Source: Streptomyces akebiae
GTDB lineage: Bacteria > Actinomycetota > Actinomycetes > Streptomycetales > Streptomycetaceae
DNA length: 64,000 bases
Direction: 5' to 3'
Assembly (NCBI RefSeq): GCF_019599145.1
Contig: NZ_CP080647.1
Span: 6,386,001-6,450,000 of the forward strand
Part shown: positions 1-64,000 of the stretch, piece after piece
How the letters are laid out: every line of letters begins with the position of its first letter
Numbering within the stretch: position 1 is the first letter of the stretch
The notes under the pieces: model-generated
The model's database searches: none
Seen by the model: the letters and a program-made list of their open reading frames with translations, nothing else
Told to the model about the DNA's origin: nothing
Made by a program: the position numbers and the translations under genes

Positions 1-38
1 TGAGGAACCGCGAAGGGCGACGGGAGAGAATCCCCTGC

Positions 39-1214
39 ATGGGGACCACGAAACTCACCGCCCGCGCCCTCAACCGCGCGACACTCGCCCGCCAACTCCT
101 CCTCACCCGTGCGGAGTTGGACGTGCCGACGGCGATACGACGCATCGTGGCCCTCCAGGCCCAGCACCCGGCGTCCCCGTACATCGCCCTGTGGAACCGC
201 CTGTCCCCCTTCGACCCCACCACCCTGGACGCGGCGCTCACCGACCACCGCCTCGTCCGGGCGACCTTGATGCGGATCACCGTCCACACCGTCCACGCGG
301 ACGACTACACCCCGTTCCGCGAGGCGATGGAACCCACCCTGCGAGGCTCCCGCCTGGGCGACCCCCGCTACCGCGCCTCCGGCCTGACAGCCGCCGACGC
401 GGACGCCTTCCTCCCACCCCTCCTCGACCACGCCGACCGCACCGTGCGCACGGCCGCCGAACTCCGAACCTGGCTGGAGGACCACCTCGGCGACACCGCC
501 ACCCCGGACACCGGCGCCCACCGCATGCTCCGCCACTACGCGCCCCTGTGGCACGCCCCCACCGGCGGCCCCTGGTCGTTCGATACCCGCCAGTGCTACG
601 TCGCGGCGTCCCCCCGCCCGTCCCTCACCGACCCGGACGCGGCCGCCGAAGGCCTACGCACCCTCATCCGCCGCTACCTCCAGGGTTTCGGCCCGGCGAC
701 GGTCGCGGACATGTCCCAGTTCGCACTGGTCCAACAGCGCCGCATCAAAACGGCCCTGTCCGCCATGTCGGAGGAACTCGAAACCCTGCAAGCCACCGAC
801 ACAGGCCACACCCTGTACGACATCCCGGGCGCCCCACGCCCCCCGGAGGACACCCCGGCCCCACCTCGCCTCATGGCCATGTGGGACAGCACGCTCCTGG
901 CCTACGCCGACCGGGGCCGCCTCCTCCCGCCCGAGTACCGCACGTACGTCACCCGCATGAACGGCGACGTCCTCCCGACCCTCCTGGTGGACGGCCACGT
1001 GGCCGGCATCTGGCGCCCCCTCGGCAACGCCATCGAGGCCACAGCCTTCCACCCGCTCCCCACCCCCACCTGGGAAGCCCTCACGCAGGAGGCCACGGCC
1101 CTACAGACCCTCCTCACCACCCGATCGGACCCGACCCCGTACCGCCGCTACGACCACTGGTGGACCAAGCCACTCCCGGACACGTCGGAGACGCGCGTAC
1201 TCCCCGCCGCTTGA
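39..1214 (+). CDS. Winged-helix DNA-binding domain protein, AlkZ/YcaQ-like
   Basis: A 391-residue soluble protein of the winged-helix DNA-binding domain family (HTH_42, PF06224). That family includes the DNA glycosylases AlkZ and YcaQ, which unhook alkylated or cross-linked bases. The opening segment with LNRATLARQLLL and then VALQAQHP fits the family. The Q40-x-Q42 pair lies where AlkZ carries its catalytic Q-x-Q motif, and a C-terminal HWW is present. The ATG start gives a normal family length. It lies alone at the window edge. The glycosylase role is inferred from the motif; many family members have no tested activity. Confidence 0.8.
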   Translation: MGTTKLTARALNRATLARQLLLTRAELDVPTAIRRIVALQAQHPASPYIALWNRLSPFDPTTLDAALTDHRLVRATLMRITVHTVHADDYTPFREAMEPTLRGSRLGDPRYRASGLTAADADAFLPPLLDHADRTVRTAAELRTWLEDHLGDTATPDTGAHRMLRHYAPLWHAPTGGPWSFDTRQCYVAASPRPSLTDPDAAAEGLRTLIRRYLQGFGPATVADMSQFALVQQRRIKTALSAMSEELETLQATDTGHTLYDIPGAPRPPEDTPAPPRLMAMWDSTLLAYADRGRLLPPEYRTYVTRMNGDVLPTLLVDGHVAGIWRPLGNAIEATAFHPLPTPTWEALTQEATALQTLLTTRSDPTPYRRYDHWWTKPLPDTSETRVLPAA

Positions 1215-1275
1215 CGGGGCCCTGCTCCCCGCAGTCTCTCGCTCCACCACTCCTCCGAGTGATGGCGATCGCGCG

Positions 1276-1298
1276 AACTTCGAAGTACTTTCAAAGTT
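1276..1298. promoter_or_regulatory. Imperfect inverted repeat at the start of the Phd-like gene
   Basis: AACTTCGAAGT and ACTTTCAAAGTT form an imperfect inverted repeat that ends one base before the ATG at 1299. Its position suits an autoregulatory operator of an antitoxin gene, or a leaderless transcript. It is AT-rich against a GC-rich background. The function is inferred. Confidence 0.35.
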
Positions 1299-1778
1299 AT
1301 GGGTACCGAGAGCGCCGCCGTGAACTTCTCCGAGCTGGTGAACAAGAACAAGCAGACACTCGCCCGGCTCCAGGAATCACCGAGACTGCTCCTGCACCGC
1401 CGGGACGGAGAAGATCTGGTTCTCACGACCGCGGCGCGGGCCGAGCAGGACCAGACGGTGGTGTCCGCAGCCACTCGGATGCTGGTCGCGATGGCTCGCC
1501 GGGAGCCCGGCAGCATGGAACTGCTCCTCGACATACTGCCGGAGGCGTTCCCCTGGGTCCGTTTCCTGCCCGAGCCCGATCTTCACGCTTTCGCCGTCGA
1601 ACTGGTCGACACCATGCGGGCCGCCGACTCGGTCGGCAACAGCGCCTCCGTCGCCCAGCTGCTCATCGCCTGGCAGCACACCGCCGAGGTCTACTCCGAC
1701 CCGGAACTCCTGGCCGCGCTGACCCGCCACCACTCCGAGGACTACGGCCCGGTACCCGACCCCGGGAACATCGCATGA
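1299..1778 (+). CDS. Phd/YefM-like prevent-host-death antitoxin family protein
   Basis: A 159-residue protein whose N-terminal ~60 residues (NFSELVNKNKQTLARL, then a basic strand and LVLTTAARAEQ) resemble the Phd/YefM DNA-binding fold. The rest is an acidic helical C-terminus that in this family wraps the cognate toxin. An alternative GTG start at 1320 would begin at NFSELV. The stop TGA overlaps a following ATG at 1775 (ATGA), the usual coupling to a toxin gene, but that downstream frame is only 26 codons. The antitoxin therefore seems orphaned. Family assignment is moderate; pairing and toxin identity are inferred. Confidence 0.65.
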   Translation: MGTESAAVNFSELVNKNKQTLARLQESPRLLLHRRDGEDLVLTTAARAEQDQTVVSAATRMLVAMARREPGSMELLLDILPEAFPWVRFLPEPDLHAFAVELVDTMRAADSVGNSASVAQLLIAWQHTAEVYSDPELLAALTRHHSEDYGPVPDPGNIA

Positions 1779-1990
1779 CCGGGGGCCGCGGAGACCGCGC
1801 CGCCCCACCGGTTCGTCGTCCCGGCACACCTCGCGCGTGCCTCTCCCTCCCATGAACTGCCGTCCGACATGGGCGGCGGCGGTCAGCCATGGCCGCGATC
1901 AGTTGAGCAGGAAGGATGCAGACTCACTGCTCGACGGCACCCGGATGAGCAGGGCGGGCGGACCTGCCGTTGCCCCGCGAGCAGGGCGCC
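1775..1990 (+). pseudogene. Possible decayed toxin gene downstream of the antitoxin
   Basis: An ATG at 1775 overlaps the antitoxin stop but closes after 26 codons. Neighbouring frames continue with protein-like stretches: RFVVPAHLAR and HELPSDM in one frame, then AAAVSHGRDQLSRKDADSLL in the next. Read with frameshifts these would make a short RelE/ParE-sized start. This suggests a frameshifted toxin remnant, but no conserved catalytic residue can be assigned, so it may be non-coding. Confidence 0.25.
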
Positions 1991-2027
1991 GTAATAGAAC
2001 TGTGTGCCCTGCGAGCCGCCAGATCAG

Positions 2028-2228
2028 TCACCGGCCTTTTTTGTTGAACCATCCGAGCGACTGGACGACGGACGCGCCGATAAAGAGGATGCCGAGAGGA
2101 ACGATCGTGAACCAGGTGGCATCGGCTTCCATGGCCGCGAGCAGGGCGATGGAGCCGATGGCCAGCGCCAGGAGTACGAGCATGCCCAGAAGGACACGAA
2201 TCTTGGAAACCAACGGATGATTCTCCAA
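2028..2228 (-). CDS. Small two-helix membrane protein
   Basis: A 66-residue protein with two hydrophobic segments (about residues 13-31 and 38-56) and a basic C-terminus ending NKKGR, typical of small streptomycete membrane proteins of unknown role. An ATG start is used. It is convergent with the degraded region on its right side and has no clear operon partner. The function cannot be named. Confidence 0.5.
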   Translation of the reverse strand: MENHPLVSKIRVLLGMLVLLALAIGSIALLAAMEADATWFTIVPLGILFIGASVVQSLGWFNKKGR

Positions 2229-2560
2229 TGTTCAGCTGGGCTCTATTGACCAGACAGCGTTCGCTCCCTGTTGGACCGCTGGCGACGGTTGCCCAGCAGG
2301 GAGGCCGCAAGCTCCCCGGCGTGACACCACGGCTCCGTCAGGAAGCTCGTGGGGCGAGTCTCCCAACGCTGCCTTCCGGAGGCGCCAGTAGAATTACGTA
2401 GTCGCATACGTAGGTTCACCGGCCGGGGCGGGGCTGCGGCCAGCCGTACCGTGAGCCATTGTCAATCTCACCTGTCGGATGGGTAGTTGGCCTGACGGAC
2501 GGATGAAGCCCCTGGTAGATGGGTTTCGACCAAGAGAACCGCCTCCACCAGAGGCTTCGT
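2229..2560. other. Intergenic stretch without a supportable gene
   Basis: About 330 bases between the small membrane protein and the transposase remnant. Several short frames exist but none has family-like sequence or convincing third-position bias. The part nearest 2500 may be the upstream end of the insertion element, but no terminal inverted repeat could be paired. Confidence 0.4.
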
Positions 2561-2943
2561 ATGCTTGTCTACCCGTCCGGCGTCGACGTGTTCAGCTCTG
2601 ACCTGCGCTTCCTCACTGCCCGACTGAGGGAACACCGTCGTGTCCTCGGCACCCGATGGCGGCGCCTGAGCGCGGGTCGGCAGGCCCTGCTCACCCTCGT
2701 CCCCCTCCGCAACGGCCAGCCGTATGCCTAGCTCGCGGCTGGTTTCGGGATCGGCACTACCACCGTCTACCGCTACATCACCGAGGCCGTCGGGCTCCTG
2801 GCCGCCCTCGCCCCCACGCTGCCGAAGTCATGCGGGCCGCGTCGATGAAGGCGTATCTGATTCTGGACGGGACGCTTCTGCCGATCGACCGGATCGCCGC
2901 CGACCGTCCCTTCTACTCGGGCAAATACCCCGTCGATCCCTGA
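2561..2943 (+). pseudogene. IS5-family (DDE_Tnp_4 type) transposase, N-terminal remnant
   Basis: The frame opens MLVYPSGVDVFSSDLRFL and continues with RWRRLSAGRQALLTL, the characteristic start of actinobacterial IS5-group transposases with a helix-turn-helix N-terminus. It has an in-frame TAG at 2729-2731, where relatives read YAQLAAGFGIG. It then continues LAAGFGIGTTTVYRYITEAVGLLAALAP, shifts frame near 2820, and resumes as MKAYLILDGTLLPIDRIAADRPFYSGK before ending. The catalytic core and 3' end are missing. The element is therefore dead: nonsense codon, frameshift and truncation. The DGTLLPIDRI block contains the first catalytic Asp region. Confidence 0.8.
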
Positions 2944-2947
2944 ATCC

Positions 2948-3280
2948 TTGAGCGAAGCGGCGACGCGTCCGGCAAAGTATCCCACTCTAGAAGCCCGGAT
3001 TGAGGCTGCCCGAACCGACTTTCATCGCTACGTGTGGAAGCAGAATCATGGGATCAAAGAGAAGAATCTCCTGCGATTGCTACTGTCGGTTGGCTTACAG
3101 GAAGCCGAAATAAACTCTGCTTGGCTAGACGTAACGGAAGCTTGGGCAACCGCACGTGGTGACGCTGCCCACAAAGGGGCCAAGGTGCAGGTCAGGACTG
3201 ATCCGCAGATGGAGCTCAAGGCGGTAACTGACGTGCTGGACGGCTTTCGTGGACTCGACAGAATAATGGAGAGTAAATAG
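2948..3280 (+). CDS. HEPN-like nuclease domain protein, probably N-terminally truncated
   Basis: A 110-residue frame starting at a TTG right after the transposase remnant. Residues 16-105 look like the C-terminal helices of a RiboL-PSP/MAE_28990-type HEPN domain. R70 and H75 form the R-x4-H motif that marks HEPN ribonucleases. Relatives are larger, so the N-terminal part was probably lost when the adjacent element inserted or decayed. GC content and codon use are clearly lower than in flanking core genes, which suggests transfer. If translated, it could be a lone RNase domain without its controlling partner. HEPN assignment is by motif and pattern only. Confidence 0.45.
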   Translation: MSEAATRPAKYPTLEARIEAARTDFHRYVWKQNHGIKEKNLLRLLLSVGLQEAEINSAWLDVTEAWATARGDAAHKGAKVQVRTDPQMELKAVTDVLDGFRGLDRIMESK

Positions 3281-3317
3281 CGATCGTTCAAGTATCCTAA
3301 GGGTCCCTCTCGTGGAA

Positions 3318-3512
3318 TTATAGGCCTACATTTTTTAGTGCTTCTGTGAATTCGCGCCACGCTTTCCCTTGAACAAGGATGAGATCCCCTTCGCGGCACT
3401 TTGAGTCGCGTATGAGAGTGCCGTTATCAGTGTGTGCGCACTCGACGCATTCTGTCCCGCTTCCGCCGCTGTGAGAAGACTTGAACCAAGAGGGCGTGGG
3501 TATTTGGGTCAT
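3318..3512 (-). CDS. DUF397 domain protein of a WhiJ-type locus
   Basis: A 64-residue protein beginning MTQIPTPSWFKSSHSGG and ending in an AWREFTEALK-type helix. The WFKSSHSGG...ECVECA pattern is diagnostic of DUF397. The start is taken at 3512 because it overlaps the stop of the upstream XRE gene by four bases (ATGA), so the two are translationally coupled. In streptomycetes such proteins accompany an XRE/DUF5753 regulator and an RsbW-like ATPase, as in the whiJ and abaA loci, where they influence development. Confidence 0.88.
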   Translation of the reverse strand: MTQIPTPSWFKSSHSGGSGTECVECAHTDNGTLIRDSKCREGDLILVQGKAWREFTEALKNVGL

Positions 3513-4357
3513 TGCGGCTCCTTGCTTAGCTGCTTGATCAGGGTGGCCGACGATTCTAGGTCGAGGGCCTGTGCGCTCAGGTACTGGAACGCCAACCTGT
3601 ACCGGTCCAGTTCCTGAGGCTTCTCCATGAAGAGTCCGCCTCCGAGCAGGTCGACGTAGACCACGTCCAATTCGGGTGTAGGGCCTCGCAGGACGGCAAA
3701 GCTGCCGACAGCCGCGGCGTGCGCGCCTGTTGAGAAGGGCAGTACCTGGACAGTGATGTTCCGGCGCTCGCACATCGTGAGCAGGTGGGTAAGTTGCTCG
3801 CGCATCACCTCGCGTCCGCCGACGCTGCGTCGGATGGCTGCCTCGTCGATCACGCACCAGATGTGCGGTGGCTCATCTCGTTCGAGAAGTTCCTGTCGCT
3901 TCATCCGAATGTCGACCATGTGTTTGACTTCTCGCTCTGTGCACTCGACCTCTGAAGCCCGGTGAACGGCCTCCGCGTACTTGCGCGTCTGGAGTAGGCC
4001 GGGGATGTACATGCAGGCGTAGTGGTCTTCACGTACGACCTCGTCCTCAAGTGTGAGCATGAGGTTCATGGAGTCGGGGATCGGGTCGGCGAGTGACCGC
4101 CACCAGCCCTGGATCCTCGCCCCTTTTGCAAGCTCGACCAGGGCTAGACGTTCTTCGTCAACGGCGCCGTACTCGCGGCAGAGGGCATCTACGGCCGGCC
4201 ACTTGACTGCGCCCTCTTTCGTCTCGTAGCGACTCAAGGTCGCCTTGGAGATGCCGACGCGGGCACCTGCTTCCTCAAGGGTCAGTCCCTTGAGCTCGCG
4301 GAGGCGGCGCAGGTCCGCACCCAGTTGGCGCCTTCGTGTGGTGGGTCCAATTGGCAT
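3509..4357 (-). CDS. XRE/DUF5753 regulator (Scr1/WhiJ family)
   Basis: A 282-residue cytoplasmic DNA-binding protein. Residues 12-65 form an XRE helix-turn-helix (LRELKGLTLEEAGARVGISK). Residues ~95-275 form DUF5753, recognisable from the IPGLLQTRKYAEAV segment, the TVQVLPFSTGAH segment and the C-terminal LDLESSATLI. The ATG at 4357 has an AAGGG box eight bases upstream. The gene is coupled to DUF397 downstream and divergent from an RsbW-like ATPase gene. This is the arrangement of WhiJ-type developmental or stress regulators, and of the Scr1 group described as antitoxin-like. The target is unknown. Confidence 0.9.
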   Translation of the reverse strand: MPIGPTTRRRQLGADLRRLRELKGLTLEEAGARVGISKATLSRYETKEGAVKWPAVDALCREYGAVDEERLALVELAKGARIQGWWRSLADPIPDSMNLMLTLEDEVVREDHYACMYIPGLLQTRKYAEAVHRASEVECTEREVKHMVDIRMKRQELLERDEPPHIWCVIDEAAIRRSVGGREVMREQLTHLLTMCERRNITVQVLPFSTGAHAAAVGSFAVLRGPTPELDVVYVDLLGGGLFMEKPQELDRYRLAFQYLSAQALDLESSATLIKQLSKEPQ

Positions 4358-4559
4358 CTGTGCAGCCCTTCGTGTTGATCCATCAGATAGTCCTGGCTGT
4401 CCAGGTGGGTCGGCAAGGTGGTGTGCGCCGGGGGCGTGAGATGCGGCAGCGCGCTCCTTGCCCCCTTTGGTGAGAGTTCCATTTTGAGAGTTTCAATGCA
4501 ACTCTTGGTGTGCAAGCAACTCGCATGTGTAACCGGAAGTGGGCGAGAAGGAGTTGAGC

Positions 4560-5222
4560 GTGGACTGCGCGACCTGCATGCCAAGGAAGCCCTGGGACCT
4601 TCGGTTTCTGGCAGAGCCCGAGGAAGTGGCCGCCCTGCGCCGCATCGTGCGGCTTCACCTGGGACTTTGGGGTCTGCATCATGTTGTCGACGAGGCTCAA
4701 CTCTGCGTCAGTGAACTCGTGTCGAACGTCATCACGCACGTCGGTCACGGCACTCCGGCCACCCTCGCGGTTGCGATGAACGGCACGTACCTGCGCATCG
4801 AGGTGCATGACCCCGACACCCGGGCCCTGCCCACGCTCACGGCTGCGGATTCCGACTCGGAGGGCGGGCGCGGCATGGCGCTCGTGGATGCCGTTACCGA
4901 CCGCTGGGGCGTTCAACTCCTCGCTGATCGCAAGATGACGTGGTGCGAGCTCCTCACCACGCCGACCACGCCCGACAGCCACTGCGGCGGACCTCACGTA
5001 ACAAGGGCGGGTGAGGTGCTCGACCTCTACAGCCAGGTGAAGCACTCGTCCGCCCACAACTCAGGGCGGCTGAGCGCAGTCATGGGAGAAGAGGCGGCGA
5101 TCATTGCTATTGCTGATCTTCTCCACTGGCTCCGGGTGCACGGTCGTAATGCGGATGACGTATTGGACCGAGCCCAGATGCATTTCGAAGCGGAAGTGGA
5201 AGCAGGGGTGGTGGGTGCTTGA
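4560..5222 (+). CDS. RsbW-like ATP-binding protein of a WhiJ-type locus
   Basis: A 220-residue protein with a GHKL/HATPase_c_2 fold at about residues 10-135. The N box is CVSELVSNVITHV, the G1 region IEVHDPD, and the G2 region SEGGRGMALVDAVTDRWG. The GTG at 4560 is chosen because AAGGAG lies six bases upstream; an in-frame GTG at 4539 lacks such a site. The C-terminal ~80 residues are an extra helical tail not seen in plain anti-sigma factors. It is divergent from the XRE/DUF397 pair, matching whiJ/abaA-type loci. Kinase or anti-sigma activity is inferred from the fold only. Confidence 0.85.
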   Translation: MDCATCMPRKPWDLRFLAEPEEVAALRRIVRLHLGLWGLHHVVDEAQLCVSELVSNVITHVGHGTPATLAVAMNGTYLRIEVHDPDTRALPTLTAADSDSEGGRGMALVDAVTDRWGVQLLADRKMTWCELLTTPTTPDSHCGGPHVTRAGEVLDLYSQVKHSSAHNSGRLSAVMGEEAAIIAIADLLHWLRVHGRNADDVLDRAQMHFEAEVEAGVVGA

Positions 5223-5231
5223 TGCGCGGCG

Positions 5232-8200
5232 CTACCCGGCTTTGATAGTCGAGTACGTCCAGACGTCCGCCGGAAGCTCCTGCCTCAGCTTCCACGTGAT
5301 CGCCATCGGTTTGCTCCCCGTGTGATCCTCGTACTCCGCCGGGCCGAGCAGTATCCACGGCTGTGCGCCGCCTATGTCGGTGTTCTTGTAGCGGCGGACG
5401 AAGAGCAAGACGTGGCTGCCCTCGGCGACATGATTCTGATAGCGCAGGCCGGTGGGGGAAGTCGCGGAGGTCTGGTTTTGAGACTCCCAGTGGAAGAGGG
5501 TCTCGCTCTGCGCGTAGTCGTGGTACCTGGTCTGCGGGGAGAAGTCCTTCTCGTCCTTCTCCAGCGTGATGAGGAGCGCGTCCGTCTTAATCGAGTCGCA
5601 CCACTTCACGCCCTCACGGAAGTCGGCGGGCATGAAGCCGCCGATGTACGACTGTCCCAGAGCGGGCAGGATTTCTTCGCGACTGTATGAGGCATGCACG
5701 GTGAGGGGGACGCCTGGCGGGCCGCCCAAGCCGAAGAGAGGGATCGGTACGTGCTCGGTGTGGGCGAGGTTGTATTCCAGCACCTGACGCAGCTCGCTGC
5801 GGACGGCATGTTGTTTGCGCAGGGTTGCGAATCCGGCGTCGTAGTTGGCATACCCCTTGCGCACGATGCCGCCGAGTGGCCACAACTGGAAGAAGAGCAT
5901 ACGGGCGTAGGCCTGTCCCTGCTCGTCAAGGTCGTTGTAGGCAGGGGCGTCGTCTTCCAACATGCTTGTGTACGCAGCGACTCGTAGCGGATCGTCCACG
6001 TGGAGGAAAGCGGAGACGCGCTTGAGTAGCGCGGCCTCGCCTTCGGGAGCCTCGCCCTTCAGCAGGCCGGAGCGACGGAGTAGGCCCGTCCACGAGTTTC
6101 CATTGCCCCGATAGAGCTCTTTGAGTTCGCGTCCGCTCTCGTCGAGGTAGCGGCTGAGGTTCGGCTCTGCGTAGCCCGCCACCTCGCGAGCCAGCGCCGT
6201 GACGTTGACGCCGATCTGATCCTTGATGTTGGCGATAATTACTTTCTTCGCCTTCTCCTCAAGGATGATCTGGCAGCCGGAAGGGAGGTGTGGAAAGTCG
6301 TGCTCGATGTTGTCCAAGAGCCGCTTGCGAGTCAGGTTCGTGAGGGCACGGAACTGGTTCTCGAAGCGGAACTCCTTGCGGTGCTGGCCGATGAAGTCCA
6401 ACACGGTCAGCACGGCCTTGTTGTCGGTACGCCGAAGGCCTCGTCCGAGCTGCTGCAAGAACACCGTGGCGCTGGAGGTGGGGCGCAGCAAGAGCAGGGT
6501 GTCTACGTCAGGGATATCAAGACCCTCGTTGAAGAGGTCGACCGAGAAAATTACCTGCAATGTGCCAGAGGTGAGGTCGGCCAGGGCTTGCTTGCGCTCA
6601 TCGGCAGGGGTTCCGGCAGATAGGGCAACGGCGTTGAGTCCTGCTTTACGGAAGGACTCCGCCATGAAGCGCGCATGTGCGACGGAAACGCAGAAGCCCA
6701 AGGCTCGCATGGCGCTCGGGTCGGCGATTTTCTCCTCCACGGCCTTCAAGACCAGTAGCGCCCGCGCGTGGTTGGCGGAAAGCACATCGCTCAGCTCGCT
6801 TGCGTCGTACGCCCCGCGATGCCACTTCACCGCACTCAGGTCGGTGTTGTCGCTGATGCCGAGGTAGTGGAAGGGGCTGAGTAGGTCGTTCTCCAAGGCC
6901 TCCCACAACCGCATCTCGGCAGCGATGCGCCCATCGAAGAACTCGTCCTGGATGTTCTTGCCGTCCATGCGCTCGGGAGTCGCGGTCAGTCCCAGCAGTT
7001 CCAGCGGCTCGAAGTGATCGAGGATCTTCCGGTATGTCGGGGAGGTCCCGTGGTGGAACTCGTCGATCACGATCACATCGAAGTGATCAGCGGCAAGCCG
7101 GTCCAACGCACGCGCGTTGAGTGACTGCACGCTGGCGAAGACATGCGTCCAGCGCTCCGGAATCTCCCCGCTGTGGAGGGATTCACCGAAGTTCGCGTCC
7201 ACCAAGACGTCTTGGTAGGTCCGCAGAGACTGCTGGAGAATCTCCTTACGATGAGCGACGAACAGCAGGCGTAGGTCACGGCCGTGCTTCCGGCGCAACT
7301 GCTTGTAGTCAAGTGCCGCCATCACGGTCTTACCTGTGCCTGTCGCCGCGACCAGCAGATTTCGGTGCCGGTCATGCACTTCACGTTCGACTTCCAGGCG
7401 CTCCAACATGTCCCGCTGATGGGCATAGGGGCGTACTTCGAGACCGGACAGGGTGATCCTGCGATCCGTGCCCGAGGTATTCGAAGAGCCCCCGGCGATC
7501 GCCAATGCCTCCTGGAGTCGCGCACCGTCGGTGTCCGGGTCGTACAGCTCGAAGGACGGGTCGCTCCAGTAGGCCTCGAAGGTCGCGCCGAACTTTCGCA
7601 TTACGTCGGGTGTGGCGATGGAGGAAAGCCGGACGTTCCACTCCAGCCCATCGAGCAGCGCGGCCTTCGAGAGGTTGGAGCTGCCGACGTAAGCGGTGTC
7701 GTAGCCGCTCTGTCGACGGAACAACCATGCCTTGGCGTGAAGGCGAGTCGACCTCGTCTCGTAGTTGACCTTGACCTCGGCATTGAACTCTCGCACCAGC
7801 CGGTCCAGCGCACGCCGTTCGGTCGCCCCGATGTAGGTCGTGGTGATGACCCGTATCGGCACGTCCCGTTCACGGGCGGCCTGTAGGGACTGCTCGATGA
7901 TGCGCAGACCGTGCCACTTCACGAAGGCACAGAGCAGGTCGACGTGGTCAGCGGTGGCGAGCTCGGCACGCAACTCGAAGCCGAGGCTCGGGTCTTCGGG
8001 CGAATTGGTGATGAGTGCGGTGTCGGACAACGGGATACCGGGGCGTACGGCGAAGACGCCGGGGGCCTCCTGCCGCGTCAGCGCCAGCAGCTGACGAGGG
8101 CCGGACGCGACCAAGTCCACCCACTCCTGCGCCCCCTTGAGGGTGCTGATGGACTCCAGAATGTGGTTCGCCGCGTGTACTCGCTCTTCGGGAGGAATGC

Positions 8201-8393
8201 CGTGCAGCACGCGTCGTACGGTCGTTGCGACGTGTCTGGCCAACACGTGGGGTACCGATTCTGTTCCCAGCTTGTCGCTCACCGGACGCCATCCGAGGCT
8301 CGCGAGCTCCTTCAGTCGCTCCTCGCACCTCAGCGTGATGAGTTCCTCGTACACACCTGCGACAGGCTGTGACAGGGCTCCCGACTCAGACAC
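5232..8393 (-). CDS. PLD-nuclease / SF2 helicase / DUF3427 fusion
   Basis: A 1053-residue protein with three parts. Residues ~125-285 are a phospholipase D-like nuclease half site (H219-A-K221, then G-S-S-N at 237-240). Residues ~318-700 are a DEAD/DEAH SF2 helicase (Walker A ATGTGKT at 350-356, DEFH 444-447, LTATP near 470, motif VI QQLGRGLRR at 647-655). Residues ~850-1053 are DUF3427. The GTG start has AAGGAG five bases upstream. It is convergent with the WhiJ-type ATPase gene (10 bases apart) and stands alone. The architecture is known from restriction and defence neighbourhoods; the role here in DNA repair or phage defence is inferred. Confidence 0.9.
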   Translation of the reverse strand: MSESGALSQPVAGVYEELITLRCEERLKELASLGWRPVSDKLGTESVPHVLARHVATTVRRVLHGIPPEERVHAANHILESISTLKGAQEWVDLVASGPRQLLALTRQEAPGVFAVRPGIPLSDTALITNSPEDPSLGFELRAELATADHVDLLCAFVKWHGLRIIEQSLQAARERDVPIRVITTTYIGATERRALDRLVREFNAEVKVNYETRSTRLHAKAWLFRRQSGYDTAYVGSSNLSKAALLDGLEWNVRLSSIATPDVMRKFGATFEAYWSDPSFELYDPDTDGARLQEALAIAGGSSNTSGTDRRITLSGLEVRPYAHQRDMLERLEVEREVHDRHRNLLVAATGTGKTVMAALDYKQLRRKHGRDLRLLFVAHRKEILQQSLRTYQDVLVDANFGESLHSGEIPERWTHVFASVQSLNARALDRLAADHFDVIVIDEFHHGTSPTYRKILDHFEPLELLGLTATPERMDGKNIQDEFFDGRIAAEMRLWEALENDLLSPFHYLGISDNTDLSAVKWHRGAYDASELSDVLSANHARALLVLKAVEEKIADPSAMRALGFCVSVAHARFMAESFRKAGLNAVALSAGTPADERKQALADLTSGTLQVIFSVDLFNEGLDIPDVDTLLLLRPTSSATVFLQQLGRGLRRTDNKAVLTVLDFIGQHRKEFRFENQFRALTNLTRKRLLDNIEHDFPHLPSGCQIILEEKAKKVIIANIKDQIGVNVTALAREVAGYAEPNLSRYLDESGRELKELYRGNGNSWTGLLRRSGLLKGEAPEGEAALLKRVSAFLHVDDPLRVAAYTSMLEDDAPAYNDLDEQGQAYARMLFFQLWPLGGIVRKGYANYDAGFATLRKQHAVRSELRQVLEYNLAHTEHVPIPLFGLGGPPGVPLTVHASYSREEILPALGQSYIGGFMPADFREGVKWCDSIKTDALLITLEKDEKDFSPQTRYHDYAQSETLFHWESQNQTSATSPTGLRYQNHVAEGSHVLLFVRRYKNTDIGGAQPWILLGPAEYEDHTGSKPMAITWKLRQELPADVWTYSTIKAG

Positions 8394-8536
8394 GCACGCT
8401 CCTTCGATCGCTCAGACGGCTATGCCCATGCGTAACAGAGCCCACTGACACTCTGGCCGAAGGACTTCATCGCGCAGTGCAGCGGAACACCCATCGGAAG
8501 GGGTGGGGCTGGGCCCTCAGACCGAGCCCCACGTGC

Positions 8537-9547
8537 CTAGGCTCCGTGACACTCCCCGTAGCCCCGCCCCGATCCACACCAACACTCAGCCTCCCGCTGC
8601 GGCGGCCATTCCACAGCCAACCCCCGAGCCGCCAGCGTGGTGGCGTACTGCGGCAGCAGCGTCGTGTCGTCCGGGGACGCGCCCTCCGATGCCGCGAACG
8701 CCTCGTACGACGGGACCGTCCCCGTCACGATGCCCAGGTTCGGCGTGCCCGAAGACGCCAGCTCCCGGAGCGAGGCCTCTATCGTCGCCAGGTGTTCCTC
8801 GTGGGACGGGTACTCGGCGGTCAGGCCGGGGTAGGCCGACACGAGTTCCGACAGCTCGGCCGCCGGCCAGTGCAGGACCGCCACCGGGAAGGGGCGGGAC
8901 AGGGCTTCGCGGTAGGCGCCCAGTTCCGCTCGTAGGCGGGAGATCTCGGCCTGGAGTTCCGCCGGGTTGTCCGAGCCCAGGGACCAGACGCGCTTGGGGT
9001 CGTGGAGTTCGTCCAGGGAGATCGAGGACGAGTGGAGGGTGTCCGCCACGGCGTCCCAGTTGTCGTGCGTCGCGCCCAGCATGCGGCGGACCCGGTGGCG
9101 GCCGAAGAGGAGGGGGCGGGTGGAGTACGGGGGCTCCGCCACGTCCGTCAGGAGGAGGGTCACGGCCGAGGTGAACGTGTCCTGGGCCGCCTCCAGCTCG
9201 TCGTGGGCCTCCAGGGCCTCCGCCACGATCACCCAGGGGGCCGGGTCGCGCGGAGCGGCCGCGCGGACTCCGTCGATGATCGCGCGGGCCTCGGCCTCGT
9301 GGCCGTACTCCCAGAGGTTGGCGGCTTTCAGCGCGCGTACGAGGTGGGGGTTGTCGAGAGGGGCGGACGACGACAGCAGGCGGTCGTAGAGGGCTGTCGC
9401 GGTGGGGCGGTCGCCGGCCAGTTCCCGGTGGGCCGCGGCCTGCAGGAGCAGGTGCTCGGCGTCCTCCGGGTAGAGGTCGGCGGTCCGCTCCAGGCGTGCC
9501 GCTTCGGCGTTGTGGTCGACGTTCTCGGCAGGCGTGTCGGGGCGCAT
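8537..9547 (-). CDS. TPR protein with C-terminal SEC-C zinc motif
   Basis: A 336-residue cytoplasmic protein. Residues ~10-170 are helical TPR-like repeats (LYPEDAEHLLLQAAAHRELAG, and so on). The last 20 residues hold CWCGSGRGYGECHG, the SEC-C zinc-binding motif also seen at the tail of SecA. The start ATG at 9547 follows family usage; the open frame extends far upstream but there it is only a shadow of the GH30 gene. It lies downstream of the GH30 gene on the same strand with a ~120-base gap. No function beyond protein binding can be named. Confidence 0.85.
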   Translation of the reverse strand: MRPDTPAENVDHNAEAARLERTADLYPEDAEHLLLQAAAHRELAGDRPTATALYDRLLSSSAPLDNPHLVRALKAANLWEYGHEAEARAIIDGVRAAAPRDPAPWVIVAEALEAHDELEAAQDTFTSAVTLLLTDVAEPPYSTRPLLFGRHRVRRMLGATHDNWDAVADTLHSSSISLDELHDPKRVWSLGSDNPAELQAEISRLRAELGAYREALSRPFPVAVLHWPAAELSELVSAYPGLTAEYPSHEEHLATIEASLRELASSGTPNLGIVTGTVPSYEAFAASEGASPDDTTLLPQYATTLAARGLAVEWPPQREAECWCGSGRGYGECHGA

Positions 9548-9663
9548 GGACGACACCGTACTGCCGATGGGGGACCGAGGGGGGCGGAGGTGACGCGCGG
9601 GTGGAGGTGGGGAGGCGGGAGGGGGCGGGCCGGGGGCGCGCCCACCTCCCGACTCCACCGCTT

Positions 9664-11226
9664 CTAGATCGTCACCCCGTCGATCTGCAGCGTCTGCACC
9701 GCCCCGGCCGCGAACGGGACCGCCACCGACTTGCCGTTCAGGCGCGTGTCCGAGTACGCGCGGTAGCGGTCGGTGCCGCCCGAGGTGTGGGTGTTCCAGC
9801 GGGGGACCAGGCCCCCCGAGCCGCCGGTCACCGTCGTGAAGCCCGAGAGGTTGAAGGTGAAGGTCTGGGCGGTGGTGGCGGTGTTGATCGCCACGATCAC
9901 CAGGCGCCTCGCCGCCGCGTCGTACGCCGCCGCCGTGTAGCTGGAGCCCGCGTCCAGGATCGTCATGCCCGGGCGGATGTGGCGGCTGAACTGGGCCATC
10001 ACGTAGTACTTGGTCTGGACCGTGGTGGGCTGCAGCGTGTTCGCGTCGTAGGCGATCATCGCCCAGCCCGCCGTCGGGTCCATGACCTGCCAGTAGACCC
10101 AGGCCGTGGGGTGCAGCCAGCGGAAGTCGTAACAGAGGTTGCGGGCGAGGGTCCAGCCCGTGCCGTCGCTGTCGCCCGTCTCCGAGTTCCACAGCTTCTT
10201 GCCGGACGTCGTCACCACGTCCGTGTAGAGGAGGTCGCGGCGGCCGCCCGCGCCCTGGTAGCCGTGCACGTTCACCTGGCTGACCAGGGATTTCGTGGAG
10301 GCGTTGAAGGAGTTCCAGGTGGAGCGGGCCGTGTCGTAGTTCGTCTCGTCGGAGGCCGCGATGCGGACCGACGTCAGGCCGCGGGCGTCCAACTCGCTGC
10401 GCATGTACGGGAGTACGGCCGCCTGGACCGCCGGGTCCATGTGGCAGCCCTCCTGGGTGCCGGTCGCCGTCCACCAGGAGGCCGCCGGCTCGTTGAAGGG
10501 GTCGACCGTCGCGAAGTTCACGCCCCAGTTGTTCTTCGCGTACAGGGCCGTCGCCGCCAGGTGCGAGGCGTGCTGGCGGTAGTTCCAGGTCTGGAGGTTG
10601 TTGCCGCCGCCGGAGGCGCCCGAGGGGTTGTGGTTGGAGCACATCCACCACATGGGGGAGTTCGCGAAGAGTTCGGTGGTGGCGCCTCGGGCCACCGCCT
10701 TAGTCAGGGCCGCGCGTTGATTCGCGTCCGCCGTCCAGTCCCAGGCCGAGGAGGCCGGGTTCTCGTTGGTGTAGTCCTGCCAGAAGCCCTCGATCTGCTT
10801 GAAGGCGGGGATGTTGGGGGACTTCACCATCGACTCGCCGTTGATCGAGTTCCAGCTGCAGGCGCCGAGGTTGTAGCGGGCGATGTTCATGCCCAGGCCG
10901 GGCAGGGCCGTGCCGTTGTACGTCGTCGTCTTCGTGGTGAACCACAGGTCGGCGAAGTCGTCCCGCGCGCCGAAGACGTTGGCCCACCAGGCGAGCGAGG
11001 TGCCCCAGCCCTCCCAGGTGCCGTACTTGGTGGCCGGGTTGATGGCGATCGTCGCGTCCGCGCTCGCCGTGCCCGTGCCGAGGGCGGTGCCGACGACCGC
11101 GCCGCCGGCCGCCGCCAGGAGCGCTCTGCGGCCGAAGGCCGCCGGGGGGCCCGAGGCCCTCCCGGGCGTCGGGGACTCCGCCGTAGGCCTCGGCCGGTCG
11201 TTCGTGGGGTCGGGGGATGCAGTCAT
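9664..11226 (-). CDS. Secreted GH30 family glycosidase, endo-beta-1,6-galactanase-like
   Basis: A 520-residue exported enzyme. Residues 31-56 form a Tat-like signal (FGRRALLAAAGG ... ASA) after a long hydrophilic N-terminus. The mature TIM barrel opens TWEGWGTSLAWW, typical of GH30 subfamily 5. E246 in VDPFNEPA is the predicted acid/base and E349 in LWNSETGDSDG the nucleophile. The last ~110 residues are the beta side domain. The family cleaves beta-1,6-galactan of plant arabinogalactan proteins. It is divergent from a sortase gene, with a LacI-type half palindrome in between. Substrate is inferred from subfamily resemblance. Confidence 0.85.
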   Translation of the reverse strand: MTASPDPTNDRPRPTAESPTPGRASGPPAAFGRRALLAAAGGAVVGTALGTGTASADATIAINPATKYGTWEGWGTSLAWWANVFGARDDFADLWFTTKTTTYNGTALPGLGMNIARYNLGACSWNSINGESMVKSPNIPAFKQIEGFWQDYTNENPASSAWDWTADANQRAALTKAVARGATTELFANSPMWWMCSNHNPSGASGGGNNLQTWNYRQHASHLAATALYAKNNWGVNFATVDPFNEPAASWWTATGTQEGCHMDPAVQAAVLPYMRSELDARGLTSVRIAASDETNYDTARSTWNSFNASTKSLVSQVNVHGYQGAGGRRDLLYTDVVTTSGKKLWNSETGDSDGTGWTLARNLCYDFRWLHPTAWVYWQVMDPTAGWAMIAYDANTLQPTTVQTKYYVMAQFSRHIRPGMTILDAGSSYTAAAYDAAARRLVIVAINTATTAQTFTFNLSGFTTVTGGSGGLVPRWNTHTSGGTDRYRAYSDTRLNGKSVAVPFAAGAVQTLQIDGVTI

Positions 11227-11353
11227 GTCAGCTCCGGGGGATGCGGGTGCCGCGGGGAGGGGAAGGAGACGGACGGGGAGCGGTCGCCTTCCGAACTGCC
11301 GAGTGGGGACATCGGAAGAGTCAGGGGTGAGTGGTGAGGTTGTCGAGAGGTGT

Positions 11354-11366
11354 GACAGCGCTTTCT
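11354..11366. promoter_or_regulatory. AGCGCT-centred element upstream of the GH30 gene
   Basis: GACAGCGCTTTCT has the AGCGCT core with flanking GA/TC seen in operators of LacI-family sugar regulators. It lies about 130 bases upstream of the GH30 start. A related GAAAGCGCTGT occurs near 21586. Only a weak candidate. Confidence 0.25.
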
Positions 11367-11398
11367 GCTATTTCTTTCAAGGGTTGTGAGAAGGGGAG

Positions 11399-12052
11399 AT
11401 GAAAGTCCCCGGGGCGGTGTCGGGCCGCGTTCGTCCGCTCTGGGTCGCCGCGGAGTGCGCCGTCACCCTCGGGCTCGTCCTCCTCCTCTTCGTCGCCCAT
11501 CAGCTGTGGTGGACCAACCGGCAGGCCCAGCAGGGAGCGGCCCGGGAGGTGTCCGCGCTGGAGCGCGCGTGGGCGGAGGGAGCCGCCGTGGGCCCGGGGC
11601 CCGACCGGGCCCACGCCGTCCTCGTCATCCCCCGTCTCCGGCTCCGCGCGCCCGTCGTCGAAGGGGTCGGACGGGCGGAGGTCCTCGACAAGGGGTTCGT
11701 CGGGCACTACCCGGGGACCGCGCGGCCGGGGCGGCCCGGAAACCTCGCGCTCGCCGGGCACCGCACCACCCACGGCGAGCCCTTCCGCCACCTCGACCGG
11801 CTCGAAGCCGGCGACGAGGTCCGCGTCGAGACGCGTGACGCGGTCCACACCTACGTCGTCGACAGCACGCTCCCGCAGACCGCGCCCGGCGACAGCGGGG
11901 TCCTGCGGCCCGTCCCGCGCAGCGACGTGCGGCCGTCGTACGGGTATCGCGAGCGCGGCCACTACCTCACGCTCACCACCTGCACGCCCGCGTACACCTC
12001 CACGTACCGGCTCGTGGTCTGGGGGAAGCTGCGCTCGGTGCGCCTCAGATGA
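11399..12052 (+). CDS. Class E sortase
   Basis: A 217-residue membrane-anchored transpeptidase. One N-terminal helix (residues ~15-37) is followed by the sortase barrel. The catalytic triad is visible as H121 (LALAGHRTTHG), C195 (LTTCTP) and R204 (TYRLVVWG). The TLTTC context fits class E, which in Streptomyces links LAXTG-type surface proteins such as long chaplins to peptidoglycan. A GAGA-rich site precedes the ATG. It is divergent from GH30 and followed by the DUF6412/YidC pair. Possible substrates lie at 18026 and 20002. Confidence 0.92.
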   Translation: MKVPGAVSGRVRPLWVAAECAVTLGLVLLLFVAHQLWWTNRQAQQGAAREVSALERAWAEGAAVGPGPDRAHAVLVIPRLRLRAPVVEGVGRAEVLDKGFVGHYPGTARPGRPGNLALAGHRTTHGEPFRHLDRLEAGDEVRVETRDAVHTYVVDSTLPQTAPGDSGVLRPVPRSDVRPSYGYRERGHYLTLTTCTPAYTSTYRLVVWGKLRSVRLR

Positions 12053-12135
12053 GAGCATGTGTGCGACCGGCCCCGAGGTCGCCGTCGTCCGACGGGCCCG
12101 GAGCCACGCACCGGAGCCGTCCGAGAGGGGAAGCC

Positions 12136-12447
12136 GTGATCCGTCGCTGGGTCGGCCTTCGCCCCGCCGCGATGCTGCTGCTGTTCCTCTTCGAGGTCGC
12201 CGTCCTCGACACCGGCACGCTCTCCGCCGCCGTCGCCTTCGCCGCGACCGCCGCGGCCGGCTCCGCGTTCGCCGCCTGCGCGCTGATCGCCTCGCGCTGC
12301 GCGCCCGTCGTGCCGCGTACGCGCGTCCGTACGGCCATCCGGGACCGTGAGCGACGTACGGCGTTCCTGCCTCAACGCGATCCCGACGCACGCGGGCGTA
12401 CGCGCCCCCGCGCGCCTGGACGTGCCCTCCTGACGGCCACCGCGTAG
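12136..12447 (+). CDS. DUF6412 small membrane protein
   Basis: A 103-residue protein with two hydrophobic helices (about residues 9-25 and 29-52) and a very basic C-terminus (RTRVRTAIRDRERRTAFLPQRDPDARGRTRP). The GTG at 12136 is preferred because GAGAGGGGAAG lies just upstream, while the ATG at 12049 would add an unlikely hydrophilic leader overlapping the sortase end. In streptomycetes it sits beside the second yidC homologue, as here (155 bases downstream). It may help membrane insertion, by association only. Confidence 0.75.
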   Translation: MIRRWVGLRPAAMLLLFLFEVAVLDTGTLSAAVAFAATAAAGSAFAACALIASRCAPVVPRTRVRTAIRDRERRTAFLPQRDPDARGRTRPRAPGRALLTATA

Positions 12448-12601
12448 GGCACACCGCCTCCACTTCTCCACTTCCACTTTCTCCGGCTGAGACCTCTCTC
12501 CGTCGGCTGAGGCCTGTGCTCCGCACGCGGGCCGTCGCGCCGAGTCCGGTCATCCGACCCCTGCTCACCGGCACGACGAGACCCCTGGAGGGCTCACACC
12601 C

Positions 12602-13381
12602 ATGTCCGTTTTCGCCGACCTTGTCGCGCACCTCGCCGATCTGCTGCACCCCCTGTTCCACGCCTCCGCGACCGCCGTGGCGATCGTCCTGTTCACGGCG
12701 CTCGTACGACTGCTCGTGCACCCCCTGTCGCGGGCGGCGGCGCGCGGGCAGCGCGCGCGGGTCGCGTTGCAGCCGCAGATCGCGGAGCTGCGGAAGAAGC
12801 ACGCGAAGAACCCCGAGAAGCTGCAGAAGGCACTGCTGGAGCTGCACACGAAGGAGAAGGTGTCACCGCTGTCCGGCTGCCTGCCCAGCCTCTGCCAGCT
12901 GCCGGCCTTCTTCCTCCTCTACCACCTGTTCTCCAACACCACGATCGGCGGCGAGGCCAACGCCCTCCTCACCCACCGGCTCTTCGCCGCCCCGCTCGGC
13001 GACCGCTGGTTCGACGCGCTCGGCGAGGGCGGGATGTTCGGGTCGCAGGGGCTGGTCTACGTGGGGTTGTTCGTGATCGTCGCCGCTGTCGCGACCTTCA
13101 ACTTCTGGCGTACGAAGCGGATGTTGGCGGCGGGTACGGCGGGGATGCCCGCCGTGTCGGACGAGCAGCTGCCCGGGATGGCGGCGGGGATGGGGGCGGT
13201 CAGCAAGTTCATGCCGTTCATGTCCTTCTTCACCCTGGTCAGCGTGGCGGTGGTGCCGCTGGCGGCCGCGCTGTACGTGGTGACCAGCACGACGTGGAGC
13301 GCGGTGGAGCGGGCGCTGCTCTATCCGTTGCCTTCCGCCGAGGCCGCCCCCGGTACGTCGACGGCGGCCGCCACCCGGTAG
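12602..13381 (+). CDS. yidC2: YidC/Oxa1-type membrane protein insertase (second copy type)
   Basis: A 259-residue polytopic insertase that helps Sec-dependent and Sec-independent proteins enter the membrane. After the first helix come the 60KD_IMP signature positions: VALFTALVRLLVHPLSR-like segment, a charged cytoplasmic loop LQPQIAELRKKHAKNPEKLQ, the CLPSLCQLPAFFLLYHLF hairpin, and three more membrane helices. It is shorter than the chromosomal yidC next to dnaA, typical of the accessory copy. No long C-terminal RNA-binding tail is seen. It pairs with the DUF6412 gene. Confidence 0.9.
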   Translation: MSVFADLVAHLADLLHPLFHASATAVAIVLFTALVRLLVHPLSRAAARGQRARVALQPQIAELRKKHAKNPEKLQKALLELHTKEKVSPLSGCLPSLCQLPAFFLLYHLFSNTTIGGEANALLTHRLFAAPLGDRWFDALGEGGMFGSQGLVYVGLFVIVAAVATFNFWRTKRMLAAGTAGMPAVSDEQLPGMAAGMGAVSKFMPFMSFFTLVSVAVVPLAAALYVVTSTTWSAVERALLYPLPSAEAAPGTSTAAATR

Positions 13382-13400
13382 GCCGGCGAGCCTGGACGCC

Positions 13401-13454
13401 GGTGGCGGTGGCGGTGGCGGTGGCGGTGGCGGTGGCGGTGGCGGTGGCGGTGGC
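13401..13454. repeat. Nine perfect GGTGGC hexanucleotide repeats
   Basis: Nine uninterrupted copies of GGTGGC start 20 bases after the yidC2 stop and fade into degenerate GTGGNNATGGC units. The length is prone to slippage. It lies between two same-strand genes and outside coding sequence. Confidence 0.95.
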
Positions 13455-13520
13455 CGTGGTTGTGGCGATGGCAGCGGCGACGGCGGGGGGCTCGGGTCGA
13501 GGGCCGCGCGACCGGTTCAT

Positions 13521-13565
13521 GGTCGCTCGGTTCGCGGTCGCCCGGTTCGCGGTCGCCCGGTTCAC
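13521..13565. repeat. Three 15-bp direct repeats
   Basis: Three near-identical units of GGTCGCCCGGTTCGC run head to tail (one mismatch in the first, one in the last), with a partial unit just before. They lie in the same intergenic stretch as the GGTGGC array. Confidence 0.9.
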
Positions 13566-13580
13566 GGTCCAGTCCGTGAA
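13561..13580. terminator. Short hairpin after the repeat block
   Basis: TTCACGG and CCGTGAA form a perfect 7-bp stem with a 6-base loop, overlapping the last 15-bp unit. It could end the yidC2 transcript or be an operator for the FAH gene 100 bases on. No T-run follows. Confidence 0.4.
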
Positions 13581-13681
13581 CCGGCTCTTGCGGAGTGGAC
13601 CGTGACCTTGGACGATCGATCAGTCCTCCGATGGCTGCACCCATCGGTCGGGCGCGGCGGACGATCGAGGGAGAGACGACC

Positions 13682-14539
13682 ATGAAGCTGCTGCGAGTCG
13701 GTACGGCGGGTGCGGAACGGCCCGCGCTGCTCGACGCCGAGGGGGTCCTGCGGGACCTCTCGGAGGTCGTGCCGGACATCGACGGCGCGCTGCTCGCGGA
13801 CGAGGCGGCGCTCGGGCGGGTACGCGAGGCGGCCGAGGCCGGTTCGCTGCCCGTCCTGGACACGGCGGGGCTGCGGATCGGGCCGCCGCTCGCCCGGATC
13901 GGCAAGATCGTCTGCATCGGGCTCAACTACCACGACCACGCGCGCGAGACGGGTGCCGAGCCGCCCGCCGAGCCGGTGATCTTCTTCAAGGCGGCGGACA
14001 CGGTCGTCGGGCCCCACGACACGGTGCTCGTGCCGCGCGGGTCGGCGAAGACCGACTGGGAGGTCGAACTCGCCGTCGTCATCGGGCGGACCGCGCGGTA
14101 CGTCGAGTCGCGTGAGGCGGCCCTGGAGCACGTCGCCGGGTACGCCGTCTCGCACGACGTGTCCGAGCGGGAGTTCCAGCTGGAACGCGGGGGGACGTGG
14201 GACAAGGGCAAGAACTGCGAGACGTTCAACCCGTTGGGCCCGTGGCTGGTGACCGCCGACGAGGTGCCGGACCCGCAGAAGCTGGGGCTTCGGCTGTGGG
14301 TCAACGGGGAGCTGAAGCAGGACGGCACGACCGGGGAGCAGATCTTCGCGGTGAGTGAAGTCGTGCGGTACGTCAGCCAGTTCATGACGCTGTACCCCGG
14401 GGACGTCATCAATACGGGGACGCCGGCGGGCGTGGCTCTGGGGGAGCCCGAGCCGAAGCCGTTCCTGAAGGCCGGGGACGTGGTGGAACTGGAGATCGAC
14501 GGGCTCGGGCGGCAGCGGCAGGAGTTCGGAAGCGCGTAA
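13682..14539 (+). CDS. Fumarylacetoacetate hydrolase family protein
   Basis: A 285-residue cytosolic enzyme of the FAH superfamily, which hydrolyses or isomerises 2-oxo acid intermediates of aromatic catabolism. The catalytic-domain landmarks are GLNYHDHARETG (~residue 82), FFKAADTVVG, the metal-binding DWEVELAVVIG (E-x-E) and the TLYPGDVINTGTPAGV loop. The ATG at 13682 has GGGAGAGACGACC upstream. Length suits 5-carboxymethyl-2-hydroxymuconate isomerase/acylpyruvase-type members. No pathway genes adjoin it, so the substrate is unknown. Confidence 0.9.
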   Translation: MKLLRVGTAGAERPALLDAEGVLRDLSEVVPDIDGALLADEAALGRVREAAEAGSLPVLDTAGLRIGPPLARIGKIVCIGLNYHDHARETGAEPPAEPVIFFKAADTVVGPHDTVLVPRGSAKTDWEVELAVVIGRTARYVESREAALEHVAGYAVSHDVSEREFQLERGGTWDKGKNCETFNPLGPWLVTADEVPDPQKLGLRLWVNGELKQDGTTGEQIFAVSEVVRYVSQFMTLYPGDVINTGTPAGVALGEPEPKPFLKAGDVVELEIDGLGRQRQEFGSA

Positions 14540-14589
14540 GGGGCGGGGGACCGCGGTTTGTCGGCGGCCGCGGGTGCGGTGTGGCTTGT

Positions 14590-14611
14590 CGCGCAGTTCC
14601 CCGCGCCCCTT
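14590..14611. repeat. Dispersed GCGCAGTTCCCCGCGCCCC element, copy 1
   Basis: A copy of the intergenic motif found also near 17819, 23123, 45123/45242 and 49388. Here it lies between the converging FAH and UPF0303 genes and is followed by GGGGACC, giving a short hairpin. It probably acts as a bidirectional terminator. Confidence 0.8.
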
Positions 14612-14623
14612 GGGGACCGGCGG

Positions 14624-15100
14624 TTACATGGCGCCCTTGAAGCGCTCCAGGGCCTCCACCACCATCATGTGGTCCTCCAGCTGGGGGAGGCCCGAGACCG
14701 TCACGGTGCCGATCACGCCTGCTCCCTCGACCGCCAGGGGGAAGGAACCGCCGTGCGCGGCATACCGGTCGGGGTCCAGGCGCGAGGAGTCCTCGAAGGT
14801 CGTCCCCTTGGCGCGGAAGCGGGCGCCGACGAGGTAGGAGGAGCTGGCGTAGCGCTCCACGACCCGGCGTTTGCGGTCGATCCAGGCGTCGTTGTCCGCG
14901 GCCGAACCGGGCAGGGCGGCGTGGAAGAGCTGCTGGGGGCCGCGGCGGATGTCGATGGCGACGGGGGCGTTCCGCTCGCGGGCCAGCTCCACCAGCAGGG
15001 AGCCCAGGGCCCAGGCGTCCTCGTGGGTGAAGCGGGGGAGCACCAACTGGCGCTCCTGCGCTTCCAGTTCCTCGATGGTCGGGGTGTCGTGGGTTGTCAC
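14624..15100 (-). CDS. UPF0303 / heme-degrading-domain (HbpS/GlcG-like) protein
   Basis: A 158-residue cytosolic protein of the Haem_degrading superfamily (PF03928). It opens TPTIEELEAQERQLVLPRFTHEDAWALG, a UPF0303 hallmark, with the central VAIDIRRGPQQLFHAALPGS and GGSFPLAV segments. Its ATG overlaps the stop of the upstream oxidoreductase gene by four bases (15097-15100), so the two are coupled. Family members bind small ligands including heme, but no reaction is settled. Association with a sugar or inositol-type oxidoreductase suggests a role in the same pathway. Confidence 0.88.
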   Translation of the reverse strand: MTTHDTPTIEELEAQERQLVLPRFTHEDAWALGSLLVELARERNAPVAIDIRRGPQQLFHAALPGSAADNDAWIDRKRRVVERYASSSYLVGARFRAKGTTFEDSSRLDPDRYAAHGGSFPLAVEGAGVIGTVTVSGLPQLEDHMMVVEALERFKGAM

Positions 15101-16182
15101 AGCTTCACCGCCGTGCCCTCGGCCGCGGACTTCCGGGCCGCCTCCAGCACGTCCAGCGCGGCGGCGGCCTCGTACGCCGTGACCGGGTTGGCGCCCGTGC
15201 CGTGCAGGGCGGCGGCCACGGCCGTGTAGTACGCGGGGTAGTCGCCGGGGCGGGTCGGGACGGGGCGGCCGCCGCCGGTCAGGGGGGAGTCGCCGGCGCC
15301 GACACGGCCCCAGAGGTCCTCGGGCTCCTGGCCCCAGGGGGCGCCGGGGGTGGGGCGCTCGCCCTCGCGGAGAGCCGCTTCCTGAGGGTCGAGGCCGTAC
15401 TTGACGTAACCCGCCTCGGAGCCCAGCACACGGAAGCGCGGGCCGAGTTGGGGGGTGACGGCGGAGGCGTAGAAGTGGGAGCGGACGCCGTTCGTGTGCG
15501 TCACGGCGATGAAGGTGTCGTCGTCCGTCTCGGCGCCGGGGCGGCGCAGGTCGGACTCGGCGTACACCAGGGTGGCGGGGCCGAAGAGGGTGAGGGCCTG
15601 GTCCACGACGTGGCTGCCCAGGTCGTAGAGGAGACCTCCGATCTCTGCGGGGTCACCGGACTCGCGCCAGCCGCCCTTCAGTTGGGGCCGCCAGCGTTCG
15701 AAGCGGGACTCGAAGCGGCGGACCTCGCCCAGTTCGCCGTCGGCGATGAGGCCGCGGAGGGTCAGGAAGTCGTTGTCCCAGCGGCGGTTCTGGAAGACGG
15801 ACAGGAGCAGGCCGCGCGCGTCGGCGAGAGCGGCCAGCTCGCGCGCCTCGGCCGCCGTACCGGCCACGGGCTTGTCGACGACGACCGCGAGGCCCGCCTC
15901 CAGGGCGGCGGTGGCGATCGGGACGTGCGTCTTGTTCGGGGAGGCGACGACGACCAGGTCCAACTCGTCCGCCCGGGCCCACAGCTCGTCCGCCGTGGCT
16001 GCGAACCGTACGTCCGGGAACTCGGCGCGGGCCTGTGCCTGTCGCTCCGCGTTCGACGTGACGACCGTGTCGAGGGTCAGGCCCTGTGTCGCGGCGATCA
16101 GCGGGGCGTGGAAGACGGAGCCGGCGAGGCCGTAGCCGACGAGGGCGACGCGGAGGGGCCTGTCTGTGCTGGTGCCTGTCAT
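15097..16182 (-). CDS. Gfo/Idh/MocA family NAD(P)-dependent oxidoreductase
   Basis: A 361-residue enzyme with an N-terminal Rossmann fold (ALVGYGLAGSVFHAPLI near the start) and the conserved DKPVAGTAAEA segment with the E-K-P-type lysine at ~residue 99. The C-terminal alpha/beta domain carries GGLLYDLGSHVVDQAL, with D and H suited to catalysis. The ATG at 16182 is preferred over the GTG at 16191, which would fall inside the operator candidate. It is coupled to UPF0303 downstream and divergent from a ROK regulator, so sugar or inositol dehydrogenation under ROK control is likely. Confidence 0.9.
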   Translation of the reverse strand: MTGTSTDRPLRVALVGYGLAGSVFHAPLIAATQGLTLDTVVTSNAERQAQARAEFPDVRFAATADELWARADELDLVVVASPNKTHVPIATAALEAGLAVVVDKPVAGTAAEARELAALADARGLLLSVFQNRRWDNDFLTLRGLIADGELGEVRRFESRFERWRPQLKGGWRESGDPAEIGGLLYDLGSHVVDQALTLFGPATLVYAESDLRRPGAETDDDTFIAVTHTNGVRSHFYASAVTPQLGPRFRVLGSEAGYVKYGLDPQEAALREGERPTPGAPWGQEPEDLWGRVGAGDSPLTGGGRPVPTRPGDYPAYYTAVAAALHGTGANPVTAYEAAAALDVLEAARKSAAEGTAVKL

Positions 16183-16189
16183 GACACCC

Positions 16190-16214
16190 ACTTAAGCAAC
16201 GCTGTTGCCAAAGT
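16190..16214. promoter_or_regulatory. Operator candidate between the oxidoreductase and ROK genes
   Basis: ACTTAAGCAAC-GCT-GTTGCCAAAGT is an inverted repeat with 11-base arms matching at nine positions, including a perfect GCAAC/GTTGC core. It lies between divergent genes, 8 bases from one start and 24 from the other. This is the expected place for a ROK regulator to repress both genes. Confidence 0.7.
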
Positions 16215-16238
16215 GCAAGCACGAGGGACAATGGGGGT

Positions 16239-17684
16239 GTGGACGGCAACGGGATCGGTGACGGGTTCGGCGGCGTCGGCGGCGGCAACGGCGGCGGCAT
16301 CGGTCGAGGGCGCGCGAACGGGAACGGGAACGACGTCGGGAACGGCGTCGGGAACGACGTCGGTAATGGTGCAGGTAATGGGGCCGGTAATGGTGCTGGG
16401 AACGGCGTCGGTCTCGGGCGTACCGCCGGAGTGGCCGGGGTGAATCTGCTCGCGTTGCGCAGTCACAACGGGGCGGTGGTTCTGGATCTGCTGCGCAGGG
16501 CCGGGGCGGCCGGGATAAGCCGGCTGGAGCTGGCCGATCGGACCGGGCTCACGCCGCAGGCCGTCAGCAAGATCACTGCCCGGCTGCGTGCGGACGGGCT
16601 GGTGACGGAGGCGGGGTACCGGGCATCCACCGGCGGCAAGCCCCGCACCGTACTGCGGCTCGTGCCCGACGCCGGGCACGCGGTCGGCCTCCACCTCGAC
16701 CGCGACGAGCTCAGGGCCGTGCTCTGCGATCTGACCGGCGCGGTCGTCGCCCGGCGACGGGCCCCGCTGGACCTGGGTGCCGGGGCGGACAACGTGGTCG
16801 AGGGCGCGGCGCGCGAGGTGGAGGCGCTGTTGGCCGGGGCGAGTGAAGGGCCGGGTGGGGCGAGCGCCGCTTATCGGGGCGGTACCGGGGGCGGTGCGGT
16901 TCCCCAGCCCTGGTACGGGGCAGGGCACGGTGCCGAGTCGTTCGAGTCCGGTGCCGCTCCCGCCGCCGATCCCGCCGCCGACACGGCATCCGCACCCGAT
17001 CCCCGCCGCCCCCCTCTCCTCCCCGTCCTCGGTGTCGGAGTCGCCCTGCCCGGGCCTCTCGATCACCTGCACGGTGTGCTGCACCGGGTCACCGGGTTCC
17101 CCGAGTGGGACGGGTTTCCGTTGCGGGCGGCGCTGGCGCGGCGGCTGGGGGTGCCGGTGGTGGTGGACAAGGACACCAACGCGGCGGCCCTGGGGCTCGC
17201 GGCGGCCGCCGGGGCGCACGGGTCCTTCGCCTATCTCCACCTCGGTACGGGACTGGGCGCCGGGCTCGTGATCAACGGCGCCGTCCACCGGGGTGCCCGG
17301 ACCCGGGCCGGGGAGTTCGGGCACCAGGTCGTCCAGCTGGACGGGCCGATGTGCGAGTGCGGGAACCGGGGGTGCGTCGAGGCGCTGTGCCTCGCCGCGG
17401 TGGCGCGGGGGGACGTGGAGGAGGCGGCGCGCGTGCTCGGGACGGCGGTCGCCAACCTCGTGGGGCTCCTCGACATCGAGCTCGTGCTGTTGGGCGGGCG
17501 CACGATCGAGGCCCAGCCCGAGGTGTTCGTGCGGGGCGTCGGGTTCGTGCTGGACGAGTGGGCTCGGCTGCAGGGAGAGGATCCGGCTGTGCCGGTGCGC
17601 ATTGCCGGGGGCGGGGCGTCGGGGGTGGCGGAGGGGGCGGCTCAGTTGCTGCTCGCGCCGTTGTTCGGGCGGGAGGACGGGTGA
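16239..17684 (+). CDS. ROK family (NagC/XylR-type) transcriptional regulator
   Basis: A 481-residue protein. Residues ~1-65 are a low-complexity Gly/Asn tail built from repeats of GNGVGND/GNGAGNGA. Residues 75-130 are a winged helix-turn-helix (GISRLELADRTGLTPQAVSKI). The rest is the ROK sugar-kinase-like fold with ATP-binding GVGVALPGP, DKDTNAAALG, and the zinc motif CECGNRGCVEAL. A Pro/Ala/Gly-rich insert (~195-255) interrupts the ROK fold. Length exceeds the usual ~400 because of tail and insert. A later start near VNLLALR (16441) is possible. It likely controls the divergent oxidoreductase operon. Confidence 0.85.
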   Translation: MDGNGIGDGFGGVGGGNGGGIGRGRANGNGNDVGNGVGNDVGNGAGNGAGNGAGNGVGLGRTAGVAGVNLLALRSHNGAVVLDLLRRAGAAGISRLELADRTGLTPQAVSKITARLRADGLVTEAGYRASTGGKPRTVLRLVPDAGHAVGLHLDRDELRAVLCDLTGAVVARRRAPLDLGAGADNVVEGAAREVEALLAGASEGPGGASAAYRGGTGGGAVPQPWYGAGHGAESFESGAAPAADPAADTASAPDPRRPPLLPVLGVGVALPGPLDHLHGVLHRVTGFPEWDGFPLRAALARRLGVPVVVDKDTNAAALGLAAAAGAHGSFAYLHLGTGLGAGLVINGAVHRGARTRAGEFGHQVVQLDGPMCECGNRGCVEALCLAAVARGDVEEAARVLGTAVANLVGLLDIELVLLGGRTIEAQPEVFVRGVGFVLDEWARLQGEDPAVPVRIAGGGASGVAEGAAQLLLAPLFGREDG

Positions 17685-18025
17685 GATGGGGCCGGGGCGC
17701 GGGGCGCGGGGCGCGGGGGGCTCCGGTGTGCGGGGGGCCGGGTGTGCGGGGGCCCGGGTGCGCGCGGGGGCGCCTTGGGGGACGGGTTGGTGGGCGGCTG
17801 CGGGTTTGCGGGGGGTTGCTCGCGCAGTTCCCCGCGCCCCTGAAAGACGGGGCGGGCCCCGGCCTTGAAAGCGGGCCCCAGCTTCCCGCGCCCCTGAGAC
17901 CGGTCGTCACCCGTGTCCTGAGTGAGCCGGCGCTGCGCTGATCGAGCGGAGATTCGGGCCTGATCCCATCGCCCCAGGGCGTGGCGGGGCTTCCCCGCGC
18001 GGGTGAGTGGCATGGTCATGTGTTC
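17685..18025. repeat. Intergenic stretch with dispersed element, copy 2
   Basis: 340 bases without a gene. At 17819-17845 lies CTCGCGCAGTTCCCCGCGCC followed by CCTGAAAG, a copy of the dispersed element. A partial second copy (TTCCCGCGCCCCTGAGA) sits near 17882. The 5' part is G-rich low-complexity sequence. The element lies between same-strand genes here, consistent with a terminator for the ROK gene. Confidence 0.75.
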
Positions 18026-18886
18026 ATGCGACTGTGTACATGCCTGACCCTTGCCCTAGCCGCCGCAGGCGCGCTCGTCAGTGGTCCCGCGGCGGCGGCG
18101 CCCGCGCCCGAGGCGGACCCGCGGCGGCCCAGCTGCGTCGGTGACGACAGCGGCGCCTTCCCCATCCGGGCCCGGATCCGCGGCGGCCCCGCCACCTACG
18201 TCGCCGGCGGCGGCTTCCACACCTGGGCGGTGGAGCTCACCAACACCACCTCCCGGACCTGCGGGAACATCCACCCGGTGGTCGTGCTGGTCGACGACGC
18301 GCGCACCCTGAAGCGGACACAGCCGCAGCTGGAGTTCTACGACGACGCCGAGGGCACCACCTCCCGGCCGGTGACTTTCGAACGGACCGACGCGGACGAA
18401 CTGGTCGGCGTTCTCGGCGGGGACGGGGACGGCGGCGGAACCGGTTTCGCCGTGCCGCCCGGCCGCACCCTCGCCGTCAAAGTCCGCCTCTCCCTCACCT
18501 CCGACGCGGCCGTGCCGAACGAGGTCGTGGCGAAGGCGGCCGTGGTCGAGCGACGCGGTGACGACGGCACGTGGGTGGGGGAGTCGAACGACTACCGCTT
18601 CCGGATCACCGACGGGGAGGAGGAGGGGGCGGAGGCCGACCAGGACGGCGGCGGCGCGGCGAAGGAGGGCGGTGGCGCGGCGAAAGAGGGCGGTGGCGCG
18701 GCGAAGGAGGGGGGCGGCCGCGAGGCGAAAGAGGGCGGCGGCGCGGCCGTACCCGCCGAGCGGCGGCCGTACCCCGACGAACTGGCCGCCTCGGGTATGC
18801 GCGCTGCCCTCCCCTACGTGACCGGACTCCTGCTCCTGGCCGTCGGCGGCCTCCTGACGGCGACGGTCCGCAGACGAGCCCGTTGA
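18026..18886 (+). CDS. Secreted cell-wall-anchored protein with LAASG sorting-like motif
   Basis: A 286-residue surface protein. A signal peptide spans residues 1-25 (MRLCTCLTLALAAAGALVSG...AAAA). A beta-rich domain (~35-200) shows ITD-like extracellular folds and two Cys. A repeat tail of GGGAAKE units follows (~residues 207-240). The end is ELAASG, a hydrophobic helix and RRRAR, the layout of a sortase substrate; LAASG is one residue from the LAXTG class E signal. The ATG at 18026 gives a proper signal peptide. A class E sortase is encoded at 11399. Binding function unknown. Confidence 0.75.
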   Translation: MRLCTCLTLALAAAGALVSGPAAAAPAPEADPRRPSCVGDDSGAFPIRARIRGGPATYVAGGGFHTWAVELTNTTSRTCGNIHPVVVLVDDARTLKRTQPQLEFYDDAEGTTSRPVTFERTDADELVGVLGGDGDGGGTGFAVPPGRTLAVKVRLSLTSDAAVPNEVVAKAAVVERRGDDGTWVGESNDYRFRITDGEEEGAEADQDGGGAAKEGGGAAKEGGGAAKEGGGREAKEGGGAAVPAERRPYPDELAASGMRAALPYVTGLLLLAVGGLLTATVRRRAR

Positions 18887-19033
18887 CCGCCACGCCCGCC
18901 CCCTGGTCCTGCCCCCCTGGCCCCGCCCCCTGCCCGCCACCCACACCCCCGCTGACCTGAAGCAACCCCAATCTCAGCGGCCAAGATCGGCCTCCTCTTT
19001 TCGGCCAGGGCTCACTAGGGTGGGTCGGACCCC

Positions 19034-19058
19034 GACGTACGGATGTACGGACGTACGG
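19034..19058. repeat. Clustered GTACGG direct repeats in the HAD gene leader
   Basis: ACGTACGG, ATGTACGG and ACGTACGG follow each other closely 35-60 bases before the HAD gene start. They form overlapping direct repeats and small palindromes. Regulatory role unproven. Confidence 0.45.
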
Positions 19059-19091
19059 CAGGTATCGACAGAGGCCGGCAGGAGATCGCAC

Positions 19092-19871
19092 ATGGCAGAG
19101 CGCAAGCCCATCGAGTCGTGGCTCACCGACATGGACGGGGTGCTCATCCATGAGGGCGTGCCGATCCCCGGCGCCGACGCCTTCATAAAGAAGCTCCGCG
19201 ACTCCGGCCGCCCCTTCCTGGTGCTCACCAACAACTCGATCTACACCCCGCGCGACCTGCACGCCCGCCTCTCCCGCATGGGCCTGGACGTGCCCGTGGA
19301 GAACATCTGGACCTCCGCCCTCGCGACCGCGCAGTTCCTGGACGACCAGCGGCCCGGCGGCACGGCGTACGTCATCGGCGAGGCGGGCCTGACGACCGCG
19401 CTGCACGACATCGGGTACGTCCTCACCGACCACGAGCCCGACTACGTCGTCCTGGGCGAGACGCGTACCTACTCCTTCGAGGCCATGACGAAGGCGGTCC
19501 GGCTGATCAACGACGGCGCCCGGTTCATCGCCACCAACCCGGACGAGACCGGCCCCTCGGCCGAGGGCGCGCTGCCCGCGACCGGAGCCGTGGCCGCGCT
19601 GATCACCAAGGCGACCGGGAAGAAGCCCTACTTCGCGGGCAAGCCCAATCCCCTGATGATGCGCACCGGCCTCAACACGATCGGCGCGCACTCCGAGACC
19701 AGCGCGATGATCGGCGACCGGATGGACACCGACGTCCTCGCGGGCATCGAGGCCGGGATGGAGACCTTCCTCGTCCTCACCGGTCTGACGACCCCCGAGC
19801 AGATCGAGAAGTTCCCCTACCGCCCCTCGACGGTCGTGAACTCGATCGCGGATCTCGTGGACCGCGTCTGA
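19092..19871 (+). CDS. HAD-IIA (NagD-like) sugar-phosphate phosphatase
   Basis: A 259-residue cytosolic phosphatase of HAD subfamily IIA. Motif I is LTDMDGVLIHEG (nucleophile D13, acid D15), motif II LVLTNNS, the C2 cap occupies ~residues 75-190 with YVVLGE, the motif III lysine is in the AGKPNPLMM region, and motif IV is MIGDRMDTDV. AGGAGAT lies upstream of the ATG. Such enzymes dephosphorylate sugar or nucleoside phosphates and often have a housekeeping role. It stands alone, with no clear operon partner. Confidence 0.92.
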   Translation: MAERKPIESWLTDMDGVLIHEGVPIPGADAFIKKLRDSGRPFLVLTNNSIYTPRDLHARLSRMGLDVPVENIWTSALATAQFLDDQRPGGTAYVIGEAGLTTALHDIGYVLTDHEPDYVVLGETRTYSFEAMTKAVRLINDGARFIATNPDETGPSAEGALPATGAVAALITKATGKKPYFAGKPNPLMMRTGLNTIGAHSETSAMIGDRMDTDVLAGIEAGMETFLVLTGLTTPEQIEKFPYRPSTVVNSIADLVDRV

Positions 19872-20001
19872 TCCTCGGGCGAGGCCGCTGAGACGCTCGG
19901 CCGCATAAACCCCCTGACACCCGTACGGAGCAGCAGGGGCGCCTCCCCGGATGCGTCCCGGCGTTCGGCGGGGGAGTCTCGGGTGTGTCTGGAGGTTCAC
20001 C

Positions 20002-20832
20002 ATGGGCTCAGTACGAGTCACTCTCTGTGCCGGGGCGGTGGTCGCGGCGGCGGTGGCCGCGTGGGCGCCCTCGGCTCACGCGACGGACTCGGGGAACGTC
20101 TCGGGGAAAGTCTCGCGGAAAGTCTCGGGGAACGTGTCGGTGGTGCCGTCCTCACCGGCCCCCGGCACCGACATCCAGGTGCGGGCCAGGGGCTGCGGCG
20201 GGAGGACGGGAACGGCCGCCTCGACCGCGTTCGTCACGGACGCGCGGCTCACCCAGATCACCGGCAGGACCCCCGGCACGCTCGCCGGGGAGACCCGCGT
20301 CCGCTCCTCGCTCGATCCCGGCACCTACGAGGTGCGGGTCACCTGCGACGGCAGGCAGGACAAGATCACGAGCACGATCGCGGTCGGCGACGGGAAGCCC
20401 ACGTCGGGCACGAGACCCCCGACGGCCGAGCCGTCGCGGTCCGGACCGGCGCGGCCCGGACCGGCGTCGACCGAATCGGCGTCGACCGAACCGCACCTGA
20501 CCGAACCGCACTCGACCGACCCGCAGTCGACGGCCGACCGGCCGGCCGGCGAGCGACCGGCCGGCGAGCGGTCGGCCGATCGGCGGCCCTCGTCACCCTC
20601 CTCCCCGGTCGCCCCCGTCCGCGCGGGCGGCGGTGGAGCGGCGGCCCAGCTCGCGGCGGCCGATCCGGTGGACGCGCGGGGCTCGGACGACCCGGCCAAC
20701 TCCATGGACGACGCCCGGCACACCGGTCCCGGCGCCCGCCACGCGGTGGTCGGCCTGGTCCTCGCCGGGGTCGCGGCGGTGGCGGTCGTGGCGCGTGGCG
20801 CGCGCCGGGGCCGCGATCGCCGCACGGAGTAG
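20002..20832 (+). CDS. Secreted, C-terminally membrane-anchored Pro/Ser/Thr-rich protein
   Basis: A 276-residue exported protein with a signal peptide (residues 1-27, ending AHA), a short NVSGKVSRKVSGNVS repeat, and an Ig-like domain at ~45-130 with two Cys (GCGG and VTCDG). A long S/T/P/E-rich stalk contains ESASTEPHLTEPHSTDPQST-type repeats. It ends with a C-terminal helix and RRGRDRRTE. GGAGG precedes the ATG. No canonical LPXTG is seen; ARHTG before the helix is the nearest match. The next gene, ten bases on, is a class F sortase, so it is the likely substrate or partner. Confidence 0.7.
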   Translation: MGSVRVTLCAGAVVAAAVAAWAPSAHATDSGNVSGKVSRKVSGNVSVVPSSPAPGTDIQVRARGCGGRTGTAASTAFVTDARLTQITGRTPGTLAGETRVRSSLDPGTYEVRVTCDGRQDKITSTIAVGDGKPTSGTRPPTAEPSRSGPARPGPASTESASTEPHLTEPHSTDPQSTADRPAGERPAGERSADRRPSSPSSPVAPVRAGGGGAAAQLAAADPVDARGSDDPANSMDDARHTGPGARHAVVGLVLAGVAAVAVVARGARRGRDRRTE

Positions 20833-20841
20833 GGGGTCGCC

Positions 20842-21570
20842 GTGTACGGACGGGACTATTCCGACAACGGCAGCGCCAGCGGCAACGGCAACGGTGGCGA
20901 AGGCCGGTTCGGGGGAGGGTCCGGCGGCGGGACCGGTCGCGTCATCGCCGGTGTCGCGTGGGCCGTACTGCTGCTCGGGCTGTGGCTGTGGGGCCGCGAG
21001 GTCACCGGCGTACGGCCGGGCAGCTCCGCGCCGACGACCGGAGACGTGGCCGCCGTGGGGCGGCCCGCCGAGGCCGAACTGCCGCCCGCCGCCGAGCCGT
21101 TGAGAGGTGCGCGGCCACAGCGGCTGGACATCCCCTCGATGGGCGTGCAGGCGCCGGTGGTGGCACGCGGCCTCGACCGGGACGGGGCGGTCGAACCGCC
21201 GTCCTACGCCCAGCCGGGCGTCGTCGGCTGGTACGCGGGCGGTGCGCGTCCCGGTGCGACGGGTGCCGCGTTGTTCGTCGGGCACGTCGACACCGAGACC
21301 CGGCCGGCCGTCTTCTACAAACTGAGCGCGCTGCGCGTCGGCGAGAAGATCCGGGTGGCCCGCAGCGACGGCCGGATGGCCGAGTTCACCGTGGACGACG
21401 TCCAGGTCATGGGCCGCGACGAGTTCGACGCCCGACAGGCCTACGGCGTACGGCAGTCCGGGCGCGCCGAGCTCCGACTCGTCACCTGCGGCGGCACTTT
21501 CGACAAGGCGAGCCGCACCTACACGGCGAATGTCGTCGTCAACGCCTACCTGAGCGGAACGGGACCCTGA
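20842..21570 (+). CDS. Class F sortase
   Basis: A 242-residue membrane transpeptidase. A Gly/Asn-rich cytoplasmic leader is followed by one helix (~residues 33-50) and the sortase barrel. The catalytic residues are H148 in LFVGHVDTE, C216 in RLVTCGGTF and R225 in SRTYTANV. VGHVD and VTCGG are typical of actinobacterial class F. A GTG start follows the surface protein gene by nine bases, so the two form an operon. It probably attaches that protein to the cell wall; which signal it reads is unknown. Confidence 0.92.
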   Translation: MYGRDYSDNGSASGNGNGGEGRFGGGSGGGTGRVIAGVAWAVLLLGLWLWGREVTGVRPGSSAPTTGDVAAVGRPAEAELPPAAEPLRGARPQRLDIPSMGVQAPVVARGLDRDGAVEPPSYAQPGVVGWYAGGARPGATGAALFVGHVDTETRPAVFYKLSALRVGEKIRVARSDGRMAEFTVDDVQVMGRDEFDARQAYGVRQSGRAELRLVTCGGTFDKASRTYTANVVVNAYLSGTGP

Positions 21571-22081
21571 CCGACACAGCGCCTTGAAAGCGCTGTGAGA
21601 GCCCGAACTCCGTCCGCGCGCAAGGGACTTTGACCGGAAAGAGACCAACGCGGCGGCCTCGGTGGTACAGGACCGCGGCGCCGTGTATACGGCGTGCTCC
21701 CGGCCCGGTCGGCGACCCGCTCCCCCCGGGGTCGCCGACCGGGCCGGTCCTCGACCGCGGGTGCCCGGGCCGCGGGAGTAACCCGGCACCGACGCGGGAG
21801 GTCTGGGGGTGAGGAGCCCGCGCAAGGGTGTGAGGGGCCGGTGGCGGGGGCCGTTCGACTGCGACTCTAGAGCGTGGGGGCGTCACCGGCTAGAGGTTGT
21901 TTGACGCCAAGTCGACAGACCGTCACTCTCTGTCATGGGGTCAGGTGGTGGCGGTACGGGGGTGCTCCGGGCCCTGTCTCCCTGGGTGTTGGCGCTCGGC
22001 GGGTGGTGACGACCTCGTGGGTGAGGCGGGACTTATGTCAGGATTGGGGCTTACGACACGGTGCACCCAAGGGGGAGTTGG
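21571..22081. other. Intergenic stretch between sortase F and cslZ
   Basis: 510 bases without a supportable gene. It contains GAAAGCGCTGT just after the sortase stop, the large hairpin at 21700-21747, and a G-rich leader before cslZ. The last ~100 bases probably hold the cslZ promoter. Confidence 0.6.
21700..21747. terminator. Strong 19-bp stem hairpin
   Basis: Two 19-base arms (CCGGCCCGGTCGGCGACCC and its exact complement) flank a 10-base C-rich loop. There is no T-run, as usual in Streptomyces. It lies 130 bases after the sortase F stop and is the likely terminator of that operon. Confidence 0.8.
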
Positions 22082-23104
22082 ATGTACGGCAGTAGGGGGG
22101 CCGGGGTTCGGGCGTCCGTGGCGGTGGTGGGGGTGGCGTTACTGCTCGCCGGTTGTTCCGGGGGGGACGACGGTGACGGCGAGAAGGACCGGGCCTCCGG
22201 TTCCGGCATCACCCAACAGCCGAACGGCACGGACCCGTTCTGGGTCAATCCGGAGGGGAACGCGGCGGCGCAGGTCGCCGCCTACGAGAAGGCCGGCAAG
22301 GACAAGGACGCCAAGCTGATCCGCCGGATCGCCGAGCAGCCGACCGGCGAGTGGATAGGCCCGGAGAACCCGGAGCAGGAGGCGAAGGGCTTCACCGAGG
22401 CCGCGGAGAAGGCCGACCGGGACGCGGTCCTCGTCCTCTACAACATCCCGCACCGCGACTGCGGCCAGTACTCCGGCGGCGGCGCGGCCGACGGGGACGC
22501 GTACCGGGCGTGGATCGACGGCGTGGCCCGGGGCATCGGGGACCGTCCGGCCACGATCGTCCTGGAGCCCGACGCGGTGCTCCACGTGGTGGACGGCTGT
22601 ACGCCCGAGGAGTTCCACGAGGAGCGGTACGACCTGTTGACGGGCGCGATCGAGACGCTGGGCGCGCTGGAGAACACGAAGGTGTACCTGGACGCGGGCA
22701 ACGCGGGCTGGGGCGACCCCGAGGAGATCTACGACCCCCTCAAGTGGGCAGGCGTCGAACAGGCCGACGGATTCGCCGTCAACGTCTCGAACTTCTACAC
22801 CACCGAGGACTCCATCGCGTACGGCAAGCAGCTCTCCTCGAAGATCGGGGACAAGCCCTTCGTCATCGACACCAGCCGCAACGGCAACGGCCCCTGGAAC
22901 GAGGGCGACGAGGACGAACGCTGGTGCAATCCGCCGGGGCGGGCCCTCGGGGAGTCCCCGACGACGAAGACCGCGGACCCGTTGGTGGACGCGTATCTGT
23001 GGGTGAAGCGTCCGGGTGAGTCCGACGGTGAGTGCAAGGGCGGGCCCAAGGCGGGCCAGTGGTGGCCGGAGTACGCGCTGGACCTGGCGAAGGCGTCCGG
23101 CTGA
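22082..23104 (+). CDS. cslZ: GH6 family endoglucanase lipoprotein, CslZ-like
   Basis: A 340-residue lipoprotein. The lipobox LLAGC has C25 and is followed by an acidic linker. The GH6 fold carries LYNIPHRDCGQYS (D126 region, catalytic acid), TIVLEPDAVLH (D164), the FAVNVSNFYTT strand, VIDTSRNGNGP and RWCNPPGRALGE. The final WPEYALDLAKAS is typical of GH6. GH6 enzymes cleave beta-1,4-glucans. It converges on the cslA-glxA operon, matching the Streptomyces order where cslZ acts with CslA and GlxA in making tip glycan. The long leader upstream suggests independent transcription. Confidence 0.9.
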   Translation: MYGSRGAGVRASVAVVGVALLLAGCSGGDDGDGEKDRASGSGITQQPNGTDPFWVNPEGNAAAQVAAYEKAGKDKDAKLIRRIAEQPTGEWIGPENPEQEAKGFTEAAEKADRDAVLVLYNIPHRDCGQYSGGGAADGDAYRAWIDGVARGIGDRPATIVLEPDAVLHVVDGCTPEEFHEERYDLLTGAIETLGALENTKVYLDAGNAGWGDPEEIYDPLKWAGVEQADGFAVNVSNFYTTEDSIAYGKQLSSKIGDKPFVIDTSRNGNGPWNEGDEDERWCNPPGRALGESPTTKTADPLVDAYLWVKRPGESDGECKGGPKAGQWWPEYALDLAKASG

Positions 23105-23122
23105 CGGCCCGGTGAGGGCTTC

Positions 23123-23168
23123 TCGCGCAGTTCCCCGCGCCCCTGGAGGGGTGCGGGGAACTGCGCGA
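23123..23168. terminator. Palindromic copy 3 of the dispersed element, bidirectional terminator
   Basis: TCGCGCAGTTCCCCGCGCC with CCT and its near-exact inverse GGGGTGCGGGGAACTGCGCGA form a ~20-bp stem with a 3-base loop. It lies midway between the converging stops of cslZ (23104) and glxA (23204), so it can stop transcription from both sides. Confidence 0.85.
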
Positions 23169-23203
23169 CCAGCCCCCACGCACCCGCACCCGAGATCGAA
23201 CCC

Positions 23204-25141
23204 CTACGGGACCTTTACCCACCGTGCCTCGCTCGGCGTGCCCGCGTCGTCCGTCACGAACAGCATGTACCAGCCCGACTGCACCAGATTCCGGTTCTTC
23301 GGCACGGTCACCGTGATCTCGTCCCCGGTCACCTCGAAGTCCACCTCGATCGACTTCTGGTCCACATCGGTCACATGCGTCGACGCACTCGGCCGGATCA
23401 GCCGCGCCGACTCGATCGACGACCCGTGCCGCGTACCGAACGTCGTCTTCCCGCCCCGCGCGACCGTCTTCGGCCCTCCGGTCAGCGTCGGCCGCGCGTC
23501 CTGGAAGAGATACGGCGGCGTGTAGATCTCGATCCGCTGCTCGAACTCCCCCGGCTTGGTGTTGGCCTTGTCGGAGTACAGGGAGTCCGACCCGAAGAAC
23601 ACGACCCGGCCGTCCGGCAGCAGGATCGACCCGGAGTGGTAGTTCCGGCCCACCAGGGGGTCGGCCACCCGGCGCATCTCGCCCGTCTTCGCGTCGTACA
23701 GCCGCGCTTCGAGGATGTTCGAGTCGCCGCGCCCGCGGTAGTCCTCCGAGCCACCGGAGATGAGGACCGTGTCGTCGGGCAGGATCGAGGCCTGCGGGTA
23801 CCGCGTGCCCTTCGCCAGCCGCGGCCCGTCCACGAACCGCGGCCGGTCGTCCAGCAGATCGATCACCCGGGTCCGCTTGCTGGACCGCTCCGACTCACCG
23901 ACCCCGCCCCCGCCGATGACCATGTACGTCTCGTCCTGCGCCGGAGGCAGCAGCACGGTCCCGGCGGTCTCCAGCAGCTTGCTGTCGCTCATACCGGGGA
24001 CCTTGGTGAACTTGTTGCTCCTCAGGTCCCAGATCCCGGGGTCCCGCCCGATGTCGTCCGGGCCGTACCCCGCGTTGGCGCCCGAGTAGAACAGCTTGCC
24101 GTTCTGCATCAGGGAGATCGCGGGATAGGTCGGGAACTGCTGGACGCCCTTGGTGTACGTCCACTTCCTGGTCTCGGGGTCGTAGATCTCGTTCTTGCCC
24201 GGGACCAGCTGCCCGATCTCGTCGAGGCCGGACAGCGACAGGACGGTGCCGTCCGACAGGGTCGTCAGCGTCGGGTACCAGCGCGCCTCGTTCATCGGGT
24301 CGACCTTGATGTACTTCTCGGCGACCGGATCGAACTCGTAGGCGTCCTTGATCCCCTGGAAGTCCTTCTTGTCGAGGGCGAGTTTCTGCGCGATGCCGTA
24401 CGTGTTCCGCGCGTCCTCGCCCTTCAGGCCGACGACCTTGTAGTTGTCCTCCGTTCCCGTCTCGTACCTCTTGCCGCTGCGCTCGGCCTCGACATAGGCG
24501 CGGGCGATCCCCGGCTTGTTGCCGGTGAACCTGCCGGTGTCGGGGTCGAAGGTCTTGACGGCCTTCTTGAGCTCGACGGTGTCCTTGAGGACGAACGTCT
24601 TGCCGTTCGCCTTGCCGACGAACCTGGTCCCCGCCTTCAGCTTCATCCCCTTGTCGGGGTTCTCGTTGTGGATGATCATCAGGCCGCCGGCCTTGGTGAC
24701 ATCCCCCTTCAGCTTCTCGTAGCGCTTGGTGCCGCCGGCGATCAGCAGATTGCCGTTGGACAGCTGGGTGTGCCCCGTGCAGAACAGGTCGGCCGGGGTC
24801 GGCACCCGCTTGATCGTCTGCTTCACCGGATCCCAGACACGGGTGTCGAACTTCTTCTTGTCGAAGTTCTCGGCGTCGTTCCCCGAGCCCGCGATCAGCA
24901 GGATCTTGCCGGTGTGCAGCAGCGCGGCGTGGATGGTGTTCTGCCGGTACTTCTCCGGGAACTCCACGATCTGCCAGTGGCCGTTGTCCGCCTTGTACTC
25001 GGGTCTGCTGATCTTGTACTCGTGGTACTTCTCGGTACTGAAGCGGTACACCCACGGCCCGTTCATCCCGGCGAGCGCGAGGACCACCGCCGCGCCGATC
25101 GCCAGGCGACGGGCGCGGCGGCGGCCTGCACGGTCCTTCAT
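23204..25141 (-). CDS. glxA: Mono-copper radical oxidase GlxA
   Basis: A 645-residue membrane-anchored extracellular oxidase of the galactose-oxidase/glyoxal-oxidase family. An N-terminal helix (~residues 11-27) is followed by a kelch propeller and a C-terminal Ig-like domain (DUF1929). All cofactor residues are present: C121 and Y289 (Cys-Tyr cross-link), W288 stacked on it, Y501-H502 and H589 as copper ligands. Length equals S. lividans GlxA. Its ATG overlaps the cslA stop by four bases. GlxA is needed for deposition of the CslA glycan at hyphal tips and for pellet morphology in S. lividans. Confidence 0.97.
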   Translation of the reverse strand: MKDRAGRRRARRLAIGAAVVLALAGMNGPWVYRFSTEKYHEYKISRPEYKADNGHWQIVEFPEKYRQNTIHAALLHTGKILLIAGSGNDAENFDKKKFDTRVWDPVKQTIKRVPTPADLFCTGHTQLSNGNLLIAGGTKRYEKLKGDVTKAGGLMIIHNENPDKGMKLKAGTRFVGKANGKTFVLKDTVELKKAVKTFDPDTGRFTGNKPGIARAYVEAERSGKRYETGTEDNYKVVGLKGEDARNTYGIAQKLALDKKDFQGIKDAYEFDPVAEKYIKVDPMNEARWYPTLTTLSDGTVLSLSGLDEIGQLVPGKNEIYDPETRKWTYTKGVQQFPTYPAISLMQNGKLFYSGANAGYGPDDIGRDPGIWDLRSNKFTKVPGMSDSKLLETAGTVLLPPAQDETYMVIGGGGVGESERSSKRTRVIDLLDDRPRFVDGPRLAKGTRYPQASILPDDTVLISGGSEDYRGRGDSNILEARLYDAKTGEMRRVADPLVGRNYHSGSILLPDGRVVFFGSDSLYSDKANTKPGEFEQRIEIYTPPYLFQDARPTLTGGPKTVARGGKTTFGTRHGSSIESARLIRPSASTHVTDVDQKSIEVDFEVTGDEITVTVPKNRNLVQSGWYMLFVTDDAGTPSEARWVKVP

Positions 25142-27135
25142 TCCTTACGTCCCCCAAGTCCGCCCAGGGCGATCTGCATGGTCTGGTCGCTACCCCCGCC
25201 GCCCGACCCGGACGCCGCCCAACTCGGCTTGTGCCGGGGAGCGTGGGGCGTGTGTGGGGCGTGCGGTGCGGGGTGTGGCGCGAACGGTGCGGGAGCCGCC
25301 TCGGGCGGCGCCACCATGGACCCCTGCAGTTCGGCCGCGGCGGCGGCCTTCTTCCTGTCCTGCCGCAGCATGTAGCGCCAGGCGAAGATGGGGAGGGCGG
25401 TGATCATCATGGCGAACGTGGCCCAGATGATCATCGCGGGGTGCGCGTTGCCGAAGACGAACCCGGCGGCGATGGAGGCACCGAAGATCCCGATGAAGTA
25501 CCAGTGGTACCGGAAGGTGCCGAACCACCTGTCGGGGCTCGCCGAGTCCCCCTTGGGCGTGACCACGAACTTGCTCTTGCGGCGCAGCGCCGAGTCGATC
25601 AGAGCCTTCGCGTAGAGCGGCGCCGACAGCGCGGACATCACCATGCCGGCCACGCCGCCGGAGCCCTCCGGCTCGTGCGGGGAGACGTTGTGCCGGCGGT
25701 TCCAGACGTACAGGCCTATCTGGAGTGCCGAGGCATTGCCGTAGAGCATCAGCCACACCACCGGGTCGATGTTCACACCCGACGCGCCGAGACCCAGGAA
25801 CAGGGCACAACTCAGCGCCGCCAGGATCCAGTTGAGCGCCGACATCGGGTAGAAGATGATCATCATCGTGTAGTTGAAGAGCTTGGTCGGCGGCAGCGAG
25901 TACCAGCCCTTCCAGTACTGCTTGAGGATCGTCTCGTACGTACCGCGCGACCATCGCATCTGCTGGGTGAAGAAGTCCGTCCAGGCGCTGGGCCCCTCAC
26001 CCACCGCGAGGACGTCCGGGGTGTACACCGAGCGCCACTTGCGGCCCGTCACCGGGTTCTTGTGGCGGTGGATCTCGAAACCGGTGGCCATGTCCTCGGT
26101 GATCGAGTCGTACAGCCCGCCGATCTGCTTGAGCGCCTTGATCCGTACGGCGTTGGAGGTGCCGACGAACATGGGGGCGCCGTACTTGTTGCCGGCGCGC
26201 TGGATCAGCGCGTGGAACAGGAACTGCTGGGACTCGGCGGCCTTGGTGACGAAGTTGTCGTAGTTGCCGTACACCTGCGGGCCGATGACGAAGCCGATGT
26301 TCGGGTCCCGGAAGAAACCGAGCATCCGCTCCAGGTAGTTGGGCAGCGGGATGTGGTCGGTGTCGACCGAGGCGAAGAAGTCGTAGTCGTCGCCGTGCGC
26401 GTCGAGCCAGGCGTTGTAGTTGCCGTGCTTGGTCTTGGCGCGGTGTGGGCCCGTGGGCTGGTTCCACTTCGCGATGCCCTTGCGGGAGAAGTGGTGCACA
26501 CCCAGGCGCGCGCAGACCGCCTTCACGTCCGCGTCGTCGCCCTCGTCGAGCAACCACACATGCAGAAGCCCGCGGTGGCGGAGCTTCACGGCGGCCTCCA
26601 GGGTCTTCGTCACCATCTCCAGCGGTTCCTTGCCGGGAACGAAGGAGGTGAGGAAGGCGACTCTGGTGCCGGTCTCGGGCACCACCGGGATCGGGTCGCG
26701 GGCGACCAGGGTGGCGTGCGCGTTCGACAGCACGTTCATGCAGCGGAAGAACTCGATCAGGCCGATCGAGACCAGCATGACCATGTCGAGGGCGGGCAGG
26801 AACTCGTACTCGACGTAGTCGCGCTTGGTCCAGTGCTCCTGCTGCAGCAGCCAGGCCAGCAGGACCAGGGAGAGCAGCGGCGCGGCGGCCAGCATCAGGG
26901 CGACCCTGAGGCGGTGCGGCTCCTGGGAGATCAGCGACCGGTACTGCACCGTGTACGGCTTGGTCGGGTCGGGCTGGGTGAGCGGGCCGGCGAGGCGGCT
27001 GTAGTGCTCGTAGTCGTATCTCGGAAGTGTCTTCCTGAGTTTGCGAAAGGCTCCGGTGCGGTGCGACGGCACCTTGAGCCGGGTCGTTTCGGATGGGTCG
27101 TGGTTATGCCGGGCGCCCGTCGGCGTCGACGTCAT
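25138..27135 (-). CDS. cslA: Cellulose synthase-like glycosyltransferase CslA
   Basis: A 665-residue polytopic membrane GT2 enzyme that makes a beta-glycan at the hyphal tip. Two helices (~78-97 and 115-135) precede the catalytic domain. The domain has D in LLDEGDD (~197), the D258-T-D260 motif, T346-E-D348 and Q391-x-x-R-W395. Further helices follow from ~405. The C-terminus is a Pro/Ala/His-rich tail (HPAPHAPHTPHAP). It is the first gene of an operon with glxA, with a palindrome in its leader. CslA interacts with DivIVA in S. coelicolor. The polymer produced here is not known from sequence. Confidence 0.96.
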   Translation of the reverse strand: MTSTPTGARHNHDPSETTRLKVPSHRTGAFRKLRKTLPRYDYEHYSRLAGPLTQPDPTKPYTVQYRSLISQEPHRLRVALMLAAAPLLSLVLLAWLLQQEHWTKRDYVEYEFLPALDMVMLVSIGLIEFFRCMNVLSNAHATLVARDPIPVVPETGTRVAFLTSFVPGKEPLEMVTKTLEAAVKLRHRGLLHVWLLDEGDDADVKAVCARLGVHHFSRKGIAKWNQPTGPHRAKTKHGNYNAWLDAHGDDYDFFASVDTDHIPLPNYLERMLGFFRDPNIGFVIGPQVYGNYDNFVTKAAESQQFLFHALIQRAGNKYGAPMFVGTSNAVRIKALKQIGGLYDSITEDMATGFEIHRHKNPVTGRKWRSVYTPDVLAVGEGPSAWTDFFTQQMRWSRGTYETILKQYWKGWYSLPPTKLFNYTMMIIFYPMSALNWILAALSCALFLGLGASGVNIDPVVWLMLYGNASALQIGLYVWNRRHNVSPHEPEGSGGVAGMVMSALSAPLYAKALIDSALRRKSKFVVTPKGDSASPDRWFGTFRYHWYFIGIFGASIAAGFVFGNAHPAMIIWATFAMMITALPIFAWRYMLRQDRKKAAAAAELQGSMVAPPEAAPAPFAPHPAPHAPHTPHAPRHKPSWAASGSGGGGSDQTMQIALGGLGGRKE

Positions 27136-27149
27136 GAGTCATCCCCCCG

Positions 27150-27168
27150 CACACACTTCGAGTGTGTG
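27150..27168. promoter_or_regulatory. Palindrome in the cslA leader
   Basis: CACACACT-TCG-AGTGTGTG is a perfect 8-base inverted repeat 15 bases upstream of the cslA ATG. It could be an operator or an mRNA hairpin affecting ribosome access. The rest of the 27169-27580 interval has no gene, though ACACCATG (27247) and CATGGTGT (27323) are complementary. Confidence 0.55.
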
Positions 27169-27581
27169 TTCGTCGGTCTTTCGTCCGAATCGGTCCCCCT
27201 CGACCGTTACGGACGCATCAGTGGGTCATCGTCACCATGTGATCTACACCATGGAGACACGGGACGACGACCATCCGGTTGCATTGATGCCCCCTTGGCA
27301 TCTTTGTTCCATGGATACGTGCATGGTGTGCTTAGGTGAGGGCCCACGATCCCCATCCCCAGGGCGTAAACCGCCCAAGGCCCCCCAACTGCCGCGTATC
27401 CGCAGTCTCTTACGGCCCAGGGTTCTATGGTGTTCATCTTGATCGCAAGATGCGAAACGCGGCGTTTACCGGTCATACGCGGTCAATGGGGCATGGGTGG
27501 AGGATCTGTGGGAAGCGAGAGGGGGAGTGCGCGAGGAATGCGGGGGAGTCGAGAGGGGCGCGTGGGGTGTTGCGCACATGC

Positions 27582-27620
27582 GGAGAGGCCCCTCGCGATT
27601 CACTCGCGAAGGGCCTCTCC
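27582..27620 (-). terminator. Hairpin terminator of tRNA-Lys copy 1
   Basis: A 17-base stem with one mismatch and a 5-base loop; arms begin GGAGAGGCCC and end GGGCCTCTCC. It starts seven bases past the tRNA 3' end on the minus strand. Confidence 0.85.
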
Positions 27621-27626
27621 GGATGG

Positions 27627-27700
27627 TGCGCCGCCAGGGACTCGAACCCCGGACCCGCTGATTAAGAGTCAGCTGCTCTAACCAACTGAGCTAGCGGCGC
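27627..27700 (-). tRNA. tRNA-Lys(CTT), copy 1
   Basis: A 74-base cloverleaf folds: 7-bp acceptor GCGCCGC/GCGGCGC, D arm, anticodon stem GCTGA/TCAGC with loop CTCTTAA (anticodon CTT), T arm with GGTTCGAGT, discriminator A. No CCA is encoded. The gene is identical to copies at 38849 and 54700. Confidence 0.97.
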
Positions 27701-27763
27701 GCGAGAAGAACTTTACCGGAGCGGCGGGGGTGCTCCCGACCACGGAGCACCCCCGCCGAGCCG

Positions 27764-28207
27764 CTACTTGTACCAGTACTGACTGATCGTGCGGCCGTTG
27801 ACCTGGAACGTGTTGTCCGCCCGCTGCATGCTCAGGCAGACGTCGTCGCCGTACTTGGCGTTGAACAGGTCCTGGGAGTACCACTCACAGGTCACGTTCT
27901 GCAGCCGCTGCCTGGCGCCCCACGTCACACCGAGCCGGGTGAGCTCGCTCGGCGGGTTCCCGACCTTGTCGGTCCGGTCCATGGCGCGCTGGCAGGCTAT
28001 GCCGTCGCTCTTGGGTACCTCGATCACCCTGGACCAGAGCACTTCCTGCTGGCCGTTGTTGTAGTAGCCCTTCCAGTAGTTCCCGCAGATACGGGAACCC
28101 GACTGGGCCTCGGCGGTGCCGGGGACGGCGATCGCGAACAGTGCCCCGGCCGCCACGGCGGCGGCCGCCAGCTTCGCCGTGCGTCGCTTCACGCGTGTGA
28201 TCCTCAT
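27764..28207 (-). CDS. Secreted small protein, family A, copy 1
   Basis: A 147-residue exported protein of unknown family. A signal peptide (residues 1-35, basic start then AAAAVAAGALFAIAVPG, cleavage after AEA) is followed by a ~112-residue mature domain with four Cys (41, 72, 107, 124). The shared signatures are QSGSRICGNYW, VIEVPK and DLFNAKYGDDVCLSM. It is related to family A copy 2 at 29604 (the same four Cys, roughly 35-40% similar in the mature part). It is the last gene of the four-gene operon, 48 bases after family B copy 1. It could be an inhibitor, toxin or wall-associated protein; nothing in the sequence decides. Confidence 0.8.
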   Translation of the reverse strand: MRITRVKRRTAKLAAAAVAAGALFAIAVPGTAEAQSGSRICGNYWKGYYNNGQQEVLWSRVIEVPKSDGIACQRAMDRTDKVGNPPSELTRLGVTWGARQRLQNVTCEWYSQDLFNAKYGDDVCLSMQRADNTFQVNGRTISQYWYK

Positions 28208-28255
28208 GGTGCCTCCTTGTCTCGATGCGGGTGCCTTGATGGGTGAACTGCCGGA

Positions 28256-28891
28256 TCACATACGGCCGTTGACGGCGTAGCCGACCTTTTCCTTCTCGAA
28301 CACGTTGCGGGTCCAGTTGCCGAAGCGGACGTTTCCGTTCCATTCGTAGGTGGTGCCGCCTTGGCAGCCCCGGTTCGTCCGGACCCAGCCGCCGGAGAAG
28401 TCGCCCTGGGTCCAGCGGCGGACCGCGACCTGAATGGGCTGCGCCACGTCACCGCCGTTGAGATGCACGGTCCAGGTGAAGTTGGTGCTGATCTCCGTGG
28501 TCCTCTGATAACCGCCGACCAGCGGAATCACGACGTTGTACCACTTCTTGGAGGGCGAGCTGGCGTTACCGAGATCGGTTCCGCCGCCGACCGCCCAACT
28601 GGTGTTCGTGGTCTTCGACTTCGACCACGCGTAGTCGCAGGTCCGGTTCCGGGGGCACTGGAACTCGGTGCCGCGCCATACCCAGTCGTCCCAGGTGTTG
28701 CCGGCCCGCTGCCGGGTGACGGAGCGGGTGACGTTGCCGCCGCCGGTGCCGGGGACGATCTGCGCGCCGTCGGAGTAGCTCTGGCTGAAGCACTGGGTGG
28801 CCGCGCTGGCGGTGCCCTCGGTCGTGGCGACCGTGGCGACGGCGAGAGCCCCGCACATCAGCATGCGATGCCACATCACTTTACCGGGCAT
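28256..28891 (-). CDS. Secreted beta-rich protein, family B, copy 1
   Basis: A 211-residue exported protein of unknown family. A signal peptide (1-31, ending ASAA) is followed by a mature domain with Cys at 34, 79, 85 and 176, likely two disulfides. The sequence alternates short polar and aromatic strands (TWDDWVWRG, FTWTVHLNGGDV, QPIQVAVRRWTQGDF), suggesting an all-beta fold, and ends VGYAVNGRM. AGGAAAGGA precedes the ATG. The mature part is about 85% identical to copy 2 just upstream, and its last 60 residues are almost unchanged, showing a recent tandem duplication or gene conversion. Function unknown. Confidence 0.82.
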   Translation of the reverse strand: MPGKVMWHRMLMCGALAVATVATTEGTASAATQCFSQSYSDGAQIVPGTGGGNVTRSVTRQRAGNTWDDWVWRGTEFQCPRNRTCDYAWSKSKTTNTSWAVGGGTDLGNASSPSKKWYNVVIPLVGGYQRTTEISTNFTWTVHLNGGDVAQPIQVAVRRWTQGDFSGGWVRTNRGCQGGTTYEWNGNVRFGNWTRNVFEKEKVGYAVNGRM

Positions 28892-28965
28892 AATCGTGTC
28901 CTTTCCTGGAGGATGATTTACCGCGTGAATGCGAACTGGGGGAGATGGAATCGGTCGCAGGCGGG

Positions 28966-29601
28966 TCACATACGGCCGTTGACGGCGTAGCCGACCTTTT
29001 CTTTCTCGAACACGTTCCGGGTCCAGTTGCCGAACCTGAGATTCCCGTTCCATTCGTAGACGGTGCCGCCTTGGCAGCCCCGGTTCGTCCGGACCCAGCC
29101 GCCGGAGAAATCGCCCTGGGTCCAACGGCGGACCGCGACCTGAATGGGCTGGGCCACGTCACCGCCATTGAGATGGACGGTCCACGAGAAAGTGGTGTTG
29201 ATCTGGGTGGTCTTCTGATAGCCCACGATCAGCGGGATCAGGAAGTTGTACCACTTTCCGGAAGGTGAACTGGTGTTACCCAGATTGGTGCCGCCACCGA
29301 TCGCCCAGCCCGTGGTGGTCGTCTTTGACCTGTCCCACGAGTATTCGCAGGTTCGACCCCGGGGGCACTGGAATTCCGTGCCGCGCCACACCCAGTCGTC
29401 CCAGGTGTTGGCCGCCCGCTGCCGGGTGATGGAGCGGGTGACGTTGCCGCCGCCCGTGCCGGGGACGATCTGGGCGCCGTCGGAATGACTCTGGCTGAAG
29501 CACTGGGTGGCCGCACTGGCCGTACCTTCGGTCGTCGCCACCGTCGCGAGGGCGAGCGCCCCGCACATCAGAACGCGCTGCCACATGGCGCTACGACGCA
29601 T
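28966..29601 (-). CDS. Secreted beta-rich protein, family B, copy 2
   Basis: A 211-residue paralogue of the preceding protein, with Cys at the same four positions (34, 79, 85, 176) and the same signal-peptide layout. Substitutions cluster at residues 80-140, the probable exposed or ligand-facing part, while the C-terminal third is nearly fixed. The ATG at 29601 starts two bases after the stop of family A copy 2 (29604-29606), so translation of A2 and B2 is coupled. That tight pairing suggests A and B act together in a fixed ratio. Activity unknown. Confidence 0.82.
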   Translation of the reverse strand: MRRSAMWQRVLMCGALALATVATTEGTASAATQCFSQSHSDGAQIVPGTGGGNVTRSITRQRAANTWDDWVWRGTEFQCPRGRTCEYSWDRSKTTTTGWAIGGGTNLGNTSSPSGKWYNFLIPLIVGYQKTTQINTTFSWTVHLNGGDVAQPIQVAVRRWTQGDFSGGWVRTNRGCQGGTVYEWNGNLRFGNWTRNVFEKEKVGYAVNGRM

Positions 29602-29603
29602 GG

Positions 29604-30041
29604 TCAGTAGACCTGCGACCACTCGACGGGGGTGCGGTTCGCGACCTGGCCGATCAGGTCGACCCGGTTCATGTTCAGGCACGGGTCGTTGCCGTACTTG
29701 TCGTTGAACAGATCGCCGGCGTCCTCGCAGGTCCAGGACCGGATGGGCTGGCGGGGGTTCCAGGTCACCTTGCCGTAGCCCGGGAGCTCCCGGCCGTTGA
29801 TGCTGTTCGTCTTGTCGATGACGCGCAGGCAGATGCCGAAGTCGACCTTGGGCACCTCCAGGACCTTCGCCATGATCCCGACGGTCTTTCCGTTGGCACG
29901 GGCCTCCCAGTAGTTCCCGCAGATACGGGAGCCCGACTGGGCCTCGGCCGTGCCGGGCAGCGTGACGGTGGTGGCCGCCGCCGCTGTGATCACAAGAGCG
30001 GCCAGGACCGCCTTGCGCTTGAACGGGAGTGCAATCGCCAT
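29604..30041 (-). CDS. Secreted small protein, family A, copy 2
   Basis: A 145-residue exported protein. A signal peptide (1-34, ending AEA) is followed by a mature part opening QSGSRICGNYW exactly as copy 1. Cys at 41, 71, 105 and 121 match copy 1. The middle differs (EARANGKTVGIMAKVLEVPK), as does the C-terminus (TPVEWSQVY). AAGGAGAGATCA lies before the ATG. It is the first gene of the A2-B2-B1-A1 operon; a promoter must lie in 30042-30200. The divergence between A copies is far greater than between B copies, so the B duplication is the later event. Confidence 0.8.
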   Translation of the reverse strand: MAIALPFKRKAVLAALVITAAAATTVTLPGTAEAQSGSRICGNYWEARANGKTVGIMAKVLEVPKVDFGICLRVIDKTNSINGRELPGYGKVTWNPRQPIRSWTCEDAGDLFNDKYGNDPCLNMNRVDLIGQVANRTPVEWSQVY

Positions 30042-30971
30042 TGATCTCTCCTTGGTGTCCCCGAAAACAGCCCTCCGGGGAGGGCGGTATTCGAGGTGGG
30101 GGGTGGTCGGCAATCAATATGGAGCCGCCCCGAGGCGAAGTCAAGACTTCAAGAACTTTTCTCGGGAGGCTTTTCCGGGTGCCGAGGTCATTCCTTTTTC
30201 GGGCAGGCGTGAGCGCCCCTTTCGCGCCTGCGGAAAAGCGGCATGAGGCGAGGAAAGGGGTCACGAAAGAGGAAGCTGGGCGTGCGAAGGAAGCGGGAGT
30301 GGATGGGGGGTGATGAACGGCTCCCAAAGAAGGTGGGGGGTCTTTGGAGATGGTTCCGTGAACGTGCAGAAGGCAACGACGGAAGAAGCGCGACATCGAA
30401 GGCGGGTGGCACTTTTGGAGTGCCTGCCCGAAACCCCCGTGCCCCGCTTTTTCGTGTGAAGAAGTCATGCAGGACTGGTCAAGACCTGTGGGGAGACTTC
30501 TTCGTGGTCAAGCGGCTCTGGTTCAGCGCTGATCATGCAGCCGGTGGGACCGGCCGTCAAGATCGTGCGTGAACGGATTCTATGAACGAAACTCTACCGG
30601 CGGGTCACTTACCGACATTAGTAAACCGCTCGGTAACTGCACTCCACAGAAAGGAAGTTGACCGTTCCTTGATGAACCGTCACGAGGGGGGAACAGGTGT
30701 TCGCGACGTGCCGCGGTCGTCGGCCGAACGGTCGGCGGCGGGGCCCGCGATCGACGCCGACGGAGGTGAGCCCGAACCCCGCCGGGCCGGCGTCGGCGAG
30801 GGGAGGCTCTCCGGGCGGGGCGGGGCGGGGCGGGGCGGGCAGTGCCTGGCCAGGCCGGGCCGGGCCGGGTACATCATTTGGACCGTCAGCATGCGACACC
30901 GGATGACAGTTGAGAAACTGACGGGCGTGCAGAAGCGTGGAATTCTTCGGTCGGTTCGCGAGGGGAATCGT
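30042..30971. other. Long divergent intergenic region with G-rich tract
   Basis: About 930 bases between the A-B operon and the NlpC/P60 gene. The part 30050-30560 has lower GC and no gene-like frame. At 30813-30839 GGGC(GGGGC)n gives six G-runs separated by single C, a candidate G-quadruplex. It is followed by repeated GGCCGGGCC. An upstream in-frame extension to 30582 exists but its protein is low-complexity. No riboswitch was recognised. Confidence 0.55.
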
Positions 30972-32567
30972 ATGGAGACTCCGGTATTCGAGGAGATCGA
31001 TCCGGGGGCCGATTGCGATTGCCCCGGCTGTGTCCACTGGCGGCGGGTCATGCCGTACTCGACCCAGTACGCCCATCTGAGTCACCCGGCGGCCAGGACC
31101 GCCAGGAACGCCCTCGTGGTGGCCACCGCCGCCGGTGCCGCACTCGGCGCGGCGCATGCGGTACCCGCGGTCGCGGCGGCCCACGGCCCGTCCGGTCCCG
31201 GTGCCGTTCCCGCAGGTGAGGAGCCGAAAACCCCGCAGGGGAAGAAGGCTCCGCTGCACGGCCCGGGCGGCCGTCCGGCGGGCGGGGAGAAGCCGCCGAA
31301 GGGGGTGACGACGCCGCCCACCACCCGCGCCGAGATCATCGAGCGGGCCGAGAAATGGATTGCCGACGAGGTGCCGTACAGCATGCGCGAGTACTGGTCC
31401 GACGGTTATCGCCAGGACTGCTCGGGGTTTGTGTCGATGGCCTGGAACCTCCCCGGAAACGAATGGACGGGAAGTCTCGACACGTTCGCACAGCGGATTT
31501 CCAAGGACCGGCTGGAACCCGGAGACATGCTGCTCTTCCACAATCCGAAGGACCCCCACCGGGGCTCGCACGTCGTCCTCTTCGGCGGCTGGACGGACCA
31601 CACGGAGACCCACTACATCGCCTACGAGTCGGCCCGCCCGTACGCCCGCAGGCAGGCCACCCCCTACGGGTACTGGAACAACGCGACCCGCTACGTGCCG
31701 TACCGCTACAAGGGGCTGATCCCGGACGGCGCGGGCTCTTCCGGCGACGGGACGGACGCCGCGAACGGCTCCGACGACCCCGACGGCTCCACCGGCGGCT
31801 TCGAGGGCGTCGGCGCACCCGCCGCCCCGGTAGACACCGTCGGCGCGAAGGGGTCCGCCGGGCCGTCCGGTGGTGACCGTTTCCCCGGCGCCGCGGCCTT
31901 CGGCCCCGGGGCGCGGAACAAGCACGTCGCCCGGCTGGGGCAGATGCTGGTGGCGCGCGGCGGGGCCCGCTTCTACACCGGCGGTCCGGGGCCGATCTGG
32001 TCGGACGCCGACCGCAGGGCCACCCGGGCGTTCCAGTGGGCGCAGGGCTGGTCCGGCCGTCACGCCGACGGGATTCCGGGCCCGTTGACCTGGTCGTACC
32101 TGGTCACCGGGAGGGGCAGGGACATCCCGCCGGCGCCGGGCGGGAGCCCCGGCCCCCAGGGCACGTCGGCGGTCCCGCCGAGGCCCCCCGTCGTGCACCG
32201 GCCGACGGGGAGGCCGGGAGGCCCGGGCCCGTCCGCCTCGACCGGCTCGCCCGTCAGGCCCGGCACCCCGGAGGCCCCGGAGGCCCCGAAGTCCCCGGCA
32301 GCCCCCGTGACACCCGCCTCGCACGGTGTCCTCGGCTACCCGGGGCGCGCCATGTTCCGGCCGGGCGCGGACAACGTGTTCGTCACCCGTCTGGGGAGGC
32401 GGCTGGTCGAGAAGGGGTTCGGCAAGTACTACACCTCGGGTCCGGGACCGCGCTGGGGTGAGTCGGACCGGCGGAACGTGGAGGCGTTCCAGCGGGCCCA
32501 GGGGTGGCGCGGCGGCGCGGCGGACGGCTACCCGGGCCCGGAGACCTGGCGCCGCCTGTTCTCCTGA
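30972..32567 (+). CDS. NlpC/P60-like protein with two peptidoglycan-binding domains
   Basis: A 531-residue wall-associated protein. The start at 30972 (METPVFEEIDPG) has AGGGG six bases upstream. A cysteine cluster DCDCPGC (~residues 14-20) precedes a hydrophobic segment (~44-65, NALVVATAAGAALGAAHAV) that may be a signal or anchor. Residues ~115-265 form a C40-type domain with the DCSGFVSMAW catalytic Cys and GSHVVLFGGW His. Two PG-binding domains follow (~320-380 and ~465-531, each with ARLG/TRLG...GPG). Pro-rich linkers join them. It probably trims or binds peptidoglycan near the CslA glycan machinery. Confidence 0.85.
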   Translation: METPVFEEIDPGADCDCPGCVHWRRVMPYSTQYAHLSHPAARTARNALVVATAAGAALGAAHAVPAVAAAHGPSGPGAVPAGEEPKTPQGKKAPLHGPGGRPAGGEKPPKGVTTPPTTRAEIIERAEKWIADEVPYSMREYWSDGYRQDCSGFVSMAWNLPGNEWTGSLDTFAQRISKDRLEPGDMLLFHNPKDPHRGSHVVLFGGWTDHTETHYIAYESARPYARRQATPYGYWNNATRYVPYRYKGLIPDGAGSSGDGTDAANGSDDPDGSTGGFEGVGAPAAPVDTVGAKGSAGPSGGDRFPGAAAFGPGARNKHVARLGQMLVARGGARFYTGGPGPIWSDADRRATRAFQWAQGWSGRHADGIPGPLTWSYLVTGRGRDIPPAPGGSPGPQGTSAVPPRPPVVHRPTGRPGGPGPSASTGSPVRPGTPEAPEAPKSPAAPVTPASHGVLGYPGRAMFRPGADNVFVTRLGRRLVEKGFGKYYTSGPGPRWGESDRRNVEAFQRAQGWRGGAADGYPGPETWRRLFS

Positions 32568-32625
32568 CGCCCTCACCCCTCGCCCCCCCACCCGTCCACC
32601 CCCCCACCCCCCCCACCTCTCCCCC

Positions 32626-32653
32626 TCACCCCTCACCCCTCACCCCTCACCCC
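32626..32653. repeat. Four TCACCCC tandem repeats in a C-rich tract
   Basis: Four exact 7-base units lie inside a ~90-base pyrimidine-rich strand between the peptidase stop and the SPFH gene. It is slippage-prone and may form an unusual structure on the G-rich strand. Confidence 0.9.
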
Positions 32654-32710
32654 TCGCCCCCTCACCGACCCTCACCACGGTTCTTCCTGCGCGGAGGCAT
32701 GGAGGCACGT

Positions 32711-33856
32711 ATGAGTACGACCACCTCACACACCCCGGAGCCCGAGGGGGCCGCGCGGCCCGCCCGGCTCATCCAGAACGAGACGACCACCGAGATCCCC
32801 GTCCATCTGCTGTTCCGGGACGACCCCGCCCCGGTCTCCGTCCCGGTCACCCCCGCCGTCGTGGGCCGGCGGCGCGGCACCGGCGAGCAGCCGAGGGTGC
32901 GGCAGGGGCCCGCCTCCGTGAAGTCGCGCCCCGCGGTCGAGGTCGACCCCGAACTCGTCGAGCGCCCGGCCCGGGTGATGCCCGGGGTGGTGGGTGTGCT
33001 GGGCGGGGCGTGCGGGGTGGCCGGATGCGTGCTCACCTCCTGGTGGGCCGGGGTGTTGCCGGGGCTCGCGGTACGGGCGCTCGGGCTGCCGACCGCGTAC
33101 GCGGGCGCCGGGCTCGGACCGGCGCAGTGGGCCGCGTACGCGGGGGCCGGGGCTCTGACGATGTTCGGGTTCGGCGGGCTGGCGCGGGGACGGACCGGAC
33201 GGGCCTGGGTGCTGGGGCTGTTCGGGCGCTACCGGGGGACGGTCCGCCGCACCGGGCTGCTCTGGGTGAACCCGCTCGTGCTGCGCCGCCGGGTCGACGT
33301 ACGGCTGCGGCACTGGCGGAGCGAGCCGATGGCGGCCGTCGACGCGAACGGGGTGGCGCTGCGGGTCGTCGTCCTCGTGGCGTGGCGGGTCAGGGACACC
33401 GCGCGGGCCCTGCTCGGGATCGAGGACCATGAGCGGTATCTGCGCGAGTGCGTGGAGGCGGCGGTGTCCCGGGTGCTGTCGCGGCTGCCGGCGGACGTGG
33501 CGCCGGGGGCGCTGGTGCGGGACTCGACGCTGCGCAACACGGAGGCGGTGGGCGAGGCGCTGACCCGGCTGGTGGCGGCGGACGCGGCGCCGGTCGGGAT
33601 GGAGGTGTTCTCGGTCCAGCCGATCCGGATCGAGTACGCGCCCGAGGTGGCCGCCGTGATGCAGCGCCGCCGGATCGCCGCGCTCGACGCCCAGCACCGG
33701 GACACCGTGCTCACCTCCGTCGTCGACTCCGTCGAGGACACGGTGACCCGGCTGACCGTGCGCGGCCTGGTCGAACTCGACGACTACGAGCGCAAGGCGC
33801 TGGTGAAGGACCTGACGGTGGCGTTCTATACAGGGCGCCGCGAAGTGTCCCCGTGA
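32711..33856 (+). CDS. SPFH/Band 7 domain membrane protein
   Basis: A 381-residue protein. A ~90-residue disordered cytoplasmic N-terminus precedes hydrophobic segments (~95-115 and 135-155) and an SPFH (prohibitin/stomatin) domain at ~170-330. The domain is recognised by TGLLWVNPLVLRRRVDVRLRHW, DANGVALRVVVLVAWRV and the RNTEAVGEALTRLV helix. GGAGG sits just before the ATG at 32711; an ATG at 32699 is also in frame. SPFH proteins organise membrane microdomains. Placement between a wall peptidase and the LPMO suggests a role in localising envelope synthesis, inferred from context only. Confidence 0.85.
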   Translation: MSTTTSHTPEPEGAARPARLIQNETTTEIPVHLLFRDDPAPVSVPVTPAVVGRRRGTGEQPRVRQGPASVKSRPAVEVDPELVERPARVMPGVVGVLGGACGVAGCVLTSWWAGVLPGLAVRALGLPTAYAGAGLGPAQWAAYAGAGALTMFGFGGLARGRTGRAWVLGLFGRYRGTVRRTGLLWVNPLVLRRRVDVRLRHWRSEPMAAVDANGVALRVVVLVAWRVRDTARALLGIEDHERYLRECVEAAVSRVLSRLPADVAPGALVRDSTLRNTEAVGEALTRLVAADAAPVGMEVFSVQPIRIEYAPEVAAVMQRRRIAALDAQHRDTVLTSVVDSVEDTVTRLTVRGLVELDDYERKALVKDLTVAFYTGRREVSP

Positions 33857-33904
33857 ACCCGGAAATTGGTATGGACATGTTCAACCGGCACCCATAATCT
33901 GGGA

Positions 33905-33920
33905 CTTGGTCTAGACCTGG
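33905..33920. promoter_or_regulatory. DasR-responsive element candidate
   Basis: CTTGGTCTAGACCTGG contains the perfect palindromic core GGTCTAGACC and matches 12 of 16 positions of the published DasR consensus ACTGGTCTAGACCAGT. It lies 33 bases upstream of the LPMO start, overlapping the probable promoter. DasR represses chitin and GlcNAc genes until GlcN-6-P binds it. Confidence 0.75.
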
Positions 33921-33952
33921 AAACACCCCCACGTACTCCAGGGAGCGGCAGC

Positions 33953-34570
33953 ATGCGCAAGCACACGCGTAGCAGGACCAAGTGGTACGCCGCCGGCGTC
34001 GGCCTGGCCACCACCGGAGCGCTCGTCCTCTCCAGTGGTGGCGCCACCGGCCACGGCTACACCGATCTTCCCGTCAGCCGGCAGAAGCTCTGTCAGAACG
34101 GCACCGTGACCAACTGCGGCGACATCCAGTGGGAACCGCAGAGCGTCGAGGGACCGAAGGGCTTCCCGGGCTCAGGGCCGGCTGACGGCCAGATCTGCTC
34201 CGGCGGCAACAGCAGGTTCAACCAGCTCAACGCGTCCACGAAGCCGGGCGGCGGCGCCTGGCCCACCACCAGGGTGACGGGCGGTCAGAACTACACGTTC
34301 CGCTGGCAGTTCACGGCCATGCACGCCACCACCGACTTCAAGTACTACGTCACCAAGGCGGGCTGGAACCAGAACCACGCCCTCGCCCGCTCCGACCTCA
34401 ACCTGACCCCGTTCCTCACGGTCCCGTACAACGGCCAGCGCCCACCGTCCACGCTCTCCCACACGGGACGCCTGCCGTCCGGGCTGAGCGGCCACCACGT
34501 GATCGTCGCCGTCTGGACGATCGCCGACACCACCAACGCGTTCTACGCCTGCTCGGACGTCACCTTCTGA
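33953..34570 (+). CDS. AA10 lytic polysaccharide monooxygenase
   Basis: A 205-residue secreted single-domain copper enzyme. A signal peptide of 33 residues ends ATG, and the mature N-terminus is H34-G-Y, the histidine brace. The second brace His is H124 (FTAMHATTDF), with the axial Phe in TNAFYAC and conserved Cys pairs. It has no carbohydrate-binding module. In S. lividans and S. coelicolor an AA10 protein of this locus (LpmP) is linked to the cslA-glxA system; related proteins bind chitin. The DasR-like site suggests chitin induction. Whether it cuts chitin, cellulose or the Csl glycan is not decided by sequence. Confidence 0.93.
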   Translation: MRKHTRSRTKWYAAGVGLATTGALVLSSGGATGHGYTDLPVSRQKLCQNGTVTNCGDIQWEPQSVEGPKGFPGSGPADGQICSGGNSRFNQLNASTKPGGGAWPTTRVTGGQNYTFRWQFTAMHATTDFKYYVTKAGWNQNHALARSDLNLTPFLTVPYNGQRPPSTLSHTGRLPSGLSGHHVIVAVWTIADTTNAFYACSDVTF

Positions 34571-34689
34571 GCGGCTCCCCTTCCGGCCCCGCCAGTTCTG
34601 AGCATCTCTTGAGCTGCGCGGGGCCCCCACATGGGTACGTTCCCCACGCGCCGCCGGCCAGGGCGGACACCGAACCCCGGGGGAACACC

Positions 34690-35160
34690 GTGAACGCCTT
34701 CTTCTACCTCATTCCCGTGGTCATCATGACCGTCATCGCCTTCATGGCGTACCGCGTGCTGCGCCGCTGGCTCCAGATCCGCAGTGCCTGGAACAGCGGC
34801 CTGACGGCCGAGGCGCGCTGTCTGAAGGCGTTCACCACGGTCAGCAAGACCATGGGCGAGCACAGCGCCGTGCGCACGACGATCCACCACGTCTACGAGT
34901 TCAGGACCCACGACGGCCGATCCGTCCGCTTCGAGGAGGAGGACGGGCCGATGACGACGGTCGAGGGCGACTTCGTCACCGTCCACTACACCGACGGACC
35001 GAAGGTGATCGCCACCGCCCATCAGCCCGGCCGACGGGTCAAGGAGGCCGCGGCGGGCATCGGCCTGCTGGCCTTCCTCGGGGTGGCCTTCGCGTTCTGC
35101 GTCTTCTTCATGGTCACCTTCCACCAGTTCTCGACCGACACCTCGTACCCGACGCCGTGA
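34690..35160 (+). CDS. DUF3592-type membrane protein
   Basis: A 156-residue protein with an N-terminal helix (residues 5-24), a central beta domain (~40-110) containing VYEFRTHDGRSVRFEEEDGP and VHYTDGPKVIA, and a second helix (~120-145). This is the pattern of DUF3592 proteins. The GTG at 34690 follows GGGGGAACACC. It lies between LPMO and an acyl-CoA synthetase with no sign of coupling. Function unknown. Confidence 0.75.
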   Translation: MNAFFYLIPVVIMTVIAFMAYRVLRRWLQIRSAWNSGLTAEARCLKAFTTVSKTMGEHSAVRTTIHHVYEFRTHDGRSVRFEEEDGPMTTVEGDFVTVHYTDGPKVIATAHQPGRRVKEAAAGIGLLAFLGVAFAFCVFFMVTFHQFSTDTSYPTP

Positions 35161-35200
35161 CCCTCCACAACTGACGGTCTGTCAACTACCGTGCGCCGAC

Positions 35201-36847
35201 ATGGAGTCCACGAGGCGCACGGTCGCACAGCTCGTCGCCGACCGGTGGGGCGACCACCGGCCCGGGCTGTGGTTCGAGGAGCAGGTCCTGACCCACCACG
35301 AGGTCACCGCCGCAGCCGCCGCCCGCGCGGCCCTGCTCACCGACCTCCTGCCACCGAAGGCCCACCCGCATCTGGGCGTCCTCCTCGACAACACCCCTGA
35401 ATTCCCGATGTGGTTGAGTGCGGCGGCCCTCGCGGGCGCGGCCGTCGCCGGGGTCAACCCCACCCGGCGGGGCCCCGAACTGGCCCGCGACATCCTGCAC
35501 ACCGAGTGCCGGGTGCTGATCACCGAACAGGCCCACCTCCCGCTCCTCGACGGCCTCGAACTCCCCGGCGTCCGCGTCCTGGTCACCGGCACCCAGCCGT
35601 ACGCCGATCTCCTCGCCCCGTACACGGGCGCCGAGCCCGACCCCACCCGGGCCACTCCCGCCGACCGTCTCCTCCTCTACTTCACCTCCGGTTCCACCGG
35701 CGCGCCCAAGGCCGCCATCTGCTCCCAGGGACGGCTCGCGGCGGCCGGGCGGGCCCTGGTGGACCGCTTCGGGGTGCGGCGGGACGACGTGCACTACATC
35801 TGCATGCCGATGTTCCACGGCAACGCGGTCATCGCCGACTGGGCCCCCGCCCTGGTCGCCGGGGCCGGTGTCGCCCTGCGCCGCCGGTTCTCGGCCTCCG
35901 GGTTCCTGGACGACGTACGGGCGTACCGGGCCACGTACTTCACCTATGTCGGCCGGGCCGTGCAGTACCTCCTCGCCACCGAGCCCCGCCCCGACGACCG
36001 GGACACCCCGCTGCGCACGGGCTTCGGCACGGAGGCGGGCGCGGTGGACGCGGCGGCGTTCGAGGAACGCTTCGGGGTGCGGCTCGTGGAGGGGTACGGA
36101 TCGTCCGAGGGCGGGGCGGCGATCCAGCGCACGCCCGGGGCGCCGCCGGGCGCGATCGGGCGGGCGGCACCCGGCGACGACCTCGCGGTGGTCGACCCGG
36201 AGACCCGGAAGGAGTGCCCGCCGGCCGTCTTCGGCGAGGATGGCCGACTGCTCAACGGCACGGAGGCGATAGGGGAGTTGGTCAACCGGGGCCCCAACCC
36301 CTTCGAGGGCTACTGGCGCAACCCGGAGGCGGACGCCGCCCGCCGCCGCGACGGCTGGTACTGGACCGGCGACCTCTTCTACCGCGACACCGGCGGCTTC
36401 CTCTACTTCGCCGGTCGCACCGACGACCGCCTCCGCGTCGACAGCGAGAACCTCGCCGCCGCCGTCATCGAGAACATCCTCGCCCGCTACGAGGGCGCCG
36501 AGGCCGTCGCCGTGTACGCGGTCCCCGACCCGGTCGCCGGGGACCAGGTCATGGCGACCGTCGCCGGCACCTTCGACCCGTGCCGCTTCGCCGAGTTCCT
36601 GCTGGCCCAGCCCGACCTGGGCACGAAGATGACGCCGCGTTTCGTACGGGTCGTCCGGTCCATGCCCGTCACCGCCACCAACAAGATCCAGCGCGCCACC
36701 CTCCGCCGCGAGGGCTTCCGCTGCGCGGACCCGGTCTGGTGGCGCCCGCCGGGGAAGTGGGCGTACCGCAAGTTCTCGGCGGTGGATCTGGCGCGGCTGG
36801 TGACGGAGTTCCGGGCGCGCGGACGGGAGGAACTGCTGACGGGGTAG
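35201..36847 (+). CDS. Acyl-CoA synthetase (AMP-binding, FadD-like)
   Basis: A 548-residue adenylate-forming enzyme that activates a carboxylic acid with ATP and CoA. P-loop: YFTSGSTGAPKAA (~163-175). Further motifs are CMPMFHGNAV, EGYGSSEGG (~299-307), the hinge WYWTGDLFYRDTGGFLYFAGRTDDRLR (~386-412) and the catalytic Lys in TATNKIQRATL (~488). The C-terminal domain is complete. It resembles fatty-acid CoA ligases of the FadD4/FadD17 type in length and motifs. It stands alone on the strand, 70 bases before the histidine kinase gene. Substrate chain length cannot be read. Confidence 0.9.
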   Translation: MESTRRTVAQLVADRWGDHRPGLWFEEQVLTHHEVTAAAAARAALLTDLLPPKAHPHLGVLLDNTPEFPMWLSAAALAGAAVAGVNPTRRGPELARDILHTECRVLITEQAHLPLLDGLELPGVRVLVTGTQPYADLLAPYTGAEPDPTRATPADRLLLYFTSGSTGAPKAAICSQGRLAAAGRALVDRFGVRRDDVHYICMPMFHGNAVIADWAPALVAGAGVALRRRFSASGFLDDVRAYRATYFTYVGRAVQYLLATEPRPDDRDTPLRTGFGTEAGAVDAAAFEERFGVRLVEGYGSSEGGAAIQRTPGAPPGAIGRAAPGDDLAVVDPETRKECPPAVFGEDGRLLNGTEAIGELVNRGPNPFEGYWRNPEADAARRRDGWYWTGDLFYRDTGGFLYFAGRTDDRLRVDSENLAAAVIENILARYEGAEAVAVYAVPDPVAGDQVMATVAGTFDPCRFAEFLLAQPDLGTKMTPRFVRVVRSMPVTATNKIQRATLRREGFRCADPVWWRPPGKWAYRKFSAVDLARLVTEFRARGREELLTG

Positions 36848-36918
36848 GGCTGGGCCTACCTCCCGGACACCACCTGCGCGTATGGCCGCCGCCGACCGCC
36901 CCCGCCTACCGTGACCCC

Positions 36919-38157
36919 ATGATCCGAACGGTCGTACGGGAGCTGCCGCGCGCGGCGGCCTACCTGCTGAGCGGTGTCCTCGTCGGCGCCCCGCTGCTGG
37001 TGGCGCTGCTGGTCCTGGGCATCCTCGGACTCGCCCTGGCCCCGATCCTGGTGGGCCTGCCGCTGCTCGCCGTGGCCGTCCTGTCGGGCATCCCCGTCGG
37101 TGCCCTCGAACGGCGGCGGCTGGCCCTCACCCGCACCCCGCCGCCGCCCGACCCGCACGCCACCCCGGCCGAGCCCGGTCTCGCCGCGTGGGCCCGGCTC
37201 CGGCTGACCGAGCGGGCGACCTGGCGGGAGCTGGCGTACACCGTCCTGCTCGCGTTCGCGCTGTGGCCGCTGGACGTGATCGTGCTGTTCGTCGCGTTGG
37301 TCGTGCCCGGCGCGATGATCGCGGCACCCGTGCAGCTGGCGACGACCAGCAGTGCCAGCGGTGACGCGCGGATCGTCAAGCTCTGGCTGATCGACTCCTA
37401 CGGTCAGGCCCTGCTGTGCACGGCCGCCGGCGTCGCCCTCCTGCTCGCGCTGCTGTGGCCCCTCGTCCGGTACGCGCGGGTCCGCGCCGTGCTCGCCCGG
37501 CTGCTGCTCGCGCCGGGCGAGGCCGAGGCGGAACGCCGTCTGGGCGAGGTGACCCGGTCGCGGGCCCGGCTGGTGGCGGCCTTCGAGGCGGAGCGGCGGC
37601 GGATCGAGCGCGATCTGCACGACGGGGCCCAGCAGCGCCTGGTGTCGCTGAGCATGACCCTGGGCCTGGCCCGGCTGGACGCCCCGCCCCACCTGGCCGA
37701 CCGGCTCGCCGCCGCCCACCGGGAGGCCGATCAGGTCCTGGGCGAGCTGCGGGAGTTGATCCACGGCATCCATCCCCAGGTCCTGGTCGACTACGGTCTT
37801 CCGGACGCCCTCGCCGACGCGGCCGACCGGTCCGTCGTTCCCGTGGAGCTGGACGTGGACCTTCCCCGGTTCGCCGAGTCCGTGGAAGCGGCGGCCTACT
37901 TCGCGGTCCGGGAGGCGCTCGCCAACATCGGCAGGCACAGCGGGGCCCGGCGGGCGTGGATCGCCGGCCGGTACACCGGCGGGCGGCTGCGGGTGGAGGT
38001 GCGGGACGACGGCACGGGCGGCGCCGACCCCGCGCGGGGCACGGGCCTCACGGGGCTCGCCGACCGGCTCGCGGTGCTCGATGGGACACTGTCCGTCCAC
38101 AGCCCGGCCGGCGGCCCGACCGTCCTGTCCCTGGAGATCCCGTGCCCGCAGCGCTGA
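36919..38157 (+). CDS. NarL-type sensor histidine kinase
   Basis: A 412-residue membrane kinase. Four hydrophobic segments (~12-35, 36-55, ~105-135, ~165-188) form the sensor. Residues ~215-285 are HisKA_3 with the phospho-acceptor in ERRRIERDLHDGAQQRLVSL. Residues ~310-412 are HATPase_c with VREALANIGRHSGA, RDDGTGGAD and GTGLTGLADR. The ATG at 36919 is preceded by GTGACCCC. It overlaps the response regulator gene by 16 bases, so the pair is an operon. The signal is unknown; there is no extracellular loop of size, suggesting it senses membrane state or a partner. Confidence 0.93.
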   Translation: MIRTVVRELPRAAAYLLSGVLVGAPLLVALLVLGILGLALAPILVGLPLLAVAVLSGIPVGALERRRLALTRTPPPPDPHATPAEPGLAAWARLRLTERATWRELAYTVLLAFALWPLDVIVLFVALVVPGAMIAAPVQLATTSSASGDARIVKLWLIDSYGQALLCTAAGVALLLALLWPLVRYARVRAVLARLLLAPGEAEAERRLGEVTRSRARLVAAFEAERRRIERDLHDGAQQRLVSLSMTLGLARLDAPPHLADRLAAAHREADQVLGELRELIHGIHPQVLVDYGLPDALADAADRSVVPVELDVDLPRFAESVEAAAYFAVREALANIGRHSGARRAWIAGRYTGGRLRVEVRDDGTGGADPARGTGLTGLADRLAVLDGTLSVHSPAGGPTVLSLEIPCPQR

Positions 38158-38795
38158 AGATCGTGCTCGCCGAGGACAGCGTGCTGCTGCGGGAAGGGCT
38201 CGTCGGCGTCCTGACCCGCTTCGGACACGAGGTCGTCGCGGCGGTCGGCGACGCGGACGCACTGATCACGGCCGTGTCCTCGTACGCCCCCGACCTCGTC
38301 GTCACCGACGTCCGCATGCCGCCCGGCCTCACCGACGAGGGACTGCGCGCCGCGCTCGAACTCCGCGCGGCGAACCCCGCCCTGCCCGTCCTCGTCCTCA
38401 GCCAGTACGTCCAACGGGCCTACGCCGCCGATCTGCTGGACACCGGCGACGGCACCGGCGTCGGCTATCTGCTCAAGGACCGCATCGGCCAGGTCGAACA
38501 GTTCGCGGAGGCCGTGGAGCGGGTCGCGGCCGGGGGCACGGTCGTCGACCCCGAGGTCGTACGGCAGCTGCTGCGGCGCCGTCGCGATCCGCTGGCGGCG
38601 CTCACCCCGCGCGAGCGGGAGGTGCTCGCGCTGGTCGCCGAGGGGAAGTCGAACGGGGCCGTCGCCCGGGAGCTGGTCGTCACCGAGGCGGCCGTCGGCA
38701 AGCACATCGGCAACATCCTGGGAAAGCTGGACCTGCCCCCGGCGGAGGACACCCATCGGAGGGTGCTGGCGGTGCTGGCGTACCTGCGGGCGTGA
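38142..38795 (+). CDS. NarL/LuxR-type response regulator
   Basis: A 217-residue two-domain DNA-binding regulator. The receiver domain has the acidic pair in IVLAEDSVLL, phospho-acceptor D in DLVVTDVRMPP (~residue 54), and the Lys in GYLLKDR (~107). The C-terminal LuxR HTH is LTPREREVLALVAEGKSNGAVARELVVTEAAVGKHI (~150-185). It starts at a GTG inside the kinase gene end, showing translational coupling, and is the kinase's cognate partner. Confidence 0.93.
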   Translation: MPAALKIVLAEDSVLLREGLVGVLTRFGHEVVAAVGDADALITAVSSYAPDLVVTDVRMPPGLTDEGLRAALELRAANPALPVLVLSQYVQRAYAADLLDTGDGTGVGYLLKDRIGQVEQFAEAVERVAAGGTVVDPEVVRQLLRRRRDPLAALTPREREVLALVAEGKSNGAVARELVVTEAAVGKHIGNILGKLDLPPAEDTHRRVLAVLAYLRA

Positions 38796-38812
38796 CGGCG
38801 CCCGCGCACGCG

Positions 38813-38842
38813 GAAGGCCCCCCGCCGAAGCGAGGGGCCTTC
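38813..38842. terminator. Hairpin between the response regulator and tRNA-Lys copy 2
   Basis: GAAGGCCCC and GGGGCCTTC form a 9-bp stem around a 12-base loop. It lies between converging genes (17 bases past the regulator stop and 7 bases past the tRNA 3' end) and can serve both. Confidence 0.8.
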
Positions 38843-38848
38843 TCCATG

Positions 38849-38922
38849 TGCGCCGCCAGGGACTCGAACCCCGGACCCGCTGATTAAGAGTCAGCTGCTC
38901 TAACCAACTGAGCTAGCGGCGC
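38849..38922 (-). tRNA. tRNA-Lys(CTT), copy 2
   Basis: Identical over all 74 bases to the copies at 27627 and 54700, with anticodon loop CTCTTAA and no encoded CCA. Followed on its own strand by the hairpin at 38813-38842. Confidence 0.97.
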
Positions 38923-39047
38923 AGACTCTGTCGCTCTTCCGCTTTCGCGGCTGGCGACAGAGAAAATACTACCTGGTCCGGACGGGTGCCTTCGACCGGT
39001 TAAACGTGAGCTGGATCTCTGCGGGATGCGGGGTGTCCACCGGATGT

Positions 39048-39806
39048 CTAGATCGCCAACGACAGCAGGACCGGCGCCGCTCCCCGGTTCAGCGTGTTCG
39101 CCGCCGCCCGCAGCCGGTGCGCGTGCCTCAGCGGCAGCGACAGCGCGAGGCAGCCGACGGCGGAGCCCGCGGTGATGGGGACGGCCGCGCAGACCGTGCC
39201 GGGCGCGTACTCCTGGAGGTCGAGGACCGGGACCGTGGGTGTCTGGGCGTCGAGTTTGCTCAGCAGCACCTTCTCGTTGGTGATCGTGCGGGCGGTGAGC
39301 CGGGCCGGGCGGTGCCGCGAGAGGTGGTCGCGGCGGCCGTTGAGGTCGAGCTGGCCCAGCAGGCCCTTGCCGAACGCGGTGGCATGGGCGCAGGAGCGGA
39401 AGTCGACCCACTCGTGGACCGCGGGCATGGCCGGGCTGTCGGCCCAGCCGGTGACCTGGATCTCCCCGTCCAGATAGCGGGTGACGTAGACGGCGGCGCC
39501 CACGGAGTCGCGGAGCCGGTCGAGGGTGTGCTGGAGCTGCTCGCGCAGGGCCTGGTCATGACCCTGGGCGGAGCCCAGCCGGGCGAGTGCGGCACCACTG
39601 ACGTAGGCGCCGTCGGTGGTCTGTTCCACATACCCCTCGCGACGCAGCATCCGCAGGAGCGCGGTCAACCGCTCACTGTCGACGCCGGTGCGACGGGCGA
39701 TCTCGGCGTCGGTGACGCCACCTGCGTGCCGCGCCACCGTCTCCAGGACGCGCAGGGCGTCCTGGGCCGAGTGGTACGGCGCGGTCGGCTCGTGCTTGAG
39801 CGCCAC
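39048..39806 (-). CDS. IclR family transcriptional regulator
   Basis: A 252-residue regulator. Residues ~10-70 are the winged helix (ALRVLETVARHAGGVTDAEIARRTGV), and ~85-250 the IclR effector domain with a CAHATAFGKGLLG segment and the C-terminal GSAVGCLALSLPL. The GTG at 39806 is chosen by alignment of the HTH with family length. Upstream on the same strand lies the ehu-type transport operon, and an 18-base perfect palindrome sits 137 bases upstream of its start. It likely regulates the transporter and the catabolic genes beyond. The inducer is unknown. Confidence 0.88.
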   Translation of the reverse strand: MALKHEPTAPYHSAQDALRVLETVARHAGGVTDAEIARRTGVDSERLTALLRMLRREGYVEQTTDGAYVSGAALARLGSAQGHDQALREQLQHTLDRLRDSVGAAVYVTRYLDGEIQVTGWADSPAMPAVHEWVDFRSCAHATAFGKGLLGQLDLNGRRDHLSRHRPARLTARTITNEKVLLSKLDAQTPTVPVLDLQEYAPGTVCAAVPITAGSAVGCLALSLPLRHAHRLRAAANTLNRGAAPVLLSLAI

Positions 39807-39942
39807 GGTTTCCCCCTGCGCTTCTCGGGCCGTTTTTCGGACAGCTTGCCGTGTCCCACGATACGGCCCAAGCGTCGTACGTGGAGGGGTTGTTCGCGAG
39901 AATTTCCCCGTGCCTCCGGGCCTCCCAACTGCCGGACCAGCA

Positions 39943-39960
39943 CTCTGGCATATGCCAGAG
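39943..39960. promoter_or_regulatory. 18-base perfect palindrome, IclR operator candidate
   Basis: CTCTGGCATATGCCAGAG is a gapless perfect palindrome in the 214-base gap between ehuA and the IclR gene. Such length and symmetry match IclR-type binding sites. No second copy was seen before ehuB or the DUF3830 gene. Confidence 0.65.
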
Positions 39961-40020
39961 GTATGGCCCGGCCGATGGACCTCGGATGTTCCCACGCGTT
40001 CAGGCGCTCACCAGGTGTAG

Positions 40021-40818
40021 TCAGATGACCGCGCCGAGGAACTCCCGCGTACGTTCGTGCGACGGGTCGCCGAAGATCTTCTCGGGGCTGCCCGACTCGA
40101 TCACCTGGCCAGAATCGAACATCAGAACTTGGTCCGAGATGTCCCGGGCGAAGTTCATCTCGTGGGTCACGCAGAGCATCGTGATGTCGGTGGTGCGGGC
40201 GATGTCCCTGAGCAGGTCGAGCACGCCCGCGACCAGCTCGGGGTCGAGCGCGGACGTCACCTCGTCGAGCAGCAGCACCTGCGGACGCATCGCCAGCGCC
40301 CGCGCGATGGCCACCCGCTGCTGCTGTCCGCCGGAGAGCTGGGTCGGATAGGCGTCGCACTTGTCGGCGAGCCCGACCATGTCGAGCAGTTCGCGGGCCC
40401 GCGCCTCGGCCTCGTCCTTGGAGAGACCGAGGACGGTGACGGGCGCCTCGGTGATGTTGCGCAGCACCTTCATGTTGGGGAAGAGGTTGAACTGCTGGAA
40501 CACCATCCCGATGTTCTTGCGGACCTCACGGCACTGCTTGTCGCTCGCCGGGAACAGCCGCTGCCCGCCGACCGTGATCGTCCCCTCGTCGGGCTTGGTC
40601 AGGGTCATCAGCAGCCGCAGGATCGTCGTCTTGCCGGAGCCGGACGGGCCGATCAGCGTGACGTGCTTGCCCGCGTCGACCGAGAAGTCCAGCCGGTCGA
40701 GGACGGTGTTGCTGCCGAATCGTTTGGTCACGTTCTCGAAGCGGATCAGTTCACCCGTGTCCGCCACAGGCTTGCCGGGCGACTCGGGTTCTTTCATCAG
40801 CGGGGTGTCAGCGGACAA
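40021..40818 (-). CDS. ehuA: Polar amino acid/ectoine ABC transporter ATPase, EhuA-like
   Basis: A 265-residue cytosolic ATPase of the PAAT family. Walker A is GPSGSGKTT (~57-65), the Q-loop FQQFNLFPNMKVLRN, the signature LSGGQQQRVAIARAL (~162-176), Walker B LLLDEVTSALDPE and the H-loop CVTHEMNFA. Its start overlaps the ehuD end by 11 bases. It is last in the operon B-C-D-A. It powers uptake of the solute bound by EhuB. Confidence 0.93.
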   Translation of the reverse strand: MSADTPLMKEPESPGKPVADTGELIRFENVTKRFGSNTVLDRLDFSVDAGKHVTLIGPSGSGKTTILRLLMTLTKPDEGTITVGGQRLFPASDKQCREVRKNIGMVFQQFNLFPNMKVLRNITEAPVTVLGLSKDEAEARARELLDMVGLADKCDAYPTQLSGGQQQRVAIARALAMRPQVLLLDEVTSALDPELVAGVLDLLRDIARTTDITMLCVTHEMNFARDISDQVLMFDSGQVIESGSPEKIFGDPSHERTREFLGAVI

Positions 40819-41458
40819 GGCGTCGCTCCAGGGTTCGCAGAAGCAGGGAGGCCAGATAGGAGATGAGGATGAAGGCCACCCCGATGACGGTCAGGGGCTC
40901 GGTGAAACGGAAGGTCTCCTGGGCGTAGAGCCGTGCCTCGCTCAGCATCTCCGGGACCGTGATGACCATCAGGATCGGTGTGTCCTTGAGCATCGAGATC
41001 ACGTAGTTGCCCAGCGCGGGCACCACCCGGCGGACCGCCTGCGGCAGGATCACCACCGTCCAGGTGCGCCGCACCGGCAGGTTCAACGCCGTCGCCGCCT
41101 CCCACTGGCCCACCGGCACCGCCTCGATACCGGCCCGGTAGACCTGCATCGTGTACGTCGAGTAGTGCAGCCCGATCGCGAAGACGCCCGTGGTCAGCGC
41201 CGAGAAGGTCAGCCCCCACTCCGGCAGCACGTAGAAGAGGAAGAACAACTGGACCAGCAGGGGGGTGTTCCGGATGAACTCCGTGACCACGCCCACCGGC
41301 CAGCTCACCCAGCGGGTCGGCGTCCGCACCAGCAGCGCCCACACCAGCCCGAGCAGGAAGGAGACGACCGACCCCAGGGCCAGCGCCTGCAGGGTGACCA
41401 GCAGGCCGTCCCGGAAGTGCGGCAGGAAGTCGGTGACCGCGTTCCAGTCCCAGTTCAT
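40808..41458 (-). CDS. ehuD: ABC transporter permease, EhuD-like
   Basis: A 216-residue permease of the HisM family with about five membrane helices and the EAA loop (EAATALNLPVRRTWTVVILPQAVRRVVP). The ATG at 41458 shares one base with the stop of ehuC (TGATG), and its end overlaps ehuA. It forms the channel as a heterodimer with EhuC. The substrate class (ectoine/hydroxyectoine or a polar amino acid) follows from EhuB and is not certain. Confidence 0.9.
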   Translation of the reverse strand: MNWDWNAVTDFLPHFRDGLLVTLQALALGSVVSFLLGLVWALLVRTPTRWVSWPVGVVTEFIRNTPLLVQLFFLFYVLPEWGLTFSALTTGVFAIGLHYSTYTMQVYRAGIEAVPVGQWEAATALNLPVRRTWTVVILPQAVRRVVPALGNYVISMLKDTPILMVITVPEMLSEARLYAQETFRFTEPLTVIGVAFILISYLASLLLRTLERRLVR

Positions 41459-42174
41459 CAGGCACCACCTCCCGCGCCCGCGCCCTCGGGGACACGCGCC
41501 GACGGCACCGCCGCCTTCCGCGCCGGGGCCTTGCCCACCCCGGCCTTCAGCCGCCGCTCCAGCAGCCGCATGGCCCGCGTCAGCAGGAAGGCGATCACGA
41601 AGTAGATGAGCAGCAGATACGCGTAGATCTCCACGCTCTCCTGGAGCGCCAGCCGCACCAGGCTGCCGCTGAACGCCAGGTCGCCCATGCCCATGACCGA
41701 CACCAGCGCCGTGCCCTTGAGCAGTTCGACCACCAGGTTGGCGAAGGGAGGGATCATCTCCGGGACCGCCTGCGGCAGCAGGATCAGCCGCATCCGCTGC
41801 CACGGGGTGAAGCTCAGCGCGATACCGCCCTCACGCTGCGCCGGATCCACGGCGGTCAGGGCGCCGCGCACGATCTCGGCGCCGTACGCCCCGTACGTCA
41901 GTCCGAGGGCGAGGACGCCCGCCCACATCGGGACCAGCTGCCAGCCGAAGGCCAACGGCAGCACGAAGTACACCCAGAAGATCATGATCAGCGCGGAGGT
42001 GCCGCGGAACACCTCGGTGTAGAGGCCCGCGACGAAGCGGACGATCCACCGCCGGTGGGTGCGCGCGATCCCGACCACGAAGGAGACGGCGGCGGCCAGC
42101 AGCGCGCCGAACACCAGCAGTTGGAGGGTGACCCAGACGCCGCGCAGTACGAGTTCCCAGAGTCCTGGTGTCAT
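41458..42174 (-). CDS. ehuC: ABC transporter permease, EhuC-like
   Basis: A 238-residue HisM-family permease with an N-terminal LLVFGALLAAAVSFVVG helix, the LYTEVFRGTSALIMIFWVYFVLP signature, and the EAA-type loop (REGGIALSFTPWQRMRLILLPQAVPEMIP). It has an unusual basic, Ala/Gly-rich cytoplasmic tail of ~30 residues after the last helix. The start overlaps the ehuB stop by four bases (42171-42174). Confidence 0.9.
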   Translation of the reverse strand: MTPGLWELVLRGVWVTLQLLVFGALLAAAVSFVVGIARTHRRWIVRFVAGLYTEVFRGTSALIMIFWVYFVLPLAFGWQLVPMWAGVLALGLTYGAYGAEIVRGALTAVDPAQREGGIALSFTPWQRMRLILLPQAVPEMIPPFANLVVELLKGTALVSVMGMGDLAFSGSLVRLALQESVEIYAYLLLIYFVIAFLLTRAMRLLERRLKAGVGKAPARKAAVPSARVPEGAGAGGGA

Positions 42175-43094
42175 GCGCGACAGAGCTCCTTCGTGGTCAG
42201 GTCGGTCATCTCGACCTTGGTGAACCCGAAGGGCCGCAGCACACGCAGCAGTTCGCCGCTCTCCTTCATCTTCCGCAGCTCGACGTTGAAGGCGTCCCGC
42301 AGCCGGGTCTCGGCCGGCCGGAACGCGAAGCCCGCGCCGTCCACCCGGGGCTTGCCGTCGACGAGCGCGGCGAACGGCTTGGTCGCCTCCGTCGTCCGGG
42401 ACTTCTTGACCACCTCGCGGGTGGTCAGCGACGTCCCCGCGAACACGTCGACCCGGCCCGCCTCCACGGCGTTCAGCCCGGCCACCTGGTCGGGCACGAT
42501 GACGATGTCGCTCTCCTTGTACCCGGCCTCGACGGCGTGCGCGATCTGCGCGTACCCCGACCCCGTGGCGAACTTCGCCTTGGCCCGGATCACGTCCGCG
42601 TAGTCGTTGAGCCCCTTCGGGTTGCCCTTCTTCACCACGAACGCGTCCAGCATCTGGTGGTCGGGCTCGGAGAAGATGACCTCCGCACAGCGCTCGGGGT
42701 TGATGTACATCCCGGCGGACACGACATCGAACTGCTGGGAGTTCAGCCCGGGTATGAGCGACCCGAACTCGGTGGGCACCGGCTGGACCCGTTCCACGCC
42801 CAGCCGCTTGAAGACGACCCGGGCCACTTCCGGCCCCTCGCCGGTCAGCTCACCATCGGTGTCGATGTAGCCGAACGGGATCTCGCCCGCGATACCGAGC
42901 CGTACGACGCCCTGCGCGCGCAGCCGGTCCAGCAGCTCACCCCCCTCCGTGCCGGAGGCCGTGGCCACCCTGCTGCACCCGGCGGCGCCCAGCGCACCCG
43001 CGGTGGCGAGGGCGGAGGCGCCGACGAGCAGCGCCCGGCGGCTGGGGTCGCGTGTCGTGCCGGTTCTCCCGGAGGTCTTCGTTGCTGGAGCCAT
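42171..43094 (-). CDS. ehuB: Ectoine/hydroxyectoine-type solute-binding lipoprotein, EhuB-like
   Basis: A 307-residue extracytoplasmic binding protein. The Tat-like signal SRRALLVGASALATAGALGAAGC ends in a lipobox Cys at ~residue 40. The SBP_bac_3 fold has GIAGEIPFGYID, the SLIPGLNSQQFDVVSAGM region typical of EhuB, FATGSGYAQIAHAVEAGYKE, and a C-terminal Cys (KELCRA). It is first in the ehuBCDA operon; the next upstream feature is a TnpB insertion, so its native promoter region is cut short to about 50 bases. Ligand assignment is by family resemblance; polar amino acids are an alternative. Confidence 0.88.
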   Translation of the reverse strand: MAPATKTSGRTGTTRDPSRRALLVGASALATAGALGAAGCSRVATASGTEGGELLDRLRAQGVVRLGIAGEIPFGYIDTDGELTGEGPEVARVVFKRLGVERVQPVPTEFGSLIPGLNSQQFDVVSAGMYINPERCAEVIFSEPDHQMLDAFVVKKGNPKGLNDYADVIRAKAKFATGSGYAQIAHAVEAGYKESDIVIVPDQVAGLNAVEAGRVDVFAGTSLTTREVVKKSRTTEATKPFAALVDGKPRVDGAGFAFRPAETRLRDAFNVELRKMKESGELLRVLRPFGFTKVEMTDLTTKELCRA

Positions 43095-43342
43095 GGGCGC
43101 GCGGCTACCCGACCCGATGCGATGTATTCACACCACCGCGGCGCCCTTCACCTGTTTCTTGCGATTCCTCCCCGGCGTTCGCGCCGGGGAGGAATCGCAT
43201 CCTGGAACTGCGACGTGGGCGTCGCGGTGTCTGGTTTCCTGGGCGCGGAGCGCCCGCAAGATCGCCGGCAAGGCAGGGGGAAGCGAACGTGCGTGCCTGT
43301 GTTCGCTGGTTGTGGTGACTGCGGCGGGATACGGGCACGGGT
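43095..43342. mobile_element. Left flank of the TnpB element
   Basis: The 248 bases between ehuB and tnpB hold TTCAC at 43147-43151 (a plausible left cleavage or TAM-like motif), then the hairpin at 43160-43199. No gene-like frame is present. The ehuB promoter must lie in the first ~50 bases or within the element. Confidence 0.5.
43160..43199. repeat. 18-bp perfect stem hairpin with TTCG loop, left end
   Basis: TGCGATTCCTCCCCGGCG and its exact complement flank a TTCG tetraloop. The place, just inside the left end of an IS200/IS605-like element, fits a subterminal structure recognised by a TnpA partner in trans. It could also stop transcription toward ehuB. Confidence 0.8.
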
Positions 43343-44476
43343 GTGCGTGTGTCGCACATACGGTCTCGGTGGAACGAGTGCGTGGCTAAGTCCAAGGCCG
43401 TGCAGGCGTACAACAAGGCCCACCCCGAGGACAAGCTGACGTGCGGCCCGGTCCAGCTCGACAAGATGCTGACCGAGGCCCGCGCGCGCACGCCATGGCT
43501 GCGCGAAGGCAGCTTGGTGCCGCAGCAGCAGATCATCCGGGACTTCGGCATCTCCCGGACGAAGGCGCACAAGGACATCAAGGACCGCCTGCCCCTCAAG
43601 CAGCGGGCCGGGATGCCCGGCTGGAAGAAGAAGCGGGAGGCCGACCCGACGCTGAACTACACCCGGCGCGGCTTCCGGCTGAAGGACGGCCGCCTGCACC
43701 TCGCGGGCGGCATCGTGCTGACCGTGGTGTGGTCCCGCGAGCTGCCCGCCGCCCCGTCCAGTGTGCGTGTGTACCGCGACAGCCTCGGCCACTGGTATGC
43801 CTCCTTCGTCGTCCCCGCCGAAGTCCAGCCACTCCCCGCCGCCGGCGCGGTGATCGGCATCGACTGGGGCGTGAAGGAGACCGCCACCACTACATCCGGC
43901 GCCCACGACCTTCCCCACCCGCGACACGGGCACAAGGCGCAGGCGAAGCTGTCGCGGTACGACCGGATGATGGCCCGCCGCAGACCTGCGAAAGGGCAGG
44001 CGGCCTCCAAGGGCTACCGCGAGGCCAAGAAGCTGCGCGCGAAGGCGTGCAAGAAGGTCGCCCGGCAGCGGCAGGACACCGGCCGCAAGTGGGCGAAGAA
44101 GGTCGTGGCCGACCACGACGCCATCGCTGTGGAGGACTTCAAACCGAAGTTCCTCGCCAAGTCCTCGATGGCGCGCAAGGCGGCGGACGCCGCGATCGGT
44201 GCCACGAAGAAGGCTCTGCCAGAGATGGGCCGCAAGCACGGACGTGACGTCCGTCTCGTACATCCCGCGCACACCACCATGGACTGCGCATCGTGCGGAG
44301 CGAGAACCAAGCACGCACTTCCGCTGTCGGAACGCACCTACACCTGCACCGCGTGCGGAGCCGTGTCCCCCAGGGACAAGAACTCCGCCCGCGTGATGCT
44401 CCTCCGGGCTGGTCTGACCCCGGCTGGTGTTGAGGGCGTAAGGCCTCCTGGAGCGCTGCTCCAGGAGGCGGCCTGA
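43343..44476 (+). CDS. tnpB: TnpB-type RNA-guided nuclease (IS200/IS605 group)
   Basis: A 377-residue protein. The RuvC residues are all present: D174 in IGIDWGVKETATT, E264 in IAVEDFKPKFL and D345 in SPRDKNSARV. The zinc ribbon has C315, C318, C335 and C338. A basic bridge region lies at ~205-250. The N-terminus starts abruptly at RSRWNECVAKSKAV; longer relatives have an extra beta-barrel portion, so up to ~50 residues may be missing or begin at an unseen start. No tnpA is near, so it is a non-autonomous element. The 3' end and flank should encode the guide RNA. It separates ehu from its catabolic genes. Confidence 0.88.
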   Translation: MRVSHIRSRWNECVAKSKAVQAYNKAHPEDKLTCGPVQLDKMLTEARARTPWLREGSLVPQQQIIRDFGISRTKAHKDIKDRLPLKQRAGMPGWKKKREADPTLNYTRRGFRLKDGRLHLAGGIVLTVVWSRELPAAPSSVRVYRDSLGHWYASFVVPAEVQPLPAAGAVIGIDWGVKETATTTSGAHDLPHPRHGHKAQAKLSRYDRMMARRRPAKGQAASKGYREAKKLRAKACKKVARQRQDTGRKWAKKVVADHDAIAVEDFKPKFLAKSSMARKAADAAIGATKKALPEMGRKHGRDVRLVHPAHTTMDCASCGARTKHALPLSERTYTCTACGAVSPRDKNSARVMLLRAGLTPAGVEGVRPPGALLQEAA

Positions 44477-44485
44477 GCCAGGAAT

Positions 44486-44505
44486 CCCCTCCCTTCAGGG
44501 AGGGG
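44486..44505. repeat. Right-end hairpin of the TnpB element
   Basis: CCCCTCCC and GGGAGGGG pair around TTCA. TCAAG follows six bases later (44511-44515), resembling the right cleavage site TCAA of IS608-like elements. The reRNA/omega RNA would run from within tnpB to about here, with its guide taken from 44512 onward. Confidence 0.7.
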
Positions 44506-44568
44506 AGCAGTCAAGACCCCCGCACACACCCGCAAGGCGCCCTTGACCTCGGCGGCACCATGGAAGAC

Positions 44569-45072
44569 ATGAGTGACAGGACAGACCGCCATCTGGAGAT
44601 CTCCCTGCTCAAGCGTCAGGTCGTGTGCCGGGCGAAGCTCCTGGACGACCGCGCGCCGCGCACGTGCGCCGCCGTCTGGGACGCCCTGCCGCTGTCCGGG
44701 GACGTCTACCACGCCAAATACGCCCGCAACGAGATCTACGCGCTCTTCCCGCCCTTCGCCCCCCACGAGCCACCGCTGGAGAACCCCACCGTCACCCCCA
44801 TCCCCGGCGACCTCTGCTACTTCTCCTTCGCCGGCACGGAACTCGCCACGCACGCGTACGGCTACGACGAGCAGGTCCGCCCCGACACCACCCTCGTGGA
44901 CCTCGCCCTCTTCTACGAACGCAACAACCTGCTCCTCAACGGCGACGTGGGCTGGGTACCGGGGATCGTGTGGGGCCAGGTGGTCGAGGGGTTGGAGGAG
45001 ATGGCCGACGCGTGCAACGACCTGTGGCGGACGGGGGCGGCGGGGGAGACGCTGCGGTTCCGCAGGGTGTGA
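44569..45072 (+). CDS. DUF3830 cyclophilin-like fold protein
   Basis: A 167-residue soluble protein. It opens RHLEISLLKRQVVCRAKLLDDRAPRTCAAVWDALPL and contains HAKYARNEIYALFPPF and GDLCYFSF, the hallmark segments of DUF3830, a cyclophilin-like family without proven isomerase activity. The ATG at 44569 is chosen (GGAAG just upstream); one at 44560 is also in frame. Such genes are commonly beside Asp/Glu racemase-like and amidase genes in catabolic clusters, as here. It converges on the amidase gene across a 32-bp inverted repeat. Confidence 0.85.
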   Translation: MSDRTDRHLEISLLKRQVVCRAKLLDDRAPRTCAAVWDALPLSGDVYHAKYARNEIYALFPPFAPHEPPLENPTVTPIPGDLCYFSFAGTELATHAYGYDEQVRPDTTLVDLALFYERNNLLLNGDVGWVPGIVWGQVVEGLEEMADACNDLWRTGAAGETLRFRRV

Positions 45073-45122
45073 GGGCGCCTGGGAGCTCGGGGGTGCGGGT
45101 GCGTCGGCGGCCGCGGGCCCGG

Positions 45123-45273
45123 TGGGGCTTCTCGCGCAGTTCCCCGCGCCCCTGAAAAGCAGGGGCTGCGCCCGTGCTTTTCAAGCCCGCGGCGCCGTGG
45201 TCTTTCAGGCCCGCAGGGCTTGGGCCTTCAGGGCTTGGGCCTTCAGGGGCGCGGGGAACTGCGCGAGAAGCCC
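45123..45273. repeat. 32-bp perfect inverted repeat of the dispersed element, copy 4
   Basis: GGGGCTTCTCGCGCAGTTCC at 45123 extends to a 32-base arm that is exactly repeated inverted at 45242-45273, with 87 bases between holding CAGGCCCG-type repeats. It lies between the converging DUF3830 and amidase genes. The right arm overlaps the last codons of the amidase. Confidence 0.92.
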
Positions 45274-46694
45274 CACGCACCCGCACCCGCACCCGCACCC
45301 GACAACCCACCCGCCCCCGCAACCCCCGCCCCGTACAACGCATGCCCCACCCGCAGCACCAGATCGTCCCGATGCCGAGCGGCCACCACCTGAAGCCCCA
45401 CCGGCAGCCCACTCCCGTCCACCCCCACCGGCACACTCGCCGCCGGCTGCTGCGTCAGGTTGAACGGATACGTGAACGGCGTCCACCCCGTCCACCGCCG
45501 ATGCCCGGAGCCCCCCGGTACCTCCACCCCCGCCTCGAACGCGGTCACCGGCAACGCGGGCGTGACCAGCACGTCGTACCGCTCATGGAACGCCCCCATC
45601 CGCCGCCCGAGGTCCATCCGCACATCCACCGCGGCCAGATACTCCAGCGCGGACAGCCGCGCCCCGGCCTCCCGGATCTCCCGCAACCCGGGATCCAGAA
45701 CGGCCAGCTGCTCCGCCCCCAGCCGCTGCGTCACGCGCGCCGCCCCGCTGAACCACAGCGTGTGGAACGCCCTCACGGGATCACCGAAGTCGGGGTCGGC
45801 CTCACTGACGTACGCGCCGAGCCCGGCGAGCCCCTCCACCGCGTGCCGCACCGCGGAAGCGACACCCGGCTGCACGGCGACCTGCCCACCCAGCGACGCC
45901 GAGTAGGCGACCCGTAGCCCCCGCACCCCGCCCGCGAGCGCGTCCAGGAAGGACCCGGAGACCGGCCCCAGCCCCGACCAGTCCCGCGCGTCGGGCCCGG
46001 AGATCACGTCCAGCATCAGCGCGGCGTCCGCCGCGTCCCGGGTCAACGGCCCCACGTGCGACAGCGTGCCGAACGCGCTCGCGGGATACAGCGGCACCCG
46101 CCCGTACGTCGGCTTCAACCCGAACACCCCGCAGAAGGCGGCCGGGATCCGCACGCTGCCACCCCCGTCCGTGCCCAGCGCCAGCGGCCCCACCCCGAGC
46201 GCGACCGCCGCCGCCGCGCCCCCGCTGGACCCCCCGGCCGTACGCGAGAGGTCGTACGGGTTCCGGGTCACCCCGCTGAGCGGGGAGTCCGTGACGCCCT
46301 TCCAGCCGAACTCGGGTGTCGTGGTCTTCCCCAGGAAGACGGCTCCGTGCTCCCGCAGCCGGGCCACGGAGGGCGCGTCCTCGTCCCAACTCCCCTTCTC
46401 CGCAATGGTCCTGGAGCCCTTCAGGGTCGGCCCACCGCGCACCAGCAGGATGTCCTTCACCGTGACCGGCACCCCGTCCACCGCCCCGGCCGGCTCCCCG
46501 CGCCGCCAGCGCCCCTCCGACTCCCGCGCCTGTGCGAGGGCCGGCTCGGTGTCGATCCGGACGAAGGCGTTCACCTCCGGCTGCACGCGCTCGGCCTGTT
46601 CGAGAGCCTCGCGCGTGACGTCCACCGGGCTGAACTCGCCCTTGCGGTACCCCTCGACCAGTCGTACGGCGGACAGTTCCGTGAGCTCCGACAT
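45243..46694 (-). CDS. Amidase signature family enzyme (AtzE/GatA-like)
   Basis: A 483-residue cytosolic amidohydrolase. The Ser-cisSer-Lys triad is visible: K80 (VPVTVKDI), S157 (TAGGSSGG) and S181 (GTDGGGSVRIPA). The end of the fold, GLPVGLQVVAARHRDDLVLRVGHAL, is intact. The last ~12 residues (WGFSRSSPRP) are encoded by the dispersed palindrome, so the natural stop was probably extended into it. The ATG at 46694 starts the family's usual SELTELSAVRLVEGYRKG. It is encoded 20 bases after the hydroxyacid dehydrogenase gene on the same strand. Likely hydrolyses an amide in the same pathway; substrate unknown. Confidence 0.9.
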   Translation of the reverse strand: MSELTELSAVRLVEGYRKGEFSPVDVTREALEQAERVQPEVNAFVRIDTEPALAQARESEGRWRRGEPAGAVDGVPVTVKDILLVRGGPTLKGSRTIAEKGSWDEDAPSVARLREHGAVFLGKTTTPEFGWKGVTDSPLSGVTRNPYDLSRTAGGSSGGAAAAVALGVGPLALGTDGGGSVRIPAAFCGVFGLKPTYGRVPLYPASAFGTLSHVGPLTRDAADAALMLDVISGPDARDWSGLGPVSGSFLDALAGGVRGLRVAYSASLGGQVAVQPGVASAVRHAVEGLAGLGAYVSEADPDFGDPVRAFHTLWFSGAARVTQRLGAEQLAVLDPGLREIREAGARLSALEYLAAVDVRMDLGRRMGAFHERYDVLVTPALPVTAFEAGVEVPGGSGHRRWTGWTPFTYPFNLTQQPAASVPVGVDGSGLPVGLQVVAARHRDDLVLRVGHALYGAGVAGAGGLSGAGAGAGAWGFSRSSPRP

Positions 46695-46714
46695 CCGGCC
46701 CCTCCCAGGGGAGT

Positions 46715-47674
46715 TCAGTGCCCGGGCACGTACCCGCGCTGCTTGTCGACCACGTTGGGCAGCGGTTTGTCCGCCTCCCACAGCTCGAACAACTCCACGA
46801 ACTGGGCGCCGAGTTCGTCCCGCCACCCCACCGTGTTCCCGCTCATGTGGGGCGAGACGATCAGCCCGGGAACGTCCCACAGCGGGTCGTCCGGGCCCAG
46901 CGGCTCGCGCTCGAAGACATCCAGCGCCGCCCCCGCGATCCACCGCTTGCGCAGCGCCTCGACGAGCGCGTCCTCCACCACGAGCTGCCCGCGCCCCACA
47001 TTGACGAACCGCGCGGACGGCTGCATGACCCCGAACCGCCGGGCGTCGAACATGCCGTACGTCGCCTCCGTCAGCGGCGCGGCCGCGATCACCCAGTCGG
47101 CGCGGGCCAGCAACCGGTCGAGTTCCTCCGGGCCGTGCACACCGGGCCGCGCGGTCCGCCCCACCAGGGCCGTGTGCAGGCCGAGAGCCTTGAGGCAGCG
47201 CGCGATCGCCCGCCCGATCGGTCCGGACCCCACCACACACGCCCGGCCCCCCGCCACCCGCAGCGCTTCCCGGTGCCGCCACTCCCGCCGCCCCTGCAAC
47301 TCCCAGCTGCGCGGCAGATCCTTGGCCATGGCGAGGACGAGCGCGGCGACGTACTCGGCGATCGGCGCCTCGAACACCCCGCGCGCGTTCGTCACCACGG
47401 TGTCCTCGGCGGCGACCAGCTCGGGGCAGAGCAGATGGTCGACGCCCGCGCTCGCCGTGTGCACCCAGCGCGGCCGGGGCCCGCCACCCGGCCAGGCGTC
47501 CCGCACCGCGTGGGAGGTGAAGTCCCACACCAGCAGCACATCGGCGTACGGCAGCCGCGCGGCCAGCGTCGAGGCGTCGGCGTACTCGACCGTCGCCCGC
47601 CCGGTGAGCCGCCCGAGCCGGGGGCGCGGTTCGGCGTCGAGGACGAGGAGGGTCGGTCGGGGATTCGAGGTCAT
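46715..47674 (-). CDS. D-2-hydroxyacid dehydrogenase
   Basis: A 319-residue NAD(P)-dependent enzyme. The nucleotide-binding motif is VVGSGPIGRAIARCL (~150-165), the catalytic Arg is in FVNVGRGQLVVEDALVEAL, Glu in ALDVFEREPL, and His in SPHMSGNT. The substrate loop near ASAGVDHLLCPEL is normal for the family. It is divergent from the racemase-like pair and precedes the amidase, so it likely reduces or oxidises a 2-oxo/2-hydroxy acid of that pathway. Confidence 0.92.
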   Translation of the reverse strand: MTSNPRPTLLVLDAEPRPRLGRLTGRATVEYADASTLAARLPYADVLLVWDFTSHAVRDAWPGGGPRPRWVHTASAGVDHLLCPELVAAEDTVVTNARGVFEAPIAEYVAALVLAMAKDLPRSWELQGRREWRHREALRVAGGRACVVGSGPIGRAIARCLKALGLHTALVGRTARPGVHGPEELDRLLARADWVIAAAPLTEATYGMFDARRFGVMQPSARFVNVGRGQLVVEDALVEALRKRWIAGAALDVFEREPLGPDDPLWDVPGLIVSPHMSGNTVGWRDELGAQFVELFELWEADKPLPNVVDKQRGYVPGH

Positions 47675-47839
47675 GGGCGAAAGCAACCCCTCACAATCGA
47701 AAAGCGGCTCTACCGGCCCCACGAGATGTGTGTGACATGCACTGATTGACCACGCTCGCACCCGAACCTACCTTCGTCAACACGGACTTGCGCACGTTCT
47801 GTCGTCCGCACATCTCTCTCCGTGAGGCCGGTGGCTGTC

Positions 47840-48649
47840 ATGAACGTCTCCTTCCTCGGTGGACCCCGTCCGCAGCGCGGCGTGGGTGTCATCGCCCCGT
47901 TCGACTTCGCCCTCGACCGTGAGCTGTGGCGCTGGGTCCCGGACGACGTCTCCCTGCACCTCACCCGGACCCCGTACGTGCCCGTCGAGGTGAGTCTCGA
48001 CCTGGCCCGGCTGGTCTCCGAGCACGAGACGCTGCACGAGGCGGTCCGGGCGCTGAACGAGGTCGCGCCCGAGGTCGTGGCCTACGCCTGCACCAGCGGC
48101 AGCTTCGTCGGCGGGGTCGCGGGGGAGCGCGCGATGGGCGAGGCGATGACCCGCGCGGGCGCCGCGCACGCCGTCACCACCTCCGGCGCGATGCTCGCCG
48201 CCCTGGCCGAGCTGAACGCGCACCGCATCGCCCTGGTCACCCCGTACACCGTCTCGGTCACCCAGTCCCTGGAGGAGTACCTCGCCGAGGCGGGCATCCT
48301 GGTCACCGGCCGCGCCTCGCTCGGCCTGGTCCGGCACATCTGGAAGGTCCCGTACCACGAGGTGGTCGCCATGGCCCACCGCGCGGTCCGGACGACCACA
48401 CCGGACGCCCTCTTCATCTCCTGCACCAACCTCCCCACGTACGACGTCATCCCCCAGCTGGAAGCGGAACTGCGGATGCCCGTCATCTCGGCCAACCAGG
48501 TGACGATATGGGCGGCGCTGCGTCAGCTGGGTACTCGGGCGGTGGGTCCGTACCAGGCTCTGCTCGACGAGTCGGCCAGGCAGACGTTCGGTGCGGGACC
48601 TGTTCCGCCACCGCCGGTACTGCCGGAAGAACAGGAAGGTTGGGCATGA
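47840..48649 (+). CDS. Asp/Glu racemase superfamily protein (maleate isomerase/EutA-like), two-Cys
   Basis: A 269-residue protein of the maleate cis-trans isomerase/arylmalonate decarboxylase group. Both active-site Cys are present: C84 in VVAYACTSGSF and C195 in LFISCTNLPTYD. The GVIAPFDFALDRELW opening is typical. The ATG at 47840 with GGTGG upstream is preferred; a GTG at 47822 is also in frame. Its end overlaps the next gene by four bases, so both proteins are made together. EutA of ectoine breakdown belongs to this superfamily, which fits the nearby ehu-like operon, but the reaction is unproven. Confidence 0.85.
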   Translation: MNVSFLGGPRPQRGVGVIAPFDFALDRELWRWVPDDVSLHLTRTPYVPVEVSLDLARLVSEHETLHEAVRALNEVAPEVVAYACTSGSFVGGVAGERAMGEAMTRAGAAHAVTTSGAMLAALAELNAHRIALVTPYTVSVTQSLEEYLAEAGILVTGRASLGLVRHIWKVPYHEVVAMAHRAVRTTTPDALFISCTNLPTYDVIPQLEAELRMPVISANQVTIWAALRQLGTRAVGPYQALLDESARQTFGAGPVPPPPVLPEEQEGWA

Positions 48650-49377
48650 CCGCACTCGGTTTCCTCTACCCGGGCCACTCCGCCGAGGACGACTATCCGC
48701 GCATGGAGCAACTGCTCGGCAGCGACATCCGGGTGGACGTGGTGCACACCGACATCGGCGAGGACGCCCACCGCGTGGACGCCCTGCGTGAGATGGGTGC
48801 CCCCGAACGGCTCGCCGCCGGCTGCGAGGCCCTCCGCCTGTCCGGCGCGGAAGCCATCGTCTGGGCCTGCACCAGCGGCAGCTTCGTCCACGGCTACGAA
48901 GGAGCGCAGGACCAGATCCGCGCACTCGCCCGCACCGCCGGCCTCCCCGCCTCCTCCACCTCCTTCGCCTTCGCCCACGCGGCCCGGGAGGTGGGCGCCA
49001 CCAAGGTCGCGGTCGCGGCGACCTACCCCGACGACGTGGCCCGCCTCTTCGTCGACTTCCTGGCGGCGGCCGGCATCGAGGTCCTCTCCGTACGGGGGGC
49101 CGGCATCATCACGGCGGCGGAGGTGGGCACCTGGACCCTGGACGACGTCCTCACGCTCGCCCGCTCGGCCGACCACCCCGACGCCGACGCCCTCCTGCTG
49201 CCGGACACGGCCCTGCACACCGCCTCCCACATCCCCACCCTGGAGAAGGAACTCGGCAAACCGGTCCTCACCGCCAACCAGGTCACGGTCTGGGAGGCCC
49301 TGAGGCTGGCCGACAGGCGCGTCAACGCCCCGGAACTGGGCACCCTCTTCACCCGCGAACCGATCGTGCAGGCGTAG
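48646..49377 (+). CDS. Asp/Glu racemase superfamily protein lacking the second Cys
   Basis: A 243-residue paralogue of the preceding protein. The first active-site Cys is kept (C75 in IVWACTSGSF), but the second motif reads LLLPDTALHTASHIP, with D187 at the Cys position. It cannot therefore do two-base racemisation like a standard member. The coupled ATGA start suggests a complex or consecutive steps with the two-Cys partner. A decarboxylase-like or hydrolytic role, or a structural subunit, is possible. Confidence 0.85.
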   Translation: MTALGFLYPGHSAEDDYPRMEQLLGSDIRVDVVHTDIGEDAHRVDALREMGAPERLAAGCEALRLSGAEAIVWACTSGSFVHGYEGAQDQIRALARTAGLPASSTSFAFAHAAREVGATKVAVAATYPDDVARLFVDFLAAAGIEVLSVRGAGIITAAEVGTWTLDDVLTLARSADHPDADALLLPDTALHTASHIPTLEKELGKPVLTANQVTVWEALRLADRRVNAPELGTLFTREPIVQA

Positions 49378-49387
49378 CCACCGGGAG

Positions 49388-49452
49388 AGCCCCGCGCCCC
49401 TGAAAAAGAGGCCCGCAGGCCAACCTTTTCAGGGGCGTGGGGAACTGCGCGA
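49388..49452. repeat. Dispersed element, copy 5
   Basis: GAGCCCCGCGCCCCTGAAAA and the inverse TTTTCAGGGGCGTGGGGAAC with TGCGCGA form a long imperfect hairpin right after the second racemase-like gene. It likely terminates that operon. Downstream to 49620 only GC-rich spacer is seen. Confidence 0.8.
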
Positions 49453-49622
49453 GTACCCCCACCGGGCCCGCAGCAAGACACGAGGCCGGGGTCAAAGGGG
49501 CGCAGCCCCTTGAGGACGGGATGGGCACGGCGGCGGGGGCGAGGGAATAACCGGAGCCACCCTCCTGTTAACCCACCCCGTACCCCCGAGCCGCAAGGCA
49601 CCCACCCCCAGGAGGCCCCACC

Positions 49623-50738
49623 GTGACCACAGACGAGATACGAGGCGAAACCAAGGGCACCGCCCCGTTCCCCCTCTCCGTCCTCGACCTGGTCACCGTC
49701 GGCGCCGGCCGCACCGCCACAGACGCCCTGCGCACCAGCGTCACCCTCGCCCGCCGGACGGAAGCCCGCGGCTTCCACCGCTACTGGGTCGCCGAACACC
49801 ACTCCATGCCCGGCGTGGCCTCCTCCTCCCCGGCCGTGATCCTCGCCCACCTCGCCGCCCACACCACCCGCATCCGCCTCGGCTCGGGCGGCGTGATGCT
49901 CCCCAACCACGCCCCGCTGGTCATCGCGGAGCAGTTCGGCACCCTCGAAGCCATGGCCCCCGGCCGTGTCGACCTCGGCCTCGGCCGCGCCCCCGGCACG
50001 GACGGCGCCACCGCCGCCGCCCTGCGCCGCTCCACCCGCCTGAACGAGGGCGCCGACGACTTCCCCGAGCAACTCGCGGAGCTCACCCGCTTCCTGGACG
50101 ACGACTTCCCCGACGGCCACCCCTACCGCCGTATCCACGCGGTCCCGGGACCCGTCCAGGCCACCTCGCCCGGCGGCGTCCAGTCCCCGCACCGCCCGCC
50201 GATCTGGCTGCTCGGCTCCTCCGGCTTCAGTGCCCGCCTGGCCGGCTCCCTCGGCCTGCCCTTCGCCTTCGCCCACCACTTCTCCGCGCGCAACACGATC
50301 CCGGCGCTCGACCTGTACCGCGAGTCGTTCCGCCCCTCGCCGGTCCTGGACGCCCCGTACGCGCTGATCGGCGTCTCCGCCCTCGCCGCCGACGAGGAGA
50401 AGGAGGCCCGCCGCCAGGTCAGGGCCGCCGCGCTCAACATGGTCCGGCTGCGCACCGGCCGCCCCGGTCTCGTCCCGACGCCGGAGGAGGCGGAGGCGTA
50501 CGAGTTCAGCGTGGTCGAAGAGGACTTCGTCGACTCCTGGAACGCGGACGTCGTCCACGGCACCGTCGACGAGGTCCGCACCCGCCTCGACGACCTCCAC
50601 AAGCGCACCGGCGCCGACGAGTTGATGCTCACCACCCACGCCCACAGCGCCGACGTGCGCCTGCGCTCGTACGACCTGATCGCGGACGCCTACGACCTGC
50701 CGCGCGCCCCTTCCGCGGAGGGCGACCCCCAGGCCTGA
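49623..50738 (+). CDS. Luciferase-like (LLM class) flavin-dependent oxidoreductase
   Basis: A 371-residue FMN/F420-type oxidoreductase. Landmarks are LSVLDLVTVGAG near the start, GFHRYWVAEHHSMPGVASSSP, RLGSGGVMLPNHAPLVIAEQFGTLEAM, and GRVDLGLGRAPGTD, which place it in the YhbW/LuxA-like branch with MsnO8-type motif. GGAGG lies upstream of the GTG start. It is monocistronic. Substrate unknown. Confidence 0.92.
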   Translation: MTTDEIRGETKGTAPFPLSVLDLVTVGAGRTATDALRTSVTLARRTEARGFHRYWVAEHHSMPGVASSSPAVILAHLAAHTTRIRLGSGGVMLPNHAPLVIAEQFGTLEAMAPGRVDLGLGRAPGTDGATAAALRRSTRLNEGADDFPEQLAELTRFLDDDFPDGHPYRRIHAVPGPVQATSPGGVQSPHRPPIWLLGSSGFSARLAGSLGLPFAFAHHFSARNTIPALDLYRESFRPSPVLDAPYALIGVSALAADEEKEARRQVRAAALNMVRLRTGRPGLVPTPEEAEAYEFSVVEEDFVDSWNADVVHGTVDEVRTRLDDLHKRTGADELMLTTHAHSADVRLRSYDLIADAYDLPRAPSAEGDPQA

Positions 50739-50772
50739 GGGGGGCGTCTGTCAGGCCTGAAGGGGACGGCTG

Positions 50773-52755
50773 TCAGGCCTGAGGGCAGGCCGCCGCCCCC
50801 AGCAGTTCCGCGATCCGTTCCGGCGACACCGCGCGGGAGTACAGCCACCCCTGCCCGGTGTCGCAGCCGAGCCGGCGCAGCCGTGAGGCCTGCGCGTCGG
50901 TCTCCACCCCCTCCGCCGTGACGGACAGCCCGAGCCGGTGGGCGAGTTGGACGAGTGCCTCGACGATGATCTCGTCGGCGGGGCTGGGCTGTCCGGCGTC
51001 ACCGACGTCACCGACGTCACCGGCGGCGGCAGCGGCGACCCCGGCCCCGCCGAGAGCCCCGCCCTCCTCTCCGTCCTCGCCGTCCTCGTACTGGAACCCC
51101 CGTACGAACGCCCCGTCCAGCTTCAACACCGACACGGGCAGGCGGCTGAGGTACGCGAGGTTGGAGTACCCGGTGCCGAAGTCGTCGATGGCGATGCGGA
51201 CGCCCATGTCGCTGAGGGCCTTGAGAGCCTGGAGGGGGCGTCCGGCCGAGCCCATGAGCGCGGACTCGGTGAGTTCCAGCTGGAGGAGGTGCGGGGCGAG
51301 GCCGGTCTCCGCGAGGATCTCGGCGACATCGGCGACCAGGTCGGAGTCCCAGACCTGGCGGACGGCCACGTTCACGCTGACGAAGATCGGGGCCCGGTCG
51401 GGGTGGTCGGTCTGCCAGCGGCGCGCCTGCCGACAGGCGGTGGCCAGAATCCACCGTCCGAGCTGGACGATCGAGCCGTCCTCCTCGGCCAGTGAGATGA
51501 ACCGATTCGGCGTCAACAGGCCGAACTGCGGGTGATGCCAGCGCACCAGTGCCTCGACCCCGCGCACCTCGCCCTCCGCCATGCCCACCAGCGGCTGGTA
51601 CTCCAGGACGAACTCGCCCCGCCCGACGGCCGCCCGCAGCGTGGACGACAGGGCCTGACGGGTCATCCGGTGGGCGTTGCGCTCCGGGTCGAACAGCGTC
51701 CAGCGGGCCCTGCCGTCGGCCTTCGCCCAGTACAGCGTGGTGTCGGCGGCCTGCATCAGCCCCGTGGCCGTCGTGCTCGCCGACTGCCGTTCGACGACGC
51801 CGATCGAGGCGGAGACGGACAGCCGCTGACCGGCCAGGTCGAAGGGCGCCTGCAGCGCCTTGAGGACCGAGTCGGCCAGATCGGCGAGTTGCTCCGTGCC
51901 GGTCGAGTCCTCCACGAGCAGCGCGAACTCGTCACCGCCGAGTCTGGCCACCAGCGGCGCCCCGGCCGCCGTTCCGGCCGTGCGCAGGAGCGCGGCCTCG
52001 TCGGCGCAGCGGGTGAGCCGCTCGGCGACGGCCGTGAGGAGCCGGTCGCCGGCGCGGTGGCCCAGGGTGTCGTTGACCGCCTTGAACCCGTCCAGGTCCA
52101 GATAGACCAGGCCGATGCGGCCGGTGCCGACCTCGTCGTACGCCTCGCGTTCGAGGGCGGCGGAGAGCTGTTCGAAGAAGAGGGTGCGGTTGGGGAGGCG
52201 GGTCACCGGGTCGTGCATCTGCAAGTGACGGAGCCTGGCCTGAAGCTGACGGTTCGCGCTGATGTCGGTGACCGAGAGCAGGACCGCCCGCTCCTCCTCG
52301 GGCAGCGGTGCCACCGAGACCTGTACCCACAGCCAGGTCCCGTCCGGCTGTTTCAGCCGTCGTGTACAGCGCAGCCGGGCCTGCCGTCCGCGCAGCACCT
52401 CGCGGTACGCGTGCCAGGTGCGGGTGTCCGAGGTCAGGTCCACCAGGTCGGCGGCGACCCGCCCGACAAGCGGTTCGGAGCCTGTCGCGAGCAGGGCCCC
52501 CATCGCCCCGTTGGCGGTGACGACCAGCCCGTCCCGGTCGACCACGGCCATGGCGAGCGGCGCGAGGGAGAAGGCGGCGGGTGTCGTGGGACTCTCCTCC
52601 GACGACTGGGACGACTGGGACGGCTGGGGTGCCTGGGGCGACTGAGACGGCTGGGGCGGCTCAGACGACTGAACTGACGCATTGGCGTGACGCTCTGTAA
52701 TCGCCGGCCGGACGAGGTCTGCCGCGGGCGCCGGCCCTTGGGACGTTCCGCTCAC
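50773..52755 (-). CDS. cdgA: PAS-GGDEF-EAL cyclic-di-GMP protein, CdgA-like
   Basis: A 660-residue cytoplasmic signalling protein. A Pro/Gln/Ser-rich leader (~30-55) precedes PAS-PAC (~62-170), GGDEF (~175-350, GGDEF intact at 273-277) and EAL (~370-655, EAL at 401-403, DDFGTGYSNL intact). An acidic Gly/Ala-rich insert (QYEDGEDGEEGG..., ~580-610) interrupts the EAL domain. No membrane helix is present. Both cyclase and phosphodiesterase motifs look active. Streptomyces CdgA has this domain order and is a BldD target affecting sporulation; orthology is inferred from architecture and neighbourhood. Confidence 0.88.
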   Translation of the reverse strand: MSGTSQGPAPAADLVRPAITERHANASVQSSEPPQPSQSPQAPQPSQSSQSSEESPTTPAAFSLAPLAMAVVDRDGLVVTANGAMGALLATGSEPLVGRVAADLVDLTSDTRTWHAYREVLRGRQARLRCTRRLKQPDGTWLWVQVSVAPLPEEERAVLLSVTDISANRQLQARLRHLQMHDPVTRLPNRTLFFEQLSAALEREAYDEVGTGRIGLVYLDLDGFKAVNDTLGHRAGDRLLTAVAERLTRCADEAALLRTAGTAAGAPLVARLGGDEFALLVEDSTGTEQLADLADSVLKALQAPFDLAGQRLSVSASIGVVERQSASTTATGLMQAADTTLYWAKADGRARWTLFDPERNAHRMTRQALSSTLRAAVGRGEFVLEYQPLVGMAEGEVRGVEALVRWHHPQFGLLTPNRFISLAEEDGSIVQLGRWILATACRQARRWQTDHPDRAPIFVSVNVAVRQVWDSDLVADVAEILAETGLAPHLLQLELTESALMGSAGRPLQALKALSDMGVRIAIDDFGTGYSNLAYLSRLPVSVLKLDGAFVRGFQYEDGEDGEEGGALGGAGVAAAAAGDVGDVGDAGQPSPADEIIVEALVQLAHRLGLSVTAEGVETDAQASRLRRLGCDTGQGWLYSRAVSPERIAELLGAAACPQA

Positions 52756-53152
52756 CGTTCGCTCCCGCAGTGCACTCGTTTTCGTACGGATCTCATATGT
52801 CTCGTCGGAGCGGCCGAACCTGGTACGTAAGGGCGCTCAAGCCGTGTCCGTGCAGGAAAGTGTGCCGATCATAGAGGCTGACCCCAGGGCGTTCTAGCCA
52901 CTCTCCAGTCTCCCTGAACAACGACCAGATCTGACAGATCGTTTCTGCCCCGAGCTGATCGGCTTCCCCTTTCCGTGGATCGCTTGTGACGTTCCGTGAG
53001 CGCGCGGGGTGTCGGTAGCCGTGCCCGGAGGTGCGGGCGGGCGGGGTCGATCTATGGCCCTTCACCCTTCTGGTGCAGACAAACAGGGCAAAGTACTACG
53101 AATTCCGAAAATCTGGACGCGGTGTTCCCAAGATCCGCATCCGGAGGTCCCC
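52756..53152. other. Divergent intergenic region between cdgA and the M6 protease
   Basis: About 400 bases without a gene. It must hold both promoters. ACGGATCTCATATG and CAGATCTGACAGATC (52927-52941) are notable, the second having AGATCTGACAGATC direct repeats. I looked for a BldD box and could not make a confident match. Confidence 0.5.
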
Positions 53153-54598
53153 GTGCAGCGTCCGCTCCCCTGGAAGGAACTCCTCGGCGACCGGGCGCCC
53201 ATACTGCGCAGTACAGCGGCCATGCTCACCTCCCTCACCGCGCTCGCCGCGACCTCCCTGATCGCGGCTCCCTCCGCCGTACCGCTCTCGGAGCCGTGCA
53301 CGCTGCGGCGCACCCAGGCACACCATTCGGAGGGTCTCGACACCTGGAATTCCGCGTATCCACGCCCCACCCGCGACCTCGACGCCGTACTCGTATTCTT
53401 GTCATTCCCGGACGCGGCCCCTCTCACCACACCGGCCGAGCTGACCGCGGATCACTTTCCGGCCACCAGCGAGTTCTTCGAACGCGCGTCGTACGGCAAG
53501 TTCGCCCTCCGCCCCCATCCCCGCCGCGAGTGGCTGGAGATGCCCCAGCCGTCGACGGCGTACGCCATACGACGTGACTGGAACGCGACGCATCGGGCCG
53601 CCTACCTGAGGGACGCCCTCGCCACGGCCGACCCGCACGTCGACTTCTCCCGCTTCGACATCGTGTACTTCGTGGCCGATCCGCACGCGCCCGGTGTCGA
53701 CTCGGACGCGACGAAGGTGGTGAACCTGCAGACTCCGCTGGAGGTCGACGGCACGGGTCTGCGCCGGGTCGTCACCGTGTTCGAGCGGCACCCTCCGGAC
53801 CGTCTCGTCCTCGCCCACGAGACCGGCCATGTCTTCGACCTCCCCGACCTCTACCACCGCCCCGCCGACGGCAAGGGCGACTGGGACACCCATGTCGGCG
53901 ACTGGGACCTCATGGGCAGCCAGTTCGCCCTTGCCCCGGACCTGTTCGCCTGGCACAAGTGGAAGCTGGGCTGGCTGGAACCCCGCCAGGTGACGTGCGT
54001 CCGCGGCGCCGGGACCACCCGCCTGACGCTGGAGGCGGTGGGGGCGGGACCGAGAGGGGCGTACGAGGGGGAGTCGGAGGAGGGTGCGGAGACCGGTGAC
54101 GGCGAGGTGGGCCACGCGGGCGGCGGGGGGCGGCGTGTCGCCGGTGCCGGTGCCGGTGCCGCTGCCCGTGCGGACGCCGGTGCCGAGGCCGAGGTAGAGG
54201 CCGTCGGCGTGAGCGGCGGCGTTGCCGGGGTCGCGGCCGGGGTGCGGGGGTTCGGTGCCGGCCGGGGTACGAAGCTGGCGGTCGTCCGTACGGGGCCCGA
54301 CAGCGCGCTCGGTATCGAGGCGCGGGGTGCGGTCGGGAACGACGCTGCCGTCTGTACGCAGGGCATCCTCGTCTACCGCATCCGCAGCGGGGCCGAGTCC
54401 GGCGGCGGCCCCATGGAGGTCCTCGACGCCCACCCGCGCACCGAGGCCTGCTGGGCGGAGTCCGTCTACCCGCCCCTCGCGGACGCGCCGGTGAGCGTGG
54501 GCGAGAGCTTCACGGTGCCGGGGGAGGCCGTGCGGGTGGACGTGGAAGGGCGTACGGCGTCCGGGGCGTGGACCGTGCGGATCACGACGGGGCGGTGA
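53153..54598 (+). CDS. Secreted M6 family metalloprotease (immune inhibitor A-like)
   Basis: A 481-residue exported zinc protease. The GTG at 53153 is chosen because CCGGAGG lies six bases upstream and it yields a proper signal peptide (~15-40, ending AAPSAV); an earlier GTG at 53009 gives an unlikely leader. The zinc motif is H222-E-T-G-H226 in LVLAHETGHVFDLPDLY, with the later GDWDLMGS Met-turn. A Gly/Ala/Glu-rich insert (~300-375) splits the C-terminal beta domain. It is divergent from cdgA. Substrate and regulation unknown. Confidence 0.85.
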   Translation: MQRPLPWKELLGDRAPILRSTAAMLTSLTALAATSLIAAPSAVPLSEPCTLRRTQAHHSEGLDTWNSAYPRPTRDLDAVLVFLSFPDAAPLTTPAELTADHFPATSEFFERASYGKFALRPHPRREWLEMPQPSTAYAIRRDWNATHRAAYLRDALATADPHVDFSRFDIVYFVADPHAPGVDSDATKVVNLQTPLEVDGTGLRRVVTVFERHPPDRLVLAHETGHVFDLPDLYHRPADGKGDWDTHVGDWDLMGSQFALAPDLFAWHKWKLGWLEPRQVTCVRGAGTTRLTLEAVGAGPRGAYEGESEEGAETGDGEVGHAGGGGRRVAGAGAGAAARADAGAEAEVEAVGVSGGVAGVAAGVRGFGAGRGTKLAVVRTGPDSALGIEARGAVGNDAAVCTQGILVYRIRSGAESGGGPMEVLDAHPRTEACWAESVYPPLADAPVSVGESFTVPGEAVRVDVEGRTASGAWTVRITTGR

Positions 54599-54655
54599 GG
54601 GGGGTGGTGATGGGGTGAGGGGGGGTGATGGGGAGGGCGGCCGGCGGGTCGGCGT

Positions 54656-54695
54656 ACGAAAGAAGCCCCTCGCTTCCGCGAGGGGCTTCTTTCGT
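54656..54695. terminator. Perfect 18-bp hairpin after tRNA-Lys copy 3
   Basis: ACGAAAGAAGCCCCTCGC and its exact complement surround a TTCC loop. It lies between the M6 protease stop and the tRNA 3' end, four bases from the latter, and can act in both directions. A-rich and T-rich stem ends make it Rho-independent-like. Confidence 0.95.
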
Positions 54696-54699
54696 GTCG

Positions 54700-54773
54700 T
54701 GCGCCGCCAGGGACTCGAACCCCGGACCCGCTGATTAAGAGTCAGCTGCTCTAACCAACTGAGCTAGCGGCGC
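54700..54773 (-). tRNA. tRNA-Lys(CTT), copy 3
   Basis: Identical to the other two copies over 74 bases. Its first ten bases also form the 3' end of the upstream protein gene, whose TAG stop is the TAG of GCGCCGCTAGC. Confidence 0.97.
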
Positions 54774-55426
54774 CTGCTGACGTCGTAGACCTTAGCACCC
54801 TGATCGGCGGGAGGAAAAATCGATACGCGCACGGTCGCGGAGGCGCCCGACCGGGCCGCGCGCACGGCCGCCCAGAGCAGTACGTCGGGCCCCGGAAGCC
54901 AAGGTCGCCGGGTGTCCGGAGCGACCAGCCAACGGGACCCGAGGCGGGTGACACCGGGGGTGGCGGAGGTTGCGGAGCCGTCGGTTCCGCCGGAGTCCTC
55001 GGGGGCGAGCACGGCTGGGACGGTGACCGCGTCGCCGGTGCCGTGACACAGGAGGGGCGGGACCGCGCCGGTGCGGCCGGGGGAGCCCCACTCCTCCCAC
55101 TCCAGGAGGGTGGGCAGCCGGTGGGCGGTGCCGGGGGCGGCGAACAGGAGCACGCGCCCGCGGTAGACGGCGACCGGTCCGGAGCCGGGGCCCTCGGCCC
55201 ATAACCGGTCGAGCATCCGCCGCCCGAAGAGCGCAGGCACGCTGACGACGTCGAAGACGGTGCCGCACGGCAGTACCACCGGTGCCGTCGGCCGTTCCTC
55301 CCACAGCGTCAGCGTGCTGCGCGGATACGTTCCTGCCGAGGCGAGCCACGCGGCCCCTTCCACCGTGACCCCGGCGACATCGATCCCGTCCTCCGGATAC
55401 CTGCCCGTCCCCACTCCACCGCTCAT
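54764..55426 (-). CDS. Prim-pol-like streptomycete protein of unknown function
   Basis: A 220-residue soluble protein. AAWLASAGTYPRSTLTLW, PVVLPCGTVFDVVSVPALFGRRMLDRL and RVLLFAAPGTAHRLPTLLEWEEWG recall the C-terminal half of streptomycete proteins annotated as bifunctional DNA primase/polymerase N-terminal domain; no primase catalytic acidic pair could be placed. The ATG at 55426 starts MSGGVGTG. The reading frame runs into tRNA-Lys copy 3 and takes its stop there, giving a 10-base overlap and the C-terminal SRRR. Confidence 0.6.
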   Translation of the reverse strand: MSGGVGTGRYPEDGIDVAGVTVEGAAWLASAGTYPRSTLTLWEERPTAPVVLPCGTVFDVVSVPALFGRRMLDRLWAEGPGSGPVAVYRGRVLLFAAPGTAHRLPTLLEWEEWGSPGRTGAVPPLLCHGTGDAVTVPAVLAPEDSGGTDGSATSATPGVTRLGSRWLVAPDTRRPWLPGPDVLLWAAVRAARSGASATVRVSIFPPADQGAKVYDVSRRR

Positions 55427-55468
55427 GGCTCTAGATCTACCGCCCGTGACCACCCGCCCCCGAGCAGT

Positions 55469-55483
55469 TACCGGAAACCGGTA
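55469..55483. promoter_or_regulatory. TACCGG-AAA-CCGGTA palindrome
   Basis: A perfect 6-base inverted repeat with a 3-base spacer lies 43 bases upstream of the 54764-55426 gene, in a promoter-like place. An operator is possible. Confidence 0.45.
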
Positions 55484-55491
55484 CACGAGAT

Positions 55492-55513
55492 GGGCAAGTG
55501 GGGTATCTTGCCC
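55492..55513 (-). terminator. GGGCAAG/CTTGCCC hairpin
   Basis: A perfect 7-bp stem with an 8-base loop begins 37 bases past the stop of the 55550-55912 gene on the minus strand. Probably its terminator. Confidence 0.55.
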
Positions 55514-55549
55514 GCCCGGCATATGCCAAACGCTGTTTCATGCGCCTGG

Positions 55550-55912
55550 TCAGAGGGACTCCGGCCCACTCACGTCCCGCCCACGCAGCAGATCCCGCCC
55601 GAACTCCACCATCTTCTTGGCGTAGTCCTCGGTCCACTCCGCCCGCTCCGCGATGTCCGCCAAGGTCAGCCGATCGAAACGCCGGGGATCGGCGAGCTGG
55701 GCCGCGGCGATCGCCTGGAACTCCACGGCCCGGTCCGCCGCCGCCCGGAACGCCTGCGCCAGCTCCGTCGCCCGCGACAGCAGCGCCCGCGGATCGTCGA
55801 TCGACTCCAGATCGAAGAAGTGCTCGGGGTCGCCGGCCGCCTCCGCCGGCTCGAAGAGCAGGGGCGCGGGCCGCAGCCGCGGTTCGTTCCGACGCGACGT
55901 GGGCTCCGCCAT
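55550..55912 (-). CDS. Small helical protein of unknown function
   Basis: A 120-residue acidic, soluble, mostly helical protein with no known motif. PEHFFDLESIDDPRALLSRATELAQAFRAAADRAVEFQAIAAAQLAD looks like a long helical hairpin, and LTLADIAERAEWTEDYAKKMVEF resembles a degenerate helix-turn-helix. The ATG at 55912 follows AGGAGGAGAAGAC, a strong ribosome site. It lies between the unknown gene above and the helicase operon with its own terminator. Function unknown. Confidence 0.7.
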   Translation of the reverse strand: MAEPTSRRNEPRLRPAPLLFEPAEAAGDPEHFFDLESIDDPRALLSRATELAQAFRAAADRAVEFQAIAAAQLADPRRFDRLTLADIAERAEWTEDYAKKMVEFGRDLLRGRDVSGPESL

Positions 55913-56101
55913 GTCTTCTCCTCCTCGTACGACGGTTCAGTTGGCCGGTTCCCGGGGGCGTCCCGGGAGGAGGGCCACCGTCCATTCTCTCGTGACCGCG
56001 CAAGTGGGCATCGAGCCCACCCGGCGCCCCGCGCACCACCCCGCACACACCCACGCCCCCGAAAACGCACCGTCCCGCCTGCCGCCGAACGGATCCCGGC
56101 C

Positions 56102-57445
56102 TCAGGGCCCCCACGCCACGCGGTGCTCCGCCAGCGTCGCGAGCACCGCGTGGTTCGCCTCCCAGCCGTCCGGGAACTTCACGGTCACCCCCAGCTGGAC
56201 CGGCTCGGTGGACGGATGGTCGTCGAGCAGGTCGGTCACGCCCGCCCGGCACACCACGATGCACGCGTGCCGGTGCCGGGAGGCGAGGACGCACAGGCGC
56301 CCGGTCTCCAGGTGGAACGCCGTCGCGTCGGGGCGCCCGGAGAGCGGATGGAGGACGACCGTGACGTCGTACTCCCTCCCCTGGAGCCGATTCGCCGTGT
56401 CCACGACCACGTCCGCGACCCCCAGCTCGGCCAGTGCGGAGCGCACGGCGGCCGCCTGGTCGCGGTGGGCCGTGCCGACGGCGATCCGGTCGGCGGTCAG
56501 CGGCACGGGCTCCTCGGACCGCTCCGAGGTCGCCGCCCCACCCCGGTCGAGGAGCCGCCGTACGACCCGCGCGACGGCCCGTACCGCCTCGGGATCCGTG
56601 CGGGGGGTGTGCCGGGCCGGCAGTTCCAGCAGGCCCCACCCGGACTCGGCCGCCTCGTCGATGACCCGGTCCGGGCCGGAGCCGTCCGAAGGCACCGCGA
56701 ACCCGAGCCGCCGGTCCCCGTGGTCCGTGCCGCTGCGGAACGGGGTGAAGGGATAGAACGCGTCGGAGACCAGGGGCGCCGCCGACGCCGGGAGCCGCCA
56801 CGACACCGGCAGCCGGTGCTGCGGCAGCTCGGGGTTGTGGGCCAGCAGCGTCGTCACCGCCGAGGCCGACGGGTCGTACGACAGCCCCGCCCACTGCTCG
56901 CTGCCCACGATCGCGAACGGGTCCAGCTGCCCCGGGTCACCCACGAACAGCGCGCGTTCGAAGAGCCCCGCCACCGCCAGCAGCGCGTCCGACCGCATCT
57001 GGTACGCCTCGTCGACGATCGCGTGCCGCCACGGCTCGACGCCCTTGACGTGCGCCCACTTCGCGGCCGTGGAGATCACCACGTCCAGCCCGGCGAGATC
57101 GGCCGCCTTCGTCGACTTCCTTACGTTCGACAGGGCGTCCAGCGCCTTGTCGTACGGGTCGCTGTCGCTGCTGTGCAGCCGGCCGACCGGGAGTTCCGGG
57201 TCCTTCTCCGCGAGCCGGAGCACCAGATCGTCGACCTGCGCGTTCGTCTGCGCGATGACCATCAGCGGGCGCCCGGCCGAGGCGAGTTCGAGCGCGGCGC
57301 GGACGACGAGCGTCGACTTGCCGGCGCCGGGCGGCGAGTCGACGACGACGCCGCGCGCCTGACCGTGCAACGTGTCGCGCAGGATCGCGTCGGTGGCGCG
57401 GCCGGCCGCCGCCCCGGGGTCGAGGACGGCCTCGGTGGCGGTCAC
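56102..57445 (-). CDS. SF1B (Upf1/Dna2-like) helicase
   Basis: A 447-residue ATPase with the motifs of superfamily 1B helicases. Motif I is DSPPGAGKST (K43), motif Ia AQTNAQVDDL, motif II VDEAYQ (D145-E146), motif III GDPGQLDP (~169-176), motif IV-V SALAELGVADVVVDTANRLQGREYDV, and motif VI LASRHRHACIV. The 1B and 2B insertions are short. It lacks the nuclease domain found fused in Dna2, which here is a separate gene upstream. The ATG overlaps the preceding stop by four bases, so it is the third gene of a coupled operon. Confidence 0.85.
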   Translation of the reverse strand: MTATEAVLDPGAAAGRATDAILRDTLHGQARGVVVDSPPGAGKSTLVVRAALELASAGRPLMVIAQTNAQVDDLVLRLAEKDPELPVGRLHSSDSDPYDKALDALSNVRKSTKAADLAGLDVVISTAAKWAHVKGVEPWRHAIVDEAYQMRSDALLAVAGLFERALFVGDPGQLDPFAIVGSEQWAGLSYDPSASAVTTLLAHNPELPQHRLPVSWRLPASAAPLVSDAFYPFTPFRSGTDHGDRRLGFAVPSDGSGPDRVIDEAAESGWGLLELPARHTPRTDPEAVRAVARVVRRLLDRGGAATSERSEEPVPLTADRIAVGTAHRDQAAAVRSALAELGVADVVVDTANRLQGREYDVTVVLHPLSGRPDATAFHLETGRLCVLASRHRHACIVVCRAGVTDLLDDHPSTEPVQLGVTVKFPDGWEANHAVLATLAEHRVAWGP

Positions 57446-59055
57446 AGGACGTCCTCCTCGGTCACCGGGTCCGGCAGGGGTACGGCGTCGGGCTCACCCG
57501 GCGGCCCACCGTGCGTCCACGGTGTCTCCTCGGGGTCCGGCAGCTTCGCCCCGCCCCGCTGGTCGTGTTCGAAGAGGGTGAAGCAGAGCAGGTCCCCCTT
57601 CTCGGGGACCGAACCCACCTCCGGCTCCTTGCCCCGCCCCATCTTGTCCATGATCCGCAGCACCAGCAGGCTCTCGCCCCCGTCGAGCGCCTCGTCCGGC
57701 CCGTGCCCCACGAACTCCGCCGTCTGCGGCTTCCCGCCCAGCGAGCGGTACACCTTCGCCCGCTCCCCGAGATGCGGCCGGTCCCGCGTCCGTACGGTGA
57801 CCAGCGGCCGCGGGCTGGGGCGCTTGCCCTCGCTGTACGCCATCACGACGTCCACGACCTCACCGGCGAACGCTTCCCCGGCCAGCCGTCGCCCGGCCAT
57901 GACGAGGGGGTCGTCCAGAGCCTCCTGGGCGTCGAGGCGGGCCTGCTCACGCTCGCGCGCGGCCAGCTTGTTCGCGGCGGTGACCGCGTCGTCGACGCGC
58001 GGCTGCGGGGGCTCCCCGGCGGCGATCCGGTCCCGGTGGCCGGTGAAGGACCAGCGGTCGCGGGTCCACCGGTCGGCCGCGTGGGCGCCCTCCGGCAGGG
58101 CACGCAGCAGATCCAGGCCGTGCCAGACCGCGTCCCAGGTGGGCCGGGTGCGGCTCTCGACCAGGGCGCGGATCTCCTGCTCGGCGGCGGTCAGCGCCCC
58201 CAGCCGGTCGTCGGCCTCCAGGCCGTCCTCGGCGGCGGCCAGCGCGAGCCGCGCCCGGTCGTACCGCTCGATGGCCGGGGCCAGCAGCTTGTTGTCGAAC
58301 GCCGGATCGGTCGCGGGACCTGCGGGCGGGCACAGCAACTGGCCCTCGGCGTCCCGCGCCAGCTCGGCCCGCCGCGCCGCCGCCTCGCCCGACTCCCCCT
58401 CCGGCGGGTCGATCCAGGCGAGCAGCGACCCCAGGTGCTGGTCCTCCACCCCGGACTGGCCGGTGGCCCAGTGCCGCGACAGCAGGTCGGTGAGCGCGAG
58501 CAGCAGCGAGGAGCCCGGCACCCGCGCCCGCTCCCCGAAGTGCGTGAGCCACCGCCCGAGCAACGGCACGCGCGGCGGTGCCGGATGGGGCGCCTCCGGG
58601 TCCTGCTCGGCGGTGCGCCGGAACCGCATGGAGCGCCCGAGGAGCCGTACGAAGTCGATGCCCGTCCGGCTCGGCAGGATCAACTGCGGGGCGTCCGCGC
58701 ACAGTTCGACCTCGACCTTGACGCGTTTGCCGGTCTCCGGGTCGGTCTCGTTGCGCTCGGCGGCCTCCACCACGTCGGCGTAGCCGTCCACGTACGGCAG
58801 GACGATGTCCGCCAGCTCGGCGAGGAACGCGAAGCGCAGGTCACGGTCGCGGGGCTGGGGCACCACCAGCAGGCGGGGCGCGTCCCGGTCGGTGCCGACG
58901 AGCGCGCCGAGCGGCGCACCGGCCTCACCGGCGGTGGTGAGCGGCACGAGGACGAGGGGGTGGGCGGTCAGATGCCGGTGCAGGACGGTGGCGGCGGGCT
59001 GGGCGCGGCCCGTGCTGACGGCTTCGAGCCGGGCGAGGGTGGTGATCAGCGACAT
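57442..59055 (-). CDS. Conserved protein of unknown function in a nuclease-helicase operon
   Basis: A 537-residue soluble protein without a recognised domain. The N-terminal ~180 residues look alpha/beta (PLVLVPLTTAGEAGAPLGALVG, LRFAFLAELADIVLPYV). The middle (~220-370) is rich in Arg/Ala/Glu helices (ALDDPLVMAGRRLAG and coiled-coil-like AAREREQARLDAQEAL). The C-terminal ~110 residues appear beta-rich (RPLVTVRTRDRPHLGERAKVY, SLLVLRIMDKMGRG). Start and end overlap its neighbours by 10 and 4 bases, so it is a component of one complex with the nuclease and helicase. It may be a DNA-binding or regulatory subunit. Confidence 0.8.
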   Translation of the reverse strand: MSLITTLARLEAVSTGRAQPAATVLHRHLTAHPLVLVPLTTAGEAGAPLGALVGTDRDAPRLLVVPQPRDRDLRFAFLAELADIVLPYVDGYADVVEAAERNETDPETGKRVKVEVELCADAPQLILPSRTGIDFVRLLGRSMRFRRTAEQDPEAPHPAPPRVPLLGRWLTHFGERARVPGSSLLLALTDLLSRHWATGQSGVEDQHLGSLLAWIDPPEGESGEAAARRAELARDAEGQLLCPPAGPATDPAFDNKLLAPAIERYDRARLALAAAEDGLEADDRLGALTAAEQEIRALVESRTRPTWDAVWHGLDLLRALPEGAHAADRWTRDRWSFTGHRDRIAAGEPPQPRVDDAVTAANKLAAREREQARLDAQEALDDPLVMAGRRLAGEAFAGEVVDVVMAYSEGKRPSPRPLVTVRTRDRPHLGERAKVYRSLGGKPQTAEFVGHGPDEALDGGESLLVLRIMDKMGRGKEPEVGSVPEKGDLLCFTLFEHDQRGGAKLPDPEETPWTHGGPPGEPDAVPLPDPVTEEDVL

Positions 59056-60311
59056 GGAACCTCCCGCGGCGCCGAGCCGGGCAGCGCGCCGACGGCCCCG
59101 CGCCCGGCGGCGGCTCCCAGCGCCTCGGCCCTGAGCTCCGCCGCTCTGCGCAGCGCGGCCACGGCCGGGTCGTCCGGGTCGCCGGCGAGGCCGTGGGCCG
59201 CCGCCAGCACGTCGTCGACGGTCGTGAGACCGCCCAGCTCCGCGCGTGCGGCCCGGCCCAGGGACGTCACCGCGCCCTCCGAACGGGAGCGGCCCCGGCA
59301 GTGGAAGGCCAGCTCGCAGGCGGCGAGGCACTCGGGGGCGTAGGTCGCGGAGAGCGCCTCGACGGCCGTCGTCAGCTGCTCCCGCGGCAGGTCCGGGGCG
59401 AAACAGGTGCCCTCGGGGAGGTCTTCCGCGATCTCCTCGATGCGGGTCAGCCGGGTCAACTGGCGCCGGGTGACCGCCCGTTGCTTGCGGATGTCCACCG
59501 CCGCGGCCGTCGGGAGGTTGGTGAAGTCCTTGGGGCAGACCAGGAGCACCCGGTGGCGCACCTCGGGCGCGGGGGTGCCGCCGCGGGCCTCGCCGCCGAG
59601 CCGGGCGGCGACCTCCTCCAGCGCCAGCACGTACACCGCGGACTGGCGGGCGGCGGCGCCCACCTTCGCCGGGTCCGCCGAACCGTCCAGCATCGGGAAG
59701 GACTTGATCTCGACGACCGACCAGGTGCCGTCCGGGTGGATTACCACCGCGTCCGGCTCCAGGAACGCGGGGGAGCCCGCGACGTCGAGCGCGAGCATGG
59801 GGTGGTCGAGCAGCGTCCAGCCGCCGGTGTCCGTGGCCTCGCGCAACGCCAGTGCCGTACGGGCGGCGCGGCCCTCGGGGCCGACGGCGGCGAGGTCGGG
59901 GACCGAGGCCGTGGCCGGCGGCTCGGCACCGGGGTCCAGTCTCTCGTGCACCAGCCGCAGCAGTTCGGCGCCGCCGTCCGCCTTGACCCGGGCCTCGAAG
60001 GCGTTGCCCCGCATGAAGGCGAACTGGGACTGGCCGAAGGCGGAGGGCGAGCCGAGCGCGCCCGCCAGGACCGCCTTGTTCACACCCGCGCCGTCCAGCA
60101 GCGCGCGGCGCTCGCAGCCCGGGTTGGCCGCGAGCGCGGCGAGGGCGCGCGCGTCCAGCGCCTTGGGTGGGACCTCGGGTCCGCGCAGCTCAGCGAGCCG
60201 CTGCCGCAGCGCCGTCCCCTGTCTGCGAGGGGCTGGCACCCGGCTCGGGTTCGGTGATCCGCTGCCGTGGAATTCGCTCACCCGGGGAAGTCTGGCACTC
60301 GGCACTGACAA
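59046..60311 (-). CDS. RecB/Cas4-like PD-(D/E)XK nuclease with Fe-S cysteine set
   Basis: A protein of up to 421 residues; GTG starts at 60305 and 60281 are alternatives to the TTG at 60311. The nuclease core is FLEPDAVV (D187) then SVVEIKSF (E201-x-K203), and Q223-SAV-Y227 is the Q-x3-Y motif of RecB-family nucleases. C66 with C328, C332 and C338 gives C-(n)-C-x3-C-x5-C, the 4Fe-4S pattern of Cas4, AddB and Dna2. The Cys cluster closing the domain predicts a redox or clamp element for ssDNA processing. It heads the operon nuclease-unknown-helicase and overlaps the PAP2 gene end by ~120 bases. Confidence 0.82.
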   Translation of the reverse strand: MSVPSARLPRVSEFHGSGSPNPSRVPAPRRQGTALRQRLAELRGPEVPPKALDARALAALAANPGCERRALLDGAGVNKAVLAGALGSPSAFGQSQFAFMRGNAFEARVKADGGAELLRLVHERLDPGAEPPATASVPDLAAVGPEGRAARTALALREATDTGGWTLLDHPMLALDVAGSPAFLEPDAVVIHPDGTWSVVEIKSFPMLDGSADPAKVGAAARQSAVYVLALEEVAARLGGEARGGTPAPEVRHRVLLVCPKDFTNLPTAAAVDIRKQRAVTRRQLTRLTRIEEIAEDLPEGTCFAPDLPREQLTTAVEALSATYAPECLAACELAFHCRGRSRSEGAVTSLGRAARAELGGLTTVDDVLAAAHGLAGDPDDPAVAALRRAAELRAEALGAAAGRGAVGALPGSAPREVPCR

Positions 60312-61221
60312 TCGGGGAAACCGAGGCCCGAGTGGCGGTCGTGGCAGGGGCGGTGAGTTCCGCCACGGGCCGTCGGCCGCCGCCGTCGAACCGGCCGACG
60401 GCCGACGTGCCGAGGCCGAGCGAGAGGCGCCACTGGTCCGCGAGCCGCAGCACCAGCGGGGTCAGCAGCAGGCCCGCCCCCATCACGGCGGCGCCCGCCA
60501 CCGCGTCGAGGAAGTAGTGGTTCGCGGTGCCCATCACCACGATCGTGGTGATCAGCGGGTACGCGACGGCGGCGGTCCGCACGAGCCGTGAGCCGCCCGC
60601 GAACCGCCACAGGATCACCCCGCACCACAGGGCCCAGCCGACGTGCAGGCTCGGCATCGCCGCGTACTGGTTCGTCATGCCGCCCAGGCCCCGGGGCGCG
60701 CTGGCCTCGCCGCCCCACCAGCCCCACGAGCTGTAGTGGGCCATGGTGTCGACGAAGCCGTGGGCCGGGTCGAGCAGCCGAGGCGGGCAGGTGGGCAGCA
60801 GGGTGAAGCCGATGAGGCCGATGAAGGTGGAGGTCAGCAGCCAGGTGCGGGCCGCGCGGTAGCGCACGGCGCGGGACCTGAAGAGCCACACCAGGAGCGC
60901 GGGGGTGACCAGGTAGTGCAGCGACGCGTACCAGAAGTCGGCGGGTATCCCGATCCAGGGTTCACGGGTGAACAGACGGTTCAGCGGATGCTCGGCGTTG
61001 AGCAGGAACGCCTTCTCGATCCGCAGGATCGCCAGCCCGTGGTCGATCGCGTGGGAGGTGTCGCCGCGGGCGAGCAGCCGGCCCGCCGAGTACGCCCCGT
61101 ACACCAGCAGGATCAGCGGTAGCTCGGTCCACCAGCGGAGCCGCGTGACCGGCGTCGCCTCGGTAACCGGTGCGCCGGTCCTTCTGGTAACCGGTGCCTC
61201 GGTCGCCTCGGTCTGCGGCAT
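60190..61221 (-). CDS. PAP2/inositol-phosphotransferase-like membrane phosphatase
   Basis: A 343-residue polytopic protein with six helices between ~residues 30 and 270. The PAP2 signature is split as TLLPTCPPRLLD, AMPSLHVGWALWCG and ANHYFLDAVAGAAVM, giving the catalytic His/Asp set of the Aur1/Ipt1-like branch. The C-terminal ~60 residues are a disordered Ser/Pro/Arg tail; its last ~40 codons overlap the start of the nuclease gene in another frame. The GTG or ATG start near 61221 gives MPQTEATEAP. A lipid phosphate or inositol phosphate substrate is likely. Confidence 0.85.
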   Translation of the reverse strand: MPQTEATEAPVTRRTGAPVTEATPVTRLRWWTELPLILLVYGAYSAGRLLARGDTSHAIDHGLAILRIEKAFLLNAEHPLNRLFTREPWIGIPADFWYASLHYLVTPALLVWLFRSRAVRYRAARTWLLTSTFIGLIGFTLLPTCPPRLLDPAHGFVDTMAHYSSWGWWGGEASAPRGLGGMTNQYAAMPSLHVGWALWCGVILWRFAGGSRLVRTAAVAYPLITTIVVMGTANHYFLDAVAGAAVMGAGLLLTPLVLRLADQWRLSLGLGTSAVGRFDGGGRRPVAELTAPATTATRASVSPIVSAECQTSPGERIPRQRITEPEPGASPSQTGDGAAAAAR

Positions 61222-61417
61222 CCGAACGTCCTCCCCCGTCTGTGCGCGTCGATGCGTCGATGTTCATCTGTGTGTGGTGCTGGTGTGACCCTTGAGCAAG
61301 ACGATGTCCAAGACGCTGGGATCGCCTGTCGGGTTGCCCCACGACAGCGTGAGCGATGATGGAGGCATCCGCCTCCGATTTCTCCCTTCTCGCCGAAGGA
61401 CCCCGGAAAGGTCGCTC

Positions 61418-62014
61418 ATGGCACCGCGCATCCTGCTGGCCCGGCACGGACAGACGGAATGGTCCCTGCTCGGAAAGCACACCGGCAGGACGGACATCCC
61501 GCTCCTCGAAGAGGGCCGGCGCGGCGCCAAGCTCCTCGGGGAGCGCCTGCACCGGGCGCCCCTGGACGGGCTGCCCGGTGTCGACGTCCGTACGAGTCCC
61601 CTCTCCCGCGCGCGTGAGACCTGCGATCTGGCCGGCTTCGGTGACCGCGCCACCGAGTGGGACACGCTCATGGAGGTGGACTACGGGGCGTACGAGGGAC
61701 TCACCCCCGCCGAGATCCAGGCCTTCCGGCCGGGCTGGCTGATGTGGCGCGACGGCGTCCCCGAGGGCGAGACCCTGCGGCAGCTCTCCGCGCGCGCGGA
61801 CGAGGTGGTCGCCTGGGCGCGGTCCGCCGAGCGCGACGTGCTCGTCTTCGCCCACGGCCATGTGCTGCGCTCCATAGCCGCCCGCTGGCTCGGACTGGAC
61901 CTCGGCTTCGCCGCGCGCGTCCGCCTCAACCCGACGTCCCTGTCGGTCCTCGGCTGGGCCTACGGCGACCCGGCGATCGAGTCCTGGAACGACACGGGGC
62001 ACCTGGCGGGCTGA
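61418..62014 (+). CDS. Histidine phosphatase family protein
   Basis: A 198-residue cytosolic phosphatase of the phosphoglycerate-mutase fold. [11 protein letters not shown] carries the phospho-acceptor His, followed by the R in [15 protein letters not shown] in [10 protein letters not shown], and a second catalytic His in [17 protein letters not shown]. The ATG at 61418 follows GGAAAGG. Target may be a sugar or inositol phosphate; it is divergent from the PAP2 gene. Confidence 0.92.
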
Positions 62015-62045
62015 TCATCGGCGACCTGCCGTCAGCCGCGGGCGC

Positions 62046-63557
62046 CTAGGCCGTCCGCGCGACCCCCGCGTGCCGTTCCAGGAACGCCGACACCCCCGAC
62101 GCCCGCCGGTGCGGCAGCAGCACCCGTGCCGTACCGGCCAGCATCTGCTGGACGCGGGAGGACTGGACCTCGTCGAGGAGGTCGAGGACCCGCATACCGG
62201 CGGCCGCGGCCTCGTCGGGACGCCCCCCGCGCGCGAGGTCGTCGGCGAGCTCGGCGGTGTAGAGCGCGATGTTCCGGGTGAAGTGCGGGTTCTGCAGACC
62301 GGCCGCCCGGCGCGCGTGCCGGGCGGCCCGGGGCCAGTCGCCCAGCGTGGACCAGCACTGCGCCTCCAGGCCCTCCAGCTCGGCCTCCCCGTAGAAGCTC
62401 ATCCACTCCGGGTCGGCCTCGGAGGCGCCCCGCCCGAACAGGGCGTGCGCCCGGGCCAGCGCCTGCTCGCAGCCGGTGCGGTCGGCGAGCCCCGCCCAGC
62501 CGCCCGCCTCCCGCAGCGCCAGCAGGGACATCAGGCGAGGTGATCCCAGCGGTCGGGCGACCCGCTGCGCGGCCTGCGCCGCCCGGACCGCCTCACGCGG
62601 CCGGCCCGCGTCGCGCGCCAGGAACGCCGTGTTGCAGAACGCGTGCGCCTCAAGGCCCGGGTCCCCGGACATCCGGGCCGTGGCGAGCGCCTCCGCGTAG
62701 TGCGAGCGGGCGTCGTCGAACCGCCCCGAGTCATGGGCCAGCCAGCCCACGGAGATGGCCAGTTCGCCCGCCCCCGCGTACAGCCGGTCGGCGGTGGTCT
62801 GCCGGGTGGTGCCCGCGTCGAGCAGGGCGTACGCGGCGCGCAACGGCGCCGAGGCCCTGCGGTACAGCCCGTCCGCGCCGTGGCGGTCGTCGAGCAGCCG
62901 GATCTTGCGCACGGCCGCTTCGAGGGCCCCCGCCTCGCCCGTGCCCGCCCGGTGCACGGGCCGGGTCGCGGCCGAGGCCGCGCCACCGAGGGCGAAGGGG
63001 CCGAACGAGGCGGCCGCCATCGCGGCGGTACCTCCGGTCATGAACGCGCGACGTTGCACGTCGCTCTCCTCGTCGTTCTGGTACGCCTGGTGCGTGCCCC
63101 GCCGGCCGCGCACATAGCCCGTGTCGCCCCGCGGGTCCTGCATGTCGTACATCTCTTGCGTGTCATACGGCTCGTACGCCCCTTCCGTCTCACCCCCCGT
63201 TCCGTATGAGGAGTGCGAGCGGCTCTCGTTGCGAGGGGAGGGCGCCTCGTCGGTGGGGCGCGCCCCCCGACCGCGTACCTCCGCGCGGGGCGCGAAACCG
63301 AGGTCGGTCAGCGTGCGGCCGGGAAACATATGCAGGAACACCCGTTCGTACGCGTAGTTGGGGCAGCGGATCTCGCCCGCCTCGACCCGTCCGACGTACC
63401 GCGCGTCGCAGCTCACCCGCTCGCCGATCTCACGCGCGGCCCGCCGTACCGCAGCGGCGAACTCGCCCGGCGAGCGCTGCCCGCGCAGCTGCCTGAAGAC
63501 GAGATTCGGCCGTTGTGGACGGGGGGACTGGGACGAGGTCACCGATGACGACGTCAT
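62046..63557 (-). CDS. XRE/TPR regulatory protein, NsdA/NsdB-like
   Basis: A 503-residue protein. Residues ~20-90 hold an XRE-like helix-turn-helix (FAAAVRRAAREIGERVSCDARYVGRVEAGEIRCPNYAYERVF). An acidic Tyr/Gly-rich linker with YEPYDTQEMYDMQD precedes a short hydrophobic stretch (~160-185, AFMTGGTAAMAAASFGPFALGGAASAA). Residues ~200-490 are TPR repeats (AEALATARMSGDPGLEAHAFCNTAFLARDAGR). This order matches Streptomyces regulators such as NsdA, which restrain sporulation and antibiotic synthesis. The ATG at 63557 is chosen; the frame upstream to 63953 is non-coding. Confidence 0.85.
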   Translation of the reverse strand: MTSSSVTSSQSPRPQRPNLVFRQLRGQRSPGEFAAAVRRAAREIGERVSCDARYVGRVEAGEIRCPNYAYERVFLHMFPGRTLTDLGFAPRAEVRGRGARPTDEAPSPRNESRSHSSYGTGGETEGAYEPYDTQEMYDMQDPRGDTGYVRGRRGTHQAYQNDEESDVQRRAFMTGGTAAMAAASFGPFALGGAASAATRPVHRAGTGEAGALEAAVRKIRLLDDRHGADGLYRRASAPLRAAYALLDAGTTRQTTADRLYAGAGELAISVGWLAHDSGRFDDARSHYAEALATARMSGDPGLEAHAFCNTAFLARDAGRPREAVRAAQAAQRVARPLGSPRLMSLLALREAGGWAGLADRTGCEQALARAHALFGRGASEADPEWMSFYGEAELEGLEAQCWSTLGDWPRAARHARRAAGLQNPHFTRNIALYTAELADDLARGGRPDEAAAAGMRVLDLLDEVQSSRVQQMLAGTARVLLPHRRASGVSAFLERHAGVARTA

Positions 63558-63815
63558 GGCCGGGCCCTCTCTCGCGAACCGTCGAACCATGCCGGATTCA
63601 GTAGGACTTGTATGCGTGGTGCACGGTTGGTTCCGCTGTGTCCGGCGGGGCAAGAACGTACCCGCCCCATCGGTGCCCCCACGCGAGGTTTGGCTACAAA
63701 CCGGATATCTCATCCTTGATCTGCCATGAACTGCCATCCTTTGCGGCGCAGTTTCGCCGTAGCCGTTGACAGGGCGGCGCGTTGGGCAGGGCGCTGGTAG
63801 GCGTGGGAGGCCCGG

Positions 63816-64000
63816 ATGAAGCACATCGAAGCCCGTTCCGATTGCGACCTGGTGACCGTGTCCGCGCGGCAGGGGCTGGAGGCGGTCGACATCCTCCGCC
63901 GGGGCGCCCTCGACGCGGTGGGGCCCGTCATGACGGTCGGGCCCGTTCTGCACGACGACGCGTGCGACACGCTCGGGTTCCTGGTGCCGCCCGGTACCGC
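63816..64000 (+). CDS. Unknown streptomycete protein, partial at the window edge
   Basis: The first 61 codons, MKHIEARSDCDLVTVSARQG then LEAVDILRRGALDAVGPVMTV, run off the window. GGGAGGCCCG precedes the ATG with good spacing. The pattern resembles a family of small streptomycete proteins found beside NsdA-like regulators, but it cannot be named. The divergent gap to the TPR regulator (63558-63815) contains the repeated TGCCATGAACTGCCAT near 63721. Confidence 0.6.
   Translation, partial: MKHIEARSDCDLVTVSARQGLEAVDILRRGALDAVGPVMTVGPVLHDDACDTLGFLVPPGT

Follow-up and report, generated by a model that had tools for sequence, protein, structure and literature searches.

Three overlapping Streptomyces genes as a candidate split helicase-nuclease of the DNA2/Bad kind

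In DNA2 and Bad, a nuclease and a helicase are joined in a single polypeptide. What, then, is encoded by a Streptomyces operon in which the two are found in separate genes, with a third gene between them? The window analysed here, a stretch of 64,000 nucleotides from Streptomyces akebiae located at 6.39-6.45 Mb of contig C1 in a genome of 10.5 Mb, contains this operon as three frames of the minus strand. These are nuc (59046..60305), encoding a 419-aa PD-(D/E)XK nuclease of the RecB/Cas4 type with the four-cysteine pattern known as the 'iron staple'; mid (57442..59055), encoding a 537-aa subunit; and hel (56102..57445), encoding the motor core of an SF1B helicase of the Upf1/Dna2 type. As initially described, nuc and mid overlap by 10 bases, and mid and hel by 4 bases. 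The frame given for nuc was also correct, but its TTG start at 60311 (59046..60311, minus strand, 421 residues) is less likely than the GTG located two codons inside, at 60305, since the Streptomyces relatives begin at this same place. The operon is read here as a divided form of an already known type of enzyme. It probably encodes a DNA2/Bad-like helicase-nuclease divided into three chains, in which mid and hel together would form a complete SF1B translocase and nuc would cut the strand fed by it.

Conservation of the gene trio

A match to mid was found in all 37 Streptomyces genomes considered, namely the window genome and 36 congeners, a few of these matches being partial. Among 61 relatives, 44 genomes were positive, comprising the 37 of the genus and 7 of the 14 genomes of family f3. 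An even sample of the phylum gave 11 genomes out of 296, and the trio is therefore taken as a system of certain actinomycetes. Against six congeners, dN/dS ranges from 0.20 to 0.27 for nuc, from 0.17 to 0.21 for mid and from 0.12 to 0.15 for hel. No relative of mid was found in viral contigs, searched with two peptide patterns, or in phage records, and a phage or prophage origin was rejected on these grounds.

The adjacency of the three genes in relatives, on which the preliminary description had staked its proposal, was confirmed. From the 32 loci fetched for holding mid, the window itself among them, 31 contain the complete trio. The exception (L024, genome G010) was at one time considered as a nuc-less locus with a fused mid-hel gene; it was dropped as a fusion because Ns occupy the region where nuc is expected and the frame of mid is broken. 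A scan of 84,980 species, with one genome per species, produced at least 594 relatives of mid, the best 80 of which were used as named loci. They originate from Nocardia, Actinomadura, Micromonospora, Streptosporangium, Nonomuraea, Frankia and their kin. In these best 80 of at least 594, nuc adjoins mid in 79 loci, the 80th being a contig edge, and hel lies within the fetched DNA in 68, at a distance of 1.0-2.4 kb from mid in four of them. The remaining 12 belong to Micromonospora and Verrucosispora, and in 12/12 of these genomes hel is encoded elsewhere (in L137, the contig stops at mid). At both junctions, 4-base overlaps are seen repeatedly, the start codons being those chosen by a script.

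The region downstream of hel (window positions 54699-55912) comprises an unnamed gene of 120 aa, a Prim-Pol domain gene (PF09250, 1.4e-6) and a tRNA-Lys (CTT). In five other loci (L003, L008, L011, L028 and L031), part of the 3' end of hel recurs downstream. The copies in L031 are about 4.5 kb apart and enclose a gene that looks by eye like a recombinase. In view of these repeats and of this gene, the 3' end of hel may act as an integration site.

Additional copies and their SbcCD and Wadjet neighbours

A fourth gene, hyp281, encodes a protein of about 270 residues (alignment A8) and is situated directly upstream of nuc in 62 named loci of the best 80 of at least 594; some of the 18 others are contig edges. 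Its product (for instance L054:4455-5300, L016 and L061-L140) is conserved, unnamed and carries an SLRRDEERS-like motif, and a Pfam search with two members gave no family over the cut-off. The gene was not found in the window genome. It is present in 7 of the 61 relatives, each time beside a trio. In Streptomyces, hyp281 marks extra copies of the trio, 35 in number, distributed among 32 of 392 genomes; the full trio is found beside it in every one of the 35 (L013-L016 and L045 among them). These copies are a group by gene content and not a single clade. In a rapidly built tree of 82 mid rows, six changes of the hyp281 label are required, at least three of them forced, and the SbcCD group L015/L016/L054 lies apart from the L013/L014 pair (L101, one of the rows labelled 'none', is a contig edge). 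One member of this pair, L013, adjoins pPIWI_RE/PprDinG-type genes, and the other, L014, a Snf2-type helicase gene.

A divergent and adjacent SbcD-SbcC pair accompanies 20 of the 35 hyp281-bearing Streptomyces copies, L015 having a piece of SbcD only. In 10 of the 35, all of them among the 20 linked to SbcCD, Wadjet genes of type I or II are found at a distance of at most about 10 kb; counted per genome, the figures are 9/17 versus 0/15 (Fisher p 0.001, relatedness ignored). Type II genes (JetA2-B2-C2) follow hel in L015/L016, L199 and L201, and type I genes (JetABCD) in L191, L192, L194, L195/L219 and the plasmids L054/L055. The type II genes of L045 are situated beyond SbcCD, on its far side. 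Similar blocks carry Wadjet I in some genomes and Wadjet II in others (L016, L054, L055, L191, L199, L201), as if cassettes had been swapped. Outside Streptomyces, L021 has a type II Wadjet with JetD2, and L102 combines hel with SbcD-SbcC, JetA2 and JetC2. A decayed DUF3375 gene (JetA of type I), interrupted by stop codons, is found directly after hel in L022 (G049 C112:138283-139021).

The association is not a general one. With the queries used and in the DNA around the loci, 78 of the 80 named loci (the best 80 of at least 594) gave no match to SbcCD or Wadjet. The two others are L102 and L135, the latter with SbcCD and no Wadjet match. DUF2397 is present in 27 of 61 genomes, and 36 of its 39 match rows are elsewhere than beside the trio. 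Wadjet, thus widespread without the trio, was rejected as its general partner and is considered an associate of one subgroup. No Jet gene of type I or II was found at the window locus. The window genome likewise gave no intact JetA of either type, the search returning a single DUF2397 fragment at a distance of about 1 Mb and no DUF3375.

Some of the additional copies are located near chromosome ends. On three chromosome-size contigs, the SbcCD-linked hyp281-bearing copy is present twice, mirrored at both ends, at 6.7 kb from each end in G622 (L195/L219), 24.2 kb in G377 (L212/L213) and 24.3 kb in G451 (L216/L220). On account of these mirrored distances, we read the copies as lying in terminal inverted repeats. 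Another SbcCD-linked copy with hyp281 (L193, genome G417) is 4.7 kb from one contig end, and the hyp281-bearing copy of G432 about 520 kb from an end. On NZ_CP108489, a linear plasmid of 300 kb, hyp281 is about 11 kb from the end. The SbcCD-less copies on chromosome-size contigs (G009, G500, G518, G575 and G590) are more than 1 Mb away from the ends.

According to PMC10586767 and PMC12904381, Wadjet makes new ends by cutting small circles. At the loci with SbcCD, this enzyme would make blocked ends accessible, Wadjet would create new ones, and the trio would process the ends so exposed. A tentative extension, which we regard as possible rather than probable, is that in one group of Streptomyces copies SbcC-SbcD and hyp281-nuc-mid-hel form a six-gene block with a swappable Wadjet I or II, able to occupy the ends of linear replicons and serving these replicons as a self/non-self system. 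Circular invaders would be linearised by Wadjet, SbcCD and the split DNA2-like enzyme would destroy ends without a telomere cap, and the window's core trio would represent the general end-processing form. A broader proposal is that all versions, the core copy included, are immunity effectors dedicated to the degradation of foreign DNA from mobile elements, their true task being revealed by the SbcCD, Wadjet and pPIWI_RE surroundings. It can invoke the Wadjet genes near the 10 hyp281-bearing copies and in L021, L054, L055, L102 and, in decayed form, L022, as well as other defence-type genes near L013, L014, L045 and L212. We consider it rather unlikely, however, as the version of the window is found in all 37 genomes of the genus and does without hyp281 in its own genome, as SbcCD and Wadjet went unmatched in those 78 of the best 80 loci with the queries used, and as the viral contigs, searched with two peptide patterns, and the phage records gave no relative of mid.

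The three proteins

The nuc protein conforms to the iron-staple pattern of the RecB family, with a catalytic D, E-x-K and Q-x3-Y, one cysteine before this core and three after it. All the residues assigned to it in the preliminary description were found in place (numbering of the 421-residue frame), and the cysteines and E-x-K are conserved in homologues as anticipated. The alignment comprises 107 nuc rows, the window included, with the frames outside the length limits omitted (for example nuc under 330 aa or of 700 aa and more). C66 (codon 60114..60116, minus strand) is conserved in 106 rows, the other row being truncated. D187, E201 and K203 (codons 59703..59753 for the D187 to K203 segment, minus strand) are each present in 105, Q223 and Y227 in all 107, and likewise each cysteine of the C-x3-C-x5-C motif formed by C328, C332 and C338 (codons 59298..59330, minus strand). 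Structure comparison assigns the predicted fold to the Cas4/EXO5/AddB/Dna2 type; no match to Pfam, NCBIfam or PADLOC was obtained at E up to 1. We infer that nuc is a predicted Fe-S, iron-staple PD-(D/E)XK nuclease, its cluster and its activity being deduced from these features. In the paralogous trios of L013 and L014, the nuclease has L-x-R instead of E-x-K.

The split Dna2-like reading of the preliminary description is borne out by the conservation of the trio and of its motifs, but its middle protein 'without a known domain' is such by sequence only. No match to mid was found in Pfam, NCBIfam or PADLOC at E up to 1 or among PDB sequences; PF13482 (RNase_H_2) was thus not recovered, and mid was rejected as a family known by sequence. 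The structure predicted with AF2 (pLDDT 89.6, pTM 0.87) has long helices and two further parts. Residues of about 31-250 (58306..58965, minus strand) are predicted to adopt an RNase H-like fold resembling the exonuclease of family B polymerases, and residues 394-496 (57568..57876, minus strand) a beta-barrel resembling domain 1B of Sen1/Setx. The fold was assigned by VIA-align re-scoring, the rows of which are conditional on Foldseek's list; Foldseek itself gave no match in the PDB or BFVD at E 0.001 or better. The RNase H/DnaQ-like body is given as a prediction. Residues 34-40 of alignment A6 (59 rows), onto which we presume the RNase H catalytic motif of the first strand maps, contain no invariant or nearly invariant D or E; in this model, the RNase H-like part is probably non-catalytic. 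The closest structural matches of the barrel in VIA-align are Setx and Sen1, of the same helicase class as the neighbouring hel. That the trio acts like Sen1/Senataxin on RNA or R-loops, with mid as an RNase H-like reader of RNA-DNA hybrids, would agree with this barrel and this fold but is very improbable, given that nuc resembles DNA-cutting families, that SbcCD and Wadjet act on DNA, and that the RNase H-like part shows no conserved acid on its first strand.

The Upf1/Dna2-type SF1B motifs initially noticed in hel are present. The protein matches AAA_11 (2e-11) and AAA_12 (5.8e-8), and its sequence matches in the PDB are SMUBP-2, Dna2 and Upf1; the motifs are those of domains 1A/2A. The Walker A motif PPGAGKST (residues 38-45, 57311..57334, minus strand) and the Walker B DE (residues 145-146, 57008..57013, minus strand) are at least 97% conserved at each residue in 100 rows. 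Only 37 residues precede Walker A, and hel 31-80 aligns to SMUBP-2 206-255, so that about 175 N-terminal residues are missing in comparison and the protein resembles a 1A/2A core by itself, apparently devoid of its own 1B. The stalk and 1B barrel that SF1B helicases have in the same chain are not found in hel; it is in mid that a barrel like that of 1B is predicted. With this barrel, mid and hel would together make up a complete SF1B translocase, and mid would, on its modelled fold, belong to the helicase rather than bridge the two other proteins.

One natural arrangement supports a single complex for these two of the three proteins. In L214 (genome G562), mid and hel form one open frame of 933 residues, the only clean mid-hel fusion in 157 pairs, some loci having been fetched twice; no nuc-mid fusion was found in the 171 pairs checked. 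On plasmids of Mycolicibacterium, Xylanimonas and Rhodococcus (L056, L057, L059), a hel relative is moreover accompanied by a gene distantly resembling mid (hhalign 93.9%, E 1.6e-7), and tblastn found no match to nuc there. From this, mid and hel would seem to be the older pair. The plasmid pair is preceded by genes for an AAA ATPase, MoxR-type by our reading, and a VWA-like protein. SF1 helicase modules beside PIN domains are mentioned for MoxR-vWA conflict systems in PMC7159879, the accessible part of which names neither Upf1, Dna2 nor Rhodococcus, and an identification of the plasmid operons with these published systems was rejected. It is hardly probable that the three proteins are co-regulated and function separately, as the location of hel outside the fetched nuc-mid DNA in the Micromonospora and Verrucosispora genomes might suggest, because hel is nevertheless kept in all 12, the 4-base overlaps recur with the script-chosen starts, mid and hel occur fused, and hel is without a region that is apparently provided by mid.

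Relation to known helicase-nucleases

Among the systems closest to the proposed three-chain assembly is Bad of Geobacillus stearothermophilus. PMC7430649 describes it as an iron-staple RecB-family nuclease, an extra central region and an SF1B helicase, in the same order as in the trio; the paper presents Bad as a 5'-3' translocase and ssDNA endonuclease and calls the structure and function of its central domain unknown. Bad differs from the trio by its single chain and by its sporadic rather than core distribution; its central region is likened to mid here by description only.

The domain order of the TM0106 family (TIGR03491; nuclease, RNase_H_2 and AAA_11/AAA_30) equals nuc|mid|hel, and the RNase H-like part and 1B-like barrel of the predicted mid fold make the trio colinear with these fused proteins. 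In two TM0106-type proteins of Actinomycetota, RNase_H_2 spans about 313-507 and the AAA domains start at about 750. By hhalign, the helicase part of these proteins is homologous to hel (98%, E 2.8e-14); nuc resembles them weakly (3.4%, E 0.013), and for mid no sequence homology to them was detected. The differences are the fused chain of TM0106 and the failure of nuc and mid to match the TIGR03491 family model (0 families matched). This model is missing from the 37 Streptomyces genomes and is over its cut-off in 35 of the 296 phylum genomes, against 11 for mid; one genome, G107, carries both. A replacement of TM0106 by the trio was considered and no mutual exclusion is claimed.

Eukaryotic Dna2 also associates an Fe-S PD-(D/E)XK nuclease with an SF1B helicase, hel matching it by sequence and nuc by structure. 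It is not known to have an RNase H-like domain. AddAB and AdnAB, which are among the structural matches of nuc, are helicase-nucleases with RecB-type nuclease domains; their motors are of the UvrD type and carry the nuclease in the same chain. Dna2 differs from the trio by its single chain and, according to PMC7430649, has no counterpart of Bad's central domain. A separate SMC-based system, Wadjet (JetABCD, types I and II), neighbours some relatives of the trio. In the open-licence PMC literature, where Bad is described, no earlier report of the split operon was recognised, and no description of its SbcCD, Wadjet and chromosome-end context was found.

In the proposed assembly, hel would act as the 1A/2A motor, while mid would provide the missing 1B-like barrel and a probably non-catalytic RNase H-like body. 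The mid-hel motor would track 5' to 3' on ssDNA at an end, a flap or a stalled fork, and nuc would clip the strand fed by it, as Bad does (PMC7430649). The outcome may be end resection, flap removal or the degradation of unprotected ends. The core Streptomyces version would be suited to end resection or flap trimming, in a housekeeping role at DNA ends.

If this is true, every sampled Streptomyces genome (37/37) possesses a DNA2-like machine, as yet unnamed, in separate parts. Such an arrangement would offer a natural test of the central part of bacterial DNA2-like enzymes, mid being a candidate stand-alone counterpart of the Bad domain. The hyp281-bearing copies unite such a DNA2-like enzyme with Mre11-Rad50 (SbcCD) and with Wadjet, a plasmid-cutter of the SMC kind, and some genomes have this grouping at their chromosome ends. 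A connection of end resection with plasmid immunity and with linear telomeres would thereby become directly testable.
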